Assembly (NCBI RefSeq): GCF_003234795.2
Contig: NZ_CP126268.1
Coordinates: forward strand, 1,364,001 to 1,428,000
Direction of reading: 5' to 3'
DNA length: 64,000 nt
Source: Curtobacterium sp. MCLR17_032
GTDB lineage: Bacteria > Actinomycetota > Actinomycetes > Actinomycetales > Microbacteriaceae
Notes under the pieces: model-generated
What the model was told of the DNA's origin: nothing
The model's database searches: none
The model's input: only the letters and a program-made list of their open reading frames with translations
Shown here: piece by piece, positions 1-64,000 of the stretch
Numbering within the stretch: position 1 is the stretch's first letter
How the letters are laid out: the number at the start of each line of letters is the position of its first letter
Program-made: the position numbers and the translations under genes

Positions 1-5
1 CGGTG

Positions 6-485
6 CTATGCGACGCTGCTGCGACCGCGGAAGACGCCGACGCGCACGAGCCAGACGTACATCAGGCACCCGATGCAGACGTCGAACGCCGCGTTGAGGA
101 ACGCGGCGACCAGGGCGACGGCAGCGCCGACCGGTGCGGCGTAGGAGACGCCGATCAGCGCCAGGACGAGGGCGACACCGGTCACGACGAGGCCGACACG
201 TTGGGCGAAGGTCGGGGGCTCGGGCGCCTCGAGTTCGGCGGGCGGGCCGATCCGGGGGCGGACCAGGCGGCGGAACACCGCGCCGTACGGGTGGCGGGCG
301 ATGCCGGCCAGGCCTCCCCAGGCGAAGAGCGCGGCGATGACGGCAAGCAGGACGAGGCCGACCGTCCGCGTGCTGTCGTTGAGGGTGAGGACGATGTCGA
401 GCGCGAGCAAGACCGTCGTGATCGCGGCGCCGAAGCGGGGCGAACGCGGGTCGATCCCTCGGGAGGGGGCGGGGCTGGTGGTCAT
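6..485 (-). CDS. DUF4395 integral membrane protein
   Basis: The protein of 159 residues is hydrophobic, with about four predicted membrane segments. The first starts near residue 18, after a short Pro/Ser-rich leader containing the family signature GIDPRSPRFGAA. A CIGCLMY motif sits in the last membrane segment; DUF4395 proteins usually carry a Cys-x-x-Cys here. DUF4395 proteins are typically encoded beside thioredoxin-like proteins, and that is so here: the upstream thioredoxin gene ends in an ATGA overlap with this start, which implies translational coupling. A role in membrane thiol-disulfide exchange is inferred from the cysteines and the partner; the biochemical function of the family is not established. 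The in-frame sequence upstream of this ATG is Arg/Pro-rich and unlike protein, so the ATG at 485 was chosen. Confidence 0.85.
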   Translation of the reverse strand: MTTSPAPSRGIDPRSPRFGAAITTVLLALDIVLTLNDSTRTVGLVLLAVIAALFAWGGLAGIARHPYGAVFRRLVRPRIGPPAELEAPEPPTFAQRVGLVVTGVALVLALIGVSYAAPVGAAVALVAAFLNAAFDVCIGCLMYVWLVRVGVFRGRSSVA

Positions 486-961
486 GGGTGCTCCTCGGTG
501 AGGACGGCGTCGAGCGCGGCGATGAGTTCGGGCTGGCGGGGCGGTCCACCGAAGCGGGCACGGACGTTCTGGGTTCCGTCCACGAGGAGCACGGTCGGGG
601 TCTGCATCACGTCGAAGCGCCGGGCGAGCTCCGGGCGTTCGGCGAGGTCGATCTCGAGCCGGCGGACGCGGGCCGGACCGTGCGTCGTTGTCGTTGTCGT
701 TGTCGTCGACTTCGATGCGGCGACCGCGTCGAGCTGCCTCGCCGTGGCGGGGCAGCGTGCGCACGTGGGCGTCGAGAACTGGAGGAGCGTGGCGGCGGTT
801 CCGAACGCCTCCCGGTCGGCGAGGTCGGCAACTGTCGTCGCATCGCTGCGTTGAGACGTGACCACGCGTGCTCGGCCGGTGCGGCTGCGGAGCAGCAGGC
901 CGAGGATCGTCGCGACGGCGAGGACTCCGGCGACGATCGCGAGCGAGAGGGCGACGGTCAT
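482..961 (-). CDS. Membrane-anchored thioredoxin-like protein
   Basis: The product has an N-terminal membrane anchor (about residues 3-24), then a thioredoxin fold with the redox motif CARC (C67 and C70) and a TPT cis-proline loop in QTPTVLLVDG. It probably acts on extracytoplasmic or membrane-proximal disulfides together with the DUF4395 protein encoded immediately downstream (4-base ATGA overlap). Between the active-site helix and the next strand lies a run of eight threonines (about residues 86-93), encoded by a GTCGTT hexanucleotide repeat, which is unusual inside a thioredoxin fold. The start is uncertain: ATG codons at 985 and 961 are both in frame and neither has a good ribosome site. 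I chose 961 because it begins directly at the anchor. Confidence 0.8.
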   Translation of the reverse strand: MTVALSLAIVAGVLAVATILGLLLRSRTGRARVVTSQRSDATTVADLADREAFGTAATLLQFSTPTCARCPATARQLDAVAASKSTTTTTTTTHGPARVRRLEIDLAERPELARRFDVMQTPTVLLVDGTQNVRARFGGPPRQPELIAALDAVLTEEHP

Positions 962-1015
962 GGTCTGGACACTACGGGGTGCCATACGCCGGACCAAGGG
1001 TGTTGAGCGGTGTGA

Positions 1016-1534
1016 CTAGTCGGAAACGCCGAGCCGCTCGCACTCGGCCCACTGCTCGGGGCGCCGCTTGTCGAGCCATGCGGTGAACTGACGGTAGCCG
1101 CGGTAGTTCGTGAAGACCATGAACTGCTTCTTCCGCTGCTCGTTCCAAGCGGTGAGGCTGATGAAGGTCGGCCCACCACCGTTCGACTGCTTGCCGAAGC
1201 GAAGGGTGTGGATGTCGTCGACCTCGCGCCGACGGAACTTGCCGAACCCCGACTTCACGTCGTAGTGCCGGTCGTACACGTTGATGCGGCCCGCGGCGAG
1301 GGCCAGGCCGAACAGCAGGAAGACGGCTCCGAGGCCGAAGAGGATCCCGAACGCAGGACTGTCATCGGAGCCGGCCGTGAGCTGGAAGACGATCCCCGGA
1401 ATCCCGATCACCAGGCCGAACACCCCGAGGGCCAAGAAGATCACCCCGGGGAACAGCGGCCGGCGCACGACGATCATCGGCGCCACCTCCGCCTTGGTCG
1501 CGCTTCCGCCCCACCGGTTGATGCTGTCGCTCAT
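1016..1534 (-). CDS. Two-TM membrane protein of unknown function
   Basis: A 172-residue protein with two hydrophobic segments (roughly residues 28-50 and 60-80) followed by a soluble, basic, aromatic-rich tail (YDRHYDVKSGFGKFRRREV). The alternating pattern of that tail resembles bacterial PH-like domains that follow a pair of membrane helices. I do not recognise a named family and the PH comparison is an impression only. The ATG is preceded by a GGGGGAA ribosome site, the same form used by several genes here. It is divergent from the small DUF1653 gene. No enzymatic motif is visible. Confidence 0.7.
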   Translation of the reverse strand: MSDSINRWGGSATKAEVAPMIVVRRPLFPGVIFLALGVFGLVIGIPGIVFQLTAGSDDSPAFGILFGLGAVFLLFGLALAAGRINVYDRHYDVKSGFGKFRRREVDDIHTLRFGKQSNGGGPTFISLTAWNEQRKKQFMVFTNYRGYRQFTAWLDKRRPEQWAECERLGVSD

Positions 1535-1608
1535 CGTTCCCCCTTCGACCGAAACCGTACCGGGAACCGCGGCGCTCGGTCGGCGGCCGCCTCCGTACCA
1601 TCGGGGAG

Positions 1609-1827
1609 ATGAGCGACGACGTGACCCCAGGGCGGTACCGGCACTTCAAGGGCGGGGAGTACCAGGTGGTGCTCCTCGCGCAGGACGTCGAGACCGAAGA
1701 GCCGGTCGTCGTGTACCAGGCGCTGTACGGCGAGCACGGGCACTGGGTACGAGGCCTCGCGGACTTCACCGCGCACGTGTCGCGTGACGGGTACGACGGA
1801 CCGAGGTTCGTGCGCCTGGAAGCCTGA
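1609..1827 (+). CDS. DUF1653 domain protein
   Basis: A 72-residue protein that appears to be a complete DUF1653 domain. It starts with the typical PGRYRHFKGGEYQVVLLAQ segment, continues with VVVYQALYGE.GHWVRGL and ends with a short FVRLEA strand. DUF1653 proteins are small soluble proteins of unknown function, found alone or beside hydrolases. The ATG follows GGGGAG with almost no spacer, an unusually tight ribosome site, but the reading frame begins at the family's usual N-terminus. It is divergent from the membrane protein at 1016-1534 and convergent with the GRAM-like gene. Confidence 0.85.
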   Translation: MSDDVTPGRYRHFKGGEYQVVLLAQDVETEEPVVVYQALYGEHGHWVRGLADFTAHVSRDGYDGPRFVRLEA

Positions 1828-1850
1828 GGCGGCGCGGGCGCGGCTTCGGG

Positions 1851-2219
1851 TCAGAGCGCGGCGCGGGCGTCTTCGATCGCCGCGATGAGGCCGGGGACAC
1901 CCCAGACCACGAAGCGCCCGTGCACACCGCTCCGCAGTTCGACCCGGAGCTGGCGTGACAGGCCCCGTGAGACGTCCTCGAGGGAGGCGATCTCGGACAG
2001 GGGGAAGCCGAACTGCGGACGGACGCGGTTCACCGCGTGTCCCTCGAAGAACAGCGCGGTCGAGGTGAGGACGAGCTTGCCGCCGATGCCCTCCGTGCCC
2101 TTCCATCCCGGGACGAGCAAGCCCAGCTCAGCCGCGACGGACTGGTCCTTCGCACCGTGGTCGATGAGCAGGTTGGCGTTCTTGCGCAGCAGTTCGGTGC
2201 TGGAGTCCCCGGGTTCCAT
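1851..2219 (-). CDS. GRAM/PH-like domain protein
   Basis: A soluble protein of 122 residues. The segment beginning GIGGKLVLTSTALFFEGHAVNRVRPQF followed by FPLSEIASLEDV fits the GRAM/bacterial-PH pattern: a G.L.LTS..L.F strand pair, then a hydrophobic strand leading to a helix. Such domains generally bind lipids or proteins. No membrane segment or catalytic motif is present. The ATG at 2219 was preferred because the open frame upstream has Arg/Pro-rich, non-protein-like composition. The next gene upstream on the same strand encodes a small membrane protein. The function is not known. Confidence 0.65.
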   Translation of the reverse strand: MEPGDSSTELLRKNANLLIDHGAKDQSVAAELGLLVPGWKGTEGIGGKLVLTSTALFFEGHAVNRVRPQFGFPLSEIASLEDVSRGLSRQLRVELRSGVHGRFVVWGVPGLIAAIEDARAAL

Positions 2220-2247
2220 GCGGCAACCGTAGGGGACGGGCCTGCTG

Positions 2248-2556
2248 CTAGCGAGGATCACCGCTGGACGCGCGCCCGCTGCGTCGCTTCTTCCTGCTCG
2301 CTCGCTGGAGCTCGGCCACCGCGAACGACAGTGCGATGACAACCAGCCACAGCGGCACTCCGGTCCGGTCGATCGTGGCACTCACGGATTCCCCTTCGGC
2401 CCCCGGCACAGCCATGACGAGACCTGGCACCTGGACTTGCTGCCCACCGACGGCAGCGGCCACGGTCGCGATCATCGCGATCGTCGCGAGGGCGACCAGG
2501 GACCCGATCACCGAACTGACGGCAAGCCATGCGGCCTTGACGATCCTCACGGACAT
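2248..2556 (-). CDS. Small two-TM membrane protein
   Basis: A protein of 102 residues with two strong membrane segments: one near the N-terminus (AAWLAVSSVIGSLVALATIAM) and one near the C-terminus (VPLWLVVIALSFAVA). The loop between them holds a Gly/Val-rich stretch, and the tail is very basic (RASRKKRRSGRAS). I do not recognise a family. An upstream TTG at 2571 is in frame, but the ATG at 2556 leads more directly into the first helix. It lies 28 bases upstream of the GRAM-like gene on the same strand and could be cotranscribed with it. Confidence 0.6.
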   Translation of the reverse strand: MSVRIVKAAWLAVSSVIGSLVALATIAMIATVAAAVGGQQVQVPGLVMAVPGAEGESVSATIDRTGVPLWLVVIALSFAVAELQRASRKKRRSGRASSGDPR

Positions 2557-2662
2557 CCCCCCTCGACGCAACTGCGACCCAACGTCTCAGATATCAGCAG
2601 TCCACTCAAGTGGCGTCGGTGCCCGCCCCTACCCTGGTCAGACCACGACAGCAGGGAGCGCA

Positions 2663-5600
2663 GTGCAGATCACCGAGGACGGCCGAGCCCTGCTCAGCCC
2701 GAGCGACCTCACCACGTGGGCGACCTGCGAGTGGGCGTTCCTCCGCCGCCTCGACGCCAAGCTCGGCCGCGGCAAACCCCTGCCGGATGAGCACGACGAC
2801 ATGCTCGACCGCACCGCACGCCTGGGTGACAAGCACGAACTGGACTACCTCGAGATCCTCAAGCAGTCCCACGACGTGGTGGAGTTCGACCGACCCAGAC
2901 CTTCTGACTACGGATCAGAAGCTTCAAAGGCGCTGCAAGCCATGCGGGACGGCGCAGACGTCCTGTACCAACCGACGTTCCACGTCCCCGCGTCAGCCGA
3001 CGGCACGGGCTTCATCGGCTTCGCGGACTTCATCATCCGCAACGACCGCGGCGAGTACGAGGTCTACGACACCAAGCTCGCCCGCCACGCCAAGATCAGC
3101 GCCCTGCTGCAGCTCGCCGCCTACGCCGAGCAGATGCGCGCGCACGGCATCCCGACCGGGCAGCAGGTGCACCTGGTCCTCGGCGACCGCACGACGACCA
3201 CGCACGAGCTGGCCGACATCGTGCCGGTGTACCGCACGCAGCGCGCCGAGCTGATCCGGGTGATCGCCGAGCGGATGGCCGCGGACGAGCCGATGCTGTG
3301 GGGCGACCCCCGGTACTCCAGCTGCGGCCGGTGCGCCGCCTGCCAGCAGGAGGTGCAACGACACCGCGACCTGGTCCTCGTCGCCGGCATGCGCCTCGAC
3401 CAGCGGACGAAGCTGATCCGGCAGGGCGTGCGGTCGATCGACGACCTGGCGGTCCGGACCGCACCGGTGGCGACCATGTCGAAGACGACACTGGATCGTC
3501 TGGTGCGTCAGGCGAGCCTCCAGATCGAGACGGAGCGCGCGGCGAACCGCAGCGACGGGGCGGACACAAGCCGGACCGGACCTGCCTTCGAGGTCCTCGA
3601 CCCACGGGCCCTCGACGCGATCCCCGCACCGGACCCCGGCGACGTCTTCTTCGACTTCGAGGGCGACCCGCTGCACACCGAGGACGGCGTGCACTGGGGC
3701 CTCGACTACCTGTTCGGACTCGTCGACGACCAGGCCGAGTTCCGGGCGTTCTGGGCGCACACGATCCGCGACGAGCGACAGGCGCTCGTGGACTTCCTGG
3801 CGCACATCGCCGAGCGCCGGGAGCAGTACCCGGACATGCACATCTACCACTACGCCGCGTACGAGCGGACGCACCTGCTGTCCCTCGCGGCCCGGCACGG
3901 GGTGGGGGAGGACGCGGTCGACGACCTGCTGCGCGCCGGCGTCCTCGTCGACCTGTACCCGATCGTGCGGAAGGCACTGGTCGTCGGCAGCCGCAGCTAC
4001 TCGATCAAGAAGCTCGAGCCGCTGTACATGGGCGATGACCTGCGGCTGAGCGACGTCACCAACGCGGCCGACAGCATCACCGCCTACGTCGACGCCGTCA
4101 CCGAACTCCGCACCGGTGACGCCGTCGTGGGGCAGTGGCAGCTCGACCAGGTCGCCGACTACAACGCCTACGACTGCCGGTCGACGCTGCGCCTGCGGGA
4201 CTGGTTGCTGGGCCTCCGCGCCGAACACGCCCCGGACGCCACGACGACGGTCGAGCTGGAGGGCCTGCCGCCCCTCCCGGTCGAGCGCGAGCCGAACCCG
4301 GTCTACGTTGCGCTCGCCGCCGAGACGGCGGACGTCGACGCCCTCGACCGCACGCCCGACCAGACCGCGTTGGCGCTCGCCGCAGCCGCCATCGACTACC
4401 ACCGCCGCGAGGCGAAGACGTTCTGGCAGGACCACTTCGACCGGCTGCGGAACCCCGTCGACGAGTGGGCCGACACCCGCGACGTGCTCGTCGTCGAACG
4501 CGCCTCCGTCGAGCGGGACTGGGCGACGCTGCCGCGCGCCCGCTCACAGTCGCGGGAGATCCGGTTGTCGGGGACGCTCGCGCCCGGCTCCAGACTCCGG
4601 TCGGGAGGCGCGCCCCACCTCGTGTACGACGACCCACTCCCGGCGTCGATCACCGCCCCGGGCCCCGGCTCGAAGGGCGCCACCGACCGCGCCACGATCC
4701 TTGAGGTGTGGGACGACGGCGATGCCACCGAGGTGCTCGTGCTCGAACGCCTGCCCGTCGGCGGCGGGGAGCCGCACGCCGGGTACCCGGTCGCCCTCGC
4801 GCCGTCCTCACCCCCGCGGGCGAAGCCGCAGCCCGAGGCGATCGCCGAGTGGGGTGCCGAGGTGCTCGACGCGCTGCCGGAGATGCTGCCCGACCCGGCG
4901 CTCGACCTGCTGCGGCGGGTGCCGCCTCGCGGGCCCCTCGTACCGGTCGCGGGGGACGACACGGTGGGCGCCGTGGTGGCGACCCTGCTCGGGCTGGACC
5001 GGTCGTACCTGGCGATCCAGGGGCCTCCCGGCACGGGCAAGACGTACGTCGGGTCGAACGTCGTGGCGAAGCTCGTGCGTGAGCACGGGTGGCGGGTCGG
5101 CGTCGTCGGACAGTCGCACGCGACCAGCGAGAACTTCCTCGACGCGGTGATCGCCGCCGGGGTCCCCGCCGACCGTGTGGTGAAGCAGCCGAAGAGCGGC
5201 GCCGACCCCGAAGACGTCGAGGCTGCCGAGTGGACGCCCGTGAAGAACGGCGCGGCGATCGCGGCGTTCCTGCAGTCCTGCGCCGACACCGGCACCGGGG
5301 GAGTCGTCGGCGGGACGGCGTGGACGTTCGCGAACGAGTCGACCGTCGCTCGGCACTCCCTGGACCTGCTCGTCGTCGACGAGGCGGGGCAGTTCTCCCT
5401 CGCGCCGACGATCGCCTCCGCCATCGCGGCCACCCGCCTGCTGCTGCTCGGCGACCCGCAGCAGCTGCCGCAGGTGTCGCAGGGCTCGCACCCGGAGCCG
5501 GTCGACGAGTCCGCGCTCGGCTGGCTGGCGGACGGGGAGCACGTGCTGCCGCCGGAGTTCGGGTACTTCCTCGCGCGGACCCGGCGGATGGAGCCGGCCC

Positions 5601-6163
5601 TGACCGCGGCTGTCTCCGGTTTGTCGTACGACGGGCAGCTCGCGTCGATGGTGTCCGGGCGGCACCTCGACGGGATCGACCCCGGCGTGCACCCGGTGCC
5701 GGTCGTGCACGCAGGCAACACGACCTCGTCGCCCGAGGAAGCGGCGCGGGTCGTCGCTCTCGTCGCCGACGTCGTCGGCCGCACCTGGACCGACGACCAC
5801 GGCACCCGCCAACTGACCGACGAGGACGTCATCGTCGTCGCGCCCTACAACGCGCAGGGTGCGGTGATCCGCGACGCCCTCGACCGGGCCGGGTACACCG
5901 GCACGCAGGTCGGGACCGTCGACCTGTTCCAGGGCCGGGAGGCGGTGGTCTCGATCACCTCGCTGGCCGCGTCCTCGGCGGCGGACATCCCACGCGGGCT
6001 CGACTTCCTGCTCATGCCGAACCGGCTGAACGTGGCGCTGTCGCGGGCGAAGTGGGCGGCGTACCTCGTGCACTCGCCTGCGTTGACCACGGCGCTGCCG
6101 CCGTCGATCGCGGGGCTGGGGTTGTTGTCGCGGTTCATCGAGTTGGTGGCACCGCGGGAGTGA
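2663..6163 (+). CDS. TM0106-type Fe-S RecB nuclease fused to SF1 helicase
   Basis: A protein of 1166 residues with three modules. The N-terminal RecB/PD-(D/E)XK-type nuclease is framed by C22 and a CGRCAAC cluster (C221, C224, C227), the 1+3 cysteine layout of 4Fe-4S nucleases such as Cas4, AddB and Dna2. A central RNase H-like module (FDFEGDP at about 330, then HYAAYERTHL and YNAYDCRSTLRLRDWL) resembles YprB. The C-terminal superfamily 1 helicase carries GPPGTGKT (787-794), DEAG (906-909), a GDPQQLPQ motif and late motifs GTVDLFQGRE and NVALSRAK. This is the architecture of TM0106-family RecB-like nucleases joined to an Upf1/Dna2-like helicase. It probably processes DNA ends or foreign nucleic acid. 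The GTG at 2663 is chosen because CAGGGAGCG lies just upstream and MQITEDGRALLSPSDL is the family N-terminus. It appears monocistronic. Confidence 0.85.
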   Translation: MQITEDGRALLSPSDLTTWATCEWAFLRRLDAKLGRGKPLPDEHDDMLDRTARLGDKHELDYLEILKQSHDVVEFDRPRPSDYGSEASKALQAMRDGADVLYQPTFHVPASADGTGFIGFADFIIRNDRGEYEVYDTKLARHAKISALLQLAAYAEQMRAHGIPTGQQVHLVLGDRTTTTHELADIVPVYRTQRAELIRVIAERMAADEPMLWGDPRYSSCGRCAACQQEVQRHRDLVLVAGMRLDQRTKLIRQGVRSIDDLAVRTAPVATMSKTTLDRLVRQASLQIETERAANRSDGADTSRTGPAFEVLDPRALDAIPAPDPGDVFFDFEGDPLHTEDGVHWGLDYLFGLVDDQAEFRAFWAHTIRDERQALVDFLAHIAERREQYPDMHIYHYAAYERTHLLSLAARHGVGEDAVDDLLRAGVLVDLYPIVRKALVVGSRSYSIKKLEPLYMGDDLRLSDVTNAADSITAYVDAVTELRTGDAVVGQWQLDQVADYNAYDCRSTLRLRDWLLGLRAEHAPDATTTVELEGLPPLPVEREPNPVYVALAAETADVDALDRTPDQTALALAAAAIDYHRREAKTFWQDHFDRLRNPVDEWADTRDVLVVERASVERDWATLPRARSQSREIRLSGTLAPGSRLRSGGAPHLVYDDPLPASITAPGPGSKGATDRATILEVWDDGDATEVLVLERLPVGGGEPHAGYPVALAPSSPPRAKPQPEAIAEWGAEVLDALPEMLPDPALDLLRRVPPRGPLVPVAGDDTVGAVVATLLGLDRSYLAIQGPPGTGKTYVGSNVVAKLVREHGWRVGVVGQSHATSENFLDAVIAAGVPADRVVKQPKSGADPEDVEAAEWTPVKNGAAIAAFLQSCADTGTGGVVGGTAWTFANESTVARHSLDLLVVDEAGQFSLAPTIASAIAATRLLLLGDPQQLPQVSQGSHPEPVDESALGWLADGEHVLPPEFGYFLARTRRMEPALTAAVSGLSYDGQLASMVSGRHLDGIDPGVHPVPVVHAGNTTSSPEEAARVVALVADVVGRTWTDDHGTRQLTDEDVIVVAPYNAQGAVIRDALDRAGYTGTQVGTVDLFQGREAVVSITSLAASSAADIPRGLDFLLMPNRLNVALSRAKWAAYLVHSPALTTALPPSIAGLGLLSRFIELVAPRE

Positions 6164-6202
6164 CCCGGTAGGGCGCCGGAGCCCTCAGCTCAAGACGGCC
6201 GC

Positions 6203-6841
6203 TCAGCCTCCCGCCGCACCGCCCCCGGCCGTCGCCGCCGTCTGCCGACTCTGCACCACGGACTTCACCGCACCCGCGACCCAGTCCCCGTCCGTCAACG
6301 CCTTGACGTGCTGTCGGTCGACCTTGCCGAACTGCCCGCGCAGCGTGCCCGTCGCCTCGAGCAGCCCGATGAGCGCGACCTGGAACGGAGACGGCGCGGC
6401 GCCGAGGTGCAGGACGTCGCCGATCTCGCCGCGCAGGAGCTTCGCCGGGCCGGCGTCCCGCTCCGGCCAGCGGGCCGAAGGGAAGATCCCGAGGACCCGG
6501 TGCTCCTGCCGCGTCACGAGTCCGCGGCCGACGAGTCCGGCGAGCACGCCCTCCCGCAATGCACCGTTCGCGTTCCGGGACACCCAGGACGACGGCCGTC
6601 GCGGCGCGGGCGCGAGGTCGATCTGTTCCTTCATGCCGTCGATCACCGGGTCACCGACGGGAGCGGACTTCGCCGGGATCACCTTGCGCCCGTCGAACTG
6701 CAGCACCCCGCGCAGCGCCAGGTCACCGAGCACGGCACCGGCGACACCGGGGTCGAAGGTCTGCGACGAGACGGCGAGCTTGCCGTCCGGCCGCAGGAGC
6801 AGCAGCGCGTACGCCTGCGGCAGCGTCAGCTGGGCGGACAT
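6203..6841 (-). CDS. GPP34 (GOLPH3-like) family protein, copy 1
   Basis: A 212-residue protein beginning with the family signature MSAQLTLPQAYALLLLRPDGKL. It continues through VLGDLALRGVLQFDGRKV, RRPSSWVSRNANGALREGVLAGLVGRGLV and LIGLLEATGTLRGQF to a Gly/Ala-rich tail. This is the bacterial GPP34 fold, homologous to eukaryotic GOLPH3/Vps74, which binds phosphoinositides at the Golgi. The bacterial members are mostly actinobacterial and their function is unknown, so a lipid- or envelope-associated role is only inferred. The start lies two bases after the stop of the SseB-domain gene, so the two are probably cotranslated. A second GPP34 copy lies just beyond it. Confidence 0.85.
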   Translation of the reverse strand: MSAQLTLPQAYALLLLRPDGKLAVSSQTFDPGVAGAVLGDLALRGVLQFDGRKVIPAKSAPVGDPVIDGMKEQIDLAPAPRRPSSWVSRNANGALREGVLAGLVGRGLVTRQEHRVLGIFPSARWPERDAGPAKLLRGEIGDVLHLGAAPSPFQVALIGLLEATGTLRGQFGKVDRQHVKALTDGDWVAGAVKSVVQSRQTAATAGGGAAGG

Positions 6842-6843
6842 CG

Positions 6844-7272
6844 TCAGTCCTCGTCGGCCTCGGGCGGCACGCCGCTGATCCCGGCCCGCAGTCCGGCGAC
6901 GACGTCGGCCTGCAGGAAGTTCGCCGCTTCGGCGCTGGTCGGGTCGACGACGATCCCGAACTCCTCGGGCAGTGCAGTGACGAGTTCGGCCATCGGCATC
7001 GCACGCGCTTCCAACCCCGGGAGGCTCGTGGCCAGCTGGGTGGGATCGGTGAAGACCGGCACGAACGGGCGGTCGCGCAGGACGACGTGCGCGACGCTGC
7101 CGTCCTCGGGCTCGCCGCTGGTGCCGGCGGCCTTCCACGGCACCCAAGCCGCGCTGCCGAGGAACCCCTCGGCGGATGCGCCCATGCGGCGTCGCAGGTC
7201 ACCGGCGGCGTCCGGCCCGGTGTTCTCAGCTCCGGGGCCGAAGCCGGACCCGGTCGTTCCGTTGGCGCTCAT
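6844..7272 (-). CDS. SseB-domain protein
   Basis: A 142-residue soluble protein. Its middle and C-terminal parts match the SseB fold common in actinobacteria (DGSVAHVVLRDRPFVPVFTDPTQL, then MPMAELVTALPEEFGIVVDP). SseB was named from a type III secretion regulator, but in Gram-positive bacteria it is a generic domain often found with WXG100/ESX or envelope genes. The ATG at 7272 is preferred to the one at 7305 because GAGGGGAACGCG sits directly upstream of it, the ribosome site form used repeatedly in this window. It is sandwiched between two GPP34 genes on the same strand, with a 2-base gap to the downstream one. Confidence 0.75.
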   Translation of the reverse strand: MSANGTTGSGFGPGAENTGPDAAGDLRRRMGASAEGFLGSAAWVPWKAAGTSGEPEDGSVAHVVLRDRPFVPVFTDPTQLATSLPGLEARAMPMAELVTALPEEFGIVVDPTSAEAANFLQADVVAGLRAGISGVPPEADED

Positions 7273-7358
7273 CGCGTTCCCCTCCACGGTCGTGTCACCG
7301 GCCATGCTGCCACGCAGGACGGACCGCGGGGGCGGGGCGCGCCTCCCGTCCGGAGCGG

Positions 7359-8137
7359 TCAGTCCCCACCGCCGCCTCCGCCGTCGCCACCACCGCTGTC
7401 CCCGCCGCCGCTGTCCCCGCCGTGGTGACCGCCGCCGTGGCTGCCGCTGGAGGACCAGTCGCCGCCGTCCGAGCCACTGGCGACGAACCCGCCGCCGGTG
7501 AAGCCGTCGCCTCGGGACTGCGTCTGCTTGACGACGACCCGCACGGCCGCGGCGACCCAGTCGTCACCGGTGATCGAGCGCACCCGCGTCCGGTCGTGCG
7601 TCCCGAACTGCCGTCGGAGGGTGCGCGTGGACCGCAGCAGCCCGATCAGCGCGGTGATGAACGGTGACGGCGGAGCCTGCCCGCGCAGGACGGCGTCGAC
7701 CTCGGCCCGCAGCGCCTGTCCGGGTCGGGGATCCCGTTCGGGCCAGAGGACGGACGGGAAGAACGCCAGCGCCCGGCCCGGCTCGCGACCGAGGATGCCC
7801 CGGACGACGAGCCCGCCGAGCACGGACTCGCGGAGTGCCCGGTCGGACAGCCGCCTGATCCACGTGGCGGGAAGCTGCGGTGACGGCGCCGCCGCGAGGA
7901 ACGTCGTGAAGCCGTCGAGGGTCGGTTCGCCGACCGGCGGGGCCGTCGCGACGGCGACGCGGCGAGGTCGAGGGTGACGCGGCCCCGGAGCGCCAGGTCG
8001 CCGAGTGTGGCTCCGGCCAGGCCGAGGTCGAACACCGTGCCGGTGGTCGTGATCCGCCCCTCGGGCGAGATGAGGAGGAGCGCCAGCGCCTCCGGCAGCG
8101 TGAGTTGACCGATCCCTGTTCCGCGGTTCATCTGCAT
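7359..8137 (-). pseudogene. GPP34 family protein, copy 2, frameshifted
   Basis: Two overlapping frames together give a complete GPP34 protein. From the ATG at 8137 (GGGGGAAC ribosome site upstream) the frame encodes MQMNRGTGIGQLTLPEALAL through ALRGRVTLDL, then turns into low-quality Arg/Pro sequence. The family continues in another frame as RVAVATAPPVGEPTLDGF and runs to 7359. Aligned with copy 1 (DGRKVIPAKSAPVGDP), exactly one base is missing around 7958-7964. The C-terminal tail is an extreme Gly/Ser/Asp/His run (GGGHHGGDSGGGDSGGG). The defect may be a true pseudogene mutation or a sequencing error; no homopolymer sits at the break. The two GPP34 genes flank an SseB gene. Confidence 0.75.
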
Positions 8138-8246
8138 CGCGTTCCCCCGCTCGTGACACCGGCCATGCTGTCACGTGGGCGGGGCGGAACGGGGTGGGCG
8201 TGCCTCCCGTCAGGAAGGCGCGCCCCGGTGGCACGGACCGTGAGGG

Positions 8247-9059
8247 TCAGTACTTGGCGGACTGCCCGCCGTCGATCGGGACGACGGCGGCGTTGATGTA
8301 GGACGCGTCGTCGGAGAGCAGGAAGGCGACGACCGCGGCGATCTCGGGTGCCTCGCCGTAGCGCTTGGTGGGGTTGACCTGGATGAACTCCTCGGCGGCC
8401 TTGCGCGGGTTCTCCGCATCGATCTGCTTCATCGAGTTCTCGACCATCGGCGTCCAGATGGCGCCCGGTGCGATCGCGTTGATGCGGATGCCGAACTCGC
8501 CGTACTCGACGGCCGAGTTGCGGGTCAGGCCGACGACGCCGTGCTTGGCGGCCGCGTAGCCGGACTGGTTGCCGACGCCGCGGATGCCGCCGACGCTGGC
8601 GGTGTTGACGACCATGCCGGAGCCCTGCTCGCGCATCACGGCGAGGACCTTCTCGAGGCCCAGGAACACACCGCGGAGGTTGATCGAGACGACCTTGTCG
8701 AACTCGGCGGCGGTGAACGACTCGGTGAGGTTCTGCATGCCCTCGATGCCGGCGTTGTTGAAGAAGCCGTCGATGCGGCCGAAGCGCTCGACCGTGGCGG
8801 CGACGTACGCCTCGACCTGGGCCTCGTCGGAGACGTCGGCGATGGTGGTGAGGACCTCGGCGTCGGGAGCGGCCTGGAGGACGGCGGTCTTCGTCGCTTC
8901 GAGACCCTGCTCGGAGACGTCGACGAGGGCGAGCTTCGCGCCCTCGGTGGCCAGGCGGACGGCGGTGGCACGGCCGAGGCCGGAGCCGCCGCCGGTGATG
9001 AGGACGACGCGGTCGGTGAAGCGGGTGGTGGTGCTGGTGGTGCTGGTGGTGTCGGTCAT
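8247..9059 (-). CDS. lvr: Levodione reductase-like short-chain dehydrogenase
   Basis: A 270-residue classical SDR. It has the NAD-binding TGGGSGLG (residues 22-29), the NNAG motif, catalytic S155, Y168 and K172 (YAAAK), and a PGAIWTP segment. From memory of that sequence, it is almost collinear with levodione reductase of Corynebacterium (Leifsonia) aquaticum, sharing ADVSDEAQVEAYV, NNAGIEG and FIQVNPTKRYGEAPEIAA. That enzyme reduces (6R)-levodione to (4R,6R)-actinol with NADH. The natural substrate in the cell is unknown. The N-terminus has a Thr/Ser repeat (TTSTTSTTT) encoded by a 9-base DNA repeat. It is monocistronic, with a 247-base upstream region that contains three 15-base direct repeats. 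Confidence 0.85.
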   Translation of the reverse strand: MTDTTSTTSTTTRFTDRVVLITGGGSGLGRATAVRLATEGAKLALVDVSEQGLEATKTAVLQAAPDAEVLTTIADVSDEAQVEAYVAATVERFGRIDGFFNNAGIEGMQNLTESFTAAEFDKVVSINLRGVFLGLEKVLAVMREQGSGMVVNTASVGGIRGVGNQSGYAAAKHGVVGLTRNSAVEYGEFGIRINAIAPGAIWTPMVENSMKQIDAENPRKAAEEFIQVNPTKRYGEAPEIAAVVAFLLSDDASYINAAVVPIDGGQSAKY

Positions 9060-9115
9060 GTGGTGGAGGCCTCCTGCGGTCTTCGACGATGAAGGGCTCG
9101 GGGTCCGGGGAGCGT

Positions 9116-9160
9116 GCGTGTCACGGCGGTGCGTGTCACGCCGGCGCGTGTCACGGCGCG
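9116..9160. repeat. Three tandem 15-bp direct repeats upstream of lvr
   Basis: Three copies of a unit of the form GCGTGTCACGSCGGY lie head to tail at 9116-9130, 9131-9145 and 9146-9160, in the 247-base region between the divergent lvr gene and the membrane protein at 9307. The core GTGTCAC is kept in all three. Regularly spaced copies upstream of a start could be binding sites for a regulator, but a simple slippage repeat is equally possible. The rest of this intergenic region shows no gene. Confidence 0.6.
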
Positions 9161-9306
9161 GCGCTGAGCGGCGAGTCCGGTCCGGCGAGCGTCCGCCGGA
9201 CGAGAGTTACGCTACAGGTGTTGTCTGACCGCGAGCGGAGTGCGACCTCGTCAGCCGCCGCCGTCTAGGCTTGCGGTGGCCGAGGGGGCTGGGGAAGCGG
9301 GGGACC

Positions 9307-9738
9307 ATGTCGGACGAAATGACCGAGCAGCGCGGGGCGTCCGAACCGCAGCCGGGGTCGCAGCCGCAGTCGAGACCGCCGCTGTCGCGGTCGCGGTCGA
9401 CCGCGTCGACGATCGACCTGGTCGTGACGATCACCGGCTTCGTCCTGCTGGCGATGGTCGGCGGGGCGCTCGTCGTCCTCGGCTGGCTCGTCGCGACGGT
9501 GTCCCAGTACGGGTGCGACTGGGAGAGTTCGACGCGCGAGTGCCGGCCGTCGATCGGCGTCGAGACGGCCGTGGTCGACGGCATCGTGCTCGCCCTCGTG
9601 CTCATCGGTGGCGGGGTCCTCGCGGCGTGGCTGCGTCGGACGCGGCCGCTCGGGTGGGTCGCCGTGCTGGCGACGGTCGCAGCGATGTTCCTGGTCGTGC
9701 TCATCACGTTCACCGCGGTCGGAGCCTTCGGACACTGA
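9307..9738 (+). CDS. Small polytopic membrane protein
   Basis: A 143-residue protein. Its N-terminal tail of about 35 residues is rich in Ser/Pro/Gln/Arg, and three strong membrane segments follow (starting near IDLVVTITGFVLLAMVG, TAVVDGIVLALVLIGGG and PLGWVAVLATVAAMFL). The loop between the first two helices contains a cysteine pair spaced like a disulfide (YGCDWESSTRECRPS), so it is probably extracytoplasmic. No family was recognised. The ATG at 9307 has GGGGGA just upstream and begins a normal cytoplasmic tail. It is convergent with the HNH nuclease gene. Confidence 0.7.
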   Translation: MSDEMTEQRGASEPQPGSQPQSRPPLSRSRSTASTIDLVVTITGFVLLAMVGGALVVLGWLVATVSQYGCDWESSTRECRPSIGVETAVVDGIVLALVLIGGGVLAAWLRRTRPLGWVAVLATVAAMFLVVLITFTAVGAFGH

Positions 9739-9807
9739 GGCCGAGCGGGCCTGCATGCCGGACCGGTCTCGTGTGCCGGCCGGACCGGTCTGGTCCGCCT
9801 GTCCGGC

Positions 9808-10632
9808 TCAGCAGGTGCTGAGGACCCGCTCCATCGCATCCCGCTCGGCCGGCACGACCCACAGCCGGTACTTCGCCTTCACCTCGACCTGATGCTCGAC
9901 GTACTCGCACCGGAACCCCGTCGCCGCGGGGAGCCAGGTGGCCGCGTCGCCCGAGCGCTTCTGCGAGTTCGAGTGTCCATCGACCGCGAACAGGTTCTCC
10001 TGGTCGTTCGCCAGGGCCTGCCGCTCGGCCTGGGACAGCTGCTGCGCCCCGGTGCGCCAGGCGTTCTCGAGCGCAACGACGTGGTCGATCTGCACGAGGG
10101 TCGAGGTCGTGTTCCCCCGCACGAACGTGATCTCGCCGCCGGTGTACGGCGAGACGAGGTCGCCGGACACCACCTTGCACGGGCCCTGCCGGACCACGTC
10201 CGTCAGGTCGCGGGCCAGCACGTCGTTCCGGGTGTCGCAGCCGTTGTGGTCGACGTCGAGCCAAGGTGTGCCGAAGTCGGCCTCCCGGTCGTATCCGGTC
10301 GCGGGCGCTTTCCCCTTCACCGGCAGGCCGGCGAGCGTCGCGCGGGCAGCGGCGGCGGACTGGCTGGAGGCACGGCTCGGCCCCGGTGTCGCGGGCGTCG
10401 GAGTCGACGTGGTCACGGTGGGACGGGCGGCGGTGCCGCTGCCTGGGGTGCCCGGGGTGTTTGCGGCGCCCGGGGTGCTGGCGGCGCTCGGGGTGTTTGC
10501 GGCGCTCGTCGTCGCGCCTGCTCCGGTGGAAAGTACCCCTGACGAGAACAAGGCCCACACCCCCACCGCGAGGACGAGCGTGACGATCGAGGACTGGACG
10601 GTGGCGCGGGTGCGGCGTCGGCGGGACGTCAT
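9808..10632 (-). CDS. Secreted HNH endonuclease family protein (DUF1524)
   Basis: A 274-residue protein with a basic N-terminus, a hydrophobic signal or anchor segment (SSIVTLVLAVGVWALFSS), a long Thr/Ala/Pro linker, and a C-terminal nuclease domain. The domain contains FGTPWLDVDHNGCDTRNDVL, the DHVVAL metal-binding motif, and a later NLFAVDGHSNSQKRSGDAATWLP segment. These are features of the DUF1524/GmrSD-C HNH-like fold found in many secreted actinobacterial nucleases. It probably acts outside the membrane on DNA or RNA for nutrient recovery or competition. The start at 10632 is favoured because it gives a canonical signal sequence. It is divergent from the aldo/keto reductase gene by about 100 bases. 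Confidence 0.85.
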   Translation of the reverse strand: MTSRRRRTRATVQSSIVTLVLAVGVWALFSSGVLSTGAGATTSAANTPSAASTPGAANTPGTPGSGTAARPTVTTSTPTPATPGPSRASSQSAAAARATLAGLPVKGKAPATGYDREADFGTPWLDVDHNGCDTRNDVLARDLTDVVRQGPCKVVSGDLVSPYTGGEITFVRGNTTSTLVQIDHVVALENAWRTGAQQLSQAERQALANDQENLFAVDGHSNSQKRSGDAATWLPAATGFRCEYVEHQVEVKAKYRLWVVPAERDAMERVLSTC

Positions 10633-10733
10633 GTTCGGTGGTGCTCCTGGTGGTGCTCGGGGGACCCGTCGATCCTGCCGGAGGCCGCCGACACCCTGGG
10701 ACGCACGCGCCGCAGTCCGCGTAGGCAGGAGCC

Positions 10734-11513
10734 ATGACCGACTACGCACAACCGTCCGTGCCCGTCACCGGAGGCTCGATGCCGCTCCTCGGCTTCGGCA
10801 CCTGGCAGATCGAGGAGTCCGACGCTCCCGCCGCGGTCGCCGCCGCCCTCGAGGCCGGCTACCGCCACATCGACACCGCCACCGGCTACCGCAACCAGCG
10901 CGGGGTCGGCAAGGCCATCGCCGACTCCGGCCTGGCCCGCGAGGACCTGTTCGTCACGACGAAGCTGCCGCCGGACAACGCCGACCGCGTCCGTGAGACC
11001 ATCGAGGAGAGCCTCGACCAGCTCGGCCTCGACCACCTCGACCTGTGGCTCATCCACTGGCCGCCGAGCGGTGGGGCCAGCCCCGAGGTGTGGCAGCAGC
11101 TCGTCGACGCGCAGCAGGCCGGCCTGACGAAGGCGATCGGGGTCAGCAACTACTCGCTCGACCAGATCGACGAGCTCATCCAGGCGACGGGTGCGACCCC
11201 GGCCGTCAACCAAATCCGCTGGAGCCCGGTCGAGTTCGACCGCACCGTCGCCGACGGACTGCGCGACCGGGGTGTGGTCCTCGAGGGCTACAGCCCCTTT
11301 AAGGCGAGCAACCTGCAGGACCCGACGCTCGTGGAGATCGCCGAGGCCCACGACGCAGATGCCGCCCAGGTCATCGTCGCTTGGCACGTCGCGCACCAGT
11401 TCGTGGTGATCCCGAAGTCGTCGAACCCGGACCGCATCCGGTCGAACGCCGCCGGCGCGACCCTTGAGCTGAGCCCCGACGAGATCGCCCGGATCGACGG
11501 CCTGGCGGCCTGA
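10734..11513 (+). CDS. Aldo/keto reductase
   Basis: A 259-residue NADPH-dependent aldo/keto reductase of the compact actinobacterial type (2,5-diketo-D-gluconate reductase-like). The catalytic tetrad is visible: D47 and Y52 in HIDTATGYRNQ, K77 in TTKLPP and H108 in LIHWPP. The cofactor-binding tail VVIPKSSNPDRIRSN is also present. It reduces carbonyl compounds in the cytoplasm; the substrate cannot be read from the sequence. CAGGAGCC precedes the ATG. The gene ends before a nested inverted repeat that probably terminates transcription. Confidence 0.9.
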   Translation: MTDYAQPSVPVTGGSMPLLGFGTWQIEESDAPAAVAAALEAGYRHIDTATGYRNQRGVGKAIADSGLAREDLFVTTKLPPDNADRVRETIEESLDQLGLDHLDLWLIHWPPSGGASPEVWQQLVDAQQAGLTKAIGVSNYSLDQIDELIQATGATPAVNQIRWSPVEFDRTVADGLRDRGVVLEGYSPFKASNLQDPTLVEIAEAHDADAAQVIVAWHVAHQFVVIPKSSNPDRIRSNAAGATLELSPDEIARIDGLAA

Positions 11514-11530
11514 CGTGCCCCGAGCAACTG

Positions 11531-11594
11531 AGACGCCGCCGAACGCTCGAGACGCCGCCGAAGTCCGCGGCGTCTCGGCCGTTCGGCGGCGTCT
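11531..11594. terminator. Nested inverted repeat, likely bidirectional terminator
   Basis: Outer arms AGACGCCGCCGAACG (11531-11545) and CGTTCGGCGGCGTCT (11580-11594) are perfect complements. They enclose inner arms GAGACGCCGC (11549-11558) and GCGGCGTCTC (11567-11576). All four arms share GACGCCGCC, so the structure can fold in more than one way. It lies between the end of the aldo/keto reductase and the convergent small gene at 11639. There is no T-run, which is normal for GC-rich actinobacterial terminators. Confidence 0.65.
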
Positions 11595-11638
11595 TGCGCT
11601 GACGTGGGCGTCTCGCCTGCCGGGAACGGCGTCGAGGG

Positions 11639-11878
11639 TCAGCACTCGCCTGTGGTCCGCAGCCGCTCGAGGTATCCCGTGGGGTAGTTCCCGGCCCCGT
11701 TGCCAGCTGCCAGCTTGATCCGGTGTCCGTTGGGCAGCACGAACTCAGAGGTGCTGGACCCCAGCCTGCGTACCGCTCCGGTCACCGGTTCCCTCGTCGC
11801 CAGCACGCTCAGGTGGGACGAGCCGGGGGCATCGGAGAACGGACTCGCAGTGTGGGCGGCGACAGTCTCGAGGAGCAT
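11639..11878 (-). CDS. Small hypothetical protein
   Basis: A 79-residue soluble reading frame with reasonable composition (SHLSVLATREPVTGAVRRL, then FVLPNGHRIKLAAGNGAGNYPTGYLERL). No family or motif was recognised. It lies downstream of the SNF2 helicase start region only in orientation, with its own ATG at 11878 and a weak AGGG close to it. It could be a real small protein or a degraded gene; codon composition favours coding. Confidence 0.45.
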   Translation of the reverse strand: MLLETVAAHTASPFSDAPGSSHLSVLATREPVTGAVRRLGSSTSEFVLPNGHRIKLAAGNGAGNYPTGYLERLRTTGEC

Positions 11879-11944
11879 CCCTGGAAGCTAGCCAACCCCG
11901 GGCCTCCAGACCAAGGACTTCGCATCCCACATCTCGCCGCCCGG

Positions 11945-14900
11945 TCAGGCCAGCAGCGACCGGATGTCCTCCGCGCTCAACCCCTCGGCGAACAGTGCGT
12001 CGTCGTCGATCATCGTCGCGAACAGCTGCGCCTTCCGCTGCGCCAGCGCGAGCACCTTCTCCTCGATGGTGTCCTCCGCGATGAGCCGCTCGACGGTGAC
12101 GGACCGGGTCTGCCCGATGCGGTGCGTCCGGTCGACGGCCTGGTTCTCGGCGGCGGGGTTCCACCACGGGTCGAGGACGAACACGGTGTCCGCCTCGGTC
12201 AGGGTGAGCCCGAACCCGCCGGCCTTCAACGAGATGAGGAACGCCGGCGCGCTGCCGTTCCGGAAGCGGTCGATGACGGCCCCGCGACGCCGGGTGGAGC
12301 CGTCGAGGTACTCGTAGGCGACCCCGCGCGCGTCCAGGGCGGCGGAGACCATCTTGAGGAACGAGGTGAACTGGCTGAACACCAGCGCCCGACGCCCTTC
12401 GGCCGCCAGGGTCTCGAGTTCGTCGAGGAGCAGGTCGAGCTTGGCGCTGGGGACGTCGCCGTGGTCGTCCGACACGAGTGCGGGGGAGAGTGCGAGCATC
12501 CGGAGCAGGGTCAGCGAGCGGAAGACGATCATCCGGTTGCGGTCCAGGTCGTCGACGAGGTCCAGGACCTTCAGTCGCTCCCGGTTCAGGGTCTTCTCGT
12601 AGAGGTCGCGGTGGGCGGGGTCGAGGGTGACCCGGACGACCTGTTCGACCTTCTCGGGCAGGTCCGCGGCGACGCTCTCCTTCGTCCGTCGGAGCATGAG
12701 CGGCCGGATGCGTCGTCGGAGTCGGTCGGTCAGCTCCTTGCGTGCGGCTCCGCGGAGCTCTGGCGAGGCCAGCGGCTTCACGTAGTCGTCACCGAACCGG
12801 GTCCACGACGACAGCAGCCCGGGCGCCACGACCGCGAACAGCGCCCAGAGGTCGGCGAGCCCGTTCTCGAGCGGTGTCCCGGTGATGGCGATCTTCACGG
12901 GCGCACGGAGTTCGGCGGCCACGCGGTGGGTCTGCGACTGCGGGTTCTTCACGAACTGCGCTTCGTCGAGGAGCAGCGCCGACCAGCTGAGGTCGAGGTA
13001 GGCCGCTGCGTCGAGCCGGAGCAGGGCGTACGAGGTCACGACGACGTCCGACGCGGCGGCGGTCCGGGCGACCCGGGCGGGGTCCTTCAGCGAGGTGCCG
13101 GCGATCGTGGTGACCCGCAGCGACGGCACGAACTTCGCGGCTTCGTCCGCCCAGTTGCCGACGACGGAGGTGGGGGCGACGACGAGGAAGGGTGGCGCCT
13201 CCGGGTCGGCGGCCCGTCGGTCGGCGATCATCGCGAGCGCCTGCAGGGTCTTGCCGAGCCCCATGTCGTCGGCGAGGACACCGCCGACGCCGTGCTCGAC
13301 CAGGAACGTGAGCCACGCGTACCCGTCGCGCTGGTACGGCCGGAGGTCGGCGTGCACGGTCGCCGGCACGACGGCATCGGCCGGCGCGGTGGCGTCGAGC
13401 AGGCGGGAGGCGATCTCCTGCCACCGCTCGTCGTGGTCGGTCTCGTCGGCCAGCTGGTCGAACTCCGACCAGAGCGCGGCCCGGTACGGCGTCACGGTGA
13501 GGGGCTGGTCGGGTTCCCACTCGTCGAGCTCCCGGGCTTCCTCGATGACCTCTTTCAGCCGGTCGAACGCGGGGTCGGCGAGCGACAGGTAGGAGTTGTC
13601 GACGAGCTTCATCCGCCGGTCGCGCTTCGCGAGCGCCCGGAGCAGCGGCGTGAACGGGATCTCCTTGCCGTTCACGCTGACGATGATGCCGAGGTCGAAC
13701 CAGTCGTGCTTGTCCGACGGCATGGTCGTGACACGGATGTGTGGTCGCCCGGTCAGGCGCTCGTAGTCGACGCGTTCGCCCTGCACGACGACGCGGACAC
13801 CGAGTGCGGGCAGCGCCGGCAGCAGCTCGTTCGCGAGCACGGCGACGTCGGCCCCGTCGATGGTCCCGTCCTGGAACCACTCCAGTCCGCCACCCGGGCC
13901 GGGAGGCTCGGCGGCCTCCGTCTCGTCGTCCGCGGCGAGCACGCTGCCGAGCTCCGGCAACGGTCCGTGCAGGGACACCGGGTCCTTCCGTCCGTCGACG
14001 CTCCAACGCCACTGCAGGTGCGCGCGATCGTCGGTCCGCGGTGCCCGGGCCGGCTCGAACGTCACGGTGAGCACGAGTTCCGGCGGAGTCCGTTCCGGCA
14101 GCGCGAGTGACCCGTCGGAGCTGACGAGCCCGAGCGACCCGCGGAGCTTCGGCGACCAGTCCGCCAGGAACTCGTCGACCTCGTCCGCGGGCACGGTGAT
14201 CCGCGTCGCCTCGACGAGCATCTTCCGCTGGTCCTCCGGCACCGGGGTCGGCGTCGGGGCGAGCGTGACGTAGAACTCGGGCGACTCGCGGAACGCGTAC
14301 ACGCCGTGGTCACCGACTACCCGCGCCGTGCCCTCGGCGAGCGGCCGCCCGTCGATCACCGCACTGGCACCGATCACCAGTCCGTCGGCGGTGCGGGCGG
14401 CGTCGAGTAGGACCCGGGCGTCGACGCCGAGGTCGACCCCGCCCTGGTGCTTGCCGGTGACGAACGCGATGCCGAGCGGCCCGGCCTGTCGCAGCAGGGG
14501 CCAGAGCAGCGGACTGCGGAAGTCGTCGAGGTGGATCCAGTCGCTCTCCCCGGGCAGCCCGGCGAGCACGCCGGCGCGGTGCAGGGCGGCGAACTGCATG
14601 AACCACGCGTGCTGGTCCGGTTCGAGTCCGAGCCGGTTCATCGAGTAGGGGAGCGCACCCCAGGTGAGCTGTCCGCGCACCCAGTTGCCGGCCGCGCTCC
14701 GGCTGACCGGCCGCACGCCGAGCCGCACCGCCCGGCTGGCGACCGGCAGCGTCCGGCCCGCAGCACGGGCGCGTCCGGCGAGTCGGGCCGGCACCGCGTC
14801 GCGCAGTTCGAACTGGAGGCCCATCCCACCGATCGCAGGCGCGCCGCCGGAGCGGGTGGTCTCGTCGTCGTCACCGGCGAGGCGGGCGAGGTCGCGCCTC

Positions 14901-15238
14901 CAGTCCGGGGTCGGCGGGGTCGGCGCCTGCGTGCGCGGGCCGGCCTGCGCGGCGAGGGCACGCGCGTTGATGGTGAGGAGTGCTGCCGCGACGTGTTTGC
15001 ACTCGCCGCCGAGGGGGCAGGTGCAGCGGCTGCGGACCGGGCGCACGAACTCGCCGCGGGCGATGGTCGTCTCGACCTGCACGTCGTACGGATCGGCGGC
15101 GCTGCCGCTCACCGCCGCGGTGATGGTGCCGTCCTCGTGCCAGGTGGCTTCCTCGACCAGGCCGGCGCGCACGACGTCCCGGGCACGGCCGAAGGTCTGC
15201 GGCCCGACGAAGCGGATGACGTCGACGGCGTCGATCAT
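11945..15238 (-). CDS. SWIM zinc-finger SNF2-family helicase
   Basis: A 1097-residue protein. The N-terminus carries a SWIM zinc finger (C72, C74, C80, H82 in CTCPLGGECKH). A long middle region resembles the SNF2 helicase-associated domain. The C-terminal SNF2 ATPase has motif I in ADDMGLGKT (about 656-664), DEAQ (758-761), GTPLENG, LVFSQFTSFLKM and the closing THRIGQTRSV box. Such bacterial Swi2/Snf2 proteins are ATP-dependent translocases that act on DNA, often on RNA polymerase or stalled complexes; the exact target is unknown. The ATG at 15238 is used since the upstream frame lacks protein-like composition. The gene is divergent from a lipoprotein gene by 113 bases. Confidence 0.9.
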   Translation of the reverse strand: MIDAVDVIRFVGPQTFGRARDVVRAGLVEEATWHEDGTITAAVSGSAADPYDVQVETTIARGEFVRPVRSRCTCPLGGECKHVAAALLTINARALAAQAGPRTQAPTPPTPDWRRDLARLAGDDDETTRSGGAPAIGGMGLQFELRDAVPARLAGRARAAGRTLPVASRAVRLGVRPVSRSAAGNWVRGQLTWGALPYSMNRLGLEPDQHAWFMQFAALHRAGVLAGLPGESDWIHLDDFRSPLLWPLLRQAGPLGIAFVTGKHQGGVDLGVDARVLLDAARTADGLVIGASAVIDGRPLAEGTARVVGDHGVYAFRESPEFYVTLAPTPTPVPEDQRKMLVEATRITVPADEVDEFLADWSPKLRGSLGLVSSDGSLALPERTPPELVLTVTFEPARAPRTDDRAHLQWRWSVDGRKDPVSLHGPLPELGSVLAADDETEAAEPPGPGGGLEWFQDGTIDGADVAVLANELLPALPALGVRVVVQGERVDYERLTGRPHIRVTTMPSDKHDWFDLGIIVSVNGKEIPFTPLLRALAKRDRRMKLVDNSYLSLADPAFDRLKEVIEEARELDEWEPDQPLTVTPYRAALWSEFDQLADETDHDERWQEIASRLLDATAPADAVVPATVHADLRPYQRDGYAWLTFLVEHGVGGVLADDMGLGKTLQALAMIADRRAADPEAPPFLVVAPTSVVGNWADEAAKFVPSLRVTTIAGTSLKDPARVARTAAASDVVVTSYALLRLDAAAYLDLSWSALLLDEAQFVKNPQSQTHRVAAELRAPVKIAITGTPLENGLADLWALFAVVAPGLLSSWTRFGDDYVKPLASPELRGAARKELTDRLRRRIRPLMLRRTKESVAADLPEKVEQVVRVTLDPAHRDLYEKTLNRERLKVLDLVDDLDRNRMIVFRSLTLLRMLALSPALVSDDHGDVPSAKLDLLLDELETLAAEGRRALVFSQFTSFLKMVSAALDARGVAYEYLDGSTRRRGAVIDRFRNGSAPAFLISLKAGGFGLTLTEADTVFVLDPWWNPAAENQAVDRTHRIGQTRSVTVERLIAEDTIEEKVLALAQRKAQLFATMIDDDALFAEGLSAEDIRSLLA

Positions 15239-15351
15239 CGGGGCTGCTGGCACAGGGACATCGTGCCAGTCCCCGCCGACGCTCGTCGTCCGGGCACGGA
15301 TCGGTACGGTGGGATGCGCGCCGGAGGGGCGCAGCGGACGAGGGGGAACAC

Positions 15352-15918
15352 ATGTCGAGCAAGACCATCCAGCACGGCGCGACCGGGTTCGTCGTGGCAC
15401 TGCTCGCCGCGGTCGCACTGACCGGGTGCGCCGGTGGCGGCGACGACGAGGCAGCCGAGGGCATGCCGACGCCGACGCGTGCGGCGGGGACGCCGGGCAA
15501 GGCGACCTGCGAACTGCTCGGGACCGACGGTGGGACGGTCACGATGACCGAGACCGCGGACTCGTACACGATCGAGTTCCGCGGCGTTCCTCGCGACGCC
15601 GCCGACGACCGGACGACGTACGGCGTGCAGGTCGACGATGACGACCGGAAGTCCTACGCGGGCATGCTCATGAGCTGGGACCGCGATGTGCTGCGGAACT
15701 ACGGCACGACCGACGACCCGGAGGCCGACGAGGTCGAGGTCGACGGCGAGCCGGAGGAGACGGGCGACGTCGTGCGCGGCACGTTCCCCAAGGTGACCGA
15801 CGGATCGGCGACGTGGTGGTCGCCGGCGTACACGACGATCACGGACTCCGGGGTGCAGCGACACGTGTGCACCGAGGACGGCCAGGTCGTGCCCTACACC
15901 GCGCTCGACGCCGGCTAG
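15352..15918 (+). CDS. Secreted lipoprotein
   Basis: A 188-residue protein with a lipoprotein signal peptide: basic SSKTIQ start, hydrophobic GFVVALLAAVAL, and lipobox LTGC with the modified cysteine near residue 26. A short acidic, Thr/Pro-rich linker leads to a beta-rich domain (CELLGTDGGTVTMTETADSYTIEF, then WWSPAYTTITDSGVQRHVC). Two cysteines in the mature domain could pair. It sits on the outer face of the membrane; no named family was recognised. A GAGGGGGAACAC ribosome site precedes the ATG. Confidence 0.8.
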   Translation: MSSKTIQHGATGFVVALLAAVALTGCAGGGDDEAAEGMPTPTRAAGTPGKATCELLGTDGGTVTMTETADSYTIEFRGVPRDAADDRTTYGVQVDDDDRKSYAGMLMSWDRDVLRNYGTTDDPEADEVEVDGEPEETGDVVRGTFPKVTDGSATWWSPAYTTITDSGVQRHVCTEDGQVVPYTALDAG

Positions 15919-16016
15919 CAGGTCGCCGTCGTCCTGTCCGCGGCGTCGTCCGCAGGGGTCAGGCCCGTTCGGGGGCTGGCCGGAACACGCGTCGATGAGA
16001 CATCATCGACAGCATC

Positions 16017-16460
16017 ATGCTGCAGTCACTCGTCTACATGAGCTCGGCCGCCCAGCCGTTCGACGACGCCGACCTCGACGAGGTCCTGGCGTACTCGCGC
16101 GAGCGGAACACCGCCGACGGTCTCACCGGCATGCTCGTCCACCGGTCCGGTCGGTTCATGCAGCTGCTCGAGGGTCCGCCCGACGCCGTCATCGCGACGT
16201 ACGGCCGGATCGTCGCCGACCCGCGCCATGACGAGGTCCGGCTGCTGGTGGAGGAGTCGATCCACACCCGTCGGTTCCCCGACTGGACGATGGCGTTCGA
16301 CCGCGACGAGCAGGCTCCGACGCCTGAGGGGTTCAACGAGTTCCTGACGGCCGGCGACGTCAGCGCCGATGCCAGTCGTGCACGCGAGCTGCTGCGTTGG
16401 TTCCGAAACCACCCGATGGCGGCGCCGACGGCTTCGCTCGGCAAGCACCGCCGCGACTGA
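16017..16460 (+). CDS. BLUF-domain blue-light photoreceptor
   Basis: A 147-residue single-domain protein. The flavin-binding BLUF residues are all present: Y7 in SLVYMSSA, N31 in SRERNTADGLTGMLVH, Q49 in RFMQLLEGP, and W90 with M92 in FPDWTMAFD. The ADPRHDEV segment is also typical. BLUF proteins bind FAD and sense blue light through the Tyr-Gln hydrogen-bond switch. This one has only about 50 residues after the core, so like PixD/YcgF-type short BLUF proteins it must signal through a partner. No obvious effector (cyclase, EAL or regulator) is adjacent, so the output is unknown. Start codon and length agree with the family. Confidence 0.9.
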   Translation: MLQSLVYMSSAAQPFDDADLDEVLAYSRERNTADGLTGMLVHRSGRFMQLLEGPPDAVIATYGRIVADPRHDEVRLLVEESIHTRRFPDWTMAFDRDEQAPTPEGFNEFLTAGDVSADASRARELLRWFRNHPMAAPTASLGKHRRD

Positions 16461-16471
16461 CTCCGCGCACG

Positions 16472-16508
16472 CAGCGACCCGGCCGCCCCCTGGGTGGTCG
16501 GGTCGCTG
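16472..16508. terminator. Hairpin between BLUF gene and permease
   Basis: Arms CAGCGACCCGGCC (16472-16484) and GGTCGGGTCGCTG (16496-16508) pair over 13 positions with one G-T wobble and an 11-base loop. They lie between two convergent genes, so the hairpin can serve both as a terminator. Confidence 0.65.
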
Positions 16509-16524
16509 TGGTCTGTGGCGGCGC

Positions 16525-17943
16525 TCAGTGCTCGCTGGGCTGCGCGAGCTTGCTGTGCTTCCGCGAGTAGCCGAAGTACACGCCCAGGCCGATCGCGAAC
16601 CACACCGCGAACCGCACCCAGGTCTCCCACTGCAGGAACGAGACGAGCCAGAGCGACGCGAGCACCCCGATCGCCGGAACGATCGGCATGAAGGGGAGCC
16701 GGAACTGGCGGTCGAGGTCGGGCTGGCGATAGCGGAGCACGATCACCGCGGTGCAGACCACGACGAACGCCAGCAGGATCCCGATGTTCGTCAGTTCGGC
16801 GACCACCCCGATCGGCAGCACCCCGGCCAGGACGGCGGACGCGATGCCGAGGATCCACGTCACCCGGGTCGGGACATGCCGCTTCGGGTCGGTCTTCGCG
16901 AACCACTTCGGCATCAGGCCGTCGCGGCTCATCGAGAACCACACGCGCGAGGCGCCGAGCATGAACGTCACCAGGACGGTGATGATGCCGACGATGGCGC
17001 CGATCGCGATGACGTTCGCGACGCCGCCGAGCCCGACCGACGCGAACGCCGACGAGAACCCGGACGCCGGGTCGATGTCCTTGTAGTCCTGCATGCCGGT
17101 GAGGACCAGGGTGGCGAGGACGTAGAGGACCATCGAGATGCCGAGGGACAGCAGGATCGCCTTCGGCATGTGCTTCCGGGCGTCGGTCGACTCCTCGGCC
17201 GCCGTCGACATCGCGTCGTAGCCGAACACGGCGAAGAACACGGTCGCCGCCCCGGTCATCACGCCGCCGAACCCGAACGGGAAGTACGGCGAGTAGTTCG
17301 CGCTGTCGATGTGGAAGACACCGAGGACGACGATCAGGACGACGAGGGCGACCTTGATGCCCACGGCGACGAACTCGAAGCGAGCGGCACTGCGGATGCC
17401 CCGGGTCAGGACGAACGCGGTGAGCAGGCACAGGGCGATCGCGAAGACGTCGACCACGTGGCCGTCCCCGGTGCCGGGAGCGCCGAGCATCCAGGCGGGC
17501 AGGTCGATGCCGAACTGGCCGACCAGGAAACCGACGTAGCCGGAGATGCCGATCGCGACCACCGCCACGATCGCGGTGTACTCGAGCAGCAGGTCCCAGC
17601 CGATGAACCACCCGACGATCTCGCCGAGCACCGCATAGCCGTACGTGTAGGCGCTGCCGGCCTTCGGGATGAGCCCGGCGAACTCCGCGTAGGACAGCGC
17701 TGCCGCTGCACTGGCGACGCCGGCGACCAGGAACGAGATGAGGACCGCAGGCCCGGCGACGCCGTTCGCGACCGTGCCGGCGAGGGTGAAGATGCCGGCG
17801 CCGATGATGCCGCCGATGCCGATCGCGGTGAGCTGCCAGAGGCCGAGGTGGCGCTTCAGGCCGCCCTCTCCACCGGAGTCGTCGTCGATCGTGTCGATCG
17901 GCTTCCGTCGGAACAGGGTCGAGGGGTTCGGCGTCGTTGCCAT
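16525..17943 (-). CDS. APC-superfamily amino acid permease (CAT type)
   Basis: A 472-residue transporter with about 12 membrane segments. Its N-terminal signature LKRHLGLWQLTAIGIGGIIGAGIFTLAGTVA is characteristic of amino acid/polyamine permeases. Further features of the cationic amino acid transporter (CAT, YfnA-like) group include SYAEFAGLIPKAGSAYTYGYAVLGEIVGWFIGWDLLLEYT and GYDAMSTAAEESTDARKHMPKAI. It imports amino acids by proton symport across the inner membrane; the exact substrate is not shown. The ATG at 17943 has AGGA 8 bases upstream, better than the GTG at 17958. A second, more distant APC permease is at 21376-22833. Confidence 0.9.
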   Translation of the reverse strand: MATTPNPSTLFRRKPIDTIDDDSGGEGGLKRHLGLWQLTAIGIGGIIGAGIFTLAGTVANGVAGPAVLISFLVAGVASAAAALSYAEFAGLIPKAGSAYTYGYAVLGEIVGWFIGWDLLLEYTAIVAVVAIGISGYVGFLVGQFGIDLPAWMLGAPGTGDGHVVDVFAIALCLLTAFVLTRGIRSAARFEFVAVGIKVALVVLIVVLGVFHIDSANYSPYFPFGFGGVMTGAATVFFAVFGYDAMSTAAEESTDARKHMPKAILLSLGISMVLYVLATLVLTGMQDYKDIDPASGFSSAFASVGLGGVANVIAIGAIVGIITVLVTFMLGASRVWFSMSRDGLMPKWFAKTDPKRHVPTRVTWILGIASAVLAGVLPIGVVAELTNIGILLAFVVVCTAVIVLRYRQPDLDRQFRLPFMPIVPAIGVLASLWLVSFLQWETWVRFAVWFAIGLGVYFGYSRKHSKLAQPSEH

Positions 17944-18052
17944 GCGGCCATCCTGCACCCGTTCCGGCGGAACGGTACCGGTCGTTGCCGGTGCATGGAG
18001 TCGGACGTGGGGCGGGCCTCCCGGTCTGCTCGCCGAGCCGCCTGCCGGACTG

Positions 18053-18388
18053 TCAGCGCTGTGCGTACGGCCACCAGAACGGCGGTGGCAGCGCCCCGCC
18101 GGTCAGGATGACCAGGCCCTGGTAGCCGAGCATGCCGACACCGAGCAGGCCGAGGACGGCGGCGAACCAGGCCCATCGGCGGGCGGCGCGGTGTCGATGG
18201 CCGCGGCCGATGGTGACCGCCCGCCACGACGACAGCAGGCCGAGGCCGCCGAACAGGAAGCCGATCGCCAGGTGGCGGCCGACCGCCTCGGCCGGCAGGA
18301 TCAGGCCCTGCAGGAAGGCGAACCCGCCGAGCAGCAGCGCGGCCGTGGCGGGGGCGGCTGGGGGTTCGTGGTCGCGTGCGCGGGCCAT
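18053..18388 (-). CDS. Small membrane protein with three hydrophobic segments
   Basis: A 111-residue protein with hydrophobic stretches near TAALLLGGFAFLQGLIL, LAIGFLFGGLGLLSSW and WAWFAAVLGLLGVGMLGYQGLVIL. These are separated by a basic loop (GRGHRHRAARR). The C-terminus is Pro/Trp-rich (PPPFWWPYAQR). No family was recognised. It is upstream of the permease on the same strand but separated by about 110 bases, so cotranscription is uncertain. Confidence 0.65.
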   Translation of the reverse strand: MARARDHEPPAAPATAALLLGGFAFLQGLILPAEAVGRHLAIGFLFGGLGLLSSWRAVTIGRGHRHRAARRWAWFAAVLGLLGVGMLGYQGLVILTGGALPPPFWWPYAQR

Positions 18389-18432
18389 GTCCCGACCGTA
18401 CCGCCGAACGCGTGCGGGCCGGAGGAGGCACC

Positions 18433-18495
18433 ATGGTGACCATGCGTTCCATCCTCAGCGTCCTGGCCGGCACCGCGGTCGGCGGGCGGTCGTGA
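18433..18495 (+). CDS. 20-residue ORF overlapping the next start; possible remnant or leader
   Basis: An ATG at 18433 preceded by GGAGGCACC opens a short frame (MVTMRSILSVLAGTAVGGRS) that stops at 18495. The stop overlaps the GTG of the following gene as GTGA. The sequence MRSILSVLAGTAVGG resembles the N-terminus of longer actinobacterial membrane proteins of about 120-150 residues, so this could be a truncated gene. Alternatively it is a leader peptide that couples translation to the next gene. It has a good ribosome site, which the downstream GTG lacks. Confidence 0.4.
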   Translation: MVTMRSILSVLAGTAVGGRS

Positions 18496-18944
18496 CACGC
18501 GCGGGTGACGGCGGGCCGTCCCGTCCGGCGTCGGAGGCGGAGGCGGGATCGGCGCCCGTGTCCGCGTCGGCGGTCGGCCGGGCGGCTCGTCCCGGCCTGC
18601 GCGGCGGCCGTCGCGTCGCCGACGTGGTCGCGACCGTCGTCCTGCTGCTGCTCGGCGCGGTCACGACGGTGGTCGCGGGGCGCGGGATCCAGTTCATGGC
18701 GCTGTCGTTCGGGTCGTGCGACGCGCCCGGCAACCGGTGCGACGAGGGACTCGGCAGCACGGTCGTGACGCTCGGCCCCGTGGTCGTCGCGCTGGTGTTC
18801 CTCGTCACCCTGGTGGTGTGCGTGCTCCGGCTGGTGCGGCGACGGCTGAGCTGGCCGGTGGCGCTCCTCGGGCTCGGGGTGCTCGTGCTGGTCTTCGTCG
18901 TGGCACGACTGCTGGTCGGTGGGTCGGTCTCGATCGGCATCTGA
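18492..18944 (+). CDS. Membrane protein with three TM segments
   Basis: A 150-residue protein with an N-terminal soluble tail of about 35 residues, then hydrophobic segments DVVATVVLLLLGAVTTVVAG, VTLGPVVVALVFLVTLVVCVL and WPVALLGLGVLVLVFVVARLLVG. A Cys pair in the first loop (GSCDAPGNRC) suggests an extracytoplasmic disulfide, much as in the protein at 9307-9738; the two have similar overall plans. No family is recognised. The GTG at 18492 is inferred from the 4-base overlap with the upstream 20-residue ORF; a start further into the tail cannot be excluded. Confidence 0.6.
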   Translation: MTRAGDGGPSRPASEAEAGSAPVSASAVGRAARPGLRGGRRVADVVATVVLLLLGAVTTVVAGRGIQFMALSFGSCDAPGNRCDEGLGSTVVTLGPVVVALVFLVTLVVCVLRLVRRRLSWPVALLGLGVLVLVFVVARLLVGGSVSIGI

Positions 18945-19036
18945 CCGGTCCTGCACAACCGCGGTCGGCTCGGTCGTTGTCCACAGAGGCCGACTCCGTC
19001 GCCCCGGGGAGCCGGGTCGGCGGCGACGCTGGGGAC

Positions 19037-19477
19037 ATGCCAGACACCGACGTGCTCGAGCGACTCGAGCGAACCGCAGTCCGTACCGACGACGACGTGG
19101 TCGACCTCGTCGTCGCCCTCCTCGAGACCCCTGTCCGACGACAGTGCTGGGTGCTGTTCCTCAGCGACCGCGGCATCCCCGTGCAGCTCGTCCTGCCGGT
19201 CGCCGACCTCCCCTACCAACCCGACGACCAGGTCGAGGACTTCGGCGCCCTGGTCGAGGACGTCGTCCAGCAGGTCGGTGCGGCCGAGGTCGTCATCGCG
19301 TGGGAACGACCGGGGGCGACCGGGCTGTTCCCGGTCGACTGGGAGTGGGTGGACGCGATGGCCTGCACCCTCGACGAACACGGGGTGCGGCTCCGCGGTC
19401 AGGTCGTGGTGCACGACGACGGCGCCTCGATGGTGGAGCTCGACGACGACGAACCGGTCGCTGCGGCAGCGGCGTGA
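19037..19477 (+). CDS. Hypothetical soluble protein
   Basis: A 146-residue acidic protein with an alternating hydrophobic pattern (CWVLFLSDRGIPVQLVLPVADLP, then AAEVVIAWERPGATGLFPVDWEWVDAMACTL). The central strands followed by HGVRLRGQVVVHDDGASMVEL suggest a compact alpha/beta domain. I recognise the type as a widespread actinobacterial conserved hypothetical but cannot name its domain. It is flanked by a membrane protein upstream and a convergent lytic-transglycosylase-like gene. The ATG at 19037 follows GGGGAC. Confidence 0.65.
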   Translation: MPDTDVLERLERTAVRTDDDVVDLVVALLETPVRRQCWVLFLSDRGIPVQLVLPVADLPYQPDDQVEDFGALVEDVVQQVGAAEVVIAWERPGATGLFPVDWEWVDAMACTLDEHGVRLRGQVVVHDDGASMVELDDDEPVAAAAA

Positions 19478-19503
19478 GTCGGTCGGGGTCAGCGCCGTGT
19501 TGG

Positions 19504-20124
19504 TCAGCCCTGGGGTGCGGTGTCCGGGACGCTCTCGCCGGTCAAGCCCTCGACCACGCGCTTTGCCGTCGGCCAGTACTTGGCGTAGTGGTCGGGGTCC
19601 GCGTTCACCTGCACCGCGTGCGCCATCTGCGTCGGCGTCATGGTCTTCCAACCGGGGACCTTGATCAGCTTGGCGTAGAACATCGACGCCGCCGTGTACG
19701 GGTCCATCCGCTGCTCGTACGTGCCCCAGGCGCCGTTGTCGCGCTGCTGGAAGATCCCTCGGCTGTCCGGGCCGACCGCGTCACCACGGTCCAGGTTCAC
19801 CAGTCCGGACTCGCCGATCGCGGTCATCACGCCGACCGCCTGCGTGTGCGGCCCGATGCCGAGCTCACGGGCGGCGCGGATGACCTGCGCGGCGTTCACC
19901 AGACGGTCCTGGCAGAAGCCGCCGATCGGCCCGGCCGGCACCACGACGCCGCCGACGGTCTGCGACGCCGCGGCCGGGCAGGTGAGTGCCCGCGGGGTGG
20001 CGGAGGACGACGCGATCCCGTTCAGCGAGTTCACCGCGACGACGATCAGGACGATGACCCCGATGACGGCAGCGACGACGCCGACGCCGAACACCGACGC
20101 GAGTGCGATGCCGGCACGGCGCAT
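19504..20124 (-). CDS. Lytic transglycosylase-like, membrane-anchored peptidoglycan hydrolase
   Basis: A 206-residue protein with an N-terminal membrane anchor (residues 4-32, FGVGVVAAVIGVIVLIVVAV) and an extracytoplasmic domain. The domain resembles the C-terminal transglycosylase-like part of actinobacterial NlpC/P60 or heavy-metal-transporter-annotated proteins: QVIRAARELGIGPHTQAVGVMTAIGESGLVNLDRGDAVGPDSRGIFQQRDNGAWGTYEQRMDPYTAA. The Glu in AIGESGLVN is the probable catalytic residue, and the QR/W and YxA contacts match the lysozyme-like fold. It would cleave or remodel peptidoglycan. No NlpC/P60 module is present. Confidence 0.75.
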   Translation of the reverse strand: MRRAGIALASVFGVGVVAAVIGVIVLIVVAVNSLNGIASSSATPRALTCPAAASQTVGGVVVPAGPIGGFCQDRLVNAAQVIRAARELGIGPHTQAVGVMTAIGESGLVNLDRGDAVGPDSRGIFQQRDNGAWGTYEQRMDPYTAASMFYAKLIKVPGWKTMTPTQMAHAVQVNADPDHYAKYWPTAKRVVEGLTGESVPDTAPQG

Positions 20125-20301
20125 GGTTCGGTCCTTCGTCGGGTGGATGGTGGCGGGGGTGGTCTGTCAGCCGGTGCTCCGGCGGACCGATGACCGAGCG
20201 GGCCGGGGTCCGCTCGGTTCGAGGCTAGGCGAACCGGCTGGACGACACACCTGCCGACATGCCCCCGGTTCGCGGCACTAGCGTGGAGCGCGGAGGGAAC
20301 G

Positions 20302-21270
20302 ATGGACACAGCGATGCAGGACCGGGCGCTCGGCGCCGTGCTGGCGAGTGCGTGCGGAGACGCCCTGGGAGCGCCGTACGAGTTCGGACCGGCGATGGCC
20401 GGCGAGCACCCCGTCGAGATGCGCGGCGGCGGCCCGTTCGGGTGGGAGCCGGGGGAGTGGACCGACGACACGAGCATGGCGATCCCGGTGCTCGAAGCGG
20501 TCGCGAACGGTGCCCGGTGGAACGAACCCCGCACCCACGGCCGGTTGCTCGCCGCCTGGTCCGACTGGGCGCAGGACGCCCCAGACGTCGGCGCGCAGAC
20601 CCGAGCCGTCCTGGGCCGGATGACCGCGAACACCGAAGACGCCGCGAAGGCCGCCGCCCGCGCCGTGCACGAGCAGAACGGGCAGTCGGCGGGCAACGGG
20701 TCACTGATGCGGACCACGCCACTGGTGCTCGGGTTCCTCGGCGACGGCGCCCGGAAGAACCTCGCGGTCGCCGCCCGACGGGTCAGCGACCTGACCCACC
20801 ACGAGGACGACGCCGGGGATGCCTGCGTCCTCTGGACCGTGGCGATCCGGCACGCCATCCGCCGCGGCAAGCTCGACGTCCGCCGCGGCGTGCCGATGCT
20901 GCCGCGGGAGCGCCGCACCCTGTGGCTCGACCGCATCGCCGAGGCCGAGTCCTCGACACCGGAGGACCACACCGAAGCGAACGGGTGGGTCGTCGCGTCG
21001 CTGCAGTCCGCGGTCGCAGCGATCACCCTCGGCGACGGCGTCGTCGACACCCTCGAACATGCCGTCCGGGGCGGCGGGGACACCGACACCGTGGCCGCGA
21101 TCACCGGCGGACTGGCCGGGGCGCTCGCCGGGGCGTCGGCCCTGCCGGAACAGTGGACCACCCTGGTGCACGGCTGGCCGGGCAAGCGACTCGACTGGGT
21201 GCGGGCGCTCGCCGTCCGTGCGATCGAGCGGACGCCGGGGCCGCTCGGGATCCCGGCGCGACGGAACTGA
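20302..21270 (+). CDS. ADP-ribosylglycohydrolase family protein
   Basis: A 322-residue DraG/ARH-type hydrolase. It has the first metal-site motif EWTDDTSMA (D55 and D56), the LGAVLASACGDALGAPYEF start, and the C-terminal metal motif GGDTDTVAAITGGLAGA. These bind two Mg ions and remove ADP-ribose from proteins or nucleic acids. The target is unknown: there is no DraT, nitrogenase or obvious ART toxin nearby. The ATG at 20302 follows GAGGGAACG; a second Met at residue 5 is possible. It is convergent with an APC permease across a 17-bp perfect hairpin. Confidence 0.9.
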   Translation: MDTAMQDRALGAVLASACGDALGAPYEFGPAMAGEHPVEMRGGGPFGWEPGEWTDDTSMAIPVLEAVANGARWNEPRTHGRLLAAWSDWAQDAPDVGAQTRAVLGRMTANTEDAAKAAARAVHEQNGQSAGNGSLMRTTPLVLGFLGDGARKNLAVAARRVSDLTHHEDDAGDACVLWTVAIRHAIRRGKLDVRRGVPMLPRERRTLWLDRIAEAESSTPEDHTEANGWVVASLQSAVAAITLGDGVVDTLEHAVRGGGDTDTVAAITGGLAGALAGASALPEQWTTLVHGWPGKRLDWVRALAVRAIERTPGPLGIPARRN

Positions 21271-21317
21271 CGACTCGGCGGAGCTGACGGCACGGCAGGC
21301 CGGACGCGGCAGCACGG

Positions 21318-21354
21318 CTGGAGGCCCGGCACCCGATGGGTGCCGGGCCTCCAG
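21318..21354. terminator. Perfect 17-bp hairpin terminator
   Basis: Arms CTGGAGGCCCGGCACCC (21318-21334) and GGGTGCCGGGCCTCCAG (21338-21354) are perfectly complementary around a 3-base GAT loop. The hairpin stands between the convergent ADP-ribosylglycohydrolase and permease genes and can end transcription from both sides. No T-run is present. Confidence 0.8.
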
Positions 21355-21375
21355 TGTCGTGGTGGTGGCGCGAGG

Positions 21376-22833
21376 TCAGCGGTCGTGGTCCTCCCGGGTG
21401 TCCCGCTGCACCGCGGTCGGTTCGGTCACCATGCCGGTCGGCGCCTTCTCGGCGGTCTTCCGACCGTGGGTGAACCACGTGACGAGCCAGAGCACGATGC
21501 CCAGAGCCAGCAGCGCGCCGGCGATCTGGTACTGCTCCCACGCGCGGCCGGACGAGAACGGCAGCACGAGCCACAGGCAGGCGACGACCCCGATCACCGG
21601 GATCACGACCCCGGCCTTGAAGTGCTTGTGGTCGACCTTGTCGCGTCGCAGTGCCAGCACCGAGGTGTTCACGACGGCGAACACCGCGAGCAGCAGCAGC
21701 GAGGTCGTCCCGCCCAGGATCACCACGATGGGCGACTCCGGGTCGAGCGACACCCAGCCGATCAGGGCCAGCGAGATGAGGGTCGTGAAGACGATCGCGT
21801 TCGACGGGGTGCGGCGGGCGGGGGAGACCCGGCCGAGGAAGCCCGGCAGCACGCCCTGCTTGCTCATGCCGTAGAGCAGTCGGGACGCCATCATCATGTT
21901 GATCAGCGCGGTGTTGGCGACGGCGAACATCGAGATGAACGGCAGGACGGCACCGATCGGGAAGTCCGGGGCGGCGGTCTGCACGACGGTGACCAGCGGC
22001 GTCTCGTTGCCGGCGAGTTCACCGATCGGCACGACGGCCACGGCGCAGATCGACACCAGGACGTAGATCACGGCGGTGATGCCGAGACCCGTGAGCATGA
22101 CGCGGGGGAAGATCCGCGAGGGGTCCTTCGTCTCCTCGGCCATGTTCACCGAGTCCTCGAAGCCGACCATCGCGAAGAAGGCCAGGGACGTCGCCGTCGA
22201 GATGCTCAGCAGCAAGCTCTTGTCCTCCGGCGTCTCGAACATCACGACGCGCGAGAAGTCCGCGTTGCCGCCCGCGATCGCGGTGAAGCCGACCAGGATC
22301 ACGAGCACCAGACCGGAGAGCTCGACGAGGGTCAGCACCACGTTCGTCTTCACGCTCTCGCTGACGCCGCGGAAGTTCACCGCCATCACCGCGAGCATGA
22401 ACCCCATCGCGATGAGCATCACCACGGTGTTCGGCAGCTCCAGGCCGAAGCCGACGCCGAGGTTCGCAGCGAACGCCCGGGACGCCGTCGACGCCGAGGT
22501 GATGCCGGAACACATCACGATGAACGTCACGATGAACGTGACGAAGTGGACGCCGAACGCCTTGTGCACGTACAGCGCCGCTCCCGCCGTCTGCGGGTAC
22601 TTCGTGACGAGCTCGAGGTACGAGAACGCCGTGAGCAGCGCCACCGAGAAGGCGATGAGGAACGGCAGCCACGCGGCACCACCGACCTCGGCCGCGACCT
22701 GCCCGGTGAGGGCGTAGACGCCGGTGCCGAGGATGTCACCGACGATGAACAGCAGCAGGAGTTTCGGACCGATCACACGGCGGAGCTCGGTCTGCTGCCC
22801 CGGGTCGCGCTCGGTCTTCGTCGTGGTCGCCAT
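21376..22833 (-). CDS. APC-superfamily permease
   Basis: A 485-residue transporter with 12 predicted membrane segments. The start RVIGPKLLLLFIVGDILGTGVYALTGQVAAEVGG and the motif MVGFEDSVNMAEETKDPSRIFPRVM are hallmarks of APC-family amino acid permeases. It is only distantly like the CAT-type permease at 16525 (different first helix and longer hydrophilic termini). It probably takes up an amino acid or amine by proton symport. The C-terminal tail of about 40 residues is hydrophilic and charged (QRDTREDHDR). The ATG at 22833 leads into a short basic tail typical of the family. Confidence 0.88.
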   Translation of the reverse strand: MATTTKTERDPGQQTELRRVIGPKLLLLFIVGDILGTGVYALTGQVAAEVGGAAWLPFLIAFSVALLTAFSYLELVTKYPQTAGAALYVHKAFGVHFVTFIVTFIVMCSGITSASTASRAFAANLGVGFGLELPNTVVMLIAMGFMLAVMAVNFRGVSESVKTNVVLTLVELSGLVLVILVGFTAIAGGNADFSRVVMFETPEDKSLLLSISTATSLAFFAMVGFEDSVNMAEETKDPSRIFPRVMLTGLGITAVIYVLVSICAVAVVPIGELAGNETPLVTVVQTAAPDFPIGAVLPFISMFAVANTALINMMMASRLLYGMSKQGVLPGFLGRVSPARRTPSNAIVFTTLISLALIGWVSLDPESPIVVILGGTTSLLLLAVFAVVNTSVLALRRDKVDHKHFKAGVVIPVIGVVACLWLVLPFSSGRAWEQYQIAGALLALGIVLWLVTWFTHGRKTAEKAPTGMVTEPTAVQRDTREDHDR

Positions 22834-22929
22834 GCATCACCCTGTTCCTGCTGAGCCGTTCCTGTCCAGTCCCACAGCAAAATCGGTTGCGGCGGGCAGG
22901 CCCGGCGGGCGGTCGATACGCTGCCCTGC

Positions 22930-23367
22930 ATGGACGAGGCGTCGACGACCACCGAAGAACCGATCGAGTTCGCGGACTTCAACGCGAAGCTGCTCGTCCT
23001 CGACGTGCTCTGCTACGACCTGGACGTCATCGAGCCCTACGACGGGGACGCCGAGGACGACGAGGACGCGGTGGTGGACGACGAGGACGTGGACGGACAG
23101 GACGACCGGGCCCGTGAGTACTACGACGACCTCGACCTGCTGCCCTCGCAGCTCGACCTGGTCACCGAGGTGACGGTCGACTCGGACCTCGAGATCCTGC
23201 AGGACCTGCACCCCGGGTGGGACGGCTCCGACGACCGCTACGACCCGCAGAACTGGGATGACCTGGTCGACCTGCCGTCGCTGAAGGTCGTCTACGCGGC
23301 GGCCCCGCTGCCCGCGCACGTGTCGGACGCGCTCGCCGCGAAGGGCGTCGAGGTCCGCTCAGCCTGA
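22930..23367 (+). CDS. Highly acidic DUF6892-like protein
   Basis: A 145-residue protein with more than a third Asp/Glu, including an acidic run between residues 38 and 62. It has the pattern FADFNAKLLVLDVLCYDLDVIEPY, then TEVTVDSDLEILQDLHPGWDGSDDRYDPQNWDDLVDLPSLKVV. This ordering (FNxKLLVL, a strand after an acidic linker, a W/F-D-G-x-DDxYD turn, then LPxLKxV) recalls DUF6892 proteins, some of which occur as immunity-like proteins; I cannot confirm the assignment. It stands alone, divergent from the permease. The strong negative charge would suit a role as a nucleic-acid mimic or inhibitor, but this is speculation. Confidence 0.65.
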   Translation: MDEASTTTEEPIEFADFNAKLLVLDVLCYDLDVIEPYDGDAEDDEDAVVDDEDVDGQDDRAREYYDDLDLLPSQLDLVTEVTVDSDLEILQDLHPGWDGSDDRYDPQNWDDLVDLPSLKVVYAAAPLPAHVSDALAAKGVEVRSA

Positions 23368-23412
23368 CGCCCCGCCGACCAGCGCCCCGCCGACCACCGC
23401 CCCGCCGCACGT
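23368..23412. repeat. Three 15-bp tandem repeats between convergent genes
   Basis: The unit CGCCCCGCCGACCAS occurs at 23368-23382 and 23383-23397, with a diverged third copy at 23398-23412 that ends in the stop codon of the uracil-DNA glycosylase gene. It fills the whole gap after the acidic protein gene. It looks like simple slippage of GC-rich DNA. Confidence 0.55.
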
Positions 23413-24065
23413 CAGCGCAGCGCGGCGATCTGCTGCGTGAACTCCCTCGCCCCACCCTGCGCCGGGTGGCGCACGGCGATCGCGTCGATGCCGGCCGCCG
23501 CCAGCGCGCCCTGCGCCTTCCGGCCGACGGCGACGAACCGCCGGGCACCCACCGCTTCGGCCAACGCGAGTGCGACGGGCGCGCCGGCACGGACCTCGGC
23601 CGGACGCGGTGTCCGGTTCGTCAACCGGTCCGGGGCGGCGAAGGGGTGGTGCGGGAACACCGCCCAGAGCACCGGCAGCGGGCCGTGCCAGTCCCGGAGC
23701 GCCGCGTGCACGACGCGCGAGGACGCCTCCCACGCTGCCGTCGGCTCGGGCGGCACCGCGAAGGACACGCCGGCGAACAGCCCGTCGGGGTCCTGCAGCT
23801 CCCGCATGCTCGTGAACGGGATGCCGGTGTTCGTCATGCCGCGCCAGCCCGGTGCCTCGGCGACCAGGATCGTGTCCGCCTCGGGCCCGGCGTGCTGCAG
23901 GTATCGGTCGAGGTTCCTCCGCCGCAGCGTTCCGGCCGCCCTCGACGCCGTGTCGGGACCGCCGGGTTCGAACAGCGCCTCGGCGTCGGCCGCAGCCGGG
24001 ACCGCGTCGAGGGCGTCCCAGAACGCGCCGAGGTCGAGCGCGGAGTGCAGCACGGAGTCCGGCAC
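23412..24065 (-). CDS. Uracil-DNA glycosylase family protein
   Basis: A 217-residue protein of the uracil-DNA glycosylase superfamily. Recognisable blocks are ILVAEAPGWRGMTNTGIPFTSMRELQ (motif A region with GxAPG), WAVFPHHPFAAPDRLTNRTPRPAEV, FVAVGRKAQGAL and the closing AVRHPAQGGAREFTQQI (His of motif B). It would excise uracil or a related damaged base from DNA. It differs from Ung and from Fe-S UDGs, as it has no 4-Cys cluster. It starts with GTG at 24065, eleven bases after the stop of the glycosyltransferase gene, so the two are likely in one transcript. Confidence 0.8.
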   Translation of the reverse strand: MPDSVLHSALDLGAFWDALDAVPAAADAEALFEPGGPDTASRAAGTLRRRNLDRYLQHAGPEADTILVAEAPGWRGMTNTGIPFTSMRELQDPDGLFAGVSFAVPPEPTAAWEASSRVVHAALRDWHGPLPVLWAVFPHHPFAAPDRLTNRTPRPAEVRAGAPVALALAEAVGARRFVAVGRKAQGALAAAGIDAIAVRHPAQGGAREFTQQIAALR

Positions 24066-24076
24066 GAGCGGGCCCG

Positions 24077-25276
24077 TCAGTGTCCGAGGACCCGCAGGTA
24101 GACCTGCTCGAGACCCGCGGCCGACCGCTCCCAGCTGAGTCGTTCGGCGTGCTCGCGCCCGGCGGAGGCCAGGGCGGCGGCGTACTCCGGTTCGGTCAGG
24201 ATGCGTTGGATCTCCGTCGCCCAGACCGCGGGGTCGCGCGACTCGAGGACGACCCCGGTCTCGCCGTCGACCACGGCTTCGCGGAGGCCCCCGGCAGCGG
24301 CGGCCACGACGGGCACCCCGGACGCGGAGCCCTCGAGCGCCACCAGGCCGTACGTCTCGGAGTGCGACGGCACCAGCACGGCTGCCGCGCCGCGGAACAG
24401 GAACGCCAGGTCGGCACGCGACTGCGGTCCGATGAAGGTGACCCGGTCGGCGATGCCCCGTGACGCGGCGAGCCGACGCAGTTCGGTCACGTGGTCGCCC
24501 GCTTCGCTCGAGGCGTCCCCGGCGATGACGAGGGTGGGGCGGGCCTCCTGGTCGATGCCCGCGATCGCCTCGATGGCCAGGTCCAGGCCCTTGAGCGGCT
24601 GCACGCGGGCCGCGGCGACGACGTAGGGCGCGGCGGCGCGACGCGCGCCGACGCTGGCCGGGCGGAAGACGGAGCCGTCGACCCCCGGCGGCACGATCCA
24701 GACGCGCGACGGGTCGCCGCCCAGACGGGAGCGGACGGTGTGTGCCTCGGACTCGCTGACGACGACGACGGCGTCGGAGTCGCGCGCGAGGCGTTCTTCG
24801 CCGACCATCCGGCCGGCGGATTCGGGACGCTCGCCCTCGGACAGCGGCGTCGCACTGTCGGCGGCGATGGAGTGGAACGACTGGACGTGCGGGATGCCAC
24901 GGTCGCGGGCGACGGGCAGGGCCGCGGCGCCGGAGAACCAGTGGTGCGAGTGCAGGACGTCGAACGGACCGAGTTCGGCCAGGCCGCGGCGGAACGGTTC
25001 GATGAAGGCGTCGTGCCCGCCCTTCGGCACCGGTTCGGCCGGCCCGGCGGACAGGAACCGCAGGCACACGCCCGGCACGAGGGCGACCGAGTCCGGCTGC
25101 GTCGGTGCCGAGCGGCGGGTGATGATGTCCACCTGGTGGCCGCGGTCGGCCAGCGCTTCGGCCTGGTGGCGGACGACGACGTTCATGCCGCCGACCTCGC
25201 CGGATCCGGGCTCGTCGCCGGGGGAGGTGTGCAACGAGACCAGCCCGATGCGCAACGGTTCGGTCGTGGTGCTCAC
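24077..25276 (-). CDS. mshA: MshA-like GT4 glycosyltransferase
   Basis: A 399-residue retaining GT-B glycosyltransferase of family GT4. The N-terminal acceptor loop GDEPGSGEVGGMNVVVRHQAEALADRGH matches D-inositol-3-phosphate glycosyltransferase (MshA), which starts mycothiol synthesis from UDP-GlcNAc and inositol-3-phosphate. VLHSHHWFSG, VPPGVDGSVFRP, AARVQPLKGLDLAIEAI and the ExxxxxxxE donor motif in SETYGLVALEGSASG are also as expected. Mycothiol is the main thiol of many actinobacteria, so the assignment is biologically sensible. Other GT4 enzymes of similar sequence exist, so the symbol is likely rather than certain. The ATG at 25276 fits the family N-terminus. It is followed directly by the uracil-DNA glycosylase gene. 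Confidence 0.75.
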   Translation of the reverse strand: MSTTTEPLRIGLVSLHTSPGDEPGSGEVGGMNVVVRHQAEALADRGHQVDIITRRSAPTQPDSVALVPGVCLRFLSAGPAEPVPKGGHDAFIEPFRRGLAELGPFDVLHSHHWFSGAAALPVARDRGIPHVQSFHSIAADSATPLSEGERPESAGRMVGEERLARDSDAVVVVSESEAHTVRSRLGGDPSRVWIVPPGVDGSVFRPASVGARRAAAPYVVAAARVQPLKGLDLAIEAIAGIDQEARPTLVIAGDASSEAGDHVTELRRLAASRGIADRVTFIGPQSRADLAFLFRGAAAVLVPSHSETYGLVALEGSASGVPVVAAAAGGLREAVVDGETGVVLESRDPAVWATEIQRILTEPEYAAALASAGREHAERLSWERSAAGLEQVYLRVLGH

Positions 25277-25285
25277 CGGTCCAGC

Positions 25286-26119
25286 CTAGTGAGCCGGGCG
25301 CTGCGACCGGCGCGCGGGGGCGACGAGGGCCGGCAGGCGGCCCGCGGCGTCGAGCGGGTCGGACGGGAGGCCCGGATCACCACCCAGCACCTGCACCCGT
25401 TCGTCGCCGTGTCGCTCCCAGAACGCCGCCGTCCACGCGCAGAGGACGCCGTCGAGCAGGTCCTCGCGGTGCTTGTGCGTCGGCCCGTGCAGCACCGACG
25501 GGTCGCGGAGGTCGCGGGTGAGCGGGTGCGCGTCGAGGTCGAGGGGCGGGTCGAACGCCGTCGTACGCATGCGGCGGACGAGCTCGTCGAACGCCTCCGC
25601 GCGACGCTGCCGGGCGACGGCCGGGGGCACGGACGTGTCGAGCCGTTTGTAGCGGGGACGCTCGACGTCGTAGCCGAACTCCGCCACCCCGACCAGGGTC
25701 GTGTACGGGTAGCACTCGAACACCGCCGGGCCGCTCCGGGCGCGCATCGTCCGGGTGTCACTGACGTACGGCACGCCGAGGGCGGTCAGCCGGTCGAGCA
25801 GCCGGGCGCCGGCGCTCGCGGCCGAGGCCAGGTTCGTCGGGTTCGCGGCGACCTTCCATCGGCCGTAGCGCTGCCCGACCTGGCGTTCGGACTCGCGGAT
25901 GCCCGTCGGGTTCGTGACGACGAGCGACGCGTCCACCGCGATGAGGGTCCGGGGGCCGAGTCGTTCGGCGATCCAGGCGGTGACCTCGTCGACCCCGCGG
26001 GCCCACCCGGCGTCGGTCACCCGGCCGGCGTCGTCGAGGGCGGCCAGGCCGGTCTCGTTCGGGGCGCGGCGTTCGGTGCCGAGGCCCCAGGCCAGGTCCA
26101 CCCCGAGGTACGCGGTCAC
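25286..26119 (-). CDS. DUF429 protein, predicted RNase H-fold nuclease
   Basis: A 277-residue protein with the DUF429 signature: YLGVDLAWGLGTERRAPNETGLAALD at the start (first acidic residue in GVDLAWG), LIAVDASLVVTNPTG, FECYPYTTLVG, and HREDLLDGVLCAWTAAFW near the end. DUF429 is thought to adopt an RNase H-like fold with conserved Asp/Glu residues suited to two metals; an enzymatic activity has not been shown. It starts with GTG at 26119, preceded by AGGATGG. The gene stops only ten bases upstream of the mshA-like start, so they may share a transcript. Its upstream side holds four 23-bp tandem repeats. Confidence 0.8.
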   Translation of the reverse strand: MTAYLGVDLAWGLGTERRAPNETGLAALDDAGRVTDAGWARGVDEVTAWIAERLGPRTLIAVDASLVVTNPTGIRESERQVGQRYGRWKVAANPTNLASAASAGARLLDRLTALGVPYVSDTRTMRARSGPAVFECYPYTTLVGVAEFGYDVERPRYKRLDTSVPPAVARQRRAEAFDELVRRMRTTAFDPPLDLDAHPLTRDLRDPSVLHGPTHKHREDLLDGVLCAWTAAFWERHGDERVQVLGGDPGLPSDPLDAAGRLPALVAPARRSQRPAH

Positions 26120-26142
26120 CGGTCCATCCTGCCCCGTCCGGT

Positions 26143-26234
26143 CCCGCTGCGCGCCGCGCTGCGGTCGTGCTGCGCGCCGGGCCGCGGGCGTGCTGCGCGC
26201 CGGCCTGCGGTCGTGCTGCGCGCCGGGCCGCGGC
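26143..26234. repeat. Four tandem 23-bp repeats in a divergent promoter region
   Basis: Units of 23 bases lie head to tail at 26143-26165, 26166-26188, 26189-26211 and 26212-26234. The last three share CGTGCTGCGCGCCGG followed by SCYGCGGB; the first is diverged. They fill most of the 136-base space between the DUF429 start (26119) and the polymerase start (26256), which must contain both promoters. The spacing of 23 bases is about two helical turns, so the array could present repeated protein-binding sites on one DNA face. Confidence 0.7.
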
Positions 26235-26255
26235 CGTCGGAGTACGTTCCGCTGC

Positions 26256-27275
26256 ATGGCGACACCGGCGACGACGCTCACCGTGCCCGGACCCGACGGC
26301 GACCGGGAGGTCCGGATCTCCAGTCCGTCCCGTGCGCTGTGGCCGGACCTCGGCATCACCAAGCTCGACCTGGCCCGGTACCTGGTCGACGTGGGGGACG
26401 CCTTCGTCCGCGCCAACGGCGACCGGCCGATCTCGCTGCAGCGGTTCCCGGACGGCGTCGACGGCGAGCAGTTCTTCTCGAAGAACCCGCCGAAGGGTGC
26501 CCCCGAGTACGTCCGCGCGGTGACCGTCACCTACCCGAGCGCGCGGAGCCACCCGCAGCTCGTCATCGACGAGCCAGCCGTCGCGGTGTGGGCAGCGCAG
26601 ATGAACACCGTCGTCTTCCACCCCTGGGCCTCCCTGGCCGAGGACAGCGACCACCCGGACCAGCTCCGCATCGACCTGGACCCGCAGCCGGGCACCGACT
26701 TCCACGATGCCGTCCCCGCCGCGCACGAGCTGCGGAAGGTCCTGGCCGAGGTCGGCCTCGAGGCGTGGGTGAAGACCAGCGGCAACCGCGGCCTGCACGT
26801 CTTCGCGCCGATCGAGCCGGCGTACGAGTTCCTCGACGTCCGTCACGCGGTGATCGCCGCGGCCCGGGAGCTCGAACGACGGATGCCGGAGCAGGTGACC
26901 ACGGCCTGGTGGAAGGAGGAGCGGGGCTCGCGCATCTTCGTCGACTTCAACCAGGCGAACCGCGACCGCACGATGGCCGGTGCCTACAGCCCGCGTGCGC
27001 TGCCGAACGCGGCGGTGTCGACGCCGCTGGCGTGGGACGAACTCGACGCAGCCGACCCGACCGCCTTCACGATCTTGACCGTGCCACAGCGTCTCGTCAC
27101 GACCGGTGACCCGTGGGAGACGATGTCCGCCGAACCCCGGAGCATCGACCCGCTCCTGGATTGGTGGCGACGCGACCTGGCGGACGGCCTCGGCGAGTTG
27201 CCGTTCCCGCCGGACTTCCCGAAGATGCCGGGGGAGCCGCCCCGCGTGCAGCCGTCCCGCGCGAAGAAGGCCTGA
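26256..27275 (+). CDS. LigD-type DNA polymerase/primase domain protein
   Basis: A 339-residue stand-alone archaeo-eukaryotic primase domain as found in LigD (PolDom). Key segments are ALWPDLGITKLDLARYLVDVG, the polymerase metal motif in LRIDLDPQPG (D-x-D), SGNRGLHVFAPIEP, and WWKEERGSRIFVDFNQANRDRTMAGAYSPRALPNAAVSTPLAWDEL. Such proteins fill gaps and add ribonucleotides during non-homologous end joining. No nuclease or ligase domain is fused, and Ku is not in the window. A separate ATP-dependent ligase lies about 500 bases away on the other strand. The ATG at 26256 fits the family start. Confidence 0.9.
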   Translation: MATPATTLTVPGPDGDREVRISSPSRALWPDLGITKLDLARYLVDVGDAFVRANGDRPISLQRFPDGVDGEQFFSKNPPKGAPEYVRAVTVTYPSARSHPQLVIDEPAVAVWAAQMNTVVFHPWASLAEDSDHPDQLRIDLDPQPGTDFHDAVPAAHELRKVLAEVGLEAWVKTSGNRGLHVFAPIEPAYEFLDVRHAVIAAARELERRMPEQVTTAWWKEERGSRIFVDFNQANRDRTMAGAYSPRALPNAAVSTPLAWDELDAADPTAFTILTVPQRLVTTGDPWETMSAEPRSIDPLLDWWRRDLADGLGELPFPPDFPKMPGEPPRVQPSRAKKA

Positions 27276-27296
27276 GCAGGGCGCGAGACCTGCCGG

Positions 27297-27446
27297 TCAG
27301 ACGAGCGTGGAGGTGTCCTCGCGGCGCAGGTCGTCGTCGTCGACGCGCGAGGTCTGCAGCGGCAGCCCGACCGTCGCCGTGTGCAGGCGGGTGAGTCGAG
27401 ACCAGGTCCGGCGGTTGTCCTGCGTGATGCCGTCGAGGACGATCAT
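27297..27446 (-). CDS. Small soluble protein, coupled to upstream ORF
   Basis: A 49-residue reading frame (MIVLDGITQDNRRTWSRL at the start) rich in Thr, Arg and Asp. The ATG overlaps the stop of the upstream 53-residue membrane ORF as ATGA, typical of real, coupled genes. No family is recognised. Its composition is not that of a shadow frame, and the pair lies between the polymerase and ligase genes on the minus strand. Confidence 0.5.
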   Translation of the reverse strand: MIVLDGITQDNRRTWSRLTRLHTATVGLPLQTSRVDDDDLRREDTSTLV

Positions 27447-27604
27447 GCGCCCAGGCCGATCGTGACGAAGGCGAGCGCTGCGACGGTCACGCCGGCGATC
27501 CCGCTGATGATCGCGCTGGTCTGCAGGGCACGCTGGTGGCGTGCTTCGCGGACCTCGCTGAGAGGGTTGCGCTGTGCTCGGCGAACGAGGGTGTCGCTGC
27601 TCAT
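27443..27604 (-). CDS. Small single-TM protein
   Basis: A 53-residue protein: a basic, polar N-terminal half (SSDTLVRRAQRNPLSEVREARHQRALQ) then one membrane segment (TSAIISGIAGVTVAALAFVTIGLGA) running to the C-terminus. The topology is therefore N-in with a C-terminal anchor. It overlaps the following 49-residue ORF by four bases. The function is unknown. The ATG at 27604 was chosen because the residues before it in frame are less protein-like. The region just upstream, 27605-27720, has lower GC than its surroundings and probably contains the promoter. Confidence 0.6.
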   Translation of the reverse strand: MSSDTLVRRAQRNPLSEVREARHQRALQTSAIISGIAGVTVAALAFVTIGLGA

Positions 27605-27746
27605 TTCCACTCCGATCCGTGATCTCGAGGGGGTGGAGAACCACCGTTTCCCTGATGCCTCGAATGCTTCCACAGAATCACTAGTTCGGCTAACTACTGA
27701 TGACGGGTGAGCGTCAAATGGACAACCCGTCCCTCGTCCGGGGGGC

Positions 27747-28793
27747 TCAGCTCAGGACGTCGCTGAGGTCGTAGGCCGCGGGCACCTCGAGCTGGTCGAA
27801 CCCGCACGAGCGAGCGTCGCGATCCGGACGCCAGCGCGCGAACTGCACGGTGTGCCGGAAGCGGTCACCCTCCATCTGGTCGTAGCGGACCTCGAGCACC
27901 CGCTCCGGCGCCAGCCGGACGAAGGACGTGTCGCGACCCGACGAGAACCGGGACCGTTCGCCCTCACCGGTGACGGGCCTCCCGTCTGCGTCCCGCTCCA
28001 CCAGCGGCTCCAGCTCGTCCACCAGCTCGCGCCGCCGCTTGTCGGTGAAGGCGGAGACGCCGCCGACCATCCGGAGCTCGCCGTCGGCGTCGTACAGTCC
28101 GAGCAGGAGCGAGCCGATGCCCGTGCCGCTCTTGTGCACCCGGTAGCCGACCGCGACGACGTCGGCCTCGCGGTGGTGCTTGATCTTGAGCATCGTGCGC
28201 TTGTTCGGTTCGTACGGGCGTTGCCGCGGCTTTGCGACGACGCCGTCCAGGCCGGCGCCCTCGAACGTGGTCAGCCAGCGCCGCGCGGTCTCGACCTCGA
28301 GTGTGGTCCGCGTCACGAACAGGGGCGCGCTCAGGTCGGTGCCGAGGGTCTCGAGCGCCGCGCGCCGGTCGTCGAACGGGCGGGAGGTCAGGTCCTCCCC
28401 GTCCAGGTACAGCAGGTCGAAGGCCACGAACTGCGCCGGCGTCTCGACCGAGAGCTTCGCGATGCGTGAGGCCGCCGGGTGGATGCGCTGCGACAGCGCC
28501 TCCCAGTCGAGTTCCTCGTGTCCCGGTTCGCCCGACCGGACGATCACCTCGCCGTCGAGCACGACCGGGCCGGGACGTCCGCCGAACTGTGCGCGGAACG
28601 CCTCGACCAGCTCGGGGAAGTAGCGGGTGAGCGGCTTCGACCCGCGGCTGCCGATCTCGACGTCGTCCCCGTCGATCGTCACGATGCCGCGGAAGCCGTC
28701 CCACTTGGGCTCGTACCGCAGGCCTCCGGTGACGCTGTCGGGGTCCGGGACGGTGGCGACGGCCTTGGCGAGCATGGGCGCGATGGTCTCCAT
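27747..28793 (-). CDS. ATP-dependent DNA ligase (LigC/LigD ligase type)
   Basis: A 348-residue two-domain ligase. The adenylation domain contains motif I KWDGFRG with the adenylated lysine near residue 30, RGSKPLTRYFPEL, motif III-like VAFDLLYLDGEDL, motif IV GLDGVVAKP and motif V MLKIKH. The C-terminal OB domain ends with motif VI-like VRYDQMEGDRFRHTVQFARWRPD. Length and layout match actinobacterial LigC. It seals nicks or breaks and may partner the nearby LigD-type polymerase in end joining or alternative excision repair. The ATG at 28793 starts with METIAPMLA, the usual N-terminus. Confidence 0.92.
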   Translation of the reverse strand: METIAPMLAKAVATVPDPDSVTGGLRYEPKWDGFRGIVTIDGDDVEIGSRGSKPLTRYFPELVEAFRAQFGGRPGPVVLDGEVIVRSGEPGHEELDWEALSQRIHPAASRIAKLSVETPAQFVAFDLLYLDGEDLTSRPFDDRRAALETLGTDLSAPLFVTRTTLEVETARRWLTTFEGAGLDGVVAKPRQRPYEPNKRTMLKIKHHREADVVAVGYRVHKSGTGIGSLLLGLYDADGELRMVGGVSAFTDKRRRELVDELEPLVERDADGRPVTGEGERSRFSSGRDTSFVRLAPERVLEVRYDQMEGDRFRHTVQFARWRPDRDARSCGFDQLEVPAAYDLSDVLS

Positions 28794-28876
28794 GCCGCCT
28801 GTCTACGCGCTGCCGGCGGCGACGGCCTGGAGGCACGGTGCCGGCCCGCCCGCACTGCGCTCACTACGCTGGTCGC

Positions 28877-29896
28877 GTGTCGAACCCGTCGCCCGTCAGC
28901 CCGGTCCAGGCCGCGGCGCTCGCCGCCGGCGCGCTCCCGCCCGTCGAGGAGGTCCGTCCGGGTGTCTGGACGCTCGCAGTCCCGTTCCGCGGCGGCGTGC
29001 CCGACGCCACCCTGGTCTACGTCGTCGCCGGGGACGACGGCTCGCTCGCGGTCATCGACCCCGGGTGGAGCGACGGCGGCGAACTCGACGTCCTGACCGC
29101 CGGCCTGCGACAGATCGGCCGAGCGGTGGAGGACGTCACCCTCATCGCGGTCACGCACCTGCACGCCGACCACCTCGGCGCGGCCGCTGCGCTCCGTCGT
29201 CGTTCCGGGGCGCCGATCGCGATGCACCCGGCCGAGGTGCACGCCCTGCAGCACGCCCGCGCCGACGCCGAACAGAACGAACGGGACGCCCGGACCTGGG
29301 GCGTCCCCGACGACCGGCTCGACGGTGTCCTGGCGGTCTGGGGCTCAGGCCGGCAGCTCGGGCAGGGGACCGTAGAGGCGCCGTTCGCCGACCTGGAGCT
29401 CGAGGACGGTGACCGGCTGCCGATCCCCGGGCGGGGCCTCCGCGTGCTGTGGACCCCGGGGCACACCGGTGGTCACGTCTGCTTCGTCGACGAGCCCGAC
29501 GGCCTGCTGTTCACGGGCGACCACGTCCTGCCGCGGATCAACTCCGGCATCGGGCTCGGGGGCCGCACTGACTCGAACCCGCTGCGGGACTCGCTCGACT
29601 CGTTGGCGGCGCTCGAACCGTTCGCCGCGTTCGAGGTCTGCCCCGGGCACGAGTACCGCTTCCGTGACGTGGTGTCCCGCGCCCGGACCCTGGCCGCCCA
29701 CCGGGACGAACGCACGCGCCACGTCGCCGGCGCGCTCGACGCACTCGACCACCCGACGGTGTTCGAGGTGGCGTCCCGCGTGCCGTTCAGCGGTGGGATC
29801 GAGTCGATGTCCGGGTACCTGCTCGCCAGCGCCCTGAGCCAGACGGTGTTCCACGCCGACCTGCTCGGCCGCGCCGACGAACTCCGCCGGGCCTGA
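28877..29896 (+). CDS. Metallo-beta-lactamase fold hydrolase
   Basis: A 339-residue MBL-fold protein. The metal-binding motif HLHADHLG is followed by the downstream histidine in PGHTGGHVCF, the aspartate in LFTGDHVLPRI and the final His in CPGHEYRF, giving a complete two-metal site. A C-terminal helical extension (RARTLAAHRDERTRHVAGALDAL) is typical of the hydroxyacylglutathione hydrolase-like/LACTB2 group that includes many thioester hydrolases. The substrate is not evident. The GTG at 28877 is used; the few residues before it (Cys/His-rich) do not look like a protein start. It is divergent from the ligase gene. Confidence 0.88.
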   Translation: MSNPSPVSPVQAAALAAGALPPVEEVRPGVWTLAVPFRGGVPDATLVYVVAGDDGSLAVIDPGWSDGGELDVLTAGLRQIGRAVEDVTLIAVTHLHADHLGAAAALRRRSGAPIAMHPAEVHALQHARADAEQNERDARTWGVPDDRLDGVLAVWGSGRQLGQGTVEAPFADLELEDGDRLPIPGRGLRVLWTPGHTGGHVCFVDEPDGLLFTGDHVLPRINSGIGLGGRTDSNPLRDSLDSLAALEPFAAFEVCPGHEYRFRDVVSRARTLAAHRDERTRHVAGALDALDHPTVFEVASRVPFSGGIESMSGYLLASALSQTVFHADLLGRADELRRA

Positions 29897-29946
29897 GCCC
29901 CCGCGGACACAGCCCCGGCGGACTCGGCCTCGGCAACTGCCGTGGG

Positions 29947-30591
29947 TCAGCCGAGCGTCGACGCCAGGCGTTCCATGACGACGGTCGCGTCGGCGAACTC
30001 GGCGGCGGCGTGGTCGGCCAACGGTGCGAGTCCGGGCAGCCGGTCGGCGAGGGTCGCACTGACCACGACCGGGTGCACCTTCATGCCCAGTGCCGTGCCG
30101 AGGATGATGTCGAGCACCGGCGACGCGTGGTCCCAGTGCTCCGTCGGCGTCCCCGCGTCGTAGGTGCCGCCGCGGCTGACGACGGTGACGACGGGACGCC
30201 CGGCCAGGGGCTGCGGCGTGCCGTCGGGTCCGGGGACGAGGACGCCCGGGATGTGCACGCGGTCGAGCCAGGCCTTGAGGCTGGACGGCACCGTGTAGTT
30301 GTACAGCGGCGACCCGATCACGACGACGTCGGCGGCCAGCAGCTCGTCGATGACGGCCTGGCGCAGCTGTTCGGCGGCGTCGGGCACGGACTCGTCCGCC
30401 GTTCGGTCTGCTGCGGCCCAGTGCAGCGCCGACGTCTCGAGGTGCGGCAGCGGGTCCACGTGCAGGTCGCGGCGGACGACCGTGTACTCCGGACCGCGGG
30501 CGCGCCAGGCGTCCGCGAACGCGGCGGTCAGCGCGCGGGAGCGGGAGTGGGACAGGTCGGCGGAGGAATCGATGTGCAGCAGGCTCGGCAT
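29947..30591 (-). CDS. azoR: FMN-dependent NADH-azoreductase
   Basis: A 214-residue flavodoxin-fold reductase. The FMN-binding motif SPLYNYTVPSSLKAWLDRVHIPG (positions about 97-119) and the start SLLHIDSSADLSHSRSRALTAAFA are characteristic of AzoR. VVTVVSRGGTYDAG matches the second flavin contact. The enzyme reduces quinones, azo dyes and related compounds with NADH; the biological role is usually quinone detoxification. It is convergent with the MBL hydrolase. The ATG follows normal spacing. Confidence 0.88.
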   Translation of the reverse strand: MPSLLHIDSSADLSHSRSRALTAAFADAWRARGPEYTVVRRDLHVDPLPHLETSALHWAAADRTADESVPDAAEQLRQAVIDELLAADVVVIGSPLYNYTVPSSLKAWLDRVHIPGVLVPGPDGTPQPLAGRPVVTVVSRGGTYDAGTPTEHWDHASPVLDIILGTALGMKVHPVVVSATLADRLPGLAPLADHAAAEFADATVVMERLASTLG

Positions 30592-30656
30592 GGCCCCAAC
30601 GCTAGCCGCGCCTCCCGCTCGGCCCGGCGCACGTCGCCGACCTGTGGATGACGGAA

Positions 30657-30692
30657 CGGCCCCGTCGATCCGTGGAGGGATCGACGGGGCCG
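30657..30692 (-). terminator. Hairpin terminator after the first LAXTG gene
   Basis: Arms CGGCCCCGTCGATCC (30657-30671) and GGATCGACGGGGCCG (30678-30692) are perfectly complementary with a 6-base loop. The hairpin lies just downstream (minus strand) of the surface-protein gene that ends at 30715. Confidence 0.75.
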
Positions 30693-30714
30693 CGGGAGGA
30701 GCCTCCCGTCCGGA

Positions 30715-32415
30715 TCAGCGCTGTGCGCGCCGACGGGCGAAGCGGAGACCGACCAGTGCCGCACCGGCGGCGAGCATGCCGAGCGCCCAGGGCAGGGAGT
30801 CGGTCGCGTCCGTACCGGTGTAGGCGAGGCGGCCGTGCGCGGCGGTCCGGACCGGGACGGTGCCGATCGGCGCGGCTGCGACCGGGGGCGTGAGCACCGG
30901 GGGAGTCGCGACCGGGGCGGTGGCGGTCGGGACGACCTCGACGGCGAAGCTCGTCGAGAAGCCGGCGGCGCTCGCCGTCAGGTTGTGCGTGGAGGCGTGC
31001 GGGAAGGTGACGTCGAGGAAGTTGCCGTAGTCACCGAGGTCGGGGTCCTCGCGCACGATGTCCGAGGCGATGTCCGAGGTGACGGCGAGTTCCGGCGAGT
31101 CGCCCTCGTCATCCGTCACCGAGTTGCCGAACCGGTCGACCAGGTCGCCGTTGAGCAGGAGGGTGCCGCCCTGCTTGACGGTCGGACGGCCGCCGTCGGT
31201 CACGATCGAGCTGCCTTCCCAGCCGTCGTCCGTGGTGTGGAAGGTCTCGACGTCGGTCATGACGTGGCCGTCGGTGTCGATGATCCAGCTGGTCAGCGTG
31301 CCGTCCGCGGGGCTGTCGCCGGAGCCGCTCTTCACGTACTCGAGGAACGCGTCGCGGTCGGTCGAGAAGACCTGCACGCCGGCGGCCGCCGCAGCGTCCA
31401 CGGTGATCTCCACGTACTGCGTGACGGTGGTGCCACCGCTGGTCGCGGTCACGGCGAACTCGGTGTCGGTCGCCTCGTCGCTCGTGCCGGACAGGACGCC
31501 CGTCGCCGCGTCGAAGGTGATGCCGTCGGGCAGCTGGTCGGCCGGCGAGCCCTCGTCGTCGCCGTCGTCCGAGGAGTCGTCCGAGACGTCGTCCGGGTAG
31601 GCGTACGCGAGCGCGAAGGTCGGTGCCGGCGAGCCCGTGGCACGGAAGGTGTACGAGAACGCGTTGCCCGCGGTGGTGTCGAGCGCGAGACGCTCGCCGT
31701 CCGGGTCCAGACCGGCGGTGACCGGCTTGCCGGCGGCGTCGACGAACACGGGGTCCTCGGTGACGACGGCCGACTTCGCGGAGGAGGTCTCGACCGAGCC
31801 GTCCCGGAGCGTGTTCGTGACGGTGACGGTCACGACCTTCGCTGCGTCGCCCGGCTGGATGACGTAGCTGCCGTCGTCGATGTCGGTGGCGACACCGCCG
31901 ACCGACCACAGGTAGGAGAACGAGGTGGGCTTGGTGAAGCCCGAGGTCGTGGCGACGAGCGTCGAGCCGACCTTGGCGGTGCCGGACAGCTTCACCGTGG
32001 CGGTGGAGGCAGCCGGAGCGACAGCCGTCGGTGCGGCGGTCGTCGGCGTGGTGCCGGTGGTCGTGCCACCTGTGGTCGGGGCCGGCGTCGCCGCAGGCGT
32101 GGTGTTGGTCGGCGCCGTGTTGGTCGGGGCGGTGCTGGTCGGGTCCGCCGGCGCGCTGGTCGCGGTGCCGGTGGGGGTGCCGGCGCCAGTTCCGGCGTCG
32201 GTGCCGGTTCCGACGTCGGCCGGGAGGCCCGGTGCGGTCGACGTGCTCGTGTCGCCACCCGAGACGGCCGGCGCGGTCGCGGCGGTGTCGACGGGTGCGT
32301 CAGCGGCGTACGCGGTGGTCGCGGTCATGACGCCGAAGCCGGTCGTCAGGCCGATCAGGGCAGTCGCGGTGCCGACGGCGCAAGCGCGTCGGACGAAGGC
32401 TGTGCTGCGGTGCAC
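30715..32415 (-). CDS. LAXTG cell-wall anchored surface protein, copy 1
   Basis: A 566-residue secreted protein. After a signal peptide (RRACAVGTATALIGLTTGFGVMTATTAYA, cut near AYA-AD) comes a Thr/Ala/Pro-rich stalk of about 100 residues, then Ig-like and putative-Ig (He_PIG) modules with the phrase DAATGVLSGTSDEATDTEFAV. A distal domain ends FPHASTHNLTASAAGFSTSFAVEVVP. The C-terminus has LAYTG (530-534), a hydrophobic segment and a basic tail, a sorting signal for class E sortase, which recognises LAXTG. No sortase is in the window. It starts with GTG at 32415 after GGGGGAACCC. It is a paralogue of the next gene upstream, with conserved distal domain and terminus, and has its own terminator. 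Confidence 0.85.
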   Translation of the reverse strand: MHRSTAFVRRACAVGTATALIGLTTGFGVMTATTAYAADAPVDTAATAPAVSGGDTSTSTAPGLPADVGTGTDAGTGAGTPTGTATSAPADPTSTAPTNTAPTNTTPAATPAPTTGGTTTGTTPTTAAPTAVAPAASTATVKLSGTAKVGSTLVATTSGFTKPTSFSYLWSVGGVATDIDDGSYVIQPGDAAKVVTVTVTNTLRDGSVETSSAKSAVVTEDPVFVDAAGKPVTAGLDPDGERLALDTTAGNAFSYTFRATGSPAPTFALAYAYPDDVSDDSSDDGDDEGSPADQLPDGITFDAATGVLSGTSDEATDTEFAVTATSGGTTVTQYVEITVDAAAAAGVQVFSTDRDAFLEYVKSGSGDSPADGTLTSWIIDTDGHVMTDVETFHTTDDGWEGSSIVTDGGRPTVKQGGTLLLNGDLVDRFGNSVTDDEGDSPELAVTSDIASDIVREDPDLGDYGNFLDVTFPHASTHNLTASAAGFSTSFAVEVVPTATAPVATPPVLTPPVAAAPIGTVPVRTAAHGRLAYTGTDATDSLPWALGMLAAGAALVGLRFARRRAQR

Positions 32416-32603
32416 GGGTTCCCCCAGGGTCCATGTCCGGTCAGGTGCCGGAGTGTATGAATCAGCCGAGAATCCCCGACGTGTTCGGATCGTATTGGTA
32501 GTGGGTGGACCGATTCGTCCCCGATGCCCGAATGTGACCCGAGTTGGGGGGACTGTGCGGTTTCCCGCAAGACGATCGGCGCACACCCGACTCGGCGCAC
32601 ACG

Positions 32604-32640
32604 GACGAGGGGCGTGCCCGTGTCGGACACGCCCCTCGTC
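32604..32640 (-). terminator. Hairpin terminator after the second LAXTG gene
   Basis: Arms GACGAGGGGCGTG (32604-32616) and CACGCCCCTCGTC (32628-32640) are perfect complements around an 11-base loop, just downstream of the gene that stops at 32651. This separates the two surface-protein transcripts. The 32416-32603 stretch that follows has lower GC and must hold the promoter of the downstream copy; no gene was found there. Confidence 0.75.
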
Positions 32641-32650
32641 GTCTCGTGGG

Positions 32651-34462
32651 TCAGACCCGGCGGCGCCGTGCCCGCAGGGTCAGCAGGGCCACGCCCGAGG
32701 CCACCAGACCGAGGCCCCAGGCGATCGGACCGGTCTCGTCGGCACCCGTGAAGGCGAGGCTGCCGGTGGTGCCGCTGCCTGCTGCGCCGGCGGACGGGAC
32801 GACCGTCACGGGGAAGGTGGTCGAGACGCCCTGGGTCGTCACGGTCAGCGTGTGCGTCGACGCGTGCGGGAACGTGATCTCCGCGTTCCACCCGGCCCGC
32901 TCGACCACGTCGGACGCGACGTCACTCGTCACACCGATGGGGGTGCGCCCGTCCCAGTCGCCGTCCAGGGGAACGGTGATGTTGCCGAAGGCGTCGACGG
33001 GCGCTGCCGCGATCAGCAGCGTCGAGCCCTGTGCCGCGGTGGGGCGACCGCCTGCCTGCTGCGCGATGTCGTGCTGCGGTCCGTTCGGGAACCAGGTGGT
33101 CTCGACCGAACCGTCGGGCTTGACGATCCAGGTGCGCTGCTCCCGGACGTCGCCGGGGCGGGTGACGGTCACGAGGGCCCCGACTGCCGGAGCGGGTGTC
33201 GTGCGGAGGTCGACGTACTGCGTGGCGCTCTGGCCACCCGAGGTCGCGACGACGGCGAACGAGTACGAGGCCGCCTGGTCGTCCGTGCCGCTGAGCACCC
33301 CGGTGGTCGGGTCGAGCGTGATGCCCGCCGGGAACGAGGCGCCGATGTCCGACGTTGGGAACGGCTGTCCGTCCGGCCGAACGACCGAGTAGCGCACTGG
33401 TTCGTCGACGGGACCGCCGGTGGCCTGGAAGGTGTGCGAGAACGCCGTGCCGGCCTGCCCCCGGAGTTGGACGGCGTGGTCCTCGCTCGACCCGCCGGAG
33501 AAGGACAGCCCGCCGTCGTCCTCGGCCGGGGCGACCGACAGCAGGATCCGCTCAGACAGTCCGCCGCCCGGGTGGTACGGCGTCGAGACGTGGACCCAGA
33601 TCTGGTCGCTGAGCGGAGTCGAGGAGTCGAGGGTCCCGGAGAGCACGCCGTTCTCCGAGAGGGTCACGCCCGCCGGCAGCACGCTCGGGTCCGCGGTGCC
33701 GCTGATGGAGCCGTTCACGAAGAAGGACAGGTCCGGGTTGTCGGCCGGCGCGAGGTCGACGGAGAAGGGCTCGCCGCTCGTCACCGGGACGACTCGCTGG
33801 TCGTAGATGAACTGGCGGTCGGCGTCCTCCACGACGACCGTGCTGCTCGGCGCACTGGTGACCGACGTCGGCGTCATGCCGGGAGCCGTCCCGGTGACGG
33901 TCACCGTGAAGGTGCCGTCGGCCTGCTCAGGGTCCACGACGTAGGTCCGCTCGGTACCCGGGTAGCGGTTGCCGAGGACCGGGTGGTGGAAGTCCCACCG
34001 GTAGGTGAAGGTCGTCCCCGTGGGCCAGCCGGCGGTGTCGGCGGAGATGGTCCGCCAGGCCCGGGTCGTCCCACTGATCGTGACCGTGCCGGCGGGCGTC
34101 GCGGTCGGGGCGGCGGCAGCGGTCGGCGCGGGCGTCGCCGCACCGGGTGCAGCGGGCGTCGCGGCGGCCGGAACCGCGGGTGTGGTCGCAGTGGGAGCAT
34201 CCGGCGTCCCCGCTGCCGGGGCGTCGGCAGCCGGGTCCGTCGGCGCTGCCGGAGCGGCCGCCGGAGTGGGGGCGCCGGTCGGAGCCGGCGTGACGGTCGG
34301 TGCGTCCACGCTGGTGGACGTCGCGACGCTGGTGTTCGGTGCGAGCTCGTCGGCGGAGGCGCTGACGGCGCCGATGCCGAATGCCGACGACGCCGCGACG
34401 ATCGCGACGGCGGAGCCGATGGCCGCGATCCGGTGGATCGGTGGCAGGCAGTTCTTGTGCAT
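32651..34462 (-). CDS. LAXTG cell-wall anchored surface protein, copy 2
   Basis: A 603-residue secreted protein. A signal peptide (IHRIAAIGSAVAIVAASSAFGIGAVSASA) is followed by a long Ala/Pro/Thr stalk, then several Ig-like/He_PIG modules (SENGVLSGTLDSSTPL and DPTTGVLSGTDDQAASYSFAV). A distal domain ends FPHASTHTLTVTTQGVSTTFPVTVVPS. The C-terminus has LAFTG (569-573), a membrane segment and RARRRRV, a class E sortase signal. The ATG is preceded by GGGGGGAACCC, the same ribosome site as copy 1. The conserved distal domain with FPHASTH in both copies suggests tandem duplication followed by loss of similarity in the repeated middle. It may act as an adhesin, by analogy; this is not shown. Confidence 0.85.
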   Translation of the reverse strand: MHKNCLPPIHRIAAIGSAVAIVAASSAFGIGAVSASADELAPNTSVATSTSVDAPTVTPAPTGAPTPAAAPAAPTDPAADAPAAGTPDAPTATTPAVPAAATPAAPGAATPAPTAAAAPTATPAGTVTISGTTRAWRTISADTAGWPTGTTFTYRWDFHHPVLGNRYPGTERTYVVDPEQADGTFTVTVTGTAPGMTPTSVTSAPSSTVVVEDADRQFIYDQRVVPVTSGEPFSVDLAPADNPDLSFFVNGSISGTADPSVLPAGVTLSENGVLSGTLDSSTPLSDQIWVHVSTPYHPGGGLSERILLSVAPAEDDGGLSFSGGSSEDHAVQLRGQAGTAFSHTFQATGGPVDEPVRYSVVRPDGQPFPTSDIGASFPAGITLDPTTGVLSGTDDQAASYSFAVVATSGGQSATQYVDLRTTPAPAVGALVTVTRPGDVREQRTWIVKPDGSVETTWFPNGPQHDIAQQAGGRPTAAQGSTLLIAAAPVDAFGNITVPLDGDWDGRTPIGVTSDVASDVVERAGWNAEITFPHASTHTLTVTTQGVSTTFPVTVVPSAGAAGSGTTGSLAFTGADETGPIAWGLGLVASGVALLTLRARRRRV

Positions 34463-34628
34463 TGGGTTCCCCCCTGGGATGACGTGTGGCCGGGCTTCCC
34501 GATGGCGTGCCCGTAGCCAGATCGTAGGGTCATCAGAGGCCGCAGAACCGGTCGACATGGTCACGAACACGTCACGGAAAAAGTGCCGAGAAACCCGTCA
34601 TGATCGGGGATTTCCGGACATGGAGCGC

Positions 34629-35531
34629 TCAGGATCGGGGAGCGCCGGCCGCCCGCTCGAGCGCCGTCCGGAACGCCGACACCGCCGGCGACTCCGCGCT
34701 CGCGAGCCGCTGCGCGGTGAACAGCGTCCGACGCCCGGGCTCCGGCAGTTCGAGCAGCCGGCAGCTCGTCGACCGACCGGCCCAGACCAGGTCCGGCATG
34801 AGCGCGACGGCGTTGCCCGACTCGATGAGCCGGATCTGCGCCTGCAGGTCCGCCGTCTCGTACCGGACGTCGGGCTCGAAGCCGGCGCGACGGCAGGTCT
34901 GCTCGGCGAAGTGCCGGGAGGCTGCACCACGCGGTTCCATCACCCACGGCAGTGTCGCGGCCTCCTTGAGCGACGTCACCGGCCAGAGTGCCGTGGCCAC
35001 CGGCGGCAGCGCCAACCGCACCGGGTCGGTCGTCAGGTCACGGCGGTCGAGGCCCGGGAACCGCGGGGCCGCGTGTGCCGGGTACTGCTCCGCGATCACC
35101 ATGTCGAAGTCCCGCGCCCAGGTCTCGTTGAGCGCGGTCTCCGGTTCGCGCTGCACCATCTCGACCCGCACGTCGGGGTGTTCGAGCGCCATCGTGCGGA
35201 GGGCGGACGGCATCAGGGCCAGTGCGGCGGACTGGAACACGGCGACCCGGATGCGCCCCTGCACGGTCGTCAGCGTCGACTCCACCGACGCCTGCGCACG
35301 TTCCAGGGTGTCCAGTACCTCGCCCGCCGCCGCGACCAGGACCTCGGCCTGCGGGGTGAGCTGCAGGCGCCGTCCGGCACGGCGGAGCAGCTGCACGCCG
35401 GCCTCCCGCTCGAGCACGGCGAGCTGCTGCGACACCGCCGACGGGGTGAAGTTCATCGCCTCGGCGACGGCGGCGACCGTGCCCCGGATCGACAGCTCGC
35501 GGAGGAGTACCAGGCGGCGGACGTCGAGCAT
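34629..35531 (-). CDS. LysR-family transcriptional regulator (probable putA regulator)
   Basis: A 300-residue LysR regulator. An N-terminal winged helix (LDVRRLVLLRELSIRGTVAAVAEAMNFTPSAVSQQLAVLEREAGVQLLRR) is followed by a periplasmic-binding-like effector domain (IRVAVFQSAALALMPSALR, then FDMVIAEQYPAHA). The gene is divergent from putA with only 82 bases between starts, so it most likely controls proline catabolism and itself. LysR regulators bind T-N11-A sites; I see no single clear site in the gap but there are imperfect arms (CGGAA...TTCCG). The ATG at 35531 begins right at the helix-turn-helix. Confidence 0.85.
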   Translation of the reverse strand: MLDVRRLVLLRELSIRGTVAAVAEAMNFTPSAVSQQLAVLEREAGVQLLRRAGRRLQLTPQAEVLVAAAGEVLDTLERAQASVESTLTTVQGRIRVAVFQSAALALMPSALRTMALEHPDVRVEMVQREPETALNETWARDFDMVIAEQYPAHAAPRFPGLDRRDLTTDPVRLALPPVATALWPVTSLKEAATLPWVMEPRGAASRHFAEQTCRRAGFEPDVRYETADLQAQIRLIESGNAVALMPDLVWAGRSTSCRLLELPEPGRRTLFTAQRLASAESPAVSAFRTALERAAGAPRS

Positions 35532-35613
35532 GCCGAAAGCGTAGCTGAGCTGAACGGAATGCATCAGGAACGGTTGCTTCCGCTACCGAAAGAGCGCCCG
35601 GCACACTGTCCCC

Positions 35614-38600
35614 ATGACCGACGTCCAGCCGCGCTCCGACGCTGCCGCCCCGACCGTCCACGACGACCTCGCCGACGCGTCCGTCGCGCTCGTCCGGCAG
35701 TGGCTCGCCGAGGCCGAGACGTACCCCGTCGACGGCTCCGCGAAGCAGCTCGCCGGTGTCCTCGCCGACCCGAAGGGCCTCGCGTTCGCTGTCGGGTTCG
35801 TGGACGGCGTCGTCCGCCCCGAGGACCTCGGCGTCGCGGCCCGCAAGCTCCGCGCCATCGCGCCGGATGCACCCGGGTTCCTGCCGGCCGCGCTCCGCGG
35901 CCTGGTGCGCCTCGGTGGCGGACTGGCACCGAGCCTCCCGACCGTCGTCGTGCCCATCGCCCGACGGGTGCTGCGGAACATGGTCGGCCACCTCATCGTC
36001 GACGCGACCGACGCGAAGCTCGGACCGGCGATCGCTGGGATCAAGCAGGACGGCGTCCGCCTCAACGTGAACCTGCTCGGCGAAGCCGTGCTCGGCGAAC
36101 GCGAAGCCGCCCGCCGTCTCGCCGGCACGCACGCGCTCCTCAGCCGCGACGACGTCGACTACGTGTCCATCAAGGTGTCCTCGACCGTCCACCCGCACTC
36201 GCCGTGGGCCTTCGACCACGCCGTCGACGACATCGTCGAACAGCTCCGCCCGCTGTTCGCCCGCGCCGCCGCCGCGTCACCGCGGAAGTTCATCAACCTC
36301 GACATGGAGGAGTACAAGGACCTCGACCTCACCATCGCGGTCTTCACGAAGCTCCTCGACGAGCCGCAGTTCACCGACCTCGAAGCGGGCATCGTCCTGC
36401 AGGCCTACCTGCCCGACGCGCTCGCCGCGATGGAGCACCTGCAGCAGTGGTCGGCGGCACGCCGTGCCGGCGGTGGTGCGGACATCAAGGTCCGGCTCGT
36501 CAAGGGCGCGAACCTGCCGATGGAGCAGGTCGAGGCGTCCGTGCACGGCTGGCCGCTCGCCACCTGGCACACCAAGCAGGACTCCGACACGAACTACAAG
36601 CGCGTCCTCGACTGGGCGCTGACGCCCGAGCGCATCGCGAACGTCCGGGTCGGTGTCGCCGGCCACAACCTGTTCGACGTCGCGCACGCATGGCTGCTGG
36701 CCGGCGAACGCGGGGTCCGCGACGGCATCGAGTTCGAGATGCTGCTCGGCATGGCGCAGGGCCAGGCCGCCGCGGTGAAGAAGACCGTCGGCTCGCTGCT
36801 GCTCTACACGCCGGTCGTGCACCCGGGGGAGTTCGACGTCGCGATCGCCTACCTGATCCGCCGTCTGGAAGAGGGTGCGTCGCAGGACAACTTCATGTCC
36901 GCGGTGTTCTCGCTCGCTTCGTCGCCGACGCTCTTCGCCCGCGAAGAAGCCCGCTTCCGCGACTCGCTGGCACCGCTCGCACTGCCCGGTGGACTCGACG
37001 CCCCGGCCGCGCACCGCGTCGCCGACCGGTACGCCGCCGTCGAGCGCCCGGCACCCGGCCACTTCGAGAACACGCCCGACAGTGACCCGTCGGTCGGGTC
37101 GGTCCGCGAGTGGGGTGCCGGCATCACCGCTCGGATCGCATCGTCGACGCTCGGCGTCTCCGCCGTCCGGGAGGCCCGGATCACCTCCGCCACGACCCTC
37201 GAGTCCGCCCTGCGGCGCGTCCGTGCCGCCGGTACCACCTGGGGTTCCTGGTCCGGTGCGGCTCGCGGTGCCGTCCTGCACGCCGTCGGTGACGCGCTGG
37301 AGGCGAACCGCGCAGCCCTCGTCGAGGTGATGGCGTCGGAGACCGGCAAGACCATCGACCAGGCCGACCCGGAGGTGTCCGAGGCGATCGACTTCGCGCA
37401 CTTCTACGGCGAGCTCGCGGCCTCGCTCGACACCGTCGACGGCGCCGCCTTCACCCCGGCGGCCCTGACCCTGGTGACCCCGCCGTGGAACTTCCCCGTC
37501 GCGATCCCCGCCGGGTCGACGCTCGCTGCCCTGGCTGCCGGTTCCGCGGTCGTCCTCAAGCCCGCGCCGCCGGCCGCCCGCAGCGGTGCCGTCCTGGCAT
37601 CGGTCATCGAGACCGCCCTCGACGCCCACGGTGCACCCGCCGACGTCCTGGCGTTCCTCGACGTCGAAGAGTCCTCGCTCGGCAAGGAGCTCATCGCGTC
37701 GCCGCTCGTCGACCGGGTGATCCTGACCGGCGCCTACGAGACCGCCGAGCTGTTCCGGTCGTTCCGGCAGGACCTGCCGCTGCTCGCCGAGACCTCGGGC
37801 AAGAACGCCGTCATCGTCACGCCGTCCGCCGACCTCGACCTCGCGGTGAAGGACGTCGTCGCCTCGGCCTTCGGGCACGCCGGGCAGAAGTGCTCCGCCG
37901 CCTCGCTCGTCGTCATGGTGGGCTCGGTCGCCAAGTCCAAGCGCTTCCGCAACCAGCTGCTCGACGCGGTGTCCTCGCTGACCGTCGGGTACCCGAGCGA
38001 CCCGACCAGCCAGATGGGGCCGATCATCGAACCGGCCGCCGGCAAGCTCCTCGACGGCCTCACCACGCTCGGCGCGGGGGAGTCGTGGGCGGTCGAGCCG
38101 AAGCAGCTCGACGAGACCGGGAAGCTCTGGAGCCCGGGTGTCCGTCAGGGCGTCCGCCGCGCCTCGGACTTCCACCGCACCGAGTACTTCGGCCCGATCC
38201 TCGGTGTGATGACCGCCGAGACCCTCGACGAGGCGATCGACATCGTCAACGACGTCGACTACGGCCTGACCTCGGGCCTGCACTCCCTGGACCCGGGCGA
38301 GATCGGCACGTGGCTCGGCCGGATCCAGGCGGGCAACCTCTACGTCAACCGCAGCATCACCGGCGCGATCGTCCGCCGCCAGCCGTTCGGCGGGTGGAAG
38401 AAGTCCGCCGTGGGTGCGGGCACCAAGGCCGGCGGCGTGAACTACCTGGTCGGCCTCGGCTCGTGGGCATCCACGGCTGCGACCGCCGGGTCCGCGCCGT
38501 CGTCGGCCGTGTCGGCGTTCGTCCGGGCGACCGGGGTCGACTCCGAGTCCCTCGGCCGTGCGGTCGCGTCGGACGAGTTCGCCTGGACGTCGGAGTTCGG

Positions 38601-39108
38601 GGTCGCCGCGGACGTGTCGGCGCTGACCGCCGAGCGGAACGTCTTCCGCTACCTGCCGTACCCGGGGGTGCAGGTGCGCCTGGCGGCGGCTGGGGCTTCG
38701 GCCGCGGCTGCTTCGGATGGGTCGGGCGTGGACGGTCTCGTGCGGGTCGTCGCGGCGGCGCTGCGGGCCGGCACCCCGGTCGACGTCTCCGTCGCCGGTG
38801 ACCTGCCTGTGTCGGTCTCCACGGCCCTCCGTGGCCTGTCGATCGTCGGCACGCTCCGGCAGGGGGAGTCCGACGACGCCTTCGCCGCGCGCATCGCCGC
38901 CGGGCCCTCCACCCGGGTTCGACTCCTCGACGGGGACGCTGCTGCCCTGGCAGTCGGGACGAACGGACGCCCGGACATCGCGGTGTACGCCGAGCCGGTC
39001 ACCGAAGCCGGACGGATCGAGATGCTGCCGTTCCTCCGCGAGCAGGCGGTGTCCATCACGGCGCACCGCTTCGGGACGCCGAACCACCTGTCCGACGAGC
39101 TCCTCTGA
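35614..39108 (+). CDS. putA: Bifunctional proline dehydrogenase / P5C dehydrogenase PutA
   Basis: A 1164-residue protein with both enzymes of proline degradation. The N-terminal half is the FAD-dependent proline dehydrogenase barrel (VNLLGEAVLGEREAARRL, then YVSIKVSSTV, MEEYKDLDLTI, IVLQAYLPDAL and VRLVKGANLPMEQ). From about residue 560 an ALDH-type P5C dehydrogenase follows: PPWNFPVAIPAG, LVDRVILTGAYETAELF, catalytic E726 in AETSGKNAVIV and C760 in GHAGQKCSA, then FGGWKKSAVGAGTK. Proline is oxidised to glutamate with channelling of the semialdehyde. There is no N-terminal RHH DNA-binding domain, so it is not the trifunctional form. Regulation is inferred from the divergent LysR gene. The ~180-residue C-terminus after the ALDH is poorly conserved. 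Confidence 0.93.
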   Translation: MTDVQPRSDAAAPTVHDDLADASVALVRQWLAEAETYPVDGSAKQLAGVLADPKGLAFAVGFVDGVVRPEDLGVAARKLRAIAPDAPGFLPAALRGLVRLGGGLAPSLPTVVVPIARRVLRNMVGHLIVDATDAKLGPAIAGIKQDGVRLNVNLLGEAVLGEREAARRLAGTHALLSRDDVDYVSIKVSSTVHPHSPWAFDHAVDDIVEQLRPLFARAAAASPRKFINLDMEEYKDLDLTIAVFTKLLDEPQFTDLEAGIVLQAYLPDALAAMEHLQQWSAARRAGGGADIKVRLVKGANLPMEQVEASVHGWPLATWHTKQDSDTNYKRVLDWALTPERIANVRVGVAGHNLFDVAHAWLLAGERGVRDGIEFEMLLGMAQGQAAAVKKTVGSLLLYTPVVHPGEFDVAIAYLIRRLEEGASQDNFMSAVFSLASSPTLFAREEARFRDSLAPLALPGGLDAPAAHRVADRYAAVERPAPGHFENTPDSDPSVGSVREWGAGITARIASSTLGVSAVREARITSATTLESALRRVRAAGTTWGSWSGAARGAVLHAVGDALEANRAALVEVMASETGKTIDQADPEVSEAIDFAHFYGELAASLDTVDGAAFTPAALTLVTPPWNFPVAIPAGSTLAALAAGSAVVLKPAPPAARSGAVLASVIETALDAHGAPADVLAFLDVEESSLGKELIASPLVDRVILTGAYETAELFRSFRQDLPLLAETSGKNAVIVTPSADLDLAVKDVVASAFGHAGQKCSAASLVVMVGSVAKSKRFRNQLLDAVSSLTVGYPSDPTSQMGPIIEPAAGKLLDGLTTLGAGESWAVEPKQLDETGKLWSPGVRQGVRRASDFHRTEYFGPILGVMTAETLDEAIDIVNDVDYGLTSGLHSLDPGEIGTWLGRIQAGNLYVNRSITGAIVRRQPFGGWKKSAVGAGTKAGGVNYLVGLGSWASTAATAGSAPSSAVSAFVRATGVDSESLGRAVASDEFAWTSEFGVAADVSALTAERNVFRYLPYPGVQVRLAAAGASAAAASDGSGVDGLVRVVAAALRAGTPVDVSVAGDLPVSVSTALRGLSIVGTLRQGESDDAFAARIAAGPSTRVRLLDGDAAALAVGTNGRPDIAVYAEPVTEAGRIEMLPFLREQAVSITAHRFGTPNHLSDELL

Positions 39109-39217
39109 CGCCTGGGCAGCTGTCCGGTCGCCGCACGCCCCCGGCACTCCGTCAGGTGTCCGGCGTTTCCTCGGACCGGCCACCACGACGGTGGCGAGTC
39201 ACACCGAGGAGCACCAC

Positions 39218-39655
39218 ATGACCGACCCGATCGCCCACCCCACCGCCCTGGCGCACGTCCGCGTGACCGTGACCGACATCGCCCGCAGCAAGGCGTTCTA
39301 CCAGCAGCTGCTCGGCGTCGACCCGGTCATCGACTTCAGCGACCAGGTCGACCAGCCCGGCGTCACCGAGGACCGCGAGCGCTTCTACGGCGGCTGCGTG
39401 TTCCCGCTCGGCGACCAGGTGTTCGGGCTGCGTCCGGTCGCACCGTCCGGGCAGCGGTTCGACCCGGACACGGTGGGTCTCGACCACGTGAGCTTCACCC
39501 TCGGCTCGGTCGACGAACTGCACCAGGCTGCGGCCCGGTTGGACGCGGCGGGCATCGAGCACGGAGAGGTCACCGAACTCGGGGACGCCGGCATGACGAT
39601 CCTGTCGGTGCAGGACCCCGACGACATCAACCTGGAGTTCGCCGCACGCAAGTGA
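39218..39655 (+). CDS. VOC (glyoxalase/dioxygenase-fold) protein
   Basis: A 145-residue vicinal oxygen chelate protein. It has two beta-alpha-beta modules: ALAHVRVTVTDIARSKAFYQQLLGVDPV with a metal His in HVRVTV, and GLDHVSFTLGSVDELHQAAARL with a second His. A C-terminal metal-type Glu lies in SVQDPDDINLEFA. The set is consistent with a functional metal site. Substrate unknown; members include glyoxalase I-like and fosfomycin-resistance-like enzymes. The ATG at 39218 has GAGGAGCACC upstream, a good ribosome site. It follows putA on the same strand with a 109-base gap. Confidence 0.85.
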   Translation: MTDPIAHPTALAHVRVTVTDIARSKAFYQQLLGVDPVIDFSDQVDQPGVTEDRERFYGGCVFPLGDQVFGLRPVAPSGQRFDPDTVGLDHVSFTLGSVDELHQAAARLDAAGIEHGEVTELGDAGMTILSVQDPDDINLEFAARK

Positions 39656-39664
39656 GTCGTCGGG

Positions 39665-39700
39665 TGCCCGGCCGGACGATCGAGGCCGTCTGCCCGGGCA
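39665..39700. terminator. Hairpin between VOC gene and broken lipoprotein gene
   Basis: Arms TGCCCGGCCGGACG (39665-39678) and CGTCTGCCCGGGCA (39687-39700) pair over most of their length (one C-C mismatch, one G-T wobble) around an 8-base loop. They lie between convergent genes and can terminate both. Confidence 0.6.
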
Positions 39701-39705
39701 TCCGT

Positions 39706-40197
39706 TCACTCTCCGTTGCCCTGCATCTCGGCGGCGTCGCCGACCGTGCACACCGACAGTCCCTCGATCGTGTAGCCCGTCGGGTCCGCGTAGAGGTCGA
39801 TCGACGTGGTCGGACCGCCGGAACCTCGAACACCGCGCACTGGGTCCTTGCCGCTGTTCTCGTAGGCCTGGGTCGTGATCCCCTTCGCCTTCCAGAGGTC
39901 CTGGAGCTTCGCGACGTCGGACTGCGGCGTACCGCCCGGCTTCCGGTCCACGATGTAGGAGTACGCAGCGCCGGTGCCGCTACCCGGCAGTGGGCACGAC
40001 TACACCGCGGTACCGCTGCGGATCGTCCAGTCGCCGTCGATCTCGGCGTACGACCGGTCGACGATGTCGACGACCGCCTGCTTCGCCTGCTCGCTGGTCA
40101 TCGTGCGAGGTTCGGCCGTGGTGTGCTCGGTGGTGCATCCGGCGAGCAGGACGACGGCGGCAGCGGCGATCGTGATCGCGGCGGGTGTCCTGGTCAC
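39706..40197 (-). pseudogene. Secreted lipoprotein gene with in-frame TAG
   Basis: From a GTG at 40197 the frame encodes a lipoprotein signal peptide (VTRTPAAITIAAAAVVLLAGC, lipobox LAGC) and a mature part ending WTIRSGTAV, then a TAG at 40002-40000. The same frame continues after the TAG without any break as SCPLPGSGTGAAYSYIVDRKPGG and runs to 39706. The two halves together make a 162-residue secreted protein, so a single nonsense change, for example GAG to TAG, best explains the interruption. It may be a real mutation, readthrough, or a sequence error. The start overlaps the stop of the QsdR-type regulator gene as GTGA, so it is the second gene of that operon. Confidence 0.8.
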
Positions 40198-40871
40198 GCG
40201 GTGGTGGCCTTCCTCGTCGGTGACGGCGTGCAGCCGTCGGACCCGTGCCCGACGGGCCGCAGGATGTACTCGTACGTCGTGCGTGCCCGGTCGGGGTCCG
40301 GGGTCTCGCCGGAGATCAGGTCCGCGTACGTGAACGACTCTGACACGCGCACGAGCAGTCGGCCGAGTTCCTCGGGGGAGAGCGGCGCCGGGTCGAACAC
40401 GCCGGCCGCCCGCTCCGTCTCGATGAGCGACGCCACGACGGCCACGAAGCGCCGCTGCACGTCACTGTCGGTCGTCGTGAGCAGGCGCAGTGCCCTGGCC
40501 GGCTCGCGGGTCAGGAAGGCCCGGAAGTACGGCGCTCGGATCAGGTCCGCGGTGAACCGGTCGAGGACGTCGACGATCCGCTCCGCTCCCGAGGGTGCAG
40601 CTGCACGGCCGGCGGCGTCGAGCGTCGGGACTGCGAGCGACCAGAGGATTTCGGAGAGCAGCTGGTCGCGGTTCCCGACCCAGCGGAACAGCGAGGTCCG
40701 GTCGACCCCGAGCGAGGACGCGAGCGCTCCCATGTCGATGCGGGCGCCGTCGATGAAGCTGTGCCGCGCAGCACGGAAGGCGCGCTGGGAGTCGGGATGG
40801 GCCTCCAGGCGGGCGGCGAGTGCGCTCGGGACGAGGGCCGAGCCGAGCGCGCCGAGTGCCTGCCTGCTCAC
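40194..40871 (-). CDS. QsdR-type TetR-family regulator
   Basis: A 225-residue regulator. The helix-turn-helix region is IDMGALASSLGVDRTSLFRWVGNRDQLLSEILWSLAV, after an unusual N-terminus SRQALGALGSALVPSALAARLEAHPDSQRAFRAARHSFIDG typical of QsdR family members, which keep this extra helix. The C-terminus is a ligand-binding helical bundle (FTYADLISGETPDPDRARTTYEYILRPV). In Rhodococcus, QsdR controls a lactonase operon; no lactonase is here. It is divergent from an acyl-CoA dehydrogenase, which it probably represses. The GTG at 40871 with GGGGGAACC just upstream is the start. The stop overlaps the following lipoprotein start. Confidence 0.85.
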   Translation of the reverse strand: MSRQALGALGSALVPSALAARLEAHPDSQRAFRAARHSFIDGARIDMGALASSLGVDRTSLFRWVGNRDQLLSEILWSLAVPTLDAAGRAAAPSGAERIVDVLDRFTADLIRAPYFRAFLTREPARALRLLTTTDSDVQRRFVAVVASLIETERAAGVFDPAPLSPEELGRLLVRVSESFTYADLISGETPDPDRARTTYEYILRPVGHGSDGCTPSPTRKATTA

Positions 40872-40901
40872 GGTTCCCCCAGAGTCGTCGTGCCGGTCTT
40901 G

Positions 40902-40929
40902 CAACGTTTCCGAGAATGATGCATCGTTG
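40902..40929. promoter_or_regulatory. Candidate operator between QsdR-type regulator and acyl-CoA dehydrogenase
   Basis: The 63-base gap between the divergent starts contains CAACG (40902-40906) and CGTTG (40925-40929), 5-bp inverted arms 18 bases apart, in a stretch with clearly lower GC (GAGAATGATGCAT) than its surroundings. TetR-type regulators usually bind such inverted repeats near their own promoter. The arms are short, so confidence is low. Confidence 0.35.
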
Positions 40930-40934
40930 GGTCC

Positions 40935-42128
40935 ATGTCAATGACCGCCGCGCAGACACCCCTGCTGGAATCCGACTTCTACCGGTTCCAGGAGCAGCTG
41001 ACCGACCAGGAACGCGACTCCCTGGGGAAGCTCCGCGAGTACCTCGAGCGCGAAGTCGCGCCGATCGCTGACCAGTACTGGGCCCGCGCCGAGTTCCCGA
41101 AGCAGGTCATCGCACCGCTCGCCGAACTCGGCATGTACGGCCCGGGTATCCCGCTGGTCCGCCAGTTCGAGAACTCCGCCGTGTACCGCGGCTGGGCGGC
41201 GCTCGAGCTCGGCCGTGTCGACGCCGGGGTCTCGACCTTCATCGGCGTGCAGTCCGGCCTCGCCATGAACTCCATCGCCGTCGCCGGCAGCGACGAGCAG
41301 CAGCGCGAATGGCTGCCCCGCATGGCCTCCGGCGAGATCGTCGGAGCGTTCGGTCTGACCGAACCGCTGTCCGGCAGCGACTCAGCCCGCGGCCTCCGGA
41401 CCACGGCCCGACGCGAGGGTGACACCTGGGTGCTGAACGGCTCGAAGCGGTGGATCGGTAACGCCACCTTCGCGGACGTCGTCGTCATCTGGGCGAAGGA
41501 CGAGGCGGACAACCAGGTGAAGGGCTTCCTCGTGACGTCGGACACCCCGGGGTTCACCGCGACGAAGATCGAGGACAAGATCGCCCTCCGGTCGGTGCAG
41601 AACGCCGACATCACGCTCGAGGACGTCCGCGTTCCCGAGTCCCGTCGGCTGCAGCACGCCGACTCGTTCCGCTCGACAGCGACCGTCCTCCGTCTGACCC
41701 GCACCGAGGTCGCCTGGCAGGCTGTCGGGATCTCGATCGGGGCCTACGAGGCAGCGCTCCGGTACGCGCAGGAGCGCGTGCAGTTCGGCAAGCCGATCGC
41801 CTCGCACCAGCTGATCCAGGACCTGCTCGTCAAGTCGCTCATGAACATCACCGCGTCGATCGCGCTCTGCACCCAGGCGTCGGCGCTGCAGGACCAGGGA
41901 GTGGGTGGCGACGAGCACTCGGCGATGGCCAAGGCCTTCGCCACGACGAAGATGCGCGAGACCGTCGGCTGGTGCCGCGAGGTGCAGGGCGGCAACGGCA
42001 TCGTGCTCGACAAGGGTGTCGCGCGGTTCTTCGCCGACGCCGAGGCCATCTACTCGTACGAGGGGACGCGTGAGGTCAACACGCTCATCGTCGGTCGCGC
42101 GGTGACGGGCCAGGGCGCGTTCGTTTGA
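40935..42128 (+). CDS. Acyl-CoA dehydrogenase
   Basis: A 397-residue flavoprotein of the acyl-CoA dehydrogenase family. Recognisable are AFGLTEPLSGSDSARGLRTTARREGDTWVLNGSKRWIGNATFADVVVIWAK (FAD and substrate binding) and RVQFGKPIASHQLIQDLLVKSLMNIT. The catalytic glutamate lies in IYSYEGTREVNTLIVGR. The YEGT signature is that of glutaryl-CoA dehydrogenase-like members, so it may act on glutaryl-CoA or another short acyl-CoA; the substrate cannot be fixed from sequence. Its start lies 63 bases from the divergent QsdR-type regulator, which probably senses an acyl compound and controls it. Confidence 0.9.
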   Translation: MSMTAAQTPLLESDFYRFQEQLTDQERDSLGKLREYLEREVAPIADQYWARAEFPKQVIAPLAELGMYGPGIPLVRQFENSAVYRGWAALELGRVDAGVSTFIGVQSGLAMNSIAVAGSDEQQREWLPRMASGEIVGAFGLTEPLSGSDSARGLRTTARREGDTWVLNGSKRWIGNATFADVVVIWAKDEADNQVKGFLVTSDTPGFTATKIEDKIALRSVQNADITLEDVRVPESRRLQHADSFRSTATVLRLTRTEVAWQAVGISIGAYEAALRYAQERVQFGKPIASHQLIQDLLVKSLMNITASIALCTQASALQDQGVGGDEHSAMAKAFATTKMRETVGWCREVQGGNGIVLDKGVARFFADAEAIYSYEGTREVNTLIVGRAVTGQGAFV

Positions 42129-42131
42129 CCC

Positions 42132-42184
42132 GCTGAGGCAGCCGTCGCTCGGAAGCCCGGGCGACGGCTGCTTCCCGCCTCAGC
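42132..42184. terminator. Compound hairpin between acyl-CoA dehydrogenase and S9 peptidase
   Basis: Inner arms GCAGCCGTCGC (42138-42148) and GCGACGGCTGC (42161-42171) are perfect. Outer arms GCTGAGG (42132-42138) and CCTCAGC (42178-42184) extend the stem after a small bulge. The structure overlaps the stop codon of the convergent peptidase gene and can terminate both transcripts. Confidence 0.7.
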
Positions 42185-44264
42185 CGAGCAGCTCCGGCCG
42201 CTCCCAGTCCTGCCCGAGCACGTGCTGCCCGAGGAACGCGAACACCGTCTGGTACCAGAGCTTCGCGTGCTGGGGCTGCAGCACCCAGTGGTTCTCGTTC
42301 GGGAAGTACAGGAACCGGTGCGGCATCCGACCGTCGGCGTCCGCATGGTGCTCGGCGAGCTCGGACCACAGCCGCAGTCCCTCGCCGATCGGCACGCGGT
42401 AGTCGTGGTCCCCGTGCACGACGAGCATCGGTGTCCGGATGTCGCCGACGAAGCGGTGCGGGTCGTTCGCCGCCAGCCCGTCGGCGTCGAAGATCGCCTG
42501 CCAGTAGTGCGCAGCGTCGGTCGTGCCGGCGAACTGGTCGAGTGCCCAGAGGCTGGCATGGCTGACGATCGCGTCGAACCGATCGGTGTGCCCGGCGACC
42601 CAGTTCGCCATGTAGCCGCCGAACGAGCCGCCCATCGCCGCCGTTCGGGTCTCGTCGATGTCGTCCCGCGCGACGACAGCGTCGGTGATCGCCATCAGGT
42701 CCGTGTACGGCGCCTGGCCCCAGGCGTTCCAGCCGCGGTTGACGAAGTCCAGGCCGTAGCCGGTCGACAGCGCCGGGTCGGGCAGCAGCACGGCGTAGCC
42801 CTGCGCCGCCGCGAGCATCGGCGTCCACCGCCACGACCACTGGTTGAACGAGTTCAGCGGTCCACCGTGGATCCAGAGCAGCAGCGGGTGCGCGGGCCCC
42901 GTGGCCGCGGTGTCGTCGGGCAGGACCAGCCAGCCGCGGACACGCGTGCCGTCGGCCGCGGTGGTCTCGACCTCTTCCAGGCGTCCGGGGACCTCCGGCA
43001 GGGGAGCGGGCGTCGCCAGGACGTGCACCGTCCCGTCGGCGTCGATCCGGACCGGGTGCAGCGGCGCCGCCCAGGAGGCCCGCAGCGCCACCACGACGCC
43101 GCTCTCGGCCGCCACGTGCAGGCTCGAGTACGCCCAGTCGTCCTGCGTCAGCTGCTCGACGGGGGCACCGTCGAGCGGCAGGCGGAACACCGGCGCCCGG
43201 CCGTCCTGATCGGCCGTCGCCAGGAGCGCTCGGTCCCCGTGCTCGAAGACCAGCTGACTCGGCCAGCGGTCCCAATCGGTCGCGATCCGCCGGGCACCGC
43301 TGCCGTCGATGCTCGCCGTCCAGACCTCTTGCTGGTTCGCGCCGGCCGGGGTCGAGCGGACCGTGCGCATCCAGGCGATCGTCCGACCGTTCGAGCTGAG
43401 CGCGGGCATCTCGTGGTCGACGCCCGCGTCGTCGAAGAGCACGGTCCGCGTCCCCGTCTCGAGGTCGATGGTCACGAGGACGAACCGGTGCCCGCGCGCC
43501 TCGTGCACGCCCACCGAGGCGAGCAGGGTGCGTCCGTCGGCGGTCAGTGCGCCGTCGACGGCGTCGAGCGTGCGGCCTGGGTGCGGCGTGGCGTCGGTCG
43601 GCTTCGGCAGGTGTGCCGGGTAACGGGGCTCCTGCGGTTCGGCGGCACTGTCGCCGGCGTCCACGTCGCTGCCCTGCGCTTCCCGCAGCGTGCCCAGGTC
43701 GAGCCGTAGCACGTGCGGCTCGTCCGGCCCCAGGTCGTGGTCCCAGTACCGGATCGGGTACGACTCGTGCAGGATCGCCCGGACCTTCTGGTCGTCCCGC
43801 CGCTTCCGGAGGGCGGCATCGCGGTCGACGTCCCCGTCGGCCGCGGGCAGCAGGGGTGCGGTGACCGCCAGCACGTCCGATGCCGACGCGGCGCCGAGCA
43901 GACTGCCGACACCGCCGGCCAGCCGGGTGACCGGGCGCGCGTCCCCACCGGCGGCCGGCAGGAGCCAGAGCTGCGCGGGGGCGCCGTCCTTGCCCGACTC
44001 GGCGTCCGGCCGACCAGACACGAACAGCAGGTCCCCGTGCCGGGTGAACGCGGCCGCGGACTCGCCCGTCGCCGAGCGGGTCAGCCGTGTCGCGACACCG
44101 TCGCCGGAGGTCGGGACCGCCCACACCGACTTCTTGTAGGTGGTGCCGTCCGCGTCGAGCGTGCTCACCGTCACGGCCGCACGTTCGCCGTCGGGGCTCA
44201 GCACGAGCCCGTCGACACGGGGCAACGCGAGGAACTGGTCGAGGTCCGAGAACGGTGTCGTCAT
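42180..44264 (-). CDS. S9-family prolyl oligopeptidase-like peptidase
   Basis: A 694-residue serine peptidase. An N-terminal seven-bladed beta-propeller region (starting GLVLSPDGERAAVTVSTL with repeated WD-like strands) caps a C-terminal alpha/beta-hydrolase. The catalytic serine is in GGSFGGYMANW; the aspartate and histidine are in VHGDHDYRVP and PNENHW. An RGWNAWGQAPYTDLMAI segment marks the DPP IV/acylaminoacyl-peptidase branch. It has no signal peptide and probably degrades cytoplasmic oligopeptides. The ATG at 44264 fits the usual N-terminus, and the gene is followed by a hairpin. Confidence 0.9.
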   Translation of the reverse strand: MTTPFSDLDQFLALPRVDGLVLSPDGERAAVTVSTLDADGTTYKKSVWAVPTSGDGVATRLTRSATGESAAAFTRHGDLLFVSGRPDAESGKDGAPAQLWLLPAAGGDARPVTRLAGGVGSLLGAASASDVLAVTAPLLPAADGDVDRDAALRKRRDDQKVRAILHESYPIRYWDHDLGPDEPHVLRLDLGTLREAQGSDVDAGDSAAEPQEPRYPAHLPKPTDATPHPGRTLDAVDGALTADGRTLLASVGVHEARGHRFVLVTIDLETGTRTVLFDDAGVDHEMPALSSNGRTIAWMRTVRSTPAGANQQEVWTASIDGSGARRIATDWDRWPSQLVFEHGDRALLATADQDGRAPVFRLPLDGAPVEQLTQDDWAYSSLHVAAESGVVVALRASWAAPLHPVRIDADGTVHVLATPAPLPEVPGRLEEVETTAADGTRVRGWLVLPDDTAATGPAHPLLLWIHGGPLNSFNQWSWRWTPMLAAAQGYAVLLPDPALSTGYGLDFVNRGWNAWGQAPYTDLMAITDAVVARDDIDETRTAAMGGSFGGYMANWVAGHTDRFDAIVSHASLWALDQFAGTTDAAHYWQAIFDADGLAANDPHRFVGDIRTPMLVVHGDHDYRVPIGEGLRLWSELAEHHADADGRMPHRFLYFPNENHWVLQPQHAKLWYQTVFAFLGQHVLGQDWERPELLG

Positions 44265-44351
44265 GCCGTCACGCTACCGACGGCACCGCCCCCGGCACAG
44301 GGCTCAGACCGGCTCTGTGGAGAACCCGACAGGATCCACAGGCACTGTCCG

Positions 44352-45236
44352 TCACGCCCAGAACGCGGCGACCCGCTCCGCGACCTGCTCCGCCTGCGCC
44401 CGCCCGGCCTCAGCCGAGGGCCGCTGCGTCGACAGCGCCAGCGAGTTCGTCCCGAAGGCCCGGATCGACGCCTCGTCCGCGACCACGGCCTCCACCTGCG
44501 ACCCAGCGTCACGGAGCGCGGCGACGGACCGGTCCAGCCACGGCCCGAGCGGCGACGGGCCCTCCGGGCTGCACGCGATCACGAGGACCCGCTCGTACCC
44601 GGCGGCGACGTCCGCGTTGGTCGCCGACCGCACCCCGCCGTCGACGTACGGGTGTCCGTCGATGCGCACCGGCGACCAGACGATCGGCACCGAGCAGCTC
44701 GCGGCGACAGCGCGCTCCAGCGGCACGCTGTCCTCGGCGCGGAACACCCGGAAGGACCCGTCGACCGCGTCGACCGTGGTCACCGCGTAGGGCTTCGCCG
44801 GCCACTCTGCGCTCGGCAGCGTCTGTCGGAAGGTCGCGACACGCTCGTCGTCGCTCTGGCCGGCGGTGACCTCCTGCGCCGCAGCGCCGACCCGCGCGCG
44901 GGCGTCCTGCTCCGAGATTGCGCCCTGCATCGCGGCGCCGAAGCGCTGCTCGACTTCAGAGACGTCCACAGCGGCGGGCTCCTCGTACGTCGTCGGCAGG
45001 GGGCTCGTCTGCTGCGCGTAGGCGTCCTGCACGGCGCCGGCGCGCAGGAACGCCCCCACCACGCTGCCTGCACTCGTGCCGACCACCAGGTCAGCGGCTC
45101 CGAGGTCGACCCCGGCATCCTCGAGTGCGGACAAGACGCCGAGCTCCCAGGCGATGCCGGCGACCCCGCCGCCTCCGAGGACGATCGCGCGGGTTCCGGG
45201 CGTGGGAGTGGGCGTGGGCTCTGCAACATCGGTCAT
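44352..45236 (-). CDS. Patatin-like phospholipase
   Basis: A 294-residue patatin-fold lipase. The oxyanion motif GGGGVAGIAWELGVLSAL, the nucleophile elbow VVGTSAGSVVGAF (GxSxG) and the catalytic-dyad aspartate in YVDGGVRSATN are all present. It probably hydrolyses phospholipid or neutral lipid acyl chains in the cytoplasm or at the membrane. The ATG at 45236 is chosen since it leads straight into a short Pro/Thr linker and the oxyanion motif; the frame stays open for another 450 codons upstream, but that part is the non-coding repeat array and is not protein-like. Its promoter must lie in or before the repeats. Confidence 0.88.
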   Translation of the reverse strand: MTDVAEPTPTPTPGTRAIVLGGGGVAGIAWELGVLSALEDAGVDLGAADLVVGTSAGSVVGAFLRAGAVQDAYAQQTSPLPTTYEEPAAVDVSEVEQRFGAAMQGAISEQDARARVGAAAQEVTAGQSDDERVATFRQTLPSAEWPAKPYAVTTVDAVDGSFRVFRAEDSVPLERAVAASCSVPIVWSPVRIDGHPYVDGGVRSATNADVAAGYERVLVIACSPEGPSPLGPWLDRSVAALRDAGSQVEAVVADEASIRAFGTNSLALSTQRPSAEAGRAQAEQVAERVAAFWA

Positions 45237-45277
45237 GTGTCCTGCATACCAAGTCCGGCGATGAACGCGCACCACGC

Positions 45278-46086
45278 CGGGCCGGCGGACCCGGCCACGG
45301 GCCGGCCGGGAGGCGCTGATCGCCCCCCGCCCCGCGCCTCCCGTCCGCCGCTGGGTCGCGCACAACAGGAACCGGCTCGAGCCGCCGTTTCCCGCGGTTC
45401 GAGCCGGTTCCTGTTGTGCTGCGCCGAAGCGCGCCGCGCAGGCGCGCCGCGTCGGGTGGGCGGACCCGGCCACGGGCCGGTCGGGAGGCGTGGGTCGCGC
45501 CCGTCCGGCGCCTCCCGTCCGCCGGTGTGCCCCGCACAACGGCAACCGGCTCGCGCCGCGGTTTCCCGTGGTTCGAGCCGGTTCCTGTTGTGCTGCGCCG
45601 AAGCGCGCCGCGCAGGCGCCACGCGGGGTGGGCGGGCCCGGCCACGGGCCGGTCGGGAGGCACGGGTCGCCCCCGCCCCGCGCCTCCCGTCCGCCGGTGG
45701 GCCACGCACAACAGGAACCGGCTCGCGCCGCGGTTCCCCGCGGTTCGGGCCGGTTGCTGTTGTGCTGCGCCGAAGCGCGCCGCGCCAGGCGCCACGCGGG
45801 GTGGGCGGGCCCGGCCATGGGCCGGTCGGGAGGCACGGGTCGCCCCTGCCCCGCGCCTCCCGTCCGTTGCTGTTGCGCGGCGCCGAAGCGCGCCGCGCCG
45901 CGCACTACGTCGGGGCGCCGGACCCCGCCCGGAGCCGGACGGGAGGCGCGGATCGCCCCCGCCCCGCGCCTCCCGTCCGCCGGTGGGCCACGCACAACGG
46001 CGACCGGCTCGCGCCGCGGTTTCCCGCGGTTCGAGTCGGTCCCTGTTGTGCTGCGCCGACGCGCGCCGCGCCGCGCCAGCGCGCCC
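45278..46086. repeat. Array of about 173-bp hairpin-rich tandem repeats
   Basis: Five units lie head to tail between the patatin and quinone-oxidoreductase genes. The shared block GCGCCTCCCGTCC starts at 45334, 45508, 45680, 45853 and 45966, giving spacings of 174, 172, 173 and 113; the fourth unit lacks about 60 bases including most of its palindrome. Each full unit has, in order, a GCCCGGCCACGGGCC-like block, GGGAGGC...GCCTCCC inverted arms, a long palindrome starting GCACAAC and ending GTTGTGC, and a GCGCCGAAGCGCGCCGCGC stretch. Unit length is not a multiple of three and no frame keeps a common protein, so it is non-coding. Units differ by scattered point changes, so they are old duplications or independent insertions. 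There are no unique spacers between units, unlike CRISPR. Confidence 0.85.
45360..45419. repeat. Perfect 21-bp palindrome in the first 173-bp unit
   Basis: Positions 45360-45380 and 45399-45419 are perfectly complementary 21-base arms (starting GCACAACAGGAACC) around an 18-base loop. The corresponding palindromes in units 2 (45534-45593), 3 (45706-45764) and 5 (45991-46051) carry mismatches, and unit 4 has lost it. The mismatches are not compensated by changes in the other arm. Confidence 0.8.
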
Positions 46087-46090
46087 CCCG

Positions 46091-47119
46091 CTACTCGGCC
46101 GCGACGTCGATGAGCACCTTGCCGACCGCGTCGCCCTGCACGGCGTCGTGGGCGGCCGCGGTCTCCTCGAGCGGGAAGCGCAGCAGCGGCAGGCCCGCCT
46201 CCTCGCCGACCGGCAGGACACCGTCGCGCAGTGCGGCGGTGACGTCCTCGGCAGCGGCGGCCAGGGCAGCGTCGCCGATCGTGTAGAGCAGCAGGAACTG
46301 GTACCGGGCGTTGATGCTCATGTTCGGCCGGACCGGGATCGACGCCGCGTCGCCACCGTTGTCGGCGTACATCGAGACGACACCGTGGTTCGCCAGCACG
46401 GCCGCGTCCAGGTCGGCGTTCGCGGGGATCGACACCTCGACGACGATGTGCACGCCGTCCGGGGCGATCGCGCGGATCTGGTCGGCGGCGTCGTCCTCCC
46501 GGTAGTTGACGGTGTGGTGGGCACCGGCCGCGGTGGCGAGGGCTGCCTTGTCGTCGGAGCTGATCGTCGCGATGACGGTCGCGCCGGCCCACCGTGCCAA
46601 CTGGATGGCGGCGTGGCCGACGGCACCCGCGCCTCCCGCGACGAGGACGACGCGACCGGTCAGCGCGCCGGGGGAGAGACGGGCGGGACCGTCCTCGTGC
46701 ACGGTCAGGGCGCGGTGGGCGGTCATCGCGGGGACGCCGAGCGAGGCGCCGACGTCGAACGAGACGCCCTCGGGCAGCGGTGCGACGCGGGTGGCGGGGA
46801 CGACGGTGTACTCCTGCGCGGTGCCGGTCGGGCGGGAGGCCGCGGCCATGAACAGCCAGACGTGGTCGCCGACCGACAGCCCCTCGACCCCGGGGCCGAC
46901 CGCGTCGACGATGCCGGCGCCGTCCTGGTTCGGGGTGATCTCGGGGAACGGCAGGCCGTCGCCGTAGGTCCCGCCCTGCCGGGCCTTCCAGTCGGTGGGG
47001 TTCACGCCGGAGACGACCACGCGGACGCGGACCTCACCGTCGCCGGGCTCGGGGACCGGACGGTCGGCGAGGGAGAGGACGGCGGACGTTCCGGGCTGGG
47101 AGTAGACGATGGATCGCAT
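46091..47119 (-). CDS. Zinc-free quinone oxidoreductase-like alcohol dehydrogenase
   Basis: A 342-residue MDR-superfamily oxidoreductase. It opens with MRSIVYSQPGTSAVLSLADRPVPEPGDGEVRVRVVVSGVNPTDWK and contains QDGAGIVDAVGPGV and the cofactor motif VLVAGGAGAVGHAAIQLARWAGATVIATI. The C-terminal part ends with a MSINARYQFLLLYTIGD-type quinone-reductase segment. No zinc ligands typical of alcohol dehydrogenases are seen, so it belongs to the NADPH:quinone reductase (QOR) group. It is upstream of the repeat array and lies 49 bases downstream of the HxlR regulator gene on the same strand, so it is probably controlled by it. Confidence 0.85.
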   Translation of the reverse strand: MRSIVYSQPGTSAVLSLADRPVPEPGDGEVRVRVVVSGVNPTDWKARQGGTYGDGLPFPEITPNQDGAGIVDAVGPGVEGLSVGDHVWLFMAAASRPTGTAQEYTVVPATRVAPLPEGVSFDVGASLGVPAMTAHRALTVHEDGPARLSPGALTGRVVLVAGGAGAVGHAAIQLARWAGATVIATISSDDKAALATAAGAHHTVNYREDDAADQIRAIAPDGVHIVVEVSIPANADLDAAVLANHGVVSMYADNGGDAASIPVRPNMSINARYQFLLLYTIGDAALAAAAEDVTAALRDGVLPVGEEAGLPLLRFPLEETAAAHDAVQGDAVGKVLIDVAAE

Positions 47120-47168
47120 GTCTCCACGCAACCACCGGCGGGCGGTCGCGATTCCAGGAGGGACGGGT

Positions 47169-47534
47169 TCAGCCGCGCGCGTCGTACCCCGAGCGGGCCT
47201 CGGCGACGCCGTCCATGTGGTCGATCGCCCACTGTTCGAGCGGCACGAGGACCGTACGGAGCGACCGTCCGGTAGCGGTGAGTTCGTACTCCACGTGCGG
47301 AGGGATCTCGGGGAACACCGTCCGGGTGACCAGCCCGTCGCGTTCCAGGGCACGGAGGGTCTGCGTGAGCATCTTCTGCGACACGCCCTGTACCCGGGTG
47401 GCGATCGCCGAGTAGCGGCGGGGCCCGTCCGCCAGGGCGCCGATCGTCAGGACGCTCCAGCGGTCCCCGATCCGGTCGAGGAGCTGCCGGGAGGGGCAGT
47501 CCGCCGCGTAGGGGCTGTACTCGAGCGCAGTCAT
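47169..47534 (-). CDS. HxlR-family transcriptional regulator
   Basis: A 121-residue winged-helix regulator. It has the HxlR core CPSRQLLDRIGDRWSVLTIGALADGPRRYSAIATRVQGVSQKMLTQTLRALERDGLVTRTVFPEIPPHVEYELTATGRSL and a conserved cysteine (about residue 13) at the N-terminus. In YodB/HypR-type HxlR proteins such a cysteine senses quinones, aldehydes or disulfide stress, and their targets are often quinone and nitroreductases. The two flanking genes are an MDR quinone-oxidoreductase-like gene and a divergent NAD(P)-binding reductase gene, which fits this role. The ATG at 47534 begins the family N-terminus. Confidence 0.9.
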   Translation of the reverse strand: MTALEYSPYAADCPSRQLLDRIGDRWSVLTIGALADGPRRYSAIATRVQGVSQKMLTQTLRALERDGLVTRTVFPEIPPHVEYELTATGRSLRTVLVPLEQWAIDHMDGVAEARSGYDARG

Positions 47535-47596
47535 GGTGGCCTTCCGTGGGGCACGACCCGCGACGCGCCCGGGCGGGGCACGCACCACGAGGTGCC

Positions 47597-47615
47597 TACT
47601 TTCCGAAAGAGAGTA
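47597..47615. promoter_or_regulatory. Candidate HxlR operator
   Basis: TACTTTC (47597-47603) and GAGAGTA (47609-47615) are near-perfect inverted arms separated by CGAAA, giving a 19-base AT-richer island in GC-rich DNA. The related core CTTTCCGAAAG is itself palindromic. It lies between the divergent regulator and NAD(P)-binding reductase starts, where HxlR regulators usually bind. TACAGT at 47633-47638 follows at a suitable place for a -10 element. Confidence 0.5.
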
Positions 47616-47678
47616 ACACCCGTACAGTGAGTGACACGGCGCGTGACCGCGTCGGAACCGTCACACGAAGGAGCTCGC

Positions 47679-48326
47679 ATGTCCACCATCGTCGTCTTCG
47701 GAGGCACCGGCTACGCCGGCTCCGCCATCGTCCGTGAAGCCCTCTCCCGCGGCCACGAGGTCGTCGCCGTCGCGCGCGACACCTCCAAGCTCGACGCCGC
47801 CGAGCACCTCACGCTCGCCCAGGGCGACGCGTTCGACGCCGGCTTCGTGTCCGACGTGACCAAGGGCGCCGACGTCGTCATCGTGTCCCTGCACGCGGTC
47901 CAGTCCGACGGCAGCGAGCTCAAGGACAAGTTCCAGCACTTCGTCGACGCCGCCGAGGCTGCGGGTGCGCGTCTCGGCATCGTCGGTGGCGCCGGCTCGA
48001 TGCTCGTCGCCGAGGGCGGCCCGGCCCTGTACGACACCCCCGACTTCCCGGACGCCTTCAAGGGCGAGGCGAAGAGCCACGGCCAGATCCTCGAGGCCCT
48101 GCGCGCCGGCGACACCTCGGTCGACTGGTTCTACGTCAGCCCCGCCGCGGCCTTCGGTGGCTACAACCCGGGCGAGCGTCGCGGCACCTACCGCTCGTCG
48201 GACGACGTCCTGCTCGCCGATGCCGAGGGCAACTCGGACATCTCGGGTGCCGACTACGCGATCGCCGTCGTCGACGAGATCGAGCAGCCGAAGCACCACC
48301 AGGCGCGTTTCGGCGTGGCCTACTGA
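47679..48326 (+). CDS. NAD(P)-binding Rossmann-fold reductase
   Basis: A 215-residue NAD(P)-dependent SDR of the atypical NmrA-like/YhfK type. It begins STIVVFGGTGYAGSAIVREALSRGHEVVAVARD (glycine-rich GGTGYAG) and contains DVVIVSLHAVQ, RLGIVGGAGSMLVAEGG, and DWFYVSPAAAFGGYNPGERRGTYRSSDDVLLAD with a later DYAIAVVDEIEQPKHHQARF. These are features of proteins that reduce or protect against electrophiles. It is divergent from an HxlR regulator and downstream of a candidate operator. AAGGAGCTCGC precedes the ATG at 47679. The gene ends before a 50-bp palindrome. Confidence 0.88.
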   Translation: MSTIVVFGGTGYAGSAIVREALSRGHEVVAVARDTSKLDAAEHLTLAQGDAFDAGFVSDVTKGADVVIVSLHAVQSDGSELKDKFQHFVDAAEAAGARLGIVGGAGSMLVAEGGPALYDTPDFPDAFKGEAKSHGQILEALRAGDTSVDWFYVSPAAAFGGYNPGERRGTYRSSDDVLLADAEGNSDISGADYAIAVVDEIEQPKHHQARFGVAY

Positions 48327-48349
48327 CCCGACCGGCTCGCGTCACCGCA

Positions 48350-48399
48350 TGACGGACGGGAGGCCCGTGACCAGCTGGTCACGGGCCTCCCGTCCGTCA
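48350..48399. terminator. 50-bp perfect palindrome between convergent genes
   Basis: Positions 48350-48399 form a perfect inverted repeat with 25-bp arms and no loop base at the centre (48374/48375). The arms contain GACGGACGGGAGGCCCGTGA and end at ACCAG. It lies between the convergent reductase and MFS genes and would make a very stable two-sided terminator. The GACGGGAGGC core is shared with the 173-bp repeat array and with several other intergenic spots in this window. Confidence 0.85.
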
Positions 48400-48401
48400 G
48401 G

Positions 48402-49727
48402 TCAGCGGTTGCCGACGATGGCCGGCAGGGGCAGGTGGTGGCGCATGCGCACCTCGAGGTGCAGGCCACCCCGCCGCGCCAGGACGAGCGCGGTGACCGC
48501 CGCGGCCGCGGCCGGGACGCCGCCGGCGACCATCATCCCGACGTGCGCCCCGAAGTGGTCGACGACCTGGCCCATCAGCGGACCGCCGATCGCCTGTCCG
48601 CCCAGGAGCACGAGGACGTAGAGCGACATCACCCGGCCGCGGATGGCGACGTTCGAGGACAGCTGCACCAGTGAGTTCGACGCCGTCTGGAAGAGCAGCT
48701 GGGACAACCCGACCACGACCAGCAGGACCGTGAACGGCGCGATCGTCGGGGTCGTCCCGGCGACCACGAGCAGGACCCCGGTCCAGAACACCCCGCCGAC
48801 GATCGTGCGCAGCCGCACCACTGCGCGCCGGGTGGAGAGGACCGCGCCGGTCAGTGCGCCGACGGCGACCGCGGAGTTGAACAGGCCGTACCCGCCTGCG
48901 CCGACGCCGTAGACCTTCGAGGCGAACGCGGAGAGCAGCACCGGCATCGTCAGAGCGAACACCGAGAAGAACGCCACCAGGATCACCGGCACGATGATCG
49001 TCGGCTTCGCGGCGGCGTAGCGGAGGCCCTCCATGAGCTGCCCCTTCGACCGCGGGGCCGGCGGCGTGCGGTGCAGTTCGGAGACGCGGAGGAACCCGAG
49101 CGTCACGACCACGGCGACACAGGCGATCGCGTTGATGCCGAACGACCACCCGGCGCCGACGGCGACGAGCAGGATGCCGGACAGTGCGGGGCCGATCATG
49201 CCGCCGAGCTGGAACACCGACGAGTTGACGCTGATCGCGTTCCGCAGGTGCTGGTGTCCGACGATCTCGGTGACGAACACCTGCCGCGCCGGGTTGTCGA
49301 TGACGGTGACCATGCCGACCAGGAACGCGATCACCCAGATGTGCCACGCTTGCACCACCCCGGCCAGGGTCAGCACCGCGAGCAGCAGCGAGAGCACCGC
49401 GAAGGCACCCTGCGTGATCATCATCAGCGCCCGCTTCGAGTAGCGGTCGACGAACACCCCGCCGAGCAGCCCGAACAGCAGCATCGGTGCGAACTGGCAC
49501 GCGACCGTGATGCCGACCTGTGCGACCGACCCGGTGAGCTGCAGCACGAGCCAGTCCTGGGCGATGCGCTGCATCCACCCGGCGGTCATCGCGACGAGGT
49601 TGGTGGCGGTGAACAGCCGGAAGTTCGGCACGGACAGGGCGATGAAGGACCGGCGCCACGGCGGGCGGACGGTGCTGATCGGGAGCGGCTCGGTGGGCGG
49701 GTGGATGGTCGTCGGTGACGATCGCAC
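48402..49727 (-). CDS. MFS-family exporter
   Basis: A 441-residue major facilitator transporter with about 12 membrane segments. The start RRSFIALSVPNFRLFTATNLVAMTAGWMQRIAQDWLVLQLTGSVAQVGITVACQFAPMLLFGLLGGVFVDRYSKRALMM is typical of the enterobactin exporter/EntS-like group. The signature between helices 2 and 3 is GGVFVDRYSKR. It probably exports a small molecule or drug. The GTG at 49727 is chosen since the sequence before it is Arg/Pro-rich; GGAG lies 11 bases upstream. A strong AGGAGG with ATG (49795) sits further up but in another frame, so the start is not certain. Divergent from a LysR gene. Confidence 0.8.
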   Translation of the reverse strand: MRSSPTTIHPPTEPLPISTVRPPWRRSFIALSVPNFRLFTATNLVAMTAGWMQRIAQDWLVLQLTGSVAQVGITVACQFAPMLLFGLLGGVFVDRYSKRALMMITQGAFAVLSLLLAVLTLAGVVQAWHIWVIAFLVGMVTVIDNPARQVFVTEIVGHQHLRNAISVNSSVFQLGGMIGPALSGILLVAVGAGWSFGINAIACVAVVVTLGFLRVSELHRTPPAPRSKGQLMEGLRYAAAKPTIIVPVILVAFFSVFALTMPVLLSAFASKVYGVGAGGYGLFNSAVAVGALTGAVLSTRRAVVRLRTIVGGVFWTGVLLVVAGTTPTIAPFTVLLVVVGLSQLLFQTASNSLVQLSSNVAIRGRVMSLYVLVLLGGQAIGGPLMGQVVDHFGAHVGMMVAGGVPAAAAAVTALVLARRGGLHLEVRMRHHLPLPAIVGNR

Positions 49728-49850
49728 GGTGCGGGGGACTCCGGCTGTCGAGGGTGGGAACGGTACCCGATCGAAACTAACCGCTCGACGGCCATTCGAT
49801 CCTCCTATGATCGGCATCACTCCATTGCGATGTCGAATGAGGGGCCCGCC

Positions 49851-50708
49851 GTGCTCGATCCCGTCCTGCTCCAGACCTTCCTGGCCGTCGCCGAGACCGG
49901 CAGCTTCACGCAGGCCGGTGTGCAGCTCGGCATCAGCCAGCCGACGGTCTCCCAGCACGTCCGCCGGCTCGAGTCGACGGTCTCGCGGACCCTCGTCGCA
50001 CGCGACACCCGCGGGGTCCGCCTGACCGACAACGGCGACGCGATGGCCGGGTTCGCGCGGACGATCCTCGCCGCCCACGCCACCGCCGACGCGTACTTCT
50101 CGGGCGTCGCCGCTCGAGGGCGCCTCCGGTTCGGCGCCGCAGATGACCTGGCGATCACGCAGTTGCCCCGCATCCTCCGTGACTTCCGGAAGCTGCACCC
50201 GCAGGTCGACCTCGAGCTGACGGTGAACCAGTCCGCACCGCTGCTCCGCCGAGTGCACGCCGGGCAGCTCGACCTCGTGTTCATCAAGCGCACCGCGGGG
50301 GAGTCCGCCGAAGGGACCCGGGTCGCCTCGGACCAGATGGTCTGGATGGCGCAGGACGGCATCGCCCTCGAGATCGACGACCCGGTGCCGCTGATCGCCT
50401 ACCAGGCGCCGAGCATCAGCCGGCAGATGGCGATCGACGCGCTGGAGGCCGCCGGTCGCACCTGGCGGATCACCTGCAACACCCGTGACGTCAACGGCGT
50501 CCTCGCGGCCGTCCGGGCCGGCATCGGGGTCGCGGTGTTCCCGCACTCGCTGATCCCGGCGGACCTGGTGAAGGTGTCGCAGCGGCTGTCGCTGCCGGAC
50601 CTGCCGGCGGTCGACTACGTCCTCATCGCCAACCCGACCGTGCAGCGCGAGCCGATCGAGGCCCTGACGAACGCGATCCTGTCGCGCGGGGTCGTCCGCG
50701 CCGTCTGA
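49851..50708 (+). CDS. LysR-family transcriptional regulator
   Basis: A 285-residue LysR regulator. The helix-turn-helix is LDPVLLQTFLAVAETGSFTQAGVQLGISQPTVSQHVRRLESTVSRTLVARD. The effector domain has RLRFGAADDLAITQLPRILRDFRKLHPQVDLELTV and later NTRDVNGVLAAVRAGIGVAVFPHSLIP. The GTG at 49851, with AATGAGGGG seven bases upstream, is preferred over the ATG at 49830, which lacks a ribosome site. It is divergent from the MFS exporter and probably controls it. A 7-bp inverted repeat (CATTCGA at 49793-49799, TCGAATG at 49833-49839) in the gap could be part of the binding site. Confidence 0.85.
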   Translation: MLDPVLLQTFLAVAETGSFTQAGVQLGISQPTVSQHVRRLESTVSRTLVARDTRGVRLTDNGDAMAGFARTILAAHATADAYFSGVAARGRLRFGAADDLAITQLPRILRDFRKLHPQVDLELTVNQSAPLLRRVHAGQLDLVFIKRTAGESAEGTRVASDQMVWMAQDGIALEIDDPVPLIAYQAPSISRQMAIDALEAAGRTWRITCNTRDVNGVLAAVRAGIGVAVFPHSLIPADLVKVSQRLSLPDLPAVDYVLIANPTVQREPIEALTNAILSRGVVRAV

Positions 50709-50778
50709 CTGTCGGCCTTCCCCGTCGGACGCCCGGTATGCCAGCATGTCGGTCTCGACGATGCAGGAGGGACCCCAG

Positions 50779-51321
50779 ATGTACGCAGACGCCGCCACGT
50801 CCGCCTGGCCACCGGAGATGCTCATCACCGAGGAACGACGCGAGCACTCGCTGTGCATGCTGCTCTTCCTCGAGTCGACATCGGCGAGTGCGGCCGGGTG
50901 GTCCGGAGCAGATCGGAGCAGTTGGCTCGCGGCGTGGTCGGCGTCGATCGCGGCGCTCGTCACGCGGCCGGACGACTGGGAAGAGGACTTCCAGTTCCTC
51001 CGGCAGGCGAGCGCGTGGGCTGAGCACCTCGCGGAGCACCTGGGGGACGCTGTCCTCGATGACGCCCTCGCGGACGCCTACGGCACCTGGATCGAGGCTG
51101 CGGCTCCGAGCGATGCTGAGGTCACCTACGACGACCGGGTGCTCGATGACCTGGTCGCCGCATGGCGCGTCGGGCTGCGGACCCTGGTGGTCCTCCCGAC
51201 CTCGGGCACGATGGCCGTCCGGCTCTCGGCGTCGACGCTCCTGCTGTCGATGCCGGTGCGCAGTGACGTCGAGCACTTCCGCTCGGCGCTCCGGATGTTC
51301 GCGACGGACCGGTCGGGCTGA
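50779..51321 (+). CDS. Hypothetical soluble protein
   Basis: A 180-residue helical protein (EMLITEERREHSLCMLLFLESTSASAAGWSGADRSSWLAAWSASIAALV, then FLRQASAWAEHLAEHL and DDRVLDDLVAAWRVGLRTLVVLPTSGTMAVRLSASTLLL) with no membrane segment or known motif. The AGGAGG at 50765-50770 sits 8 bases before the ATG, a strong ribosome site, so it is a real gene. No family is recognised. Convergent with the Pro/Ala-rich membrane protein gene. Confidence 0.7.
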   Translation: MYADAATSAWPPEMLITEERREHSLCMLLFLESTSASAAGWSGADRSSWLAAWSASIAALVTRPDDWEEDFQFLRQASAWAEHLAEHLGDAVLDDALADAYGTWIEAAAPSDAEVTYDDRVLDDLVAAWRVGLRTLVVLPTSGTMAVRLSASTLLLSMPVRSDVEHFRSALRMFATDRSG

Positions 51322-51343
51322 CCAGCCGAGTGGCGTTCGGTGG

Positions 51344-53119
51344 TCAGGGCGCGATCGTCGGGACGGTCCCGGTGCCGGTGATGTCCGGCAGCGGTGCGCC
51401 GAGCACCGAGGCGACCGCCCACAGCAGCACGAGGGTGCCGACCGTGCCGAGCACCGCACCGAGCAGGGCGACGGGCCGCTGCCACGTGGTCAGCGCATTC
51501 CGCATCGTCACGACGGACACCAGGACCGCGAGCAGCCCGAGGACCACGCCGACCGCGTGCACGGTCGCGGGAGCGGTGAACCACCAAGCGGCCAGTCCGA
51601 TCGTCCCGAGACCGGCGATCGCACCCAGGACAGCGCCCTGCGTCGGCCCGAGCGACCGGGCGGGTCGTGCGGTCCGGCGTGCGGTGGGCTGCGCATCGGC
51701 CGGGAGGCGCGCCTCACCCTCCGTCACGGCCGTCGCGACGGTCGGGACCTCCGCTGGCGCCGGGAGCGGGACGGCGGTCGAGCGGCGCTTCGGCGGCTCC
51801 TCGACGGTGCGGCGGGACCCGAACAGCCGGCGGCCGGTCGTGCCGCGTCCGCGAGCGTTCCGGTGCTCTCGGGCCGGTGTGGGTCCGGCGACCGCAGCGG
51901 GGTCGACGGCCGTGGTGTCGGCGCTGCCGGAGACGGCCGGGGTGACCGGCGGCAGGACCGGAGCGAGGGGCGGGACGGAGGGGGTGCTGACGGCCGGGTC
52001 CAGGCGGGCGGACTGCGCGACACCGGTGGGTGCCGACGCGCCGATGATCGCGTCGAACGTCGTGGCGGCCGTGGCGGCCGTGGCGGCCGGCGGGACGACC
52101 CGGGCCTGCTGTCGGGCGAAGCGTGCGGGCGTGCGGTAGCCGATCGGGCCGACCGGCTCGGGCTCACCGCCCTCGACGACGACGTGCTCGAGGCCCGGTA
52201 CCGAGAACCGCGGCTGACCGGCCGCCGGTACGACGGGGACGGCCGGCGTGGGCGGCAGAGCGGGGCCGGACGCTGACCAAGCGGTGTCACTCCCACCGAG
52301 GGCGGGCGCGCCGACGGTCGGCAGCCAGGACCCGGACGGCACCGGAGTCTCCGGGTGGGCCGGGGTCGCTGCTTCCGGAGCCGCCGGAACCCCGGACTGC
52401 GGTGTGTACCAGTTGGCGGGGGCACCGGGTGTGGCGGCGTCGACGGGGCCGAGCGGTGGGTGCTGGACTTCCGCGGCGGGCACACCGGTCCCGGGCGCGA
52501 CGGGCATCGCCATGCCGGCTGCACCGGCGCCACGACGTCCGGTCGGCGCATGCTGCCCGGCACCGTGCTGCCCGGCACCGTGTCGGCCGACCGCGGAGCT
52601 GCCCGCCGGGACCGTGGTGACGGTCACGCCGCTGCCGGGTGCGTTGACGGTGGGCGCACTGACGACGGGAGGGCTGGAGACCGGGGCGAAGGGGATCGTG
52701 TCGACGTTCGGGGACGTCGGAGCCGGCGGCAGCAGCTCCTGCGCCGGCGGGTAGTCGGGGGCGACCGCGTTCGGGTCGAGGGCCGGCGTGGCGGAGGTGC
52801 GGAGCGCCTCCAGACTGACTGCGTCGACCGCGAGGGCCGCGTCGACTGCCGGGACAGCGCCGACCGAGGGGCCTGCGCCGATCGCGGGGACTGCGCCGGC
52901 GGAGGGAACCGCCCCGGCGGAGGGAACTGCCCCGACCGCGGGGAGTGCCCGGGCGACGGGGCGGCCGCTGACCTCCACGCTGCCGACGGCGGGGGCGACT
53001 CCGGCGCTCGCCGCAGTCGGTGCCGCCACCACGGGGCGGGCGTCCTCCGGCGGAGCGGTGACCCATGCGGGTACCGCCCGGCGGGGTCGCTCGGACTCGG
53101 GCATGCGATGAGACGCCAC
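51344..53119 (-). CDS. Pro/Ala-rich protein with C-terminal membrane domain
   Basis: A 591-residue protein. The first 430 or so residues are low-complexity Pro/Ala/Val/Thr-rich sequence, including a repeat VGAVPSAGAVPSAGAVPAIG-type (about residues 61-95). The last 110 residues form a hydrophobic domain of about four membrane segments (GPTQGAVLGAIAGLGTIGLAAWWF, VHAVGVVLGLLAVLVSVVTM, PVALLGAVLGTVGTLVLLWAV). Basic residues precede the first segment. The long disordered N-terminus is likely cytoplasmic; similar tails are common in actinobacterial envelope or secretion proteins, but I do not recognise a family. It starts with GTG at 53119, right after a GAGAGGAAC ribosome site that lies in a 15-bp hairpin. 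Confidence 0.7.
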   Translation of the reverse strand: MASHRMPESERPRRAVPAWVTAPPEDARPVVAAPTAASAGVAPAVGSVEVSGRPVARALPAVGAVPSAGAVPSAGAVPAIGAGPSVGAVPAVDAALAVDAVSLEALRTSATPALDPNAVAPDYPPAQELLPPAPTSPNVDTIPFAPVSSPPVVSAPTVNAPGSGVTVTTVPAGSSAVGRHGAGQHGAGQHAPTGRRGAGAAGMAMPVAPGTGVPAAEVQHPPLGPVDAATPGAPANWYTPQSGVPAAPEAATPAHPETPVPSGSWLPTVGAPALGGSDTAWSASGPALPPTPAVPVVPAAGQPRFSVPGLEHVVVEGGEPEPVGPIGYRTPARFARQQARVVPPAATAATAATTFDAIIGASAPTGVAQSARLDPAVSTPSVPPLAPVLPPVTPAVSGSADTTAVDPAAVAGPTPAREHRNARGRGTTGRRLFGSRRTVEEPPKRRSTAVPLPAPAEVPTVATAVTEGEARLPADAQPTARRTARPARSLGPTQGAVLGAIAGLGTIGLAAWWFTAPATVHAVGVVLGLLAVLVSVVTMRNALTTWQRPVALLGAVLGTVGTLVLLWAVASVLGAPLPDITGTGTVPTIAP

Positions 53120-53181
53120 GGCCGCTGTTCCTCTCCCTGGATTGATCCATCGTCAGTTCTACCGGGGAGGAACAGCGGCCG
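53119..53181 (-). promoter_or_regulatory. 5' UTR hairpin masking the ribosome site of the 51344-53119 gene
   Basis: CGGCCGCTGTTCCTC (53119-53133) and GAGGAACAGCGGCCG (53167-53181) are perfect complements, 33 bases apart. On the minus-strand mRNA the 3' arm contains the GAGGAAC ribosome site and ends directly at the GTG start, so folding would block initiation. This is the geometry of an RNA thermometer, attenuator or protein-controlled leader. It could also be a palindromic protein site. The DNA between 53134 and 53166 is not very GC-rich. Confidence 0.6.
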
Positions 53182-53223
53182 AGAGCCCCAGTCAGAGGGG
53201 GTCGAGCGCGGGGTGCGTCGACG

Positions 53224-53871
53224 TCACATGTCGCGGTAGCGCTTCGCGGCGGCGAGGGCCTCGCGGAGCTCGTCGACGGTCAGACGCGGGCCGTAGCCGG
53301 GGGTGTCGCGCTGGATGCGCCATCCCTCGGCGAGGGCGCCGGCGTCGACGGTGTCGAAGCCGAACTCGTCGATCAGGTCGGCGACGGTCGTCTTGGCAGC
53401 GGCGTCGTCACCGGCGATCACGAGGGCGCGGCGGTCCGGGGTGCCGGCGGGGGTGGCGTGCTCGGTGAGGTGGTCCGCGCCGATGTGGTTGAAGGCCTTG
53501 ACGACGTGGGCGCCGACCAGGTGGTCCTGCAGCATCTCGGCCGTCGTGGTGGTCTCCTCGTCGAGGGCCGCGATCTGGCCGTCGCGCTGGGGGTAGTAGT
53601 TGTTCGTGTCGATGACGACCTTGCCGACGAGCGGCTCGACGGGGATCGTGTCGATGGCGCCGAGCGGCACGGTGACGACGACGATCTCGCCCTGGGTGGC
53701 GGCGTCCTCGCGGGTGCCGGCGGTGGCGTGCTCGCCGAGCTCGGTGACGAGGTCGGTGAGGGTCTCCGGCCCGCGCGAGTTCGCGATCACGACCTGGTGG
53801 CCGTGCTGCACCGCGAGGCGTGCGAGCTGGGATCCGATGTTGCCTGCTCCGATGATTCCGATGGTTGTCAT
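53224..53871 (-). CDS. F420-dependent NADP reductase-like / NAD(P)-binding oxidoreductase
   Basis: A 215-residue Rossmann-fold protein of the F420_oxidored/NADPH:F420 reductase family. It starts TTIGIIGAGNIGSQLARLAVQHGHQVVIANSRGPETL (GAGNIG) and has IVVVTVPLGAID, KVVIDTNNYYPQRDGQ, HVVKAFNHIGADHL, and ALVIAGDDAAAKTTVADLIDEFGFDTVDAGALAEGWRIQ. True F420 reductases differ at the F420 site; many relatives in bacteria use other substrates. So only the fold and NADP binding are certain. It stops 105 bases upstream of the GTG of the Pro/Ala-rich gene, so cotranscription is possible. The ATG at 53871 fits. Confidence 0.82.
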   Translation of the reverse strand: MTTIGIIGAGNIGSQLARLAVQHGHQVVIANSRGPETLTDLVTELGEHATAGTREDAATQGEIVVVTVPLGAIDTIPVEPLVGKVVIDTNNYYPQRDGQIAALDEETTTTAEMLQDHLVGAHVVKAFNHIGADHLTEHATPAGTPDRRALVIAGDDAAAKTTVADLIDEFGFDTVDAGALAEGWRIQRDTPGYGPRLTVDELREALAAAKRYRDM

Positions 53872-53965
53872 GCACGGTGCAACACGAGCGCGGCCAGGGC
53901 ATTCCGTCTGGCGTTCCCCGGAGCGCGGTGGCACCGGAACCTGAACGGCGGTGCAGGATGGCGGC

Positions 53966-54262
53966 ATGACACACGAGTTCCGGAACGAGGCCGACCGAGA
54001 CCGGTATGCCATGTACGTCGACGGGACCCTCGTGAGCGTGCTCGACTACCGCGTCAACGGTGACGCGATCGCCTTCCCGCACACGTACACGGTGCCGGCA
54101 CACCGCGGCCACGGGTACGCGGGTGAACTCGTGGAGCACGCCGTGTCCGACGTCGAGACGACGTCGTCGAAGCGCATCGTCCCGATGTGCTGGTTCGTCA
54201 GCCAGTGGTTCGACGAGCACCCCGAGAAGAACGACCTCCTCAGCCGCGGCGTCGCGGACTGA
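53966..54262 (+). CDS. YjdJ-type GNAT acetyltransferase-like protein
   Basis: A 98-residue protein with a minimal GNAT core: YAMYVDGTLVSVLDYRVNGDAIAFPHTYTVPAHRGHGYAGELVEHAV (acetyl-CoA P-loop-like HRGHGYAGEL) and RIVPMCWFVSQWFDEHPEKNDLL. This short form matches the YjdJ family (a GNAT variant of fewer than 100 residues), whose substrate is unknown. The ATG at 53966 has AGGATGG upstream. Convergent with nothing; followed within 20 bases by the VOC/PhnB gene on the same strand, so they likely form an operon. Confidence 0.85.
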   Translation: MTHEFRNEADRDRYAMYVDGTLVSVLDYRVNGDAIAFPHTYTVPAHRGHGYAGELVEHAVSDVETTSSKRIVPMCWFVSQWFDEHPEKNDLLSRGVAD

Positions 54263-54279
54263 CCCACCGAGAGACCGCC

Positions 54280-54741
54280 ATGCCCCGCATCGTCCCCTTC
54301 CTCTGGTTCGACGACCAGGCCCAGCACGCCACCGAGTACTACACGGAGCTGTTCCCCGACTCACGGATCGACGGCGTCGGCCGCGGTCCGGACGGCTCGG
54401 TGCTCGTGGTCGAGTTCACCCTGATGGGCCAGCCGTACCGGGCGATGAACGGCGGCCCCGGGCACCCGTTCACCGACGCGCTCTCGCTGCAGGTCGACGT
54501 CGACACGCAGGAGGAACTGGACCGGATCTGGGACGCGCTGATCGCCGAGGGCGGGCACCCGGTGGCGTGCGGCTGGCTGGTCGACCGCTGGGGCCTGTCG
54601 TGGCAGGTCACCCCGTCGATGATGGGGGAGCTGATGGCAGCCGGCGGCGACCACGCAGCGGCCACCCGGGTCTACGAGGCGATGCGGGACATGATCAAGC
54701 TCGACATCGCCGCACTCCGGTCGGCGGCTGCCCCGGCCTGA
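54280..54741 (+). CDS. PhnB-like VOC domain protein
   Basis: A 153-residue protein of the PhnB/3-demethylubiquinone-9 methyltransferase-like VOC family. Segments are RIVPFLWFDDQAQHATEYYTELFPDSRI, VLVVEFTLMGQPYRAMNGGPGHPFTDALSLQVDVDTQEELDRIWDALI and DRWGLSWQVTPSMMGELM. Despite the family name these proteins are not methyltransferases. Lies 17 bases after the GNAT gene. AGCGAGAGACC is a poor ribosome site, so translation may depend on the upstream gene. Confidence 0.85.
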   Translation: MPRIVPFLWFDDQAQHATEYYTELFPDSRIDGVGRGPDGSVLVVEFTLMGQPYRAMNGGPGHPFTDALSLQVDVDTQEELDRIWDALIAEGGHPVACGWLVDRWGLSWQVTPSMMGELMAAGGDHAAATRVYEAMRDMIKLDIAALRSAAAPA

Positions 54742-54927
54742 GCCCGACACCCGGCGGTGCCCCGGTCGGCCACCGATGTCCCCTCTTCGGCGGACGCCCC
54801 GTTATCGTGGGGCGACACCGTCGGCGGAGGGGCCCGCGTCAGCGATGCGGGGACCGCCACGCAAGCACCATGCCCTGACCAGGGGCGACCGACCTCCGGC
54901 CGACGCCGGACGACAGACTGGAACACC

Positions 54928-55404
54928 ATGGCCGACCCGAGGGGCCCCGGGATCCGCGAAGCGGACATCGGACGGGCGTACACCGAGCTCTCCCGCATCA
55001 CCCGCCGAGCGAGCGTCCGTGCGCGCGGCACCGACGACGTGCTGAGCATCGTGGACCAGTCGCTGGTCGACTTCGTCGTCCAGCACCCCGGGTGCATGGC
55101 GATCGACATCGCCCGCTACCTGCGGCTGAACCGGTCGACGATCTCGCGGCAGCTGTCCGGGCTGCTCGTCGCGGGCCTGGTCCGCACGGTCGACGGCGGT
55201 TCCGGCAACGCGAAGCCGCTCGAGGCGACCGACGCCGGCCGTGCGGCGCTGGCCCGGTCCGTGCGGCTGCACCGGGACGCCCTGGTCGAACGTCTGGCGG
55301 AGTGGTCCGACGACGACGTGGCGCTGCTCGCCGGCATGCTCGAACGGCTCGGCGCCGCCGACGAGGTCGACCTGCCGATGCCGAGCCGCGACCCCGACGA
55401 GTGA
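54928..55404 (+). CDS. MarR-type winged-helix regulator
   Basis: A 158-residue MarR-like regulator. Its winged helix reads SLVDFVVQHPGCMAIDIARYLRLNRSTISRQLSGLLVAGLVRTVDGGSGNAKPLEATDAGRAALARS (HTH in the middle, recognition helix NRSTISRQLSGL), with dimerisation helices before and after. It typically responds to a small ligand. It stops ten bases before the metallophosphoesterase gene on the same strand. The ATG at 54928 was chosen as the upstream part of the frame is not protein-like. The 186-base region before it shows no gene. Confidence 0.85.
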   Translation: MADPRGPGIREADIGRAYTELSRITRRASVRARGTDDVLSIVDQSLVDFVVQHPGCMAIDIARYLRLNRSTISRQLSGLLVAGLVRTVDGGSGNAKPLEATDAGRAALARSVRLHRDALVERLAEWSDDDVALLAGMLERLGAADEVDLPMPSRDPDE

Positions 55405-55414
55405 CGGCGACACC

Positions 55415-55954
55415 GTGAGCACCACGCTCGTCCTGCTGTCGGACACGCACCTGCCGAAGCGGGCGAAGGACCTGCCGGCCGAGCTGTGGGCCGACATCGA
55501 CGCCGCCGACCTGGTCGTGCACGCCGGTGACTGGGTGGACCTGGCGACGGTCGACCTGCTCCGGGCCCGGTCCCGCGACCTGCTCGCCGTCCGCGGCAAC
55601 AACGACCTTGGCTTCGAGGACCACCTGCCCCTCGTCGCCACCCGCCGCATCGAGTCGCTGCGCTTCGCCGTCGTGCACGAGACCGGTCCGGCGACCGGGC
55701 GCGGACGTCGGGCCGAGGCGGACCACCCCGACGTCGACGTCCTGGTCTTCGGCCACTCGCACATCCCCTGGGACTCCACCGCACCGAACGGCATGCGTCT
55801 GCTCAACCCCGGTTCGCCGACGGACCGCCGACGACAGCCCGACCACACGTGGATGCGCTGCGAGGTCGACGGGTCGGACCTGTCGGTCACGCTGGTCCGG
55901 CGGGCCCCCGGCGCGGACGGCATCCGCCTGGTCGCGTCCCCGGAAGCGTCCTGA
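55415..55954 (+). CDS. YfcE/MJ0936-type metallophosphoesterase
   Basis: A 179-residue calcineurin-like phosphoesterase. All metal motifs are visible: D-x-H in LSDTHLP, GD in VVHAGDWVD, GNND in VRGNNDLG, and GHSH in VFGHSHIP. The size and the closing NPGSPTDRRRQP fit the YfcE group of small phosphodiesterases. Substrate unknown. The GTG at 55415 lies 10 bases after the MarR gene stop, so both are likely one operon. The GNND loop and GHTH-like motif suit two divalent metals. Confidence 0.9.
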   Translation: MSTTLVLLSDTHLPKRAKDLPAELWADIDAADLVVHAGDWVDLATVDLLRARSRDLLAVRGNNDLGFEDHLPLVATRRIESLRFAVVHETGPATGRGRRAEADHPDVDVLVFGHSHIPWDSTAPNGMRLLNPGSPTDRRRQPDHTWMRCEVDGSDLSVTLVRRAPGADGIRLVASPEAS

Positions 55955-55972
55955 CGCGCGACGGTTCGACCG

Positions 55973-55991
55973 GGAGGCCCGTCCCGCCTCC
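55973..55991. terminator. Short GGAGGC hairpin between convergent genes
   Basis: GGAGGC (55973-55978) and GCCTCC (55986-55991) pair around CCGTCCC, between the phosphoesterase and thiD/tenA genes. It is only 6 bp, but the GGGAGGC core recurs in other intergenic hairpins here. Weak evidence. Confidence 0.35.
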
Positions 55992-56010
55992 GTCAGACCG
56001 GCCCGCCCGG

Positions 56011-57537
56011 TCAGACCGGCTCGCCCAGCTGTTCCGGCATCTGGAAGAACGCGAGCTCCTGCGCCACCGACTGCCGGAACGCGCGCGCCATCCGCCCCCG
56101 CAGCTCGGGGTCGGCCCGCCGCGCGAGCTCCTCGACGAGCTCCGTGGCCCGCACGCTCGAGGCCGCGAACCCCGGGTCCCCGTACGCCGTGATCCAGTCG
56201 GCGAACGGGTGCCCGACCGGAGCCGTGCCGAGCCGTTCCCCGACCCAGGCGTAGACCCGGAAGCAGGGCAGCACCGCGGCCGCGAGCACGCTGACGTCCC
56301 CGGTGCCGGCACCCTGCCGTGCCGCGTCGGCCAGGTGTGCCAGGTACCCGGCGCACACCGGGTGCACCGGGTCGTCACTGTGCGATCCGGCGAGCCGACG
56401 GTGGTGCAGGTCGCGGGCCTCAGCGGCGCAGCCCTCGCTGGCGGTCCTCCAGAACGCGGCAGCCTCCCCGGTGGACCCGGCAGCGATCGTGGCGAGATGC
56501 TGTTCGTACGCCCGCAGGTAGTGGACGTCCTGCGCCAGGTAGCCCGCGAACACTTCGGGGTCGAGCGTGCCGTCGGCCAGACCCCTAAGGAACCGGCAGT
56601 CCAGCGTCTCGTCGAGCACCTCGGCCGCGTCGACCCACCAGGCGTCGGTCCATCGTGGTGTCGGCAGGGCCGCCCGGACGAGGGCGTTGTGGTCGATCGG
56701 CCCGTGACCGCGGCCGACCTGCAGCGCGTCGGCACCGCGGAGGGCGGCGGTCAGCCAGGTCTTCGCCGACCCGACCGCCAGCTCCCAGTCGCCGTGCCGG
56801 GCGACGAGGGTGGCGATCGCACTCGACAGGGAGCACCCGGTGCCGTGCGTGTTCGTCGTCGCGACCCGGGGGCCGGTGAACACCCGGACGCTGCCGTCCG
56901 GGGCGACCAGGGCGTCGTCCGAGCTCGGCCCGTCGTCGTGGCCGCCCTTCGCGAGCACCCGGACGTCCCACCGTCGGGCGACGGCACGAGCAGCGTTGAT
57001 GCCGTCGGTCGTGATGCCGTCGATCGTGGTGCCGTCGGTCGACGCCGCGCCCGCCAGCTGGGCGAGGACCCGGAGTTCGTCGCGGTTCGGCGTGACCAGG
57101 TCGGCGAGGGCGAACAACTCCGTCATCGCGGACTCGGCATCCGTGTCGAGCAGCCGGTCGCCGCTCGTCGCCACCATCACCGGGTCGACCACCACCCACG
57201 CCGGCCGGTGTGCCCGGAGCCAGTCGACGACGACCCGCACCACCTCGGCCGTGCCGAGCATCCCGGTCTTCACCGCGTCGATCGTCACGTCGTCCGACAC
57301 CGCGTCGAGCTGCTGCCGGAGGAACACCGCGTCGGGGACGTGCACCGACCGGACCCCGACGGTGTCCTGCGCGACCAGTGCCGTGACGACCGCCATGCCG
57401 TACCCGTCGTGCGCCGCGATCGACTTGAGGTCCGCCTGCACCCCGGCACCACCCGTCGGGTCCGTGCCGGCGATGCTGAGCACCCGCGGCAGCGGCGCAA
57501 CCGGAACACCTGCGCCCACGCCTGCGCTCCCGCTCAC
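56011..57537 (-). CDS. thiD: Fused ThiD-TenA (HMP-P kinase / thiaminase II-like)
   Basis: A 508-residue fusion. The N-terminal half is hydroxymethylpyrimidine (phosphate) kinase: RVLSIAGTDPTGGAGVQADLKSIAAHDGYGMAVVTALVAQ, DPVMVATSGDRLLD, LVTPNRDELRVL and HGTGCSLSSAIATLVARHGD. From about residue 290 a TenA domain follows, with AGYLAQDVHYLRAYEQHLATIA, a catalytic cysteine C425 in VLPCFRVYAWVGERLG, and DWITAYGDPGFAASSVRATELVEEL. ThiD phosphorylates HMP; TenA salvages pyrimidine from degraded thiamin. The GTG at 57537 overlaps the thiE stop as GTGA, giving strict coupling. The region DGTTIDGITTDGIN is a small internal repeat in ThiD. Confidence 0.92.
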   Translation of the reverse strand: MSGSAGVGAGVPVAPLPRVLSIAGTDPTGGAGVQADLKSIAAHDGYGMAVVTALVAQDTVGVRSVHVPDAVFLRQQLDAVSDDVTIDAVKTGMLGTAEVVRVVVDWLRAHRPAWVVVDPVMVATSGDRLLDTDAESAMTELFALADLVTPNRDELRVLAQLAGAASTDGTTIDGITTDGINAARAVARRWDVRVLAKGGHDDGPSSDDALVAPDGSVRVFTGPRVATTNTHGTGCSLSSAIATLVARHGDWELAVGSAKTWLTAALRGADALQVGRGHGPIDHNALVRAALPTPRWTDAWWVDAAEVLDETLDCRFLRGLADGTLDPEVFAGYLAQDVHYLRAYEQHLATIAAGSTGEAAAFWRTASEGCAAEARDLHHRRLAGSHSDDPVHPVCAGYLAHLADAARQGAGTGDVSVLAAAVLPCFRVYAWVGERLGTAPVGHPFADWITAYGDPGFAASSVRATELVEELARRADPELRGRMARAFRQSVAQELAFFQMPEQLGEPV

Positions 57538-58199
57538 CGTCCCGCTCCGTCCCACGCCGCCACGAACGCCCGAGCGGCAGCGCCCGGGTCCGGCGCCGCA
57601 CAGATCCCCGACACGACGGCGACACCTGCGGCCCCGGCCTGCCGGAGCGGTCCGACGTCGTCGAGGGTCACGCCACCGATGCCGACGCACGGCACGGTCG
57701 TCGTCGCCGCGAGCCGTCCGAACCCGGCGACGCCGAGCGCCGGCGGGTGGTCCGGCTTCGTGCTGGTCGGGTGCACCACCCCGACTCCGAGCAGGTCGAC
57801 CGACCCGGCGGGCATCGTCGCGACCTCCACCAGGTGCCGCGTCGTGTTCGCCGTCAGCCCGACGTGGGCGTCCGGGCCGAGCAGTGCACGGGCGGCGCTC
57901 GCCGGGACGTCCGACTGCCCGAGGTGCACACCGGCCACCCGGTGTCCCGCGTGCCGAGCGGCCAGGGCGACGTCGAGCCGGTCGTCCACGACCACCAGCG
58001 CCCGGTCGCCCACCGCATCGGCCACGGCGGCGGTGAGTGCCAGCAGGTCCCGAGCCGACGCGGTCTTGTCACGCACCTGCACGATCCGCACCCCGGCACC
58101 GACCGCGGCCCGGACCACGCCGAGCACCCCGTGCCCGTGGCGTTCCGCCATCGCGGAGTCGGTCACCAGGTAGACGCCGAAGTCGTCCGTGCCGGGCAT
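57534..58199 (-). CDS. thiE: Thiamine-phosphate synthase ThiE
   Basis: A 221-residue TIM-barrel enzyme. It contains YLVTDSAMAE, VRIVQVRDKTASARDLLALTAAVADAV, LVVVDDRLDVALAARHAGHRVAGVHLGQSDVPASAARALLG, ANTTRHLVEV, LLGVGVVHPTSTKPD and CVGIGGVTLDDVGPLRQAGAAGVAVVSGICAA, all as in ThiE. It joins thiazole phosphate with HMP pyrophosphate to give thiamine phosphate. It starts with ATG at 58199, which shares one base with the thiM stop, and ends overlapping thiD/tenA; so thiM, thiE and thiD/tenA are translationally linked. Confidence 0.93.
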   Translation of the reverse strand: MPGTDDFGVYLVTDSAMAERHGHGVLGVVRAAVGAGVRIVQVRDKTASARDLLALTAAVADAVGDRALVVVDDRLDVALAARHAGHRVAGVHLGQSDVPASAARALLGPDAHVGLTANTTRHLVEVATMPAGSVDLLGVGVVHPTSTKPDHPPALGVAGFGRLAATTTVPCVGIGGVTLDDVGPLRQAGAAGVAVVSGICAAPDPGAAARAFVAAWDGAGR

Positions 58200-59068
58200 C
58201 AGGCGGCCCCGCCGGCGATGCCGAGGACGGCCGCAGCCGACGTGTCGGCGGTGATCCGGGCCTCCCGGACGACGTCCTCCGGGCTCAGCGAGGCGAGCCG
58301 GTCGAGGAACAGCGGCTGGAAGGTACCGGGGCCACCGGCGTCGCGCGCCGCCAGCTCGGCGGCGATCGTGTGCACCGCCGTCGCAGCGACGGCCGCGTCC
58401 AGCGGACTGCCGGGGGAGACCGCCGCGAAGGCCGCCACGACCGCGCCGAGCGCGCACCCGCCGCCTGTGATCCGGGTGAGGAGCTCCGTACCGTTCGCGA
58501 CCCGTACCAGCCCGCTCGGCGCCACCAGCAGGTCGACCGGACCCGAGACGGCGACGGCCCCGACCGTGTCAGCCCGGACGGCCGCGACCGCGGCGTCGTG
58601 CGCGTCCTCCGTCCCGACGGTGCTGTCGACACCACGACCGCCCGCCGAGGCGCCGAGGACCGCGAGCACCTCCGACGCGTTCCCCCGGAGGACCGTGGGC
58701 CGGAGTGCGAGCAGGTCACGCGCCAGCGCGGTCCGGACCGGCAACGACCCCACTGCCACCGGATCGAGGACCCACGGCGTCCCCGCGACCACGGCGGCGG
58801 CCGCGGCCTCCAGCGAGGCGACGCGCGGCTCGGCGTGCGGGGTGCCGGTGTTGACGAGCAGCCCGTCCGCGACGCCGGCGAACGGCCCCGCCTCGGTCGG
58901 CACGTCGACCATCGCGGCCGACGCCCCCAGCGCGAGCAGCACGTTCGCGGTGACGTTCTGCACCACCGTGTTCGTGATGCACTGCACCAGCGGCGCCCGG
59001 GTGCGGACGGCCTCCAGCAGGTCGGCGGTTCGGTGGGCCCAGTCGATCGTGGGCGCAGCGTTCTCCAT
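58199..59068 (-). CDS. thiM: Hydroxyethylthiazole kinase ThiM
   Basis: A 289-residue thiazole kinase, first gene of the operon. It has [69 protein letters not shown], and [17 protein letters not shown], all characteristic of ThiM. It phosphorylates 4-methyl-5-(2-hydroxyethyl)thiazole, i.e. salvage. De novo genes thiC and thiG are not in the window. The ATG at 59068 is downstream of AAGGGAT, which is itself the last segment of a TPP riboswitch, so translation is directly controlled by thiamine pyrophosphate. The gene ends with a TGATG overlap with thiE. Confidence 0.93.
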
Positions 59069-59074
59069 GGACGA

Positions 59075-59152
59075 TCCCTTCGCGAGTACGAGCTCGAGCA
59101 GGTTCGACGGGTGTGATCTCAGCCGCTCGGATGCGGCACCCCGTGTCTCGGT
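59075..59152 (-). promoter_or_regulatory. TPP riboswitch (THI element)
   Basis: The minus-strand leader of thiM carries the conserved THI-box order: ACACGGGGTGCC, a variable stem, CTGAGATCACACCCGTCGAACCTG (split: CTGAGA and ACCCGTCGAACCTG), then CTCGTACTCGCGAAGGGA. The last block overlaps the Shine-Dalgarno of thiM about 6 bases from the ATG. TPP binding is therefore expected to hide the ribosome site, the usual mechanism in GC-rich bacteria. Confidence 0.92.
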
Positions 59153-59220
59153 CGACACCGTACACGCATCGGCACCGACGTCCAGGGGCTCCTGACGGAC
59201 GTTTGTGGAAGGGTGGACAC

Positions 59221-60168
59221 GTGGACGACGAACGACGGACCGCGACCCCTGCCGGACCGCCACCCGGACCCCCCTCCGGCCCCCGCGACCCGGGCGACGC
59301 CTGGGCGTACGGCGCAGACGGCACAAAGGCCTGGGGCCGCTTCGGCGCCGCCGGCCTGCTCGTCGACGACGGACACGGCCGCGTCCTGCTGCAGCACCGC
59401 GTCGAGTGGAGCCACCACGGCGACACCTGGGGCATCCCCGGCGGCGCCCGCCACCAGCACGAGGACCCCGTCACCGCCGCCCTCCGCGAGTCCGCCGAGG
59501 AAGCCGGCGTCCCCGACGACGCCGTCGACCTCCGCCACACCGCCGTCCTCGACCTCGGGTTCTGGACGTACACGACCGTCGTGGGGCGCGCCTCCCGGCC
59601 CTTCGAACCCGTGATGGCCGACCGCGAGAGCCTCGCCCTGGCCTGGGTCCCCGTCGCCGACGTCGACGCGCTCGACCTGCATCCCGGCTTCGGCCGCTCC
59701 TGGGCGGCCCTCCGCGCCACCCTCGACCGCACCCCGCACGTCGTCGTCGACGCCGCCAACGTCGTCGGCAGCGTCGCCGACGGCTGGTGGAAGGACCGCG
59801 CCGGCGCCGCCACCCGACTCGTGGAGCAGGTCCGCGCGCTCGCCGCGGCCGGCGTCCCCGCGACCGCGCTCGACCTGCCGTCGACCGCCTGGTGGCCGCG
59901 CTGGACCGTCGTGCTCGAGGGGGAGGCCCGCAGCGCGACCACGGAGCCGGCACCGTCCGCCCCGCGGCCGGGTCTGCCGCCGGTGACGATCGACCGGGCG
60001 GCGGCGTCCGGTGACGACGCGGTGGTCGCTGCCGTCGAGGCGGCCGTCGCCGCGGGGGACGCGCCGGTCGTCGTGGTGACCGCCGACCGTGGCCTGCGGG
60101 ACCGGGTGCAGGCGCTCGGCGCCGACGTCCGCGGCCCGGGTTGGTTGCGGGAGCTGCTGCCGGACTGA
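59221..60168 (+). CDS. Nudix hydrolase fused to an NYN/PIN-like domain
   Basis: A 315-residue protein. Residues about 35-165 are a Nudix domain with a perfect box ([23 protein letters not shown], about residues 75-97), preceded by [21 protein letters not shown]. From about residue 172 a second domain begins [12 protein letters not shown] (first aspartate D177) and ends [23 protein letters not shown] (D289), as expected for an NYN/PIN-like nuclease fold. The fusion suggests hydrolysis of a modified nucleotide or RNA cap-like end, with RNA cleavage. GTG at 59221, preceded by GGAAGGGTGGACAC. Divergent from the thi operon. Confidence 0.8.
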
Positions 60169-60347
60169 CTCCGACCGGTCCAACTCCGGCCCGTCGCTGT
60201 CCCTAGCCGGCCTGATCCTGTCCGGACTGCGCCTTCCGTCTCGCCGACGGCGCGCCGATCGGATGGTCGCCGGTCGGCCGACCCGAGCGTCCGCTCCTGC
60301 CACTACAGTGGCGAGCACGTCGACGACGACGCTCAGGAGGTTCCCCC

Positions 60348-61094
60348 ATGGAACGGATCACCAAGGCCGACGACCGGGTGCACCGGCCTGCCGGGCCGTG
60401 GACCCCCACCGTGCACCGCTTGCTGACGCACCTGCACGAGCAGGGTTTCGTCGCGGCCCCCGCCCCGATCGCCCTCGGCGCACAGCTCGAGACCGTGACG
60501 TTCGTCCCCGGCGAGGCGGGCGAGTACCCCTGGACCGCGGACGTCGCGAGCGAGGCCGCCCTCGTCACGACCGCACGCCTGCTGCGGCAGTTCCACGACG
60601 CTGCCGCCTCGTTCCCGCGTGACGACACGACCGACGTCTGGTCGCAGGCCGAGCGGCTGCCGGTCGAGACCATCGTGCACGGCGACTTCGCCCCGTACAA
60701 CGTCGTCTACGACGGCATCGCGGCGGTCGGCGTGATCGACTTCGACACGGCGCACCCCGGCCCGCGGGTCTGGGACGTCGCCAGTGCCGTGTACCGGTTC
60801 GCCCCGTTCACCAGCAGTGTCGACGAGGGCGGGCCCGTGCCCGAGTTCACCGACCGGGTGACCCGCGCCGCCGAGTTCTGCCGCGCGTACGGTCTGGACG
60901 CCCGCTCCCGCAGCGTGCTCGTCGAGACGATGACGTCGAGCCTGGTGGCCCTCGTCACGACGATCGACACCGAGGCGGCGGCGGGCAACCCGAAGTTCGT
61001 CAGCGACCTGGCCCACGGGCACGCGGAGCTCTACCGCGCCGACGTCGCCTGGCTCGAGGAGCACGCGGACGCGATCACGGCAGCGCTGGTCTGA
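60348..61094 (+). CDS. Aminoglycoside phosphotransferase-family (APH) kinase
   Basis: A 248-residue protein of the APH/choline kinase family. It carries TVTFVPGEAGEYPW, ETIVHGDFAPYNVVYDG (catalytic Brenner-type HGDxxxxN) and GVIDFDTAHPGPRVWDVASAVYRFAP (metal DFD). The shorter N-lobe lacks an obvious P-loop Lys. Substrate unknown; related proteins phosphorylate sugars, choline or amino compounds. The ATG follows GGAGGTTCCCCC. A CACTACAGTGG stretch 41 bases upstream could hold the -10 element. No gene was found in the 180 bases before it. Confidence 0.85.
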   Translation: MERITKADDRVHRPAGPWTPTVHRLLTHLHEQGFVAAPAPIALGAQLETVTFVPGEAGEYPWTADVASEAALVTTARLLRQFHDAAASFPRDDTTDVWSQAERLPVETIVHGDFAPYNVVYDGIAAVGVIDFDTAHPGPRVWDVASAVYRFAPFTSSVDEGGPVPEFTDRVTRAAEFCRAYGLDARSRSVLVETMTSSLVALVTTIDTEAAAGNPKFVSDLAHGHAELYRADVAWLEEHADAITAALV

Positions 61095-61130
61095 CCACTC
61101 CGGAGTGGTCCGGCCGCACGGCGTGGTCAG
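61091..61130 (+). terminator. Hairpins at the end of the APH-like gene
   Basis: GACCACTCCGGAGTGGTC (61093-61110) is a perfect 18-base palindrome starting within the stop codon. CTGACCAC (61091-61098) can alternatively pair with GTGGTCAG (61123-61130). The two foldings are mutually exclusive and either could terminate transcription. Confidence 0.6.
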
Positions 61131-61203
61131 ACGGCTCTGCTCAGCAGCCGCCCAGCCCGCTCGCGGCGGACACCGACCCCGTGTCGGGTAGCGTTCCAGG
61201 GCC

Positions 61204-62145
61204 ATGACCGACAGCCCGGCCGACGCCACCCCGTACGAAGTCCTCGGCGTCCCCGCGAGCGCCGACGACGAGACCCTCCGCCGCGCCTACCGTCGAGCCG
61301 CGCGCGAGAGCCACCCCGACCTCGGCGGCGACGCGCAGCACTTCCGCCGGGTGCAGGTCGCGTGGGAGCTGATCGGCACCCCGGCCGCCCGCCGCGCCTA
61401 CGACACCGGCGCGGTCCGTCCCGGTTCGTCGTCCGCACCGTCCGGGTCGGCGGCCTGGAGGAGCGGTGCCGGTCGCGACGACTACGCACCGCCCACAGCG
61501 CGTCGCGACTCCCGCCCGCGAGCCCGGTCGCACGGCCACCCCGGCGGTCGGTCGCGCGAGGTCTTCCTGGCAGCCGAGCGCGAGTGGGTCGGACTCGGCG
61601 ACCCGATCGAGGACCCCTACGACCCCGCCCTGGTCCGCTCGGCACCGCGGTCCGTCCGACGGCTGCTCGGCGAGGCACTGGCCGAGGAGGCCACCGCTGC
61701 GATCATCGCGGACATGGGCATCGGCGTGACGGTGTGGCACGACCTGGACGCCGGCGCCGAGGGCAAGCTCGACCACGCCGTCCTCACCCCGACCGGGCTC
61801 TGGGCCGTCGAGTCCATCGACTGGGGCGGTCCGGTGCTGATCGAACACGGCGAGGTCGTCGGCGAGACGCTCGAGCCGGGGGAGCGCCCGGTCAAGGAAC
61901 TCGTCCGCGCCGCCCGTGCCGTGCAGAAGCAGACCCGGGTGCGCTTCACCGGGCGGCTGCTCGTCGTGCCGGACTCCGCGGTGGACGAGGACGTCGAACT
62001 CATCGGCACGCCCCGGAAGCCAACGGCCCTGATCGTCCGACGGAGTGCGCTCGTGCAGGTGCTCGCCGGCAACTGGTCGCCCGAGGGCTCGGTCGACGTC
62101 TTCGCGATCCGCGACCGCCTGCAGCAGACCGTCCGCTTCGTCTGA
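61204..62145 (+). CDS. J-domain protein with NERD-like C-terminal domain
   Basis: A 313-residue protein. Residues 9-70 form a J domain: PYEVLGVPASADDETLRRAYRRAARESHPDLGGDAQHFRRVQVAWELIGTPAARRAYD with the HPD motif at 37-39. A Ser/Gly/Arg-rich linker follows. The C-terminal part (about residues 115-310) has AIIADMGIGVTVWHDLDAGAEGKLDHAVLTPTGLWAVESIDWGGPV, resembling the nuclease-related NERD domain. Its active-site pattern is weak (D in KLDHAVL, E in VES). J domains activate DnaK; the fusion suggests a chaperone-linked role in nucleic-acid or stress handling. ATG at 61204. Confidence 0.75.
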   Translation: MTDSPADATPYEVLGVPASADDETLRRAYRRAARESHPDLGGDAQHFRRVQVAWELIGTPAARRAYDTGAVRPGSSSAPSGSAAWRSGAGRDDYAPPTARRDSRPRARSHGHPGGRSREVFLAAEREWVGLGDPIEDPYDPALVRSAPRSVRRLLGEALAEEATAAIIADMGIGVTVWHDLDAGAEGKLDHAVLTPTGLWAVESIDWGGPVLIEHGEVVGETLEPGERPVKELVRAARAVQKQTRVRFTGRLLVVPDSAVDEDVELIGTPRKPTALIVRRSALVQVLAGNWSPEGSVDVFAIRDRLQQTVRFV

Positions 62146-62169
62146 CCCGGGTGGTCGGCGGGACGCCGG

Positions 62170-62532
62170 TCAGTACCCGCGGAGCTTCTCGAGGTCGCGG
62201 CGCTCCCGCTTGCTCGGACGCCCGGCGCCGCGCTCGCGGATCGGGACGAAGCCGGCCTCCTCGGGAGGGAGCCGAGGCGGGGTGTTGTCCTCGAGGTGCT
62301 TCGCCGCCTCGGTCGCACCGACGCGCTTGAGGATGATGCTCTTCACGACGACGATCCGGTCGAACCCGGCCTGACGCACCCGGACCTCGTCCCCGGGGCC
62401 GACCGGCTGCGACGGCTTCGCCCGCTCGCCGTTGACCTTGACGTGCCCGGCCTTGCACGCCGTCGTCGCGGCGGACCGGGTCTTGGTGATCCGGACCGCC
62501 CAGATCCAGCTGTCCACCCGGGCCTTGTCCAT
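62170..62532 (-). CDS. S4-domain RNA-binding protein (HslR/RqcP type)
   Basis: A 120-residue protein that starts with an S4 domain: RVDSWIWAVRITKTRSAATTACKAGHVKVNGERAKPSQPVGPGDEVRVRQ. A basic tail ends GRPSKRERRDLEKLRGY. It matches the ribosome-associated heat shock protein Hsp15 (HslR) and RqcP family, which bind 50S-peptidyl-tRNA complexes in ribosome quality control. The ATG at 62532 begins the family N-terminus. It is divergent from the SH3 gene and convergent with the J-NERD gene. Confidence 0.9.
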   Translation of the reverse strand: MDKARVDSWIWAVRITKTRSAATTACKAGHVKVNGERAKPSQPVGPGDEVRVRQAGFDRIVVVKSIILKRVGATEAAKHLEDNTPPRLPPEEAGFVPIRERGAGRPSKRERRDLEKLRGY

Positions 62533-62621
62533 CCGGCCACCCTAGCCGCGGTGGTCGGACGGACCCCAGGCCGTCGCCAGCAGGCATCCCCGCCGCCGAC
62601 CGGCCGCCGTACCCTCGAGGC

Positions 62622-62909
62622 ATGTCCGCCGCCGACCGCGATCCCGCCGCCGCCCCGTCGCAGGCCGAGATCGCCCGAGCGCAGGCCCTCGCCGTGCTCG
62701 ACGCGGCGACGCTCGGTGACCGGCTGGTCGTCCGGGCGCACGACGGCGACGGCGCACGGGACGCCCTCGGCGACCTCACCGACCGCACCCCGGAGACCGT
62801 GACCGTCGCCACCCGCCGCGGACTCGTCACCGTCCGTCGCGCCGACGTGGTCGCCGCGAAGCCCGTCCCGCCGCCCCCGTCACCCCGACCGCGCCGGACA
62901 GCCGGGTGA
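62622..62909 (+). CDS. Rv0428c-type SH3 domain protein
   Basis: A 95-residue protein. Its central part reads LGDRLVVRAHDGDGARDALGDLTDRTPETVTVATRRGLVTVRRADVVAAKPVPPPP, a short SH3-like fold found at the N-terminus of actinobacterial GNAT proteins such as Rv0428c. Here it is alone, with no acetyltransferase attached. The final residues are Pro/Arg-rich. The stop codon TGA is the first TGA of a 17-bp tandem repeat. Its role is unknown. Confidence 0.7.
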   Translation: MSAADRDPAAAPSQAEIARAQALAVLDAATLGDRLVVRAHDGDGARDALGDLTDRTPETVTVATRRGLVTVRRADVVAAKPVPPPPSPRPRRTAG

Positions 62910-62960
62910 TCGCTCCGGCCGGCTGATCGCTGCGGCCGGGTGATCGCTCCGGCCCGGTGA
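62907..62960. repeat. 17-bp tandem repeats after the SH3-domain gene
   Basis: Units TGATCGCTCCGGCCGGC (62907-62923), TGATCGCTGCGGCCGGG (62924-62940) and TGATCGCTCCGGCCCGG (62941-62957) run head to tail, with a partial TGAT at 62958. The first TGA is the stop codon of the SH3-domain gene. It is in the 111-base gap before the last gene. Probably slippage DNA, although spacing of 17 bases is regular. Confidence 0.65.
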
Positions 62961-63020
62961 TCCGCCCCGTCCCGGCGAGCCGCTGACCCGAGGCCGCGGG
63001 CCCGCACGTAGCCTCGCAGC

Positions 63021-64000
63021 ATGCTCGTCCCCGACCCACCCGCCGCCGCTGCCGGGCAGACCGAGGACCGCACCGCCCGCGTCCGCTTCGTCCGCCCGTC
63101 CGGTTGGCGCACCGAGGAGACCGCCGGCGCCGACCTCCGGGTCCGCGGCGACGACGTCGTCCTCACCGTCCGCTCCCGTCCGAGCGACCGCGCGATCGGC
63201 GACGAGAACGCCTCGCTGCTCGAGCGGCTGCCGGGCTCGGTCGACGGGCTGCTCCTGGTGGGCTGTGACGTCTGGACCACGGCCGGCGCCCCCGCGCGTC
63301 TGGTGGAGTACGTCCGTCCCGACGAGGAGGGCGACGTCGCCGGCGCGCACCTGCTGCTCGTCACGGGCCGGCACCGCGTGGACCTGACGATCGAACGGCC
63401 CCTCGCCCGGATGACCGCCACGGACGACGTCGTCTTCGCCGTCCTCGACTCGGTCCGGGTCCTCGACCGGGTCACCGCGAGCGGGTCGCGCAGCCTCGAA
63501 CCGCTGCCGGTGCTGCTCAGCGGATCGACCCTGACCGGGCCGTCGCTCGGTGCCGATGCCGTCTCGACCCTGCAGAACCTCGCCGGTCGCCGCTGGAACC
63601 CCGCGCTCCTCCGCACCGACGGCGGTCGGGAACTCGTCGCCGCCGACCTGGTCGGCCGCTTCGGCACGGTACCGCCGGACACCGCGGCCGTCCTCGCCCC
63701 CTGGGCCGAGGGGGTGCAGCCGACCACGCTCGACCAGCACGACGACGACGGGCGGGTGACGCGCCTCCAGGCCTGGTCCGGCACCGTCGTCGACACCGGT
63801 GCCGACGGCCGGTCCGTGGTCGCGTCCGTCCCGCCGGATCGCGTGGTCGGACTGCTGGCCGGGAGGCTCGGCATCCGCCCGACGTGGACCTGGCCGTTCC
63901 GCACGTCGGTCCTGCCCGGCGACCTGCTCGACCGACGCCTGGCCGGTGGCGAGTCGACGCCTGACCTGCCCGCTGCCGTGGCCGCGGACGACCCGACCCT
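63021..64000 (+). CDS. Partial gene running off the window (unknown function)
   Basis: From the ATG at 63021 the frame stays open for 326 codons to the window end. The N-terminal part VRFVRPSGWRTEETAGADLRVRG, then DDVVLTVRSRPSDRAIGDENASLLERL, WTTAGAPARLVEYVRPDEEGDVAGAHLLLVTGRHRVDLTIERPLARMTATDDVVFAVLDSVRVLD, resembles secreted or periplasmic PsbP/DUF1795-LpqN-like modules, but no signal peptide is seen. Later sequence is beta-rich and Asp-rich and not recognised. The call is weak. Upstream gap holds only the 17-bp repeats. Confidence 0.7.
   Translation, partial: MLVPDPPAAAAGQTEDRTARVRFVRPSGWRTEETAGADLRVRGDDVVLTVRSRPSDRAIGDENASLLERLPGSVDGLLLVGCDVWTTAGAPARLVEYVRPDEEGDVAGAHLLLVTGRHRVDLTIERPLARMTATDDVVFAVLDSVRVLDRVTASGSRSLEPLPVLLSGSTLTGPSLGADAVSTLQNLAGRRWNPALLRTDGGRELVAADLVGRFGTVPPDTAAVLAPWAEGVQPTTLDQHDDDGRVTRLQAWSGTVVDTGADGRSVVASVPPDRVVGLLAGRLGIRPTWTWPFRTSVLPGDLLDRRLAGGESTPDLPAAVAADDPT

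Follow-up and report, generated by a model that had tools for sequence, protein, structure and literature searches.

I-shaped terminators, stable GC-rich stem-loops without a U-tract, are described as predominant in mycobacteria and as lying within 50 bp of the stop codon (PMC12288462). Structured 3' ends lacking U have also been reported for Streptomyces clavuligerus, the report leaving open whether they are I-shaped terminators or the 3' ends of Rho-terminated transcripts (PMC8269248). In hairpin-cluster terminators, several hairpins after a stop codon are proposed to act jointly, "clustered" being given as less than 15 nt apart and the hairpins being short, with stems of 2–10 bp (PMC8355165). 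REPs of the GTAG and CGTC superfamilies are described as palindromic, extragenic and present in high copy number, mainly in gaps between convergent or same-direction genes (PMC3733652; the word Actinobacteria does not occur in its main text), and BIMEs as regularly spaced REPs in alternating orientation (PMC2817692).

A tandem array of hairpins in Curtobacterium sp. MCLR17_032 shares features with each of these systems. The window analysed, 64,000 nucleotides corresponding to bases 1364001–1428000 of the 3.71-Mb single-contig genome, contains about 4.7 units of ~173 bp that take up most of the gap between an oxidoreductase gene and a patatin gene and are read here in the direction of both flanking genes (Table 1). 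The sequence GCGCCTCCCGTCC starts at 45334, 45508, 45680, 45853 and 45966, with spacings of 174, 172, 173 and 113, which reproduces the original prediction made from the sequence alone. TRF reported one repeat at 45272–45866 (period 172, 3.4 copies, 89% matches) and another at 45753–45979 (period 113, 2.0 copies). Each full unit consists of a hairpin termed B, a second hairpin termed A, a piece of the patatin-proximal leader and a GC-rich linker; the two stem-loops per full unit expected earlier could be mapped, and folding gave the predicted 21 perfect outer pairs for B of unit 1. B is 60 nt long (two 28-nt arms and a 4-nt loop), and A, which is 40–41 nt in the array, ends in GACGGGAGGC/GCCTCCCGTC. 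By coordinates, A and B lie 14 nt apart within a unit, and successive units are about 58–60 nt apart. The 113-nt unit is a full unit from which 60 nt of B are missing, seen as an alignment gap, and five A and four B hairpins are left in the array.

The region 45272–46090 folds better than its shuffles (z = -10.6; 0 of 20 equally good). As RNA, the array hairpins reach -53.8 kcal/mol for the first B, -42.6 to -45.3 for the other B and -23.9 to -35.5 for A, and each of the nine outscores all 200 of its shuffles. The array had been judged to be neither protein coding nor CRISPR. Both readings were ruled out here as well, as a home-made codon-usage gene caller leaves 45237–46090 empty and unique spacers are absent. 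An Rfam 15 scan of the window gave nothing for the array above the gathering score; the sole match was a TPP riboswitch (RF00059, 58.4 bits) at 59057–59153 on the (-) strand. The array had also been placed exactly in the patatin promoter region, which is correct in that it occupies most of the gap before this gene, but it stops near 45272 and leaves the core leader free of repeat. This leader, a block of ~34 nt at the patatin ATG, appears by eye to be conserved in six relatives. The closest named relatives of the patatin are Curtobacterium records (93% for C. salicis).

Table 1. Features of the array and its surroundings (positions counted from the first base of the window; energies are those of the predicted fold)
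Feature	Position	Strand	Remarks
Patatin-like phospholipase gene	44352..45236	(-)	PF01734
Patatin leader / presumed promoter block, outside repeat	45237..45270	(-)	conservation by eye
Whole array	45272..46086	(-)	about 4.7 units of ~173 bp
A hairpin 1, on the patatin side	45305..45345	(-)	-26.2 kcal/mol
B hairpin 1 (60 nt; outer 21 pairs perfect)	45360..45419	(-)	-53.8 kcal/mol
A hairpin 2	45480..45519	(-)	-23.9 kcal/mol
B hairpin 2	45534..45593	(-)	-42.6 kcal/mol
A hairpin 3	45652..45691	(-)	-32.7 kcal/mol
B hairpin 3	45706..45765	(-)	-45.3 kcal/mol
A hairpin 4	45825..45864	(-)	-30.6 kcal/mol
B remnant, approximate, in 113-nt unit	45866..45878	(-)	alignment gap
A hairpin 5, exact family arms	45938..45977	(-)	-35.5 kcal/mol
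B hairpin 4, 39 nt past upstream gene stop	45992..46051	(-)	-43.1 kcal/mol
Zinc-type alcohol dehydrogenase / quinone oxidoreductase-like gene	46091..47119	(-)	PF00107, PF08240
Solitary perfect A, 23 pairs, 4-nt loop	48350..48399	(.)	between convergent genes, same family as array A; -53.8 kcal/mol

A and B belong to dispersed palindrome families that are close to restricted to Curtobacterium. Both hairpins recur genus-wide and are not private to this locus, a question for which a BLASTN comparison of one unit had been proposed at the outset. One unit used as query gave at least 82 matches in its own genome (from the best 40 of 353 candidates, with both strands and the array itself counted). A pattern for A, consisting of the 10-nt arms with 8–34 nt between them, was found in 156 copies in this genome and in 65 of 66 Curtobacterium genomes (11–197 copies each), and the reversed pattern, used as control, in none of them. 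In a family-wide draw of 299 genomes, of which the control matched one, the pattern was present in 6 of 7 Curtobacterium genomes vs 2 of 292 other Microbacteriaceae, the latter two having one copy each. A covariance model for B also matched 65 of the 66 genus genomes and, in a family draw of 150, 15 genomes, namely 3 of Curtobacterium and 12 of other genera; these 12 had at least 1–2 weak matches each, the best scoring 44.7 bits vs 85.8 in the own genome. Copy numbers of B are rough, since only the best-scored candidates (83 per genome in the genus, 36 in the family draw) were counted, on both strands. One genome placed in Curtobacterium, G002, matched neither A nor B. None of the titles listed in literature searches describes the two families; an earlier description is possible, since only titles of open-licence papers were judged.

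Comparison of copies shows that pairing is conserved in both stems, as a covariance analysis of the units had been proposed to reveal. The alignment of A comprised the 24 of 30 A loci that are 40 nt long, and that of B 19 of 31 copies, weaker or array-redundant ones being excluded. Covariation scores were 0.300 for A and 0.199 for B, vs 0.119 and 0.097 in shuffles, and slid controls gave at most 0.127 and 0.069, respectively. Alignment cells changed on both sides numbered 74 in A (33.6 in shuffles) and 28 in B (9.3), with 0 of 500 shuffles as good in either case. Ten of the 28 pairs of B had changed on both sides with pairing kept, and 13 pairs of A had changed on both sides, a measure that 12 of 500 shuffles equalled. 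The A and B stems are real and selected. The interpretation first offered, as a structured RNA, a nucleoid or recombination site or a mobile REP/BIME-like element, is supported in part, pairing being conserved and the elements dispersed and extragenic.

Within the A stem, inner and outer parts covary around a fixed 10-bp GACGGGAGGC, the invariance of which is by construction in that alignment. In 644 kb, this 10-mer has 76 intergenic copies, whereas 60 permuted motifs average 0.62 and reach 3 at most. An inverted partner arm with no more than 3 mismatches accompanies 69 of the 76, the other 7 being single. Inside genes there are 27 copies, without clear enrichment over the permuted motifs (mean 5.3, sd 7.4, max 46). 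GGGAGGC is the commonest arm 7-mer in a motif-free scan for strong hairpins (23 of 71; see below). A plain terminator would not need a fixed motif in mid-stem; common descent combined with short-range copying, or a factor that reads the motif, would explain it. Being the oddest fact about these hairpins, the motif hints at a putative reader factor. It might alternatively be the site of a putative DNA-binding protein, such as a nucleoid, topoisomerase or recombination factor, the palindrome acting as duplex or cruciform and its position after genes reflecting tolerance or relief of supercoils between convergent genes. The intergenic excess of the 10-mer, its inverted partners, its persistence amid a covarying stem and the frequency of GGGAGGC would all suit such a site. 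However, covariation on both sides of the motif points to formation of the hairpin, which a duplex binder would not require, and hairpins of unrelated sequence hold the same positions after stop codons; we regard this explanation as unlikely. In Neisseria, DNA-uptake signals occur as inverted pairs that double as terminators. A short genus-specific motif in inverted pairs after genes recalls that arrangement, but the lack of clear enrichment within genes and the small number of single intergenic copies make an uptake-type signal very improbable here.

Using gene positions from the home-made caller, the 30 A sites were assigned to convergent (14), tandem (14) and divergent (1) gaps and to the inside of an ORF call (1), and the 31 B copies, at 19 sites, to convergent (17) and tandem (14) gaps, with none divergent. 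Gaps of at least 50 bp in the 30 A loci and the window were 35 divergent, 27 convergent and 50 tandem. Since the exactness of the A arms in pattern searches and alignment is by construction, the unbiased evidence is the motif-free scan of 644 kb, which yielded 71 strong hairpins: 37 convergent, 30 tandem, 4 divergent and 0 in called genes (p = 8e-12 and 1e-7 for placement vs intergenic length). Both A arms are present in 21 of these 71, and B accounts for 16, a share inflated because the scanned stretches of the nearest relative (G012) were picked around B sites or predicted counterparts. The distance from the upstream stop to the start of A was at most 50 nt in 24 of 29 measurements at gene ends. 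B is found farther away, 28–246 nt from the stops in convergent gaps, with 19 of 22 values no greater than 109. Of the array hairpins, B4 alone comes within 50 nt of the stop of the upstream gene; the first A follows at 113 nt. Strong hairpins lack a U-tract: none of 104 flanks has 5 or more T in 8 positions, the mean being 1.25 vs 1.12 expected, and no terminator-like site was found in 44300–48500. U-tract (L-shaped) terminators at A and B sites were thus rejected.

Other palindromes were seen in the same searches. Between convergent genes of the window lie an A-like strong hairpin with CTGGAGGC in place of CGGGAGGC (21318–21354) and a long unrelated palindrome that also forms a strong hairpin (11531–11594). 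A third family, C (~60 nt, CGCAAC...GTTGCG), was noticed in the motif-free scan at about 16 places in the own genome; examples are G000:C1:3463277-3463342 and 1020252-1020322. It also occurs in G012, at L169:3013-3072, and all 6 pattern-matched copies are outside called genes.

A and B are like I-shaped terminators, as far as these are described in the sources above, in having a GC-rich stem, no U-tract and, mostly in the case of A, a position shortly past the stop, and differ in being recurrent sequence families, A with its fixed 10-bp stem motif. With hairpin clusters the array shares several hairpins after a stop codon and the close spacing of A and B within a unit; however, its stems reach 28 bp and its units are farther apart than the definition for short hairpins provides. 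As palindromes present in many extragenic copies, mainly in convergent and same-direction gaps, A and B also resemble REPs, and the runs of B-A-B-A with linkers resemble the palindrome clusters of BIMEs. Unlike BIMEs, the array is built of direct tandem units of two unlike palindromes, the orientation of which cannot be scored since each is nearly symmetric. Unlike REPs, neither carries an unpaired tag: in A, all 24 aligned copies pair GACG with CGTC inside the stem (by construction), and farther outward the next four pairs are open in only 2–5 copies and the two beyond them in 11 and 13 of the 24; in B there is no such tag, and the two outermost pairs are invariant in all 19 copies. The Y1/RAYT transposase domain (PF01797) was found in 0 of 10 Curtobacterium genomes, including the own genome, and in 5 of 14 control genomes. 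Strict membership in the REPs fails on two counts, as neither hairpin has an unpaired tag of the GTAG or CGTC type and a Y1 transposase did not turn up in the 10 genomes searched.

Spread of A and B as non-autonomous REP- or MITE-like elements, with clusters as BIME-like products, would be a looser form of the mobile REP/BIME-like element considered in the original prediction. It would account for the high copy number of these extragenic palindromes and for the occurrence of B in multiple copies, mostly 130–210 bp apart, at 6 of its 19 sites; CGTC-tagged REPs without a dedicated transposase have been reported (PMC3733652). Two further clusters of four B each are at G000:C1:74140-74717 and G000:C1:1773312-1773820, with two copies at each in G012. 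Comparison with this relative argues otherwise. Of 31 A sites examined, 18 have an orthologous gap in the G012 stretches compared, and 15 of the 18 keep an A of the same length; one more (L054) retains an A of other length and interior, and A is absent at two, including the solitary A at 48350. Conserved A hairpins differ by 6 compensated, 12 one-sided and 1 broken pair. Of 19 B sites tried, 17 have an orthologue, where B is kept at 14 and missing at 3. The three B-less sites, an absence that mobility might have explained, were aligned and consist of diverged, unrelated sequence with no clean empty site. In eight single-copy B orthologues, differences affect 22 of 448 positions in the stem and 9 of 32 in the loop, flanks being 68% identical in an ungapped comparison that understates similarity; 2 pairs have changed on both sides with pairing kept and 18 on one side. 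Nor was there a blastn match on plasmid or phage records at E 1e-5. Recent mobility is unsupported, since sites are mostly conserved between the species and no clean empty site was seen, and together with the lack of tag and Y1 transposase this makes a mobile origin quite improbable.

The array itself is a local tandem amplification of the neighbouring chromosomal hairpins B and A, as can be concluded from G012, which has two full units (two B) at the locus vs ~4.7 units (four B) here. Similarly, of the 17 B sites with an orthologue, six contain more than one B in the own genome; the number in G012 is lower at five of these and equal at one. Identity is 93.6% between the two units of G012 and at most 86.7% between either of them and a unit of the own genome, which indicates independent amplification or homogenisation of this pair. 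Units of the own genome are 80.5–92.0% alike, and the outermost is ~85% identical both to its neighbours and to the second unit of G012, so that only on the side of G012 can amplification clearly be called separate. Unequal exchange or replication slippage is the probable mechanism by which the number of units changed, and the 113-nt unit presumably lost most of its B by deletion. In more distant relatives the gap varies further. Three of eight genomes (G021, G037 and G041; loci L063, L064 and L066) have a GAF-domain gene (PF01590) between the oxidoreductase and patatin genes, divergent from patatin, with one A hairpin beside patatin in the divergent gap and, in G037, one B adjoining the oxidoreductase gene. 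The GAF-domain gene was not found in this gap in the own genome, G012, G036, G045 or G001, where the gap is short or repeat-filled: G001 has one A-like hairpin, G036 one B, one A and a further A arm, and G045 one A and several B-derived pieces.

These differences bear on whether the array as such does anything. Local slippage DNA, named at the outset as what the units might be reduced to, may fit the copy number, in which two close species differ, but not the hairpin parts. Neutral growth, in which the parts function elsewhere and the extra units are idle, is compatible with the explanation we prefer for the parts and is a serious possibility, if somewhat short of an even one. The two units of G012, the single A with no, one or few B in distant relatives, the differences of 8–20% between units and the one unit lacking B are what it would lead one to expect; every A and B hairpin of the array nevertheless beats all of its shuffles, and at least two units are kept in both close species.

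By analogy with the described systems, A and B are most likely 3'-end hairpins of a U-less, motif-locked, genus-specific type, which at this locus were amplified in tandem in a region that resembles an I-shaped or clustered-hairpin terminator region. We consider it probable, judging from sequence comparisons, that the array was amplified from the nearly Curtobacterium-restricted A and B families and that its hairpins are U-less, bidirectional 3'-end signals insulating patatin. In RNA, A and B would act as terminators of the I-shaped type and/or as barriers against 3'-5' exonucleases; they may be either I-shaped terminators or the 3' ends of Rho-terminated transcripts. Transcripts coming from the upstream oxidoreductase gene would be halted or trimmed at the array's five A and four B hairpins, which would shield the patatin promoter from read-through. 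Against termination speak the patatin-side A of G021, G037 and G041, whose divergent gap calls for no terminator, the greater distance of B from stop codons, with only B4 of the array close to one, and the absence of B at 3 of 17 and of A at 2 of 18 orthologous sites. A broader proposal, which we think rather unlikely as a whole, is that many Curtobacterium transcripts end at sequence-tagged hairpins, a putative factor reading the 10-bp GACGGGAGGC/GCCTCCCGTC, fixed within a stem that otherwise covaries freely, in place of the U-tract in termination or 3'-end protection. On this view an array would be a multi-hairpin terminator enlarged by amplification, and the number of its units would set how well the gene that follows is insulated.

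How transcripts end without U-tracts in very GC-rich Gram-positive bacteria is an unsettled question, for which Curtobacterium offers a natural test bed: a motif-locked hairpin present in 11–197 copies in 65 of 66 genomes and kept between species at 15 of 18 sites. The A and B families may also serve as genus markers, and the arrays are candidate variable-number markers for strain typing.
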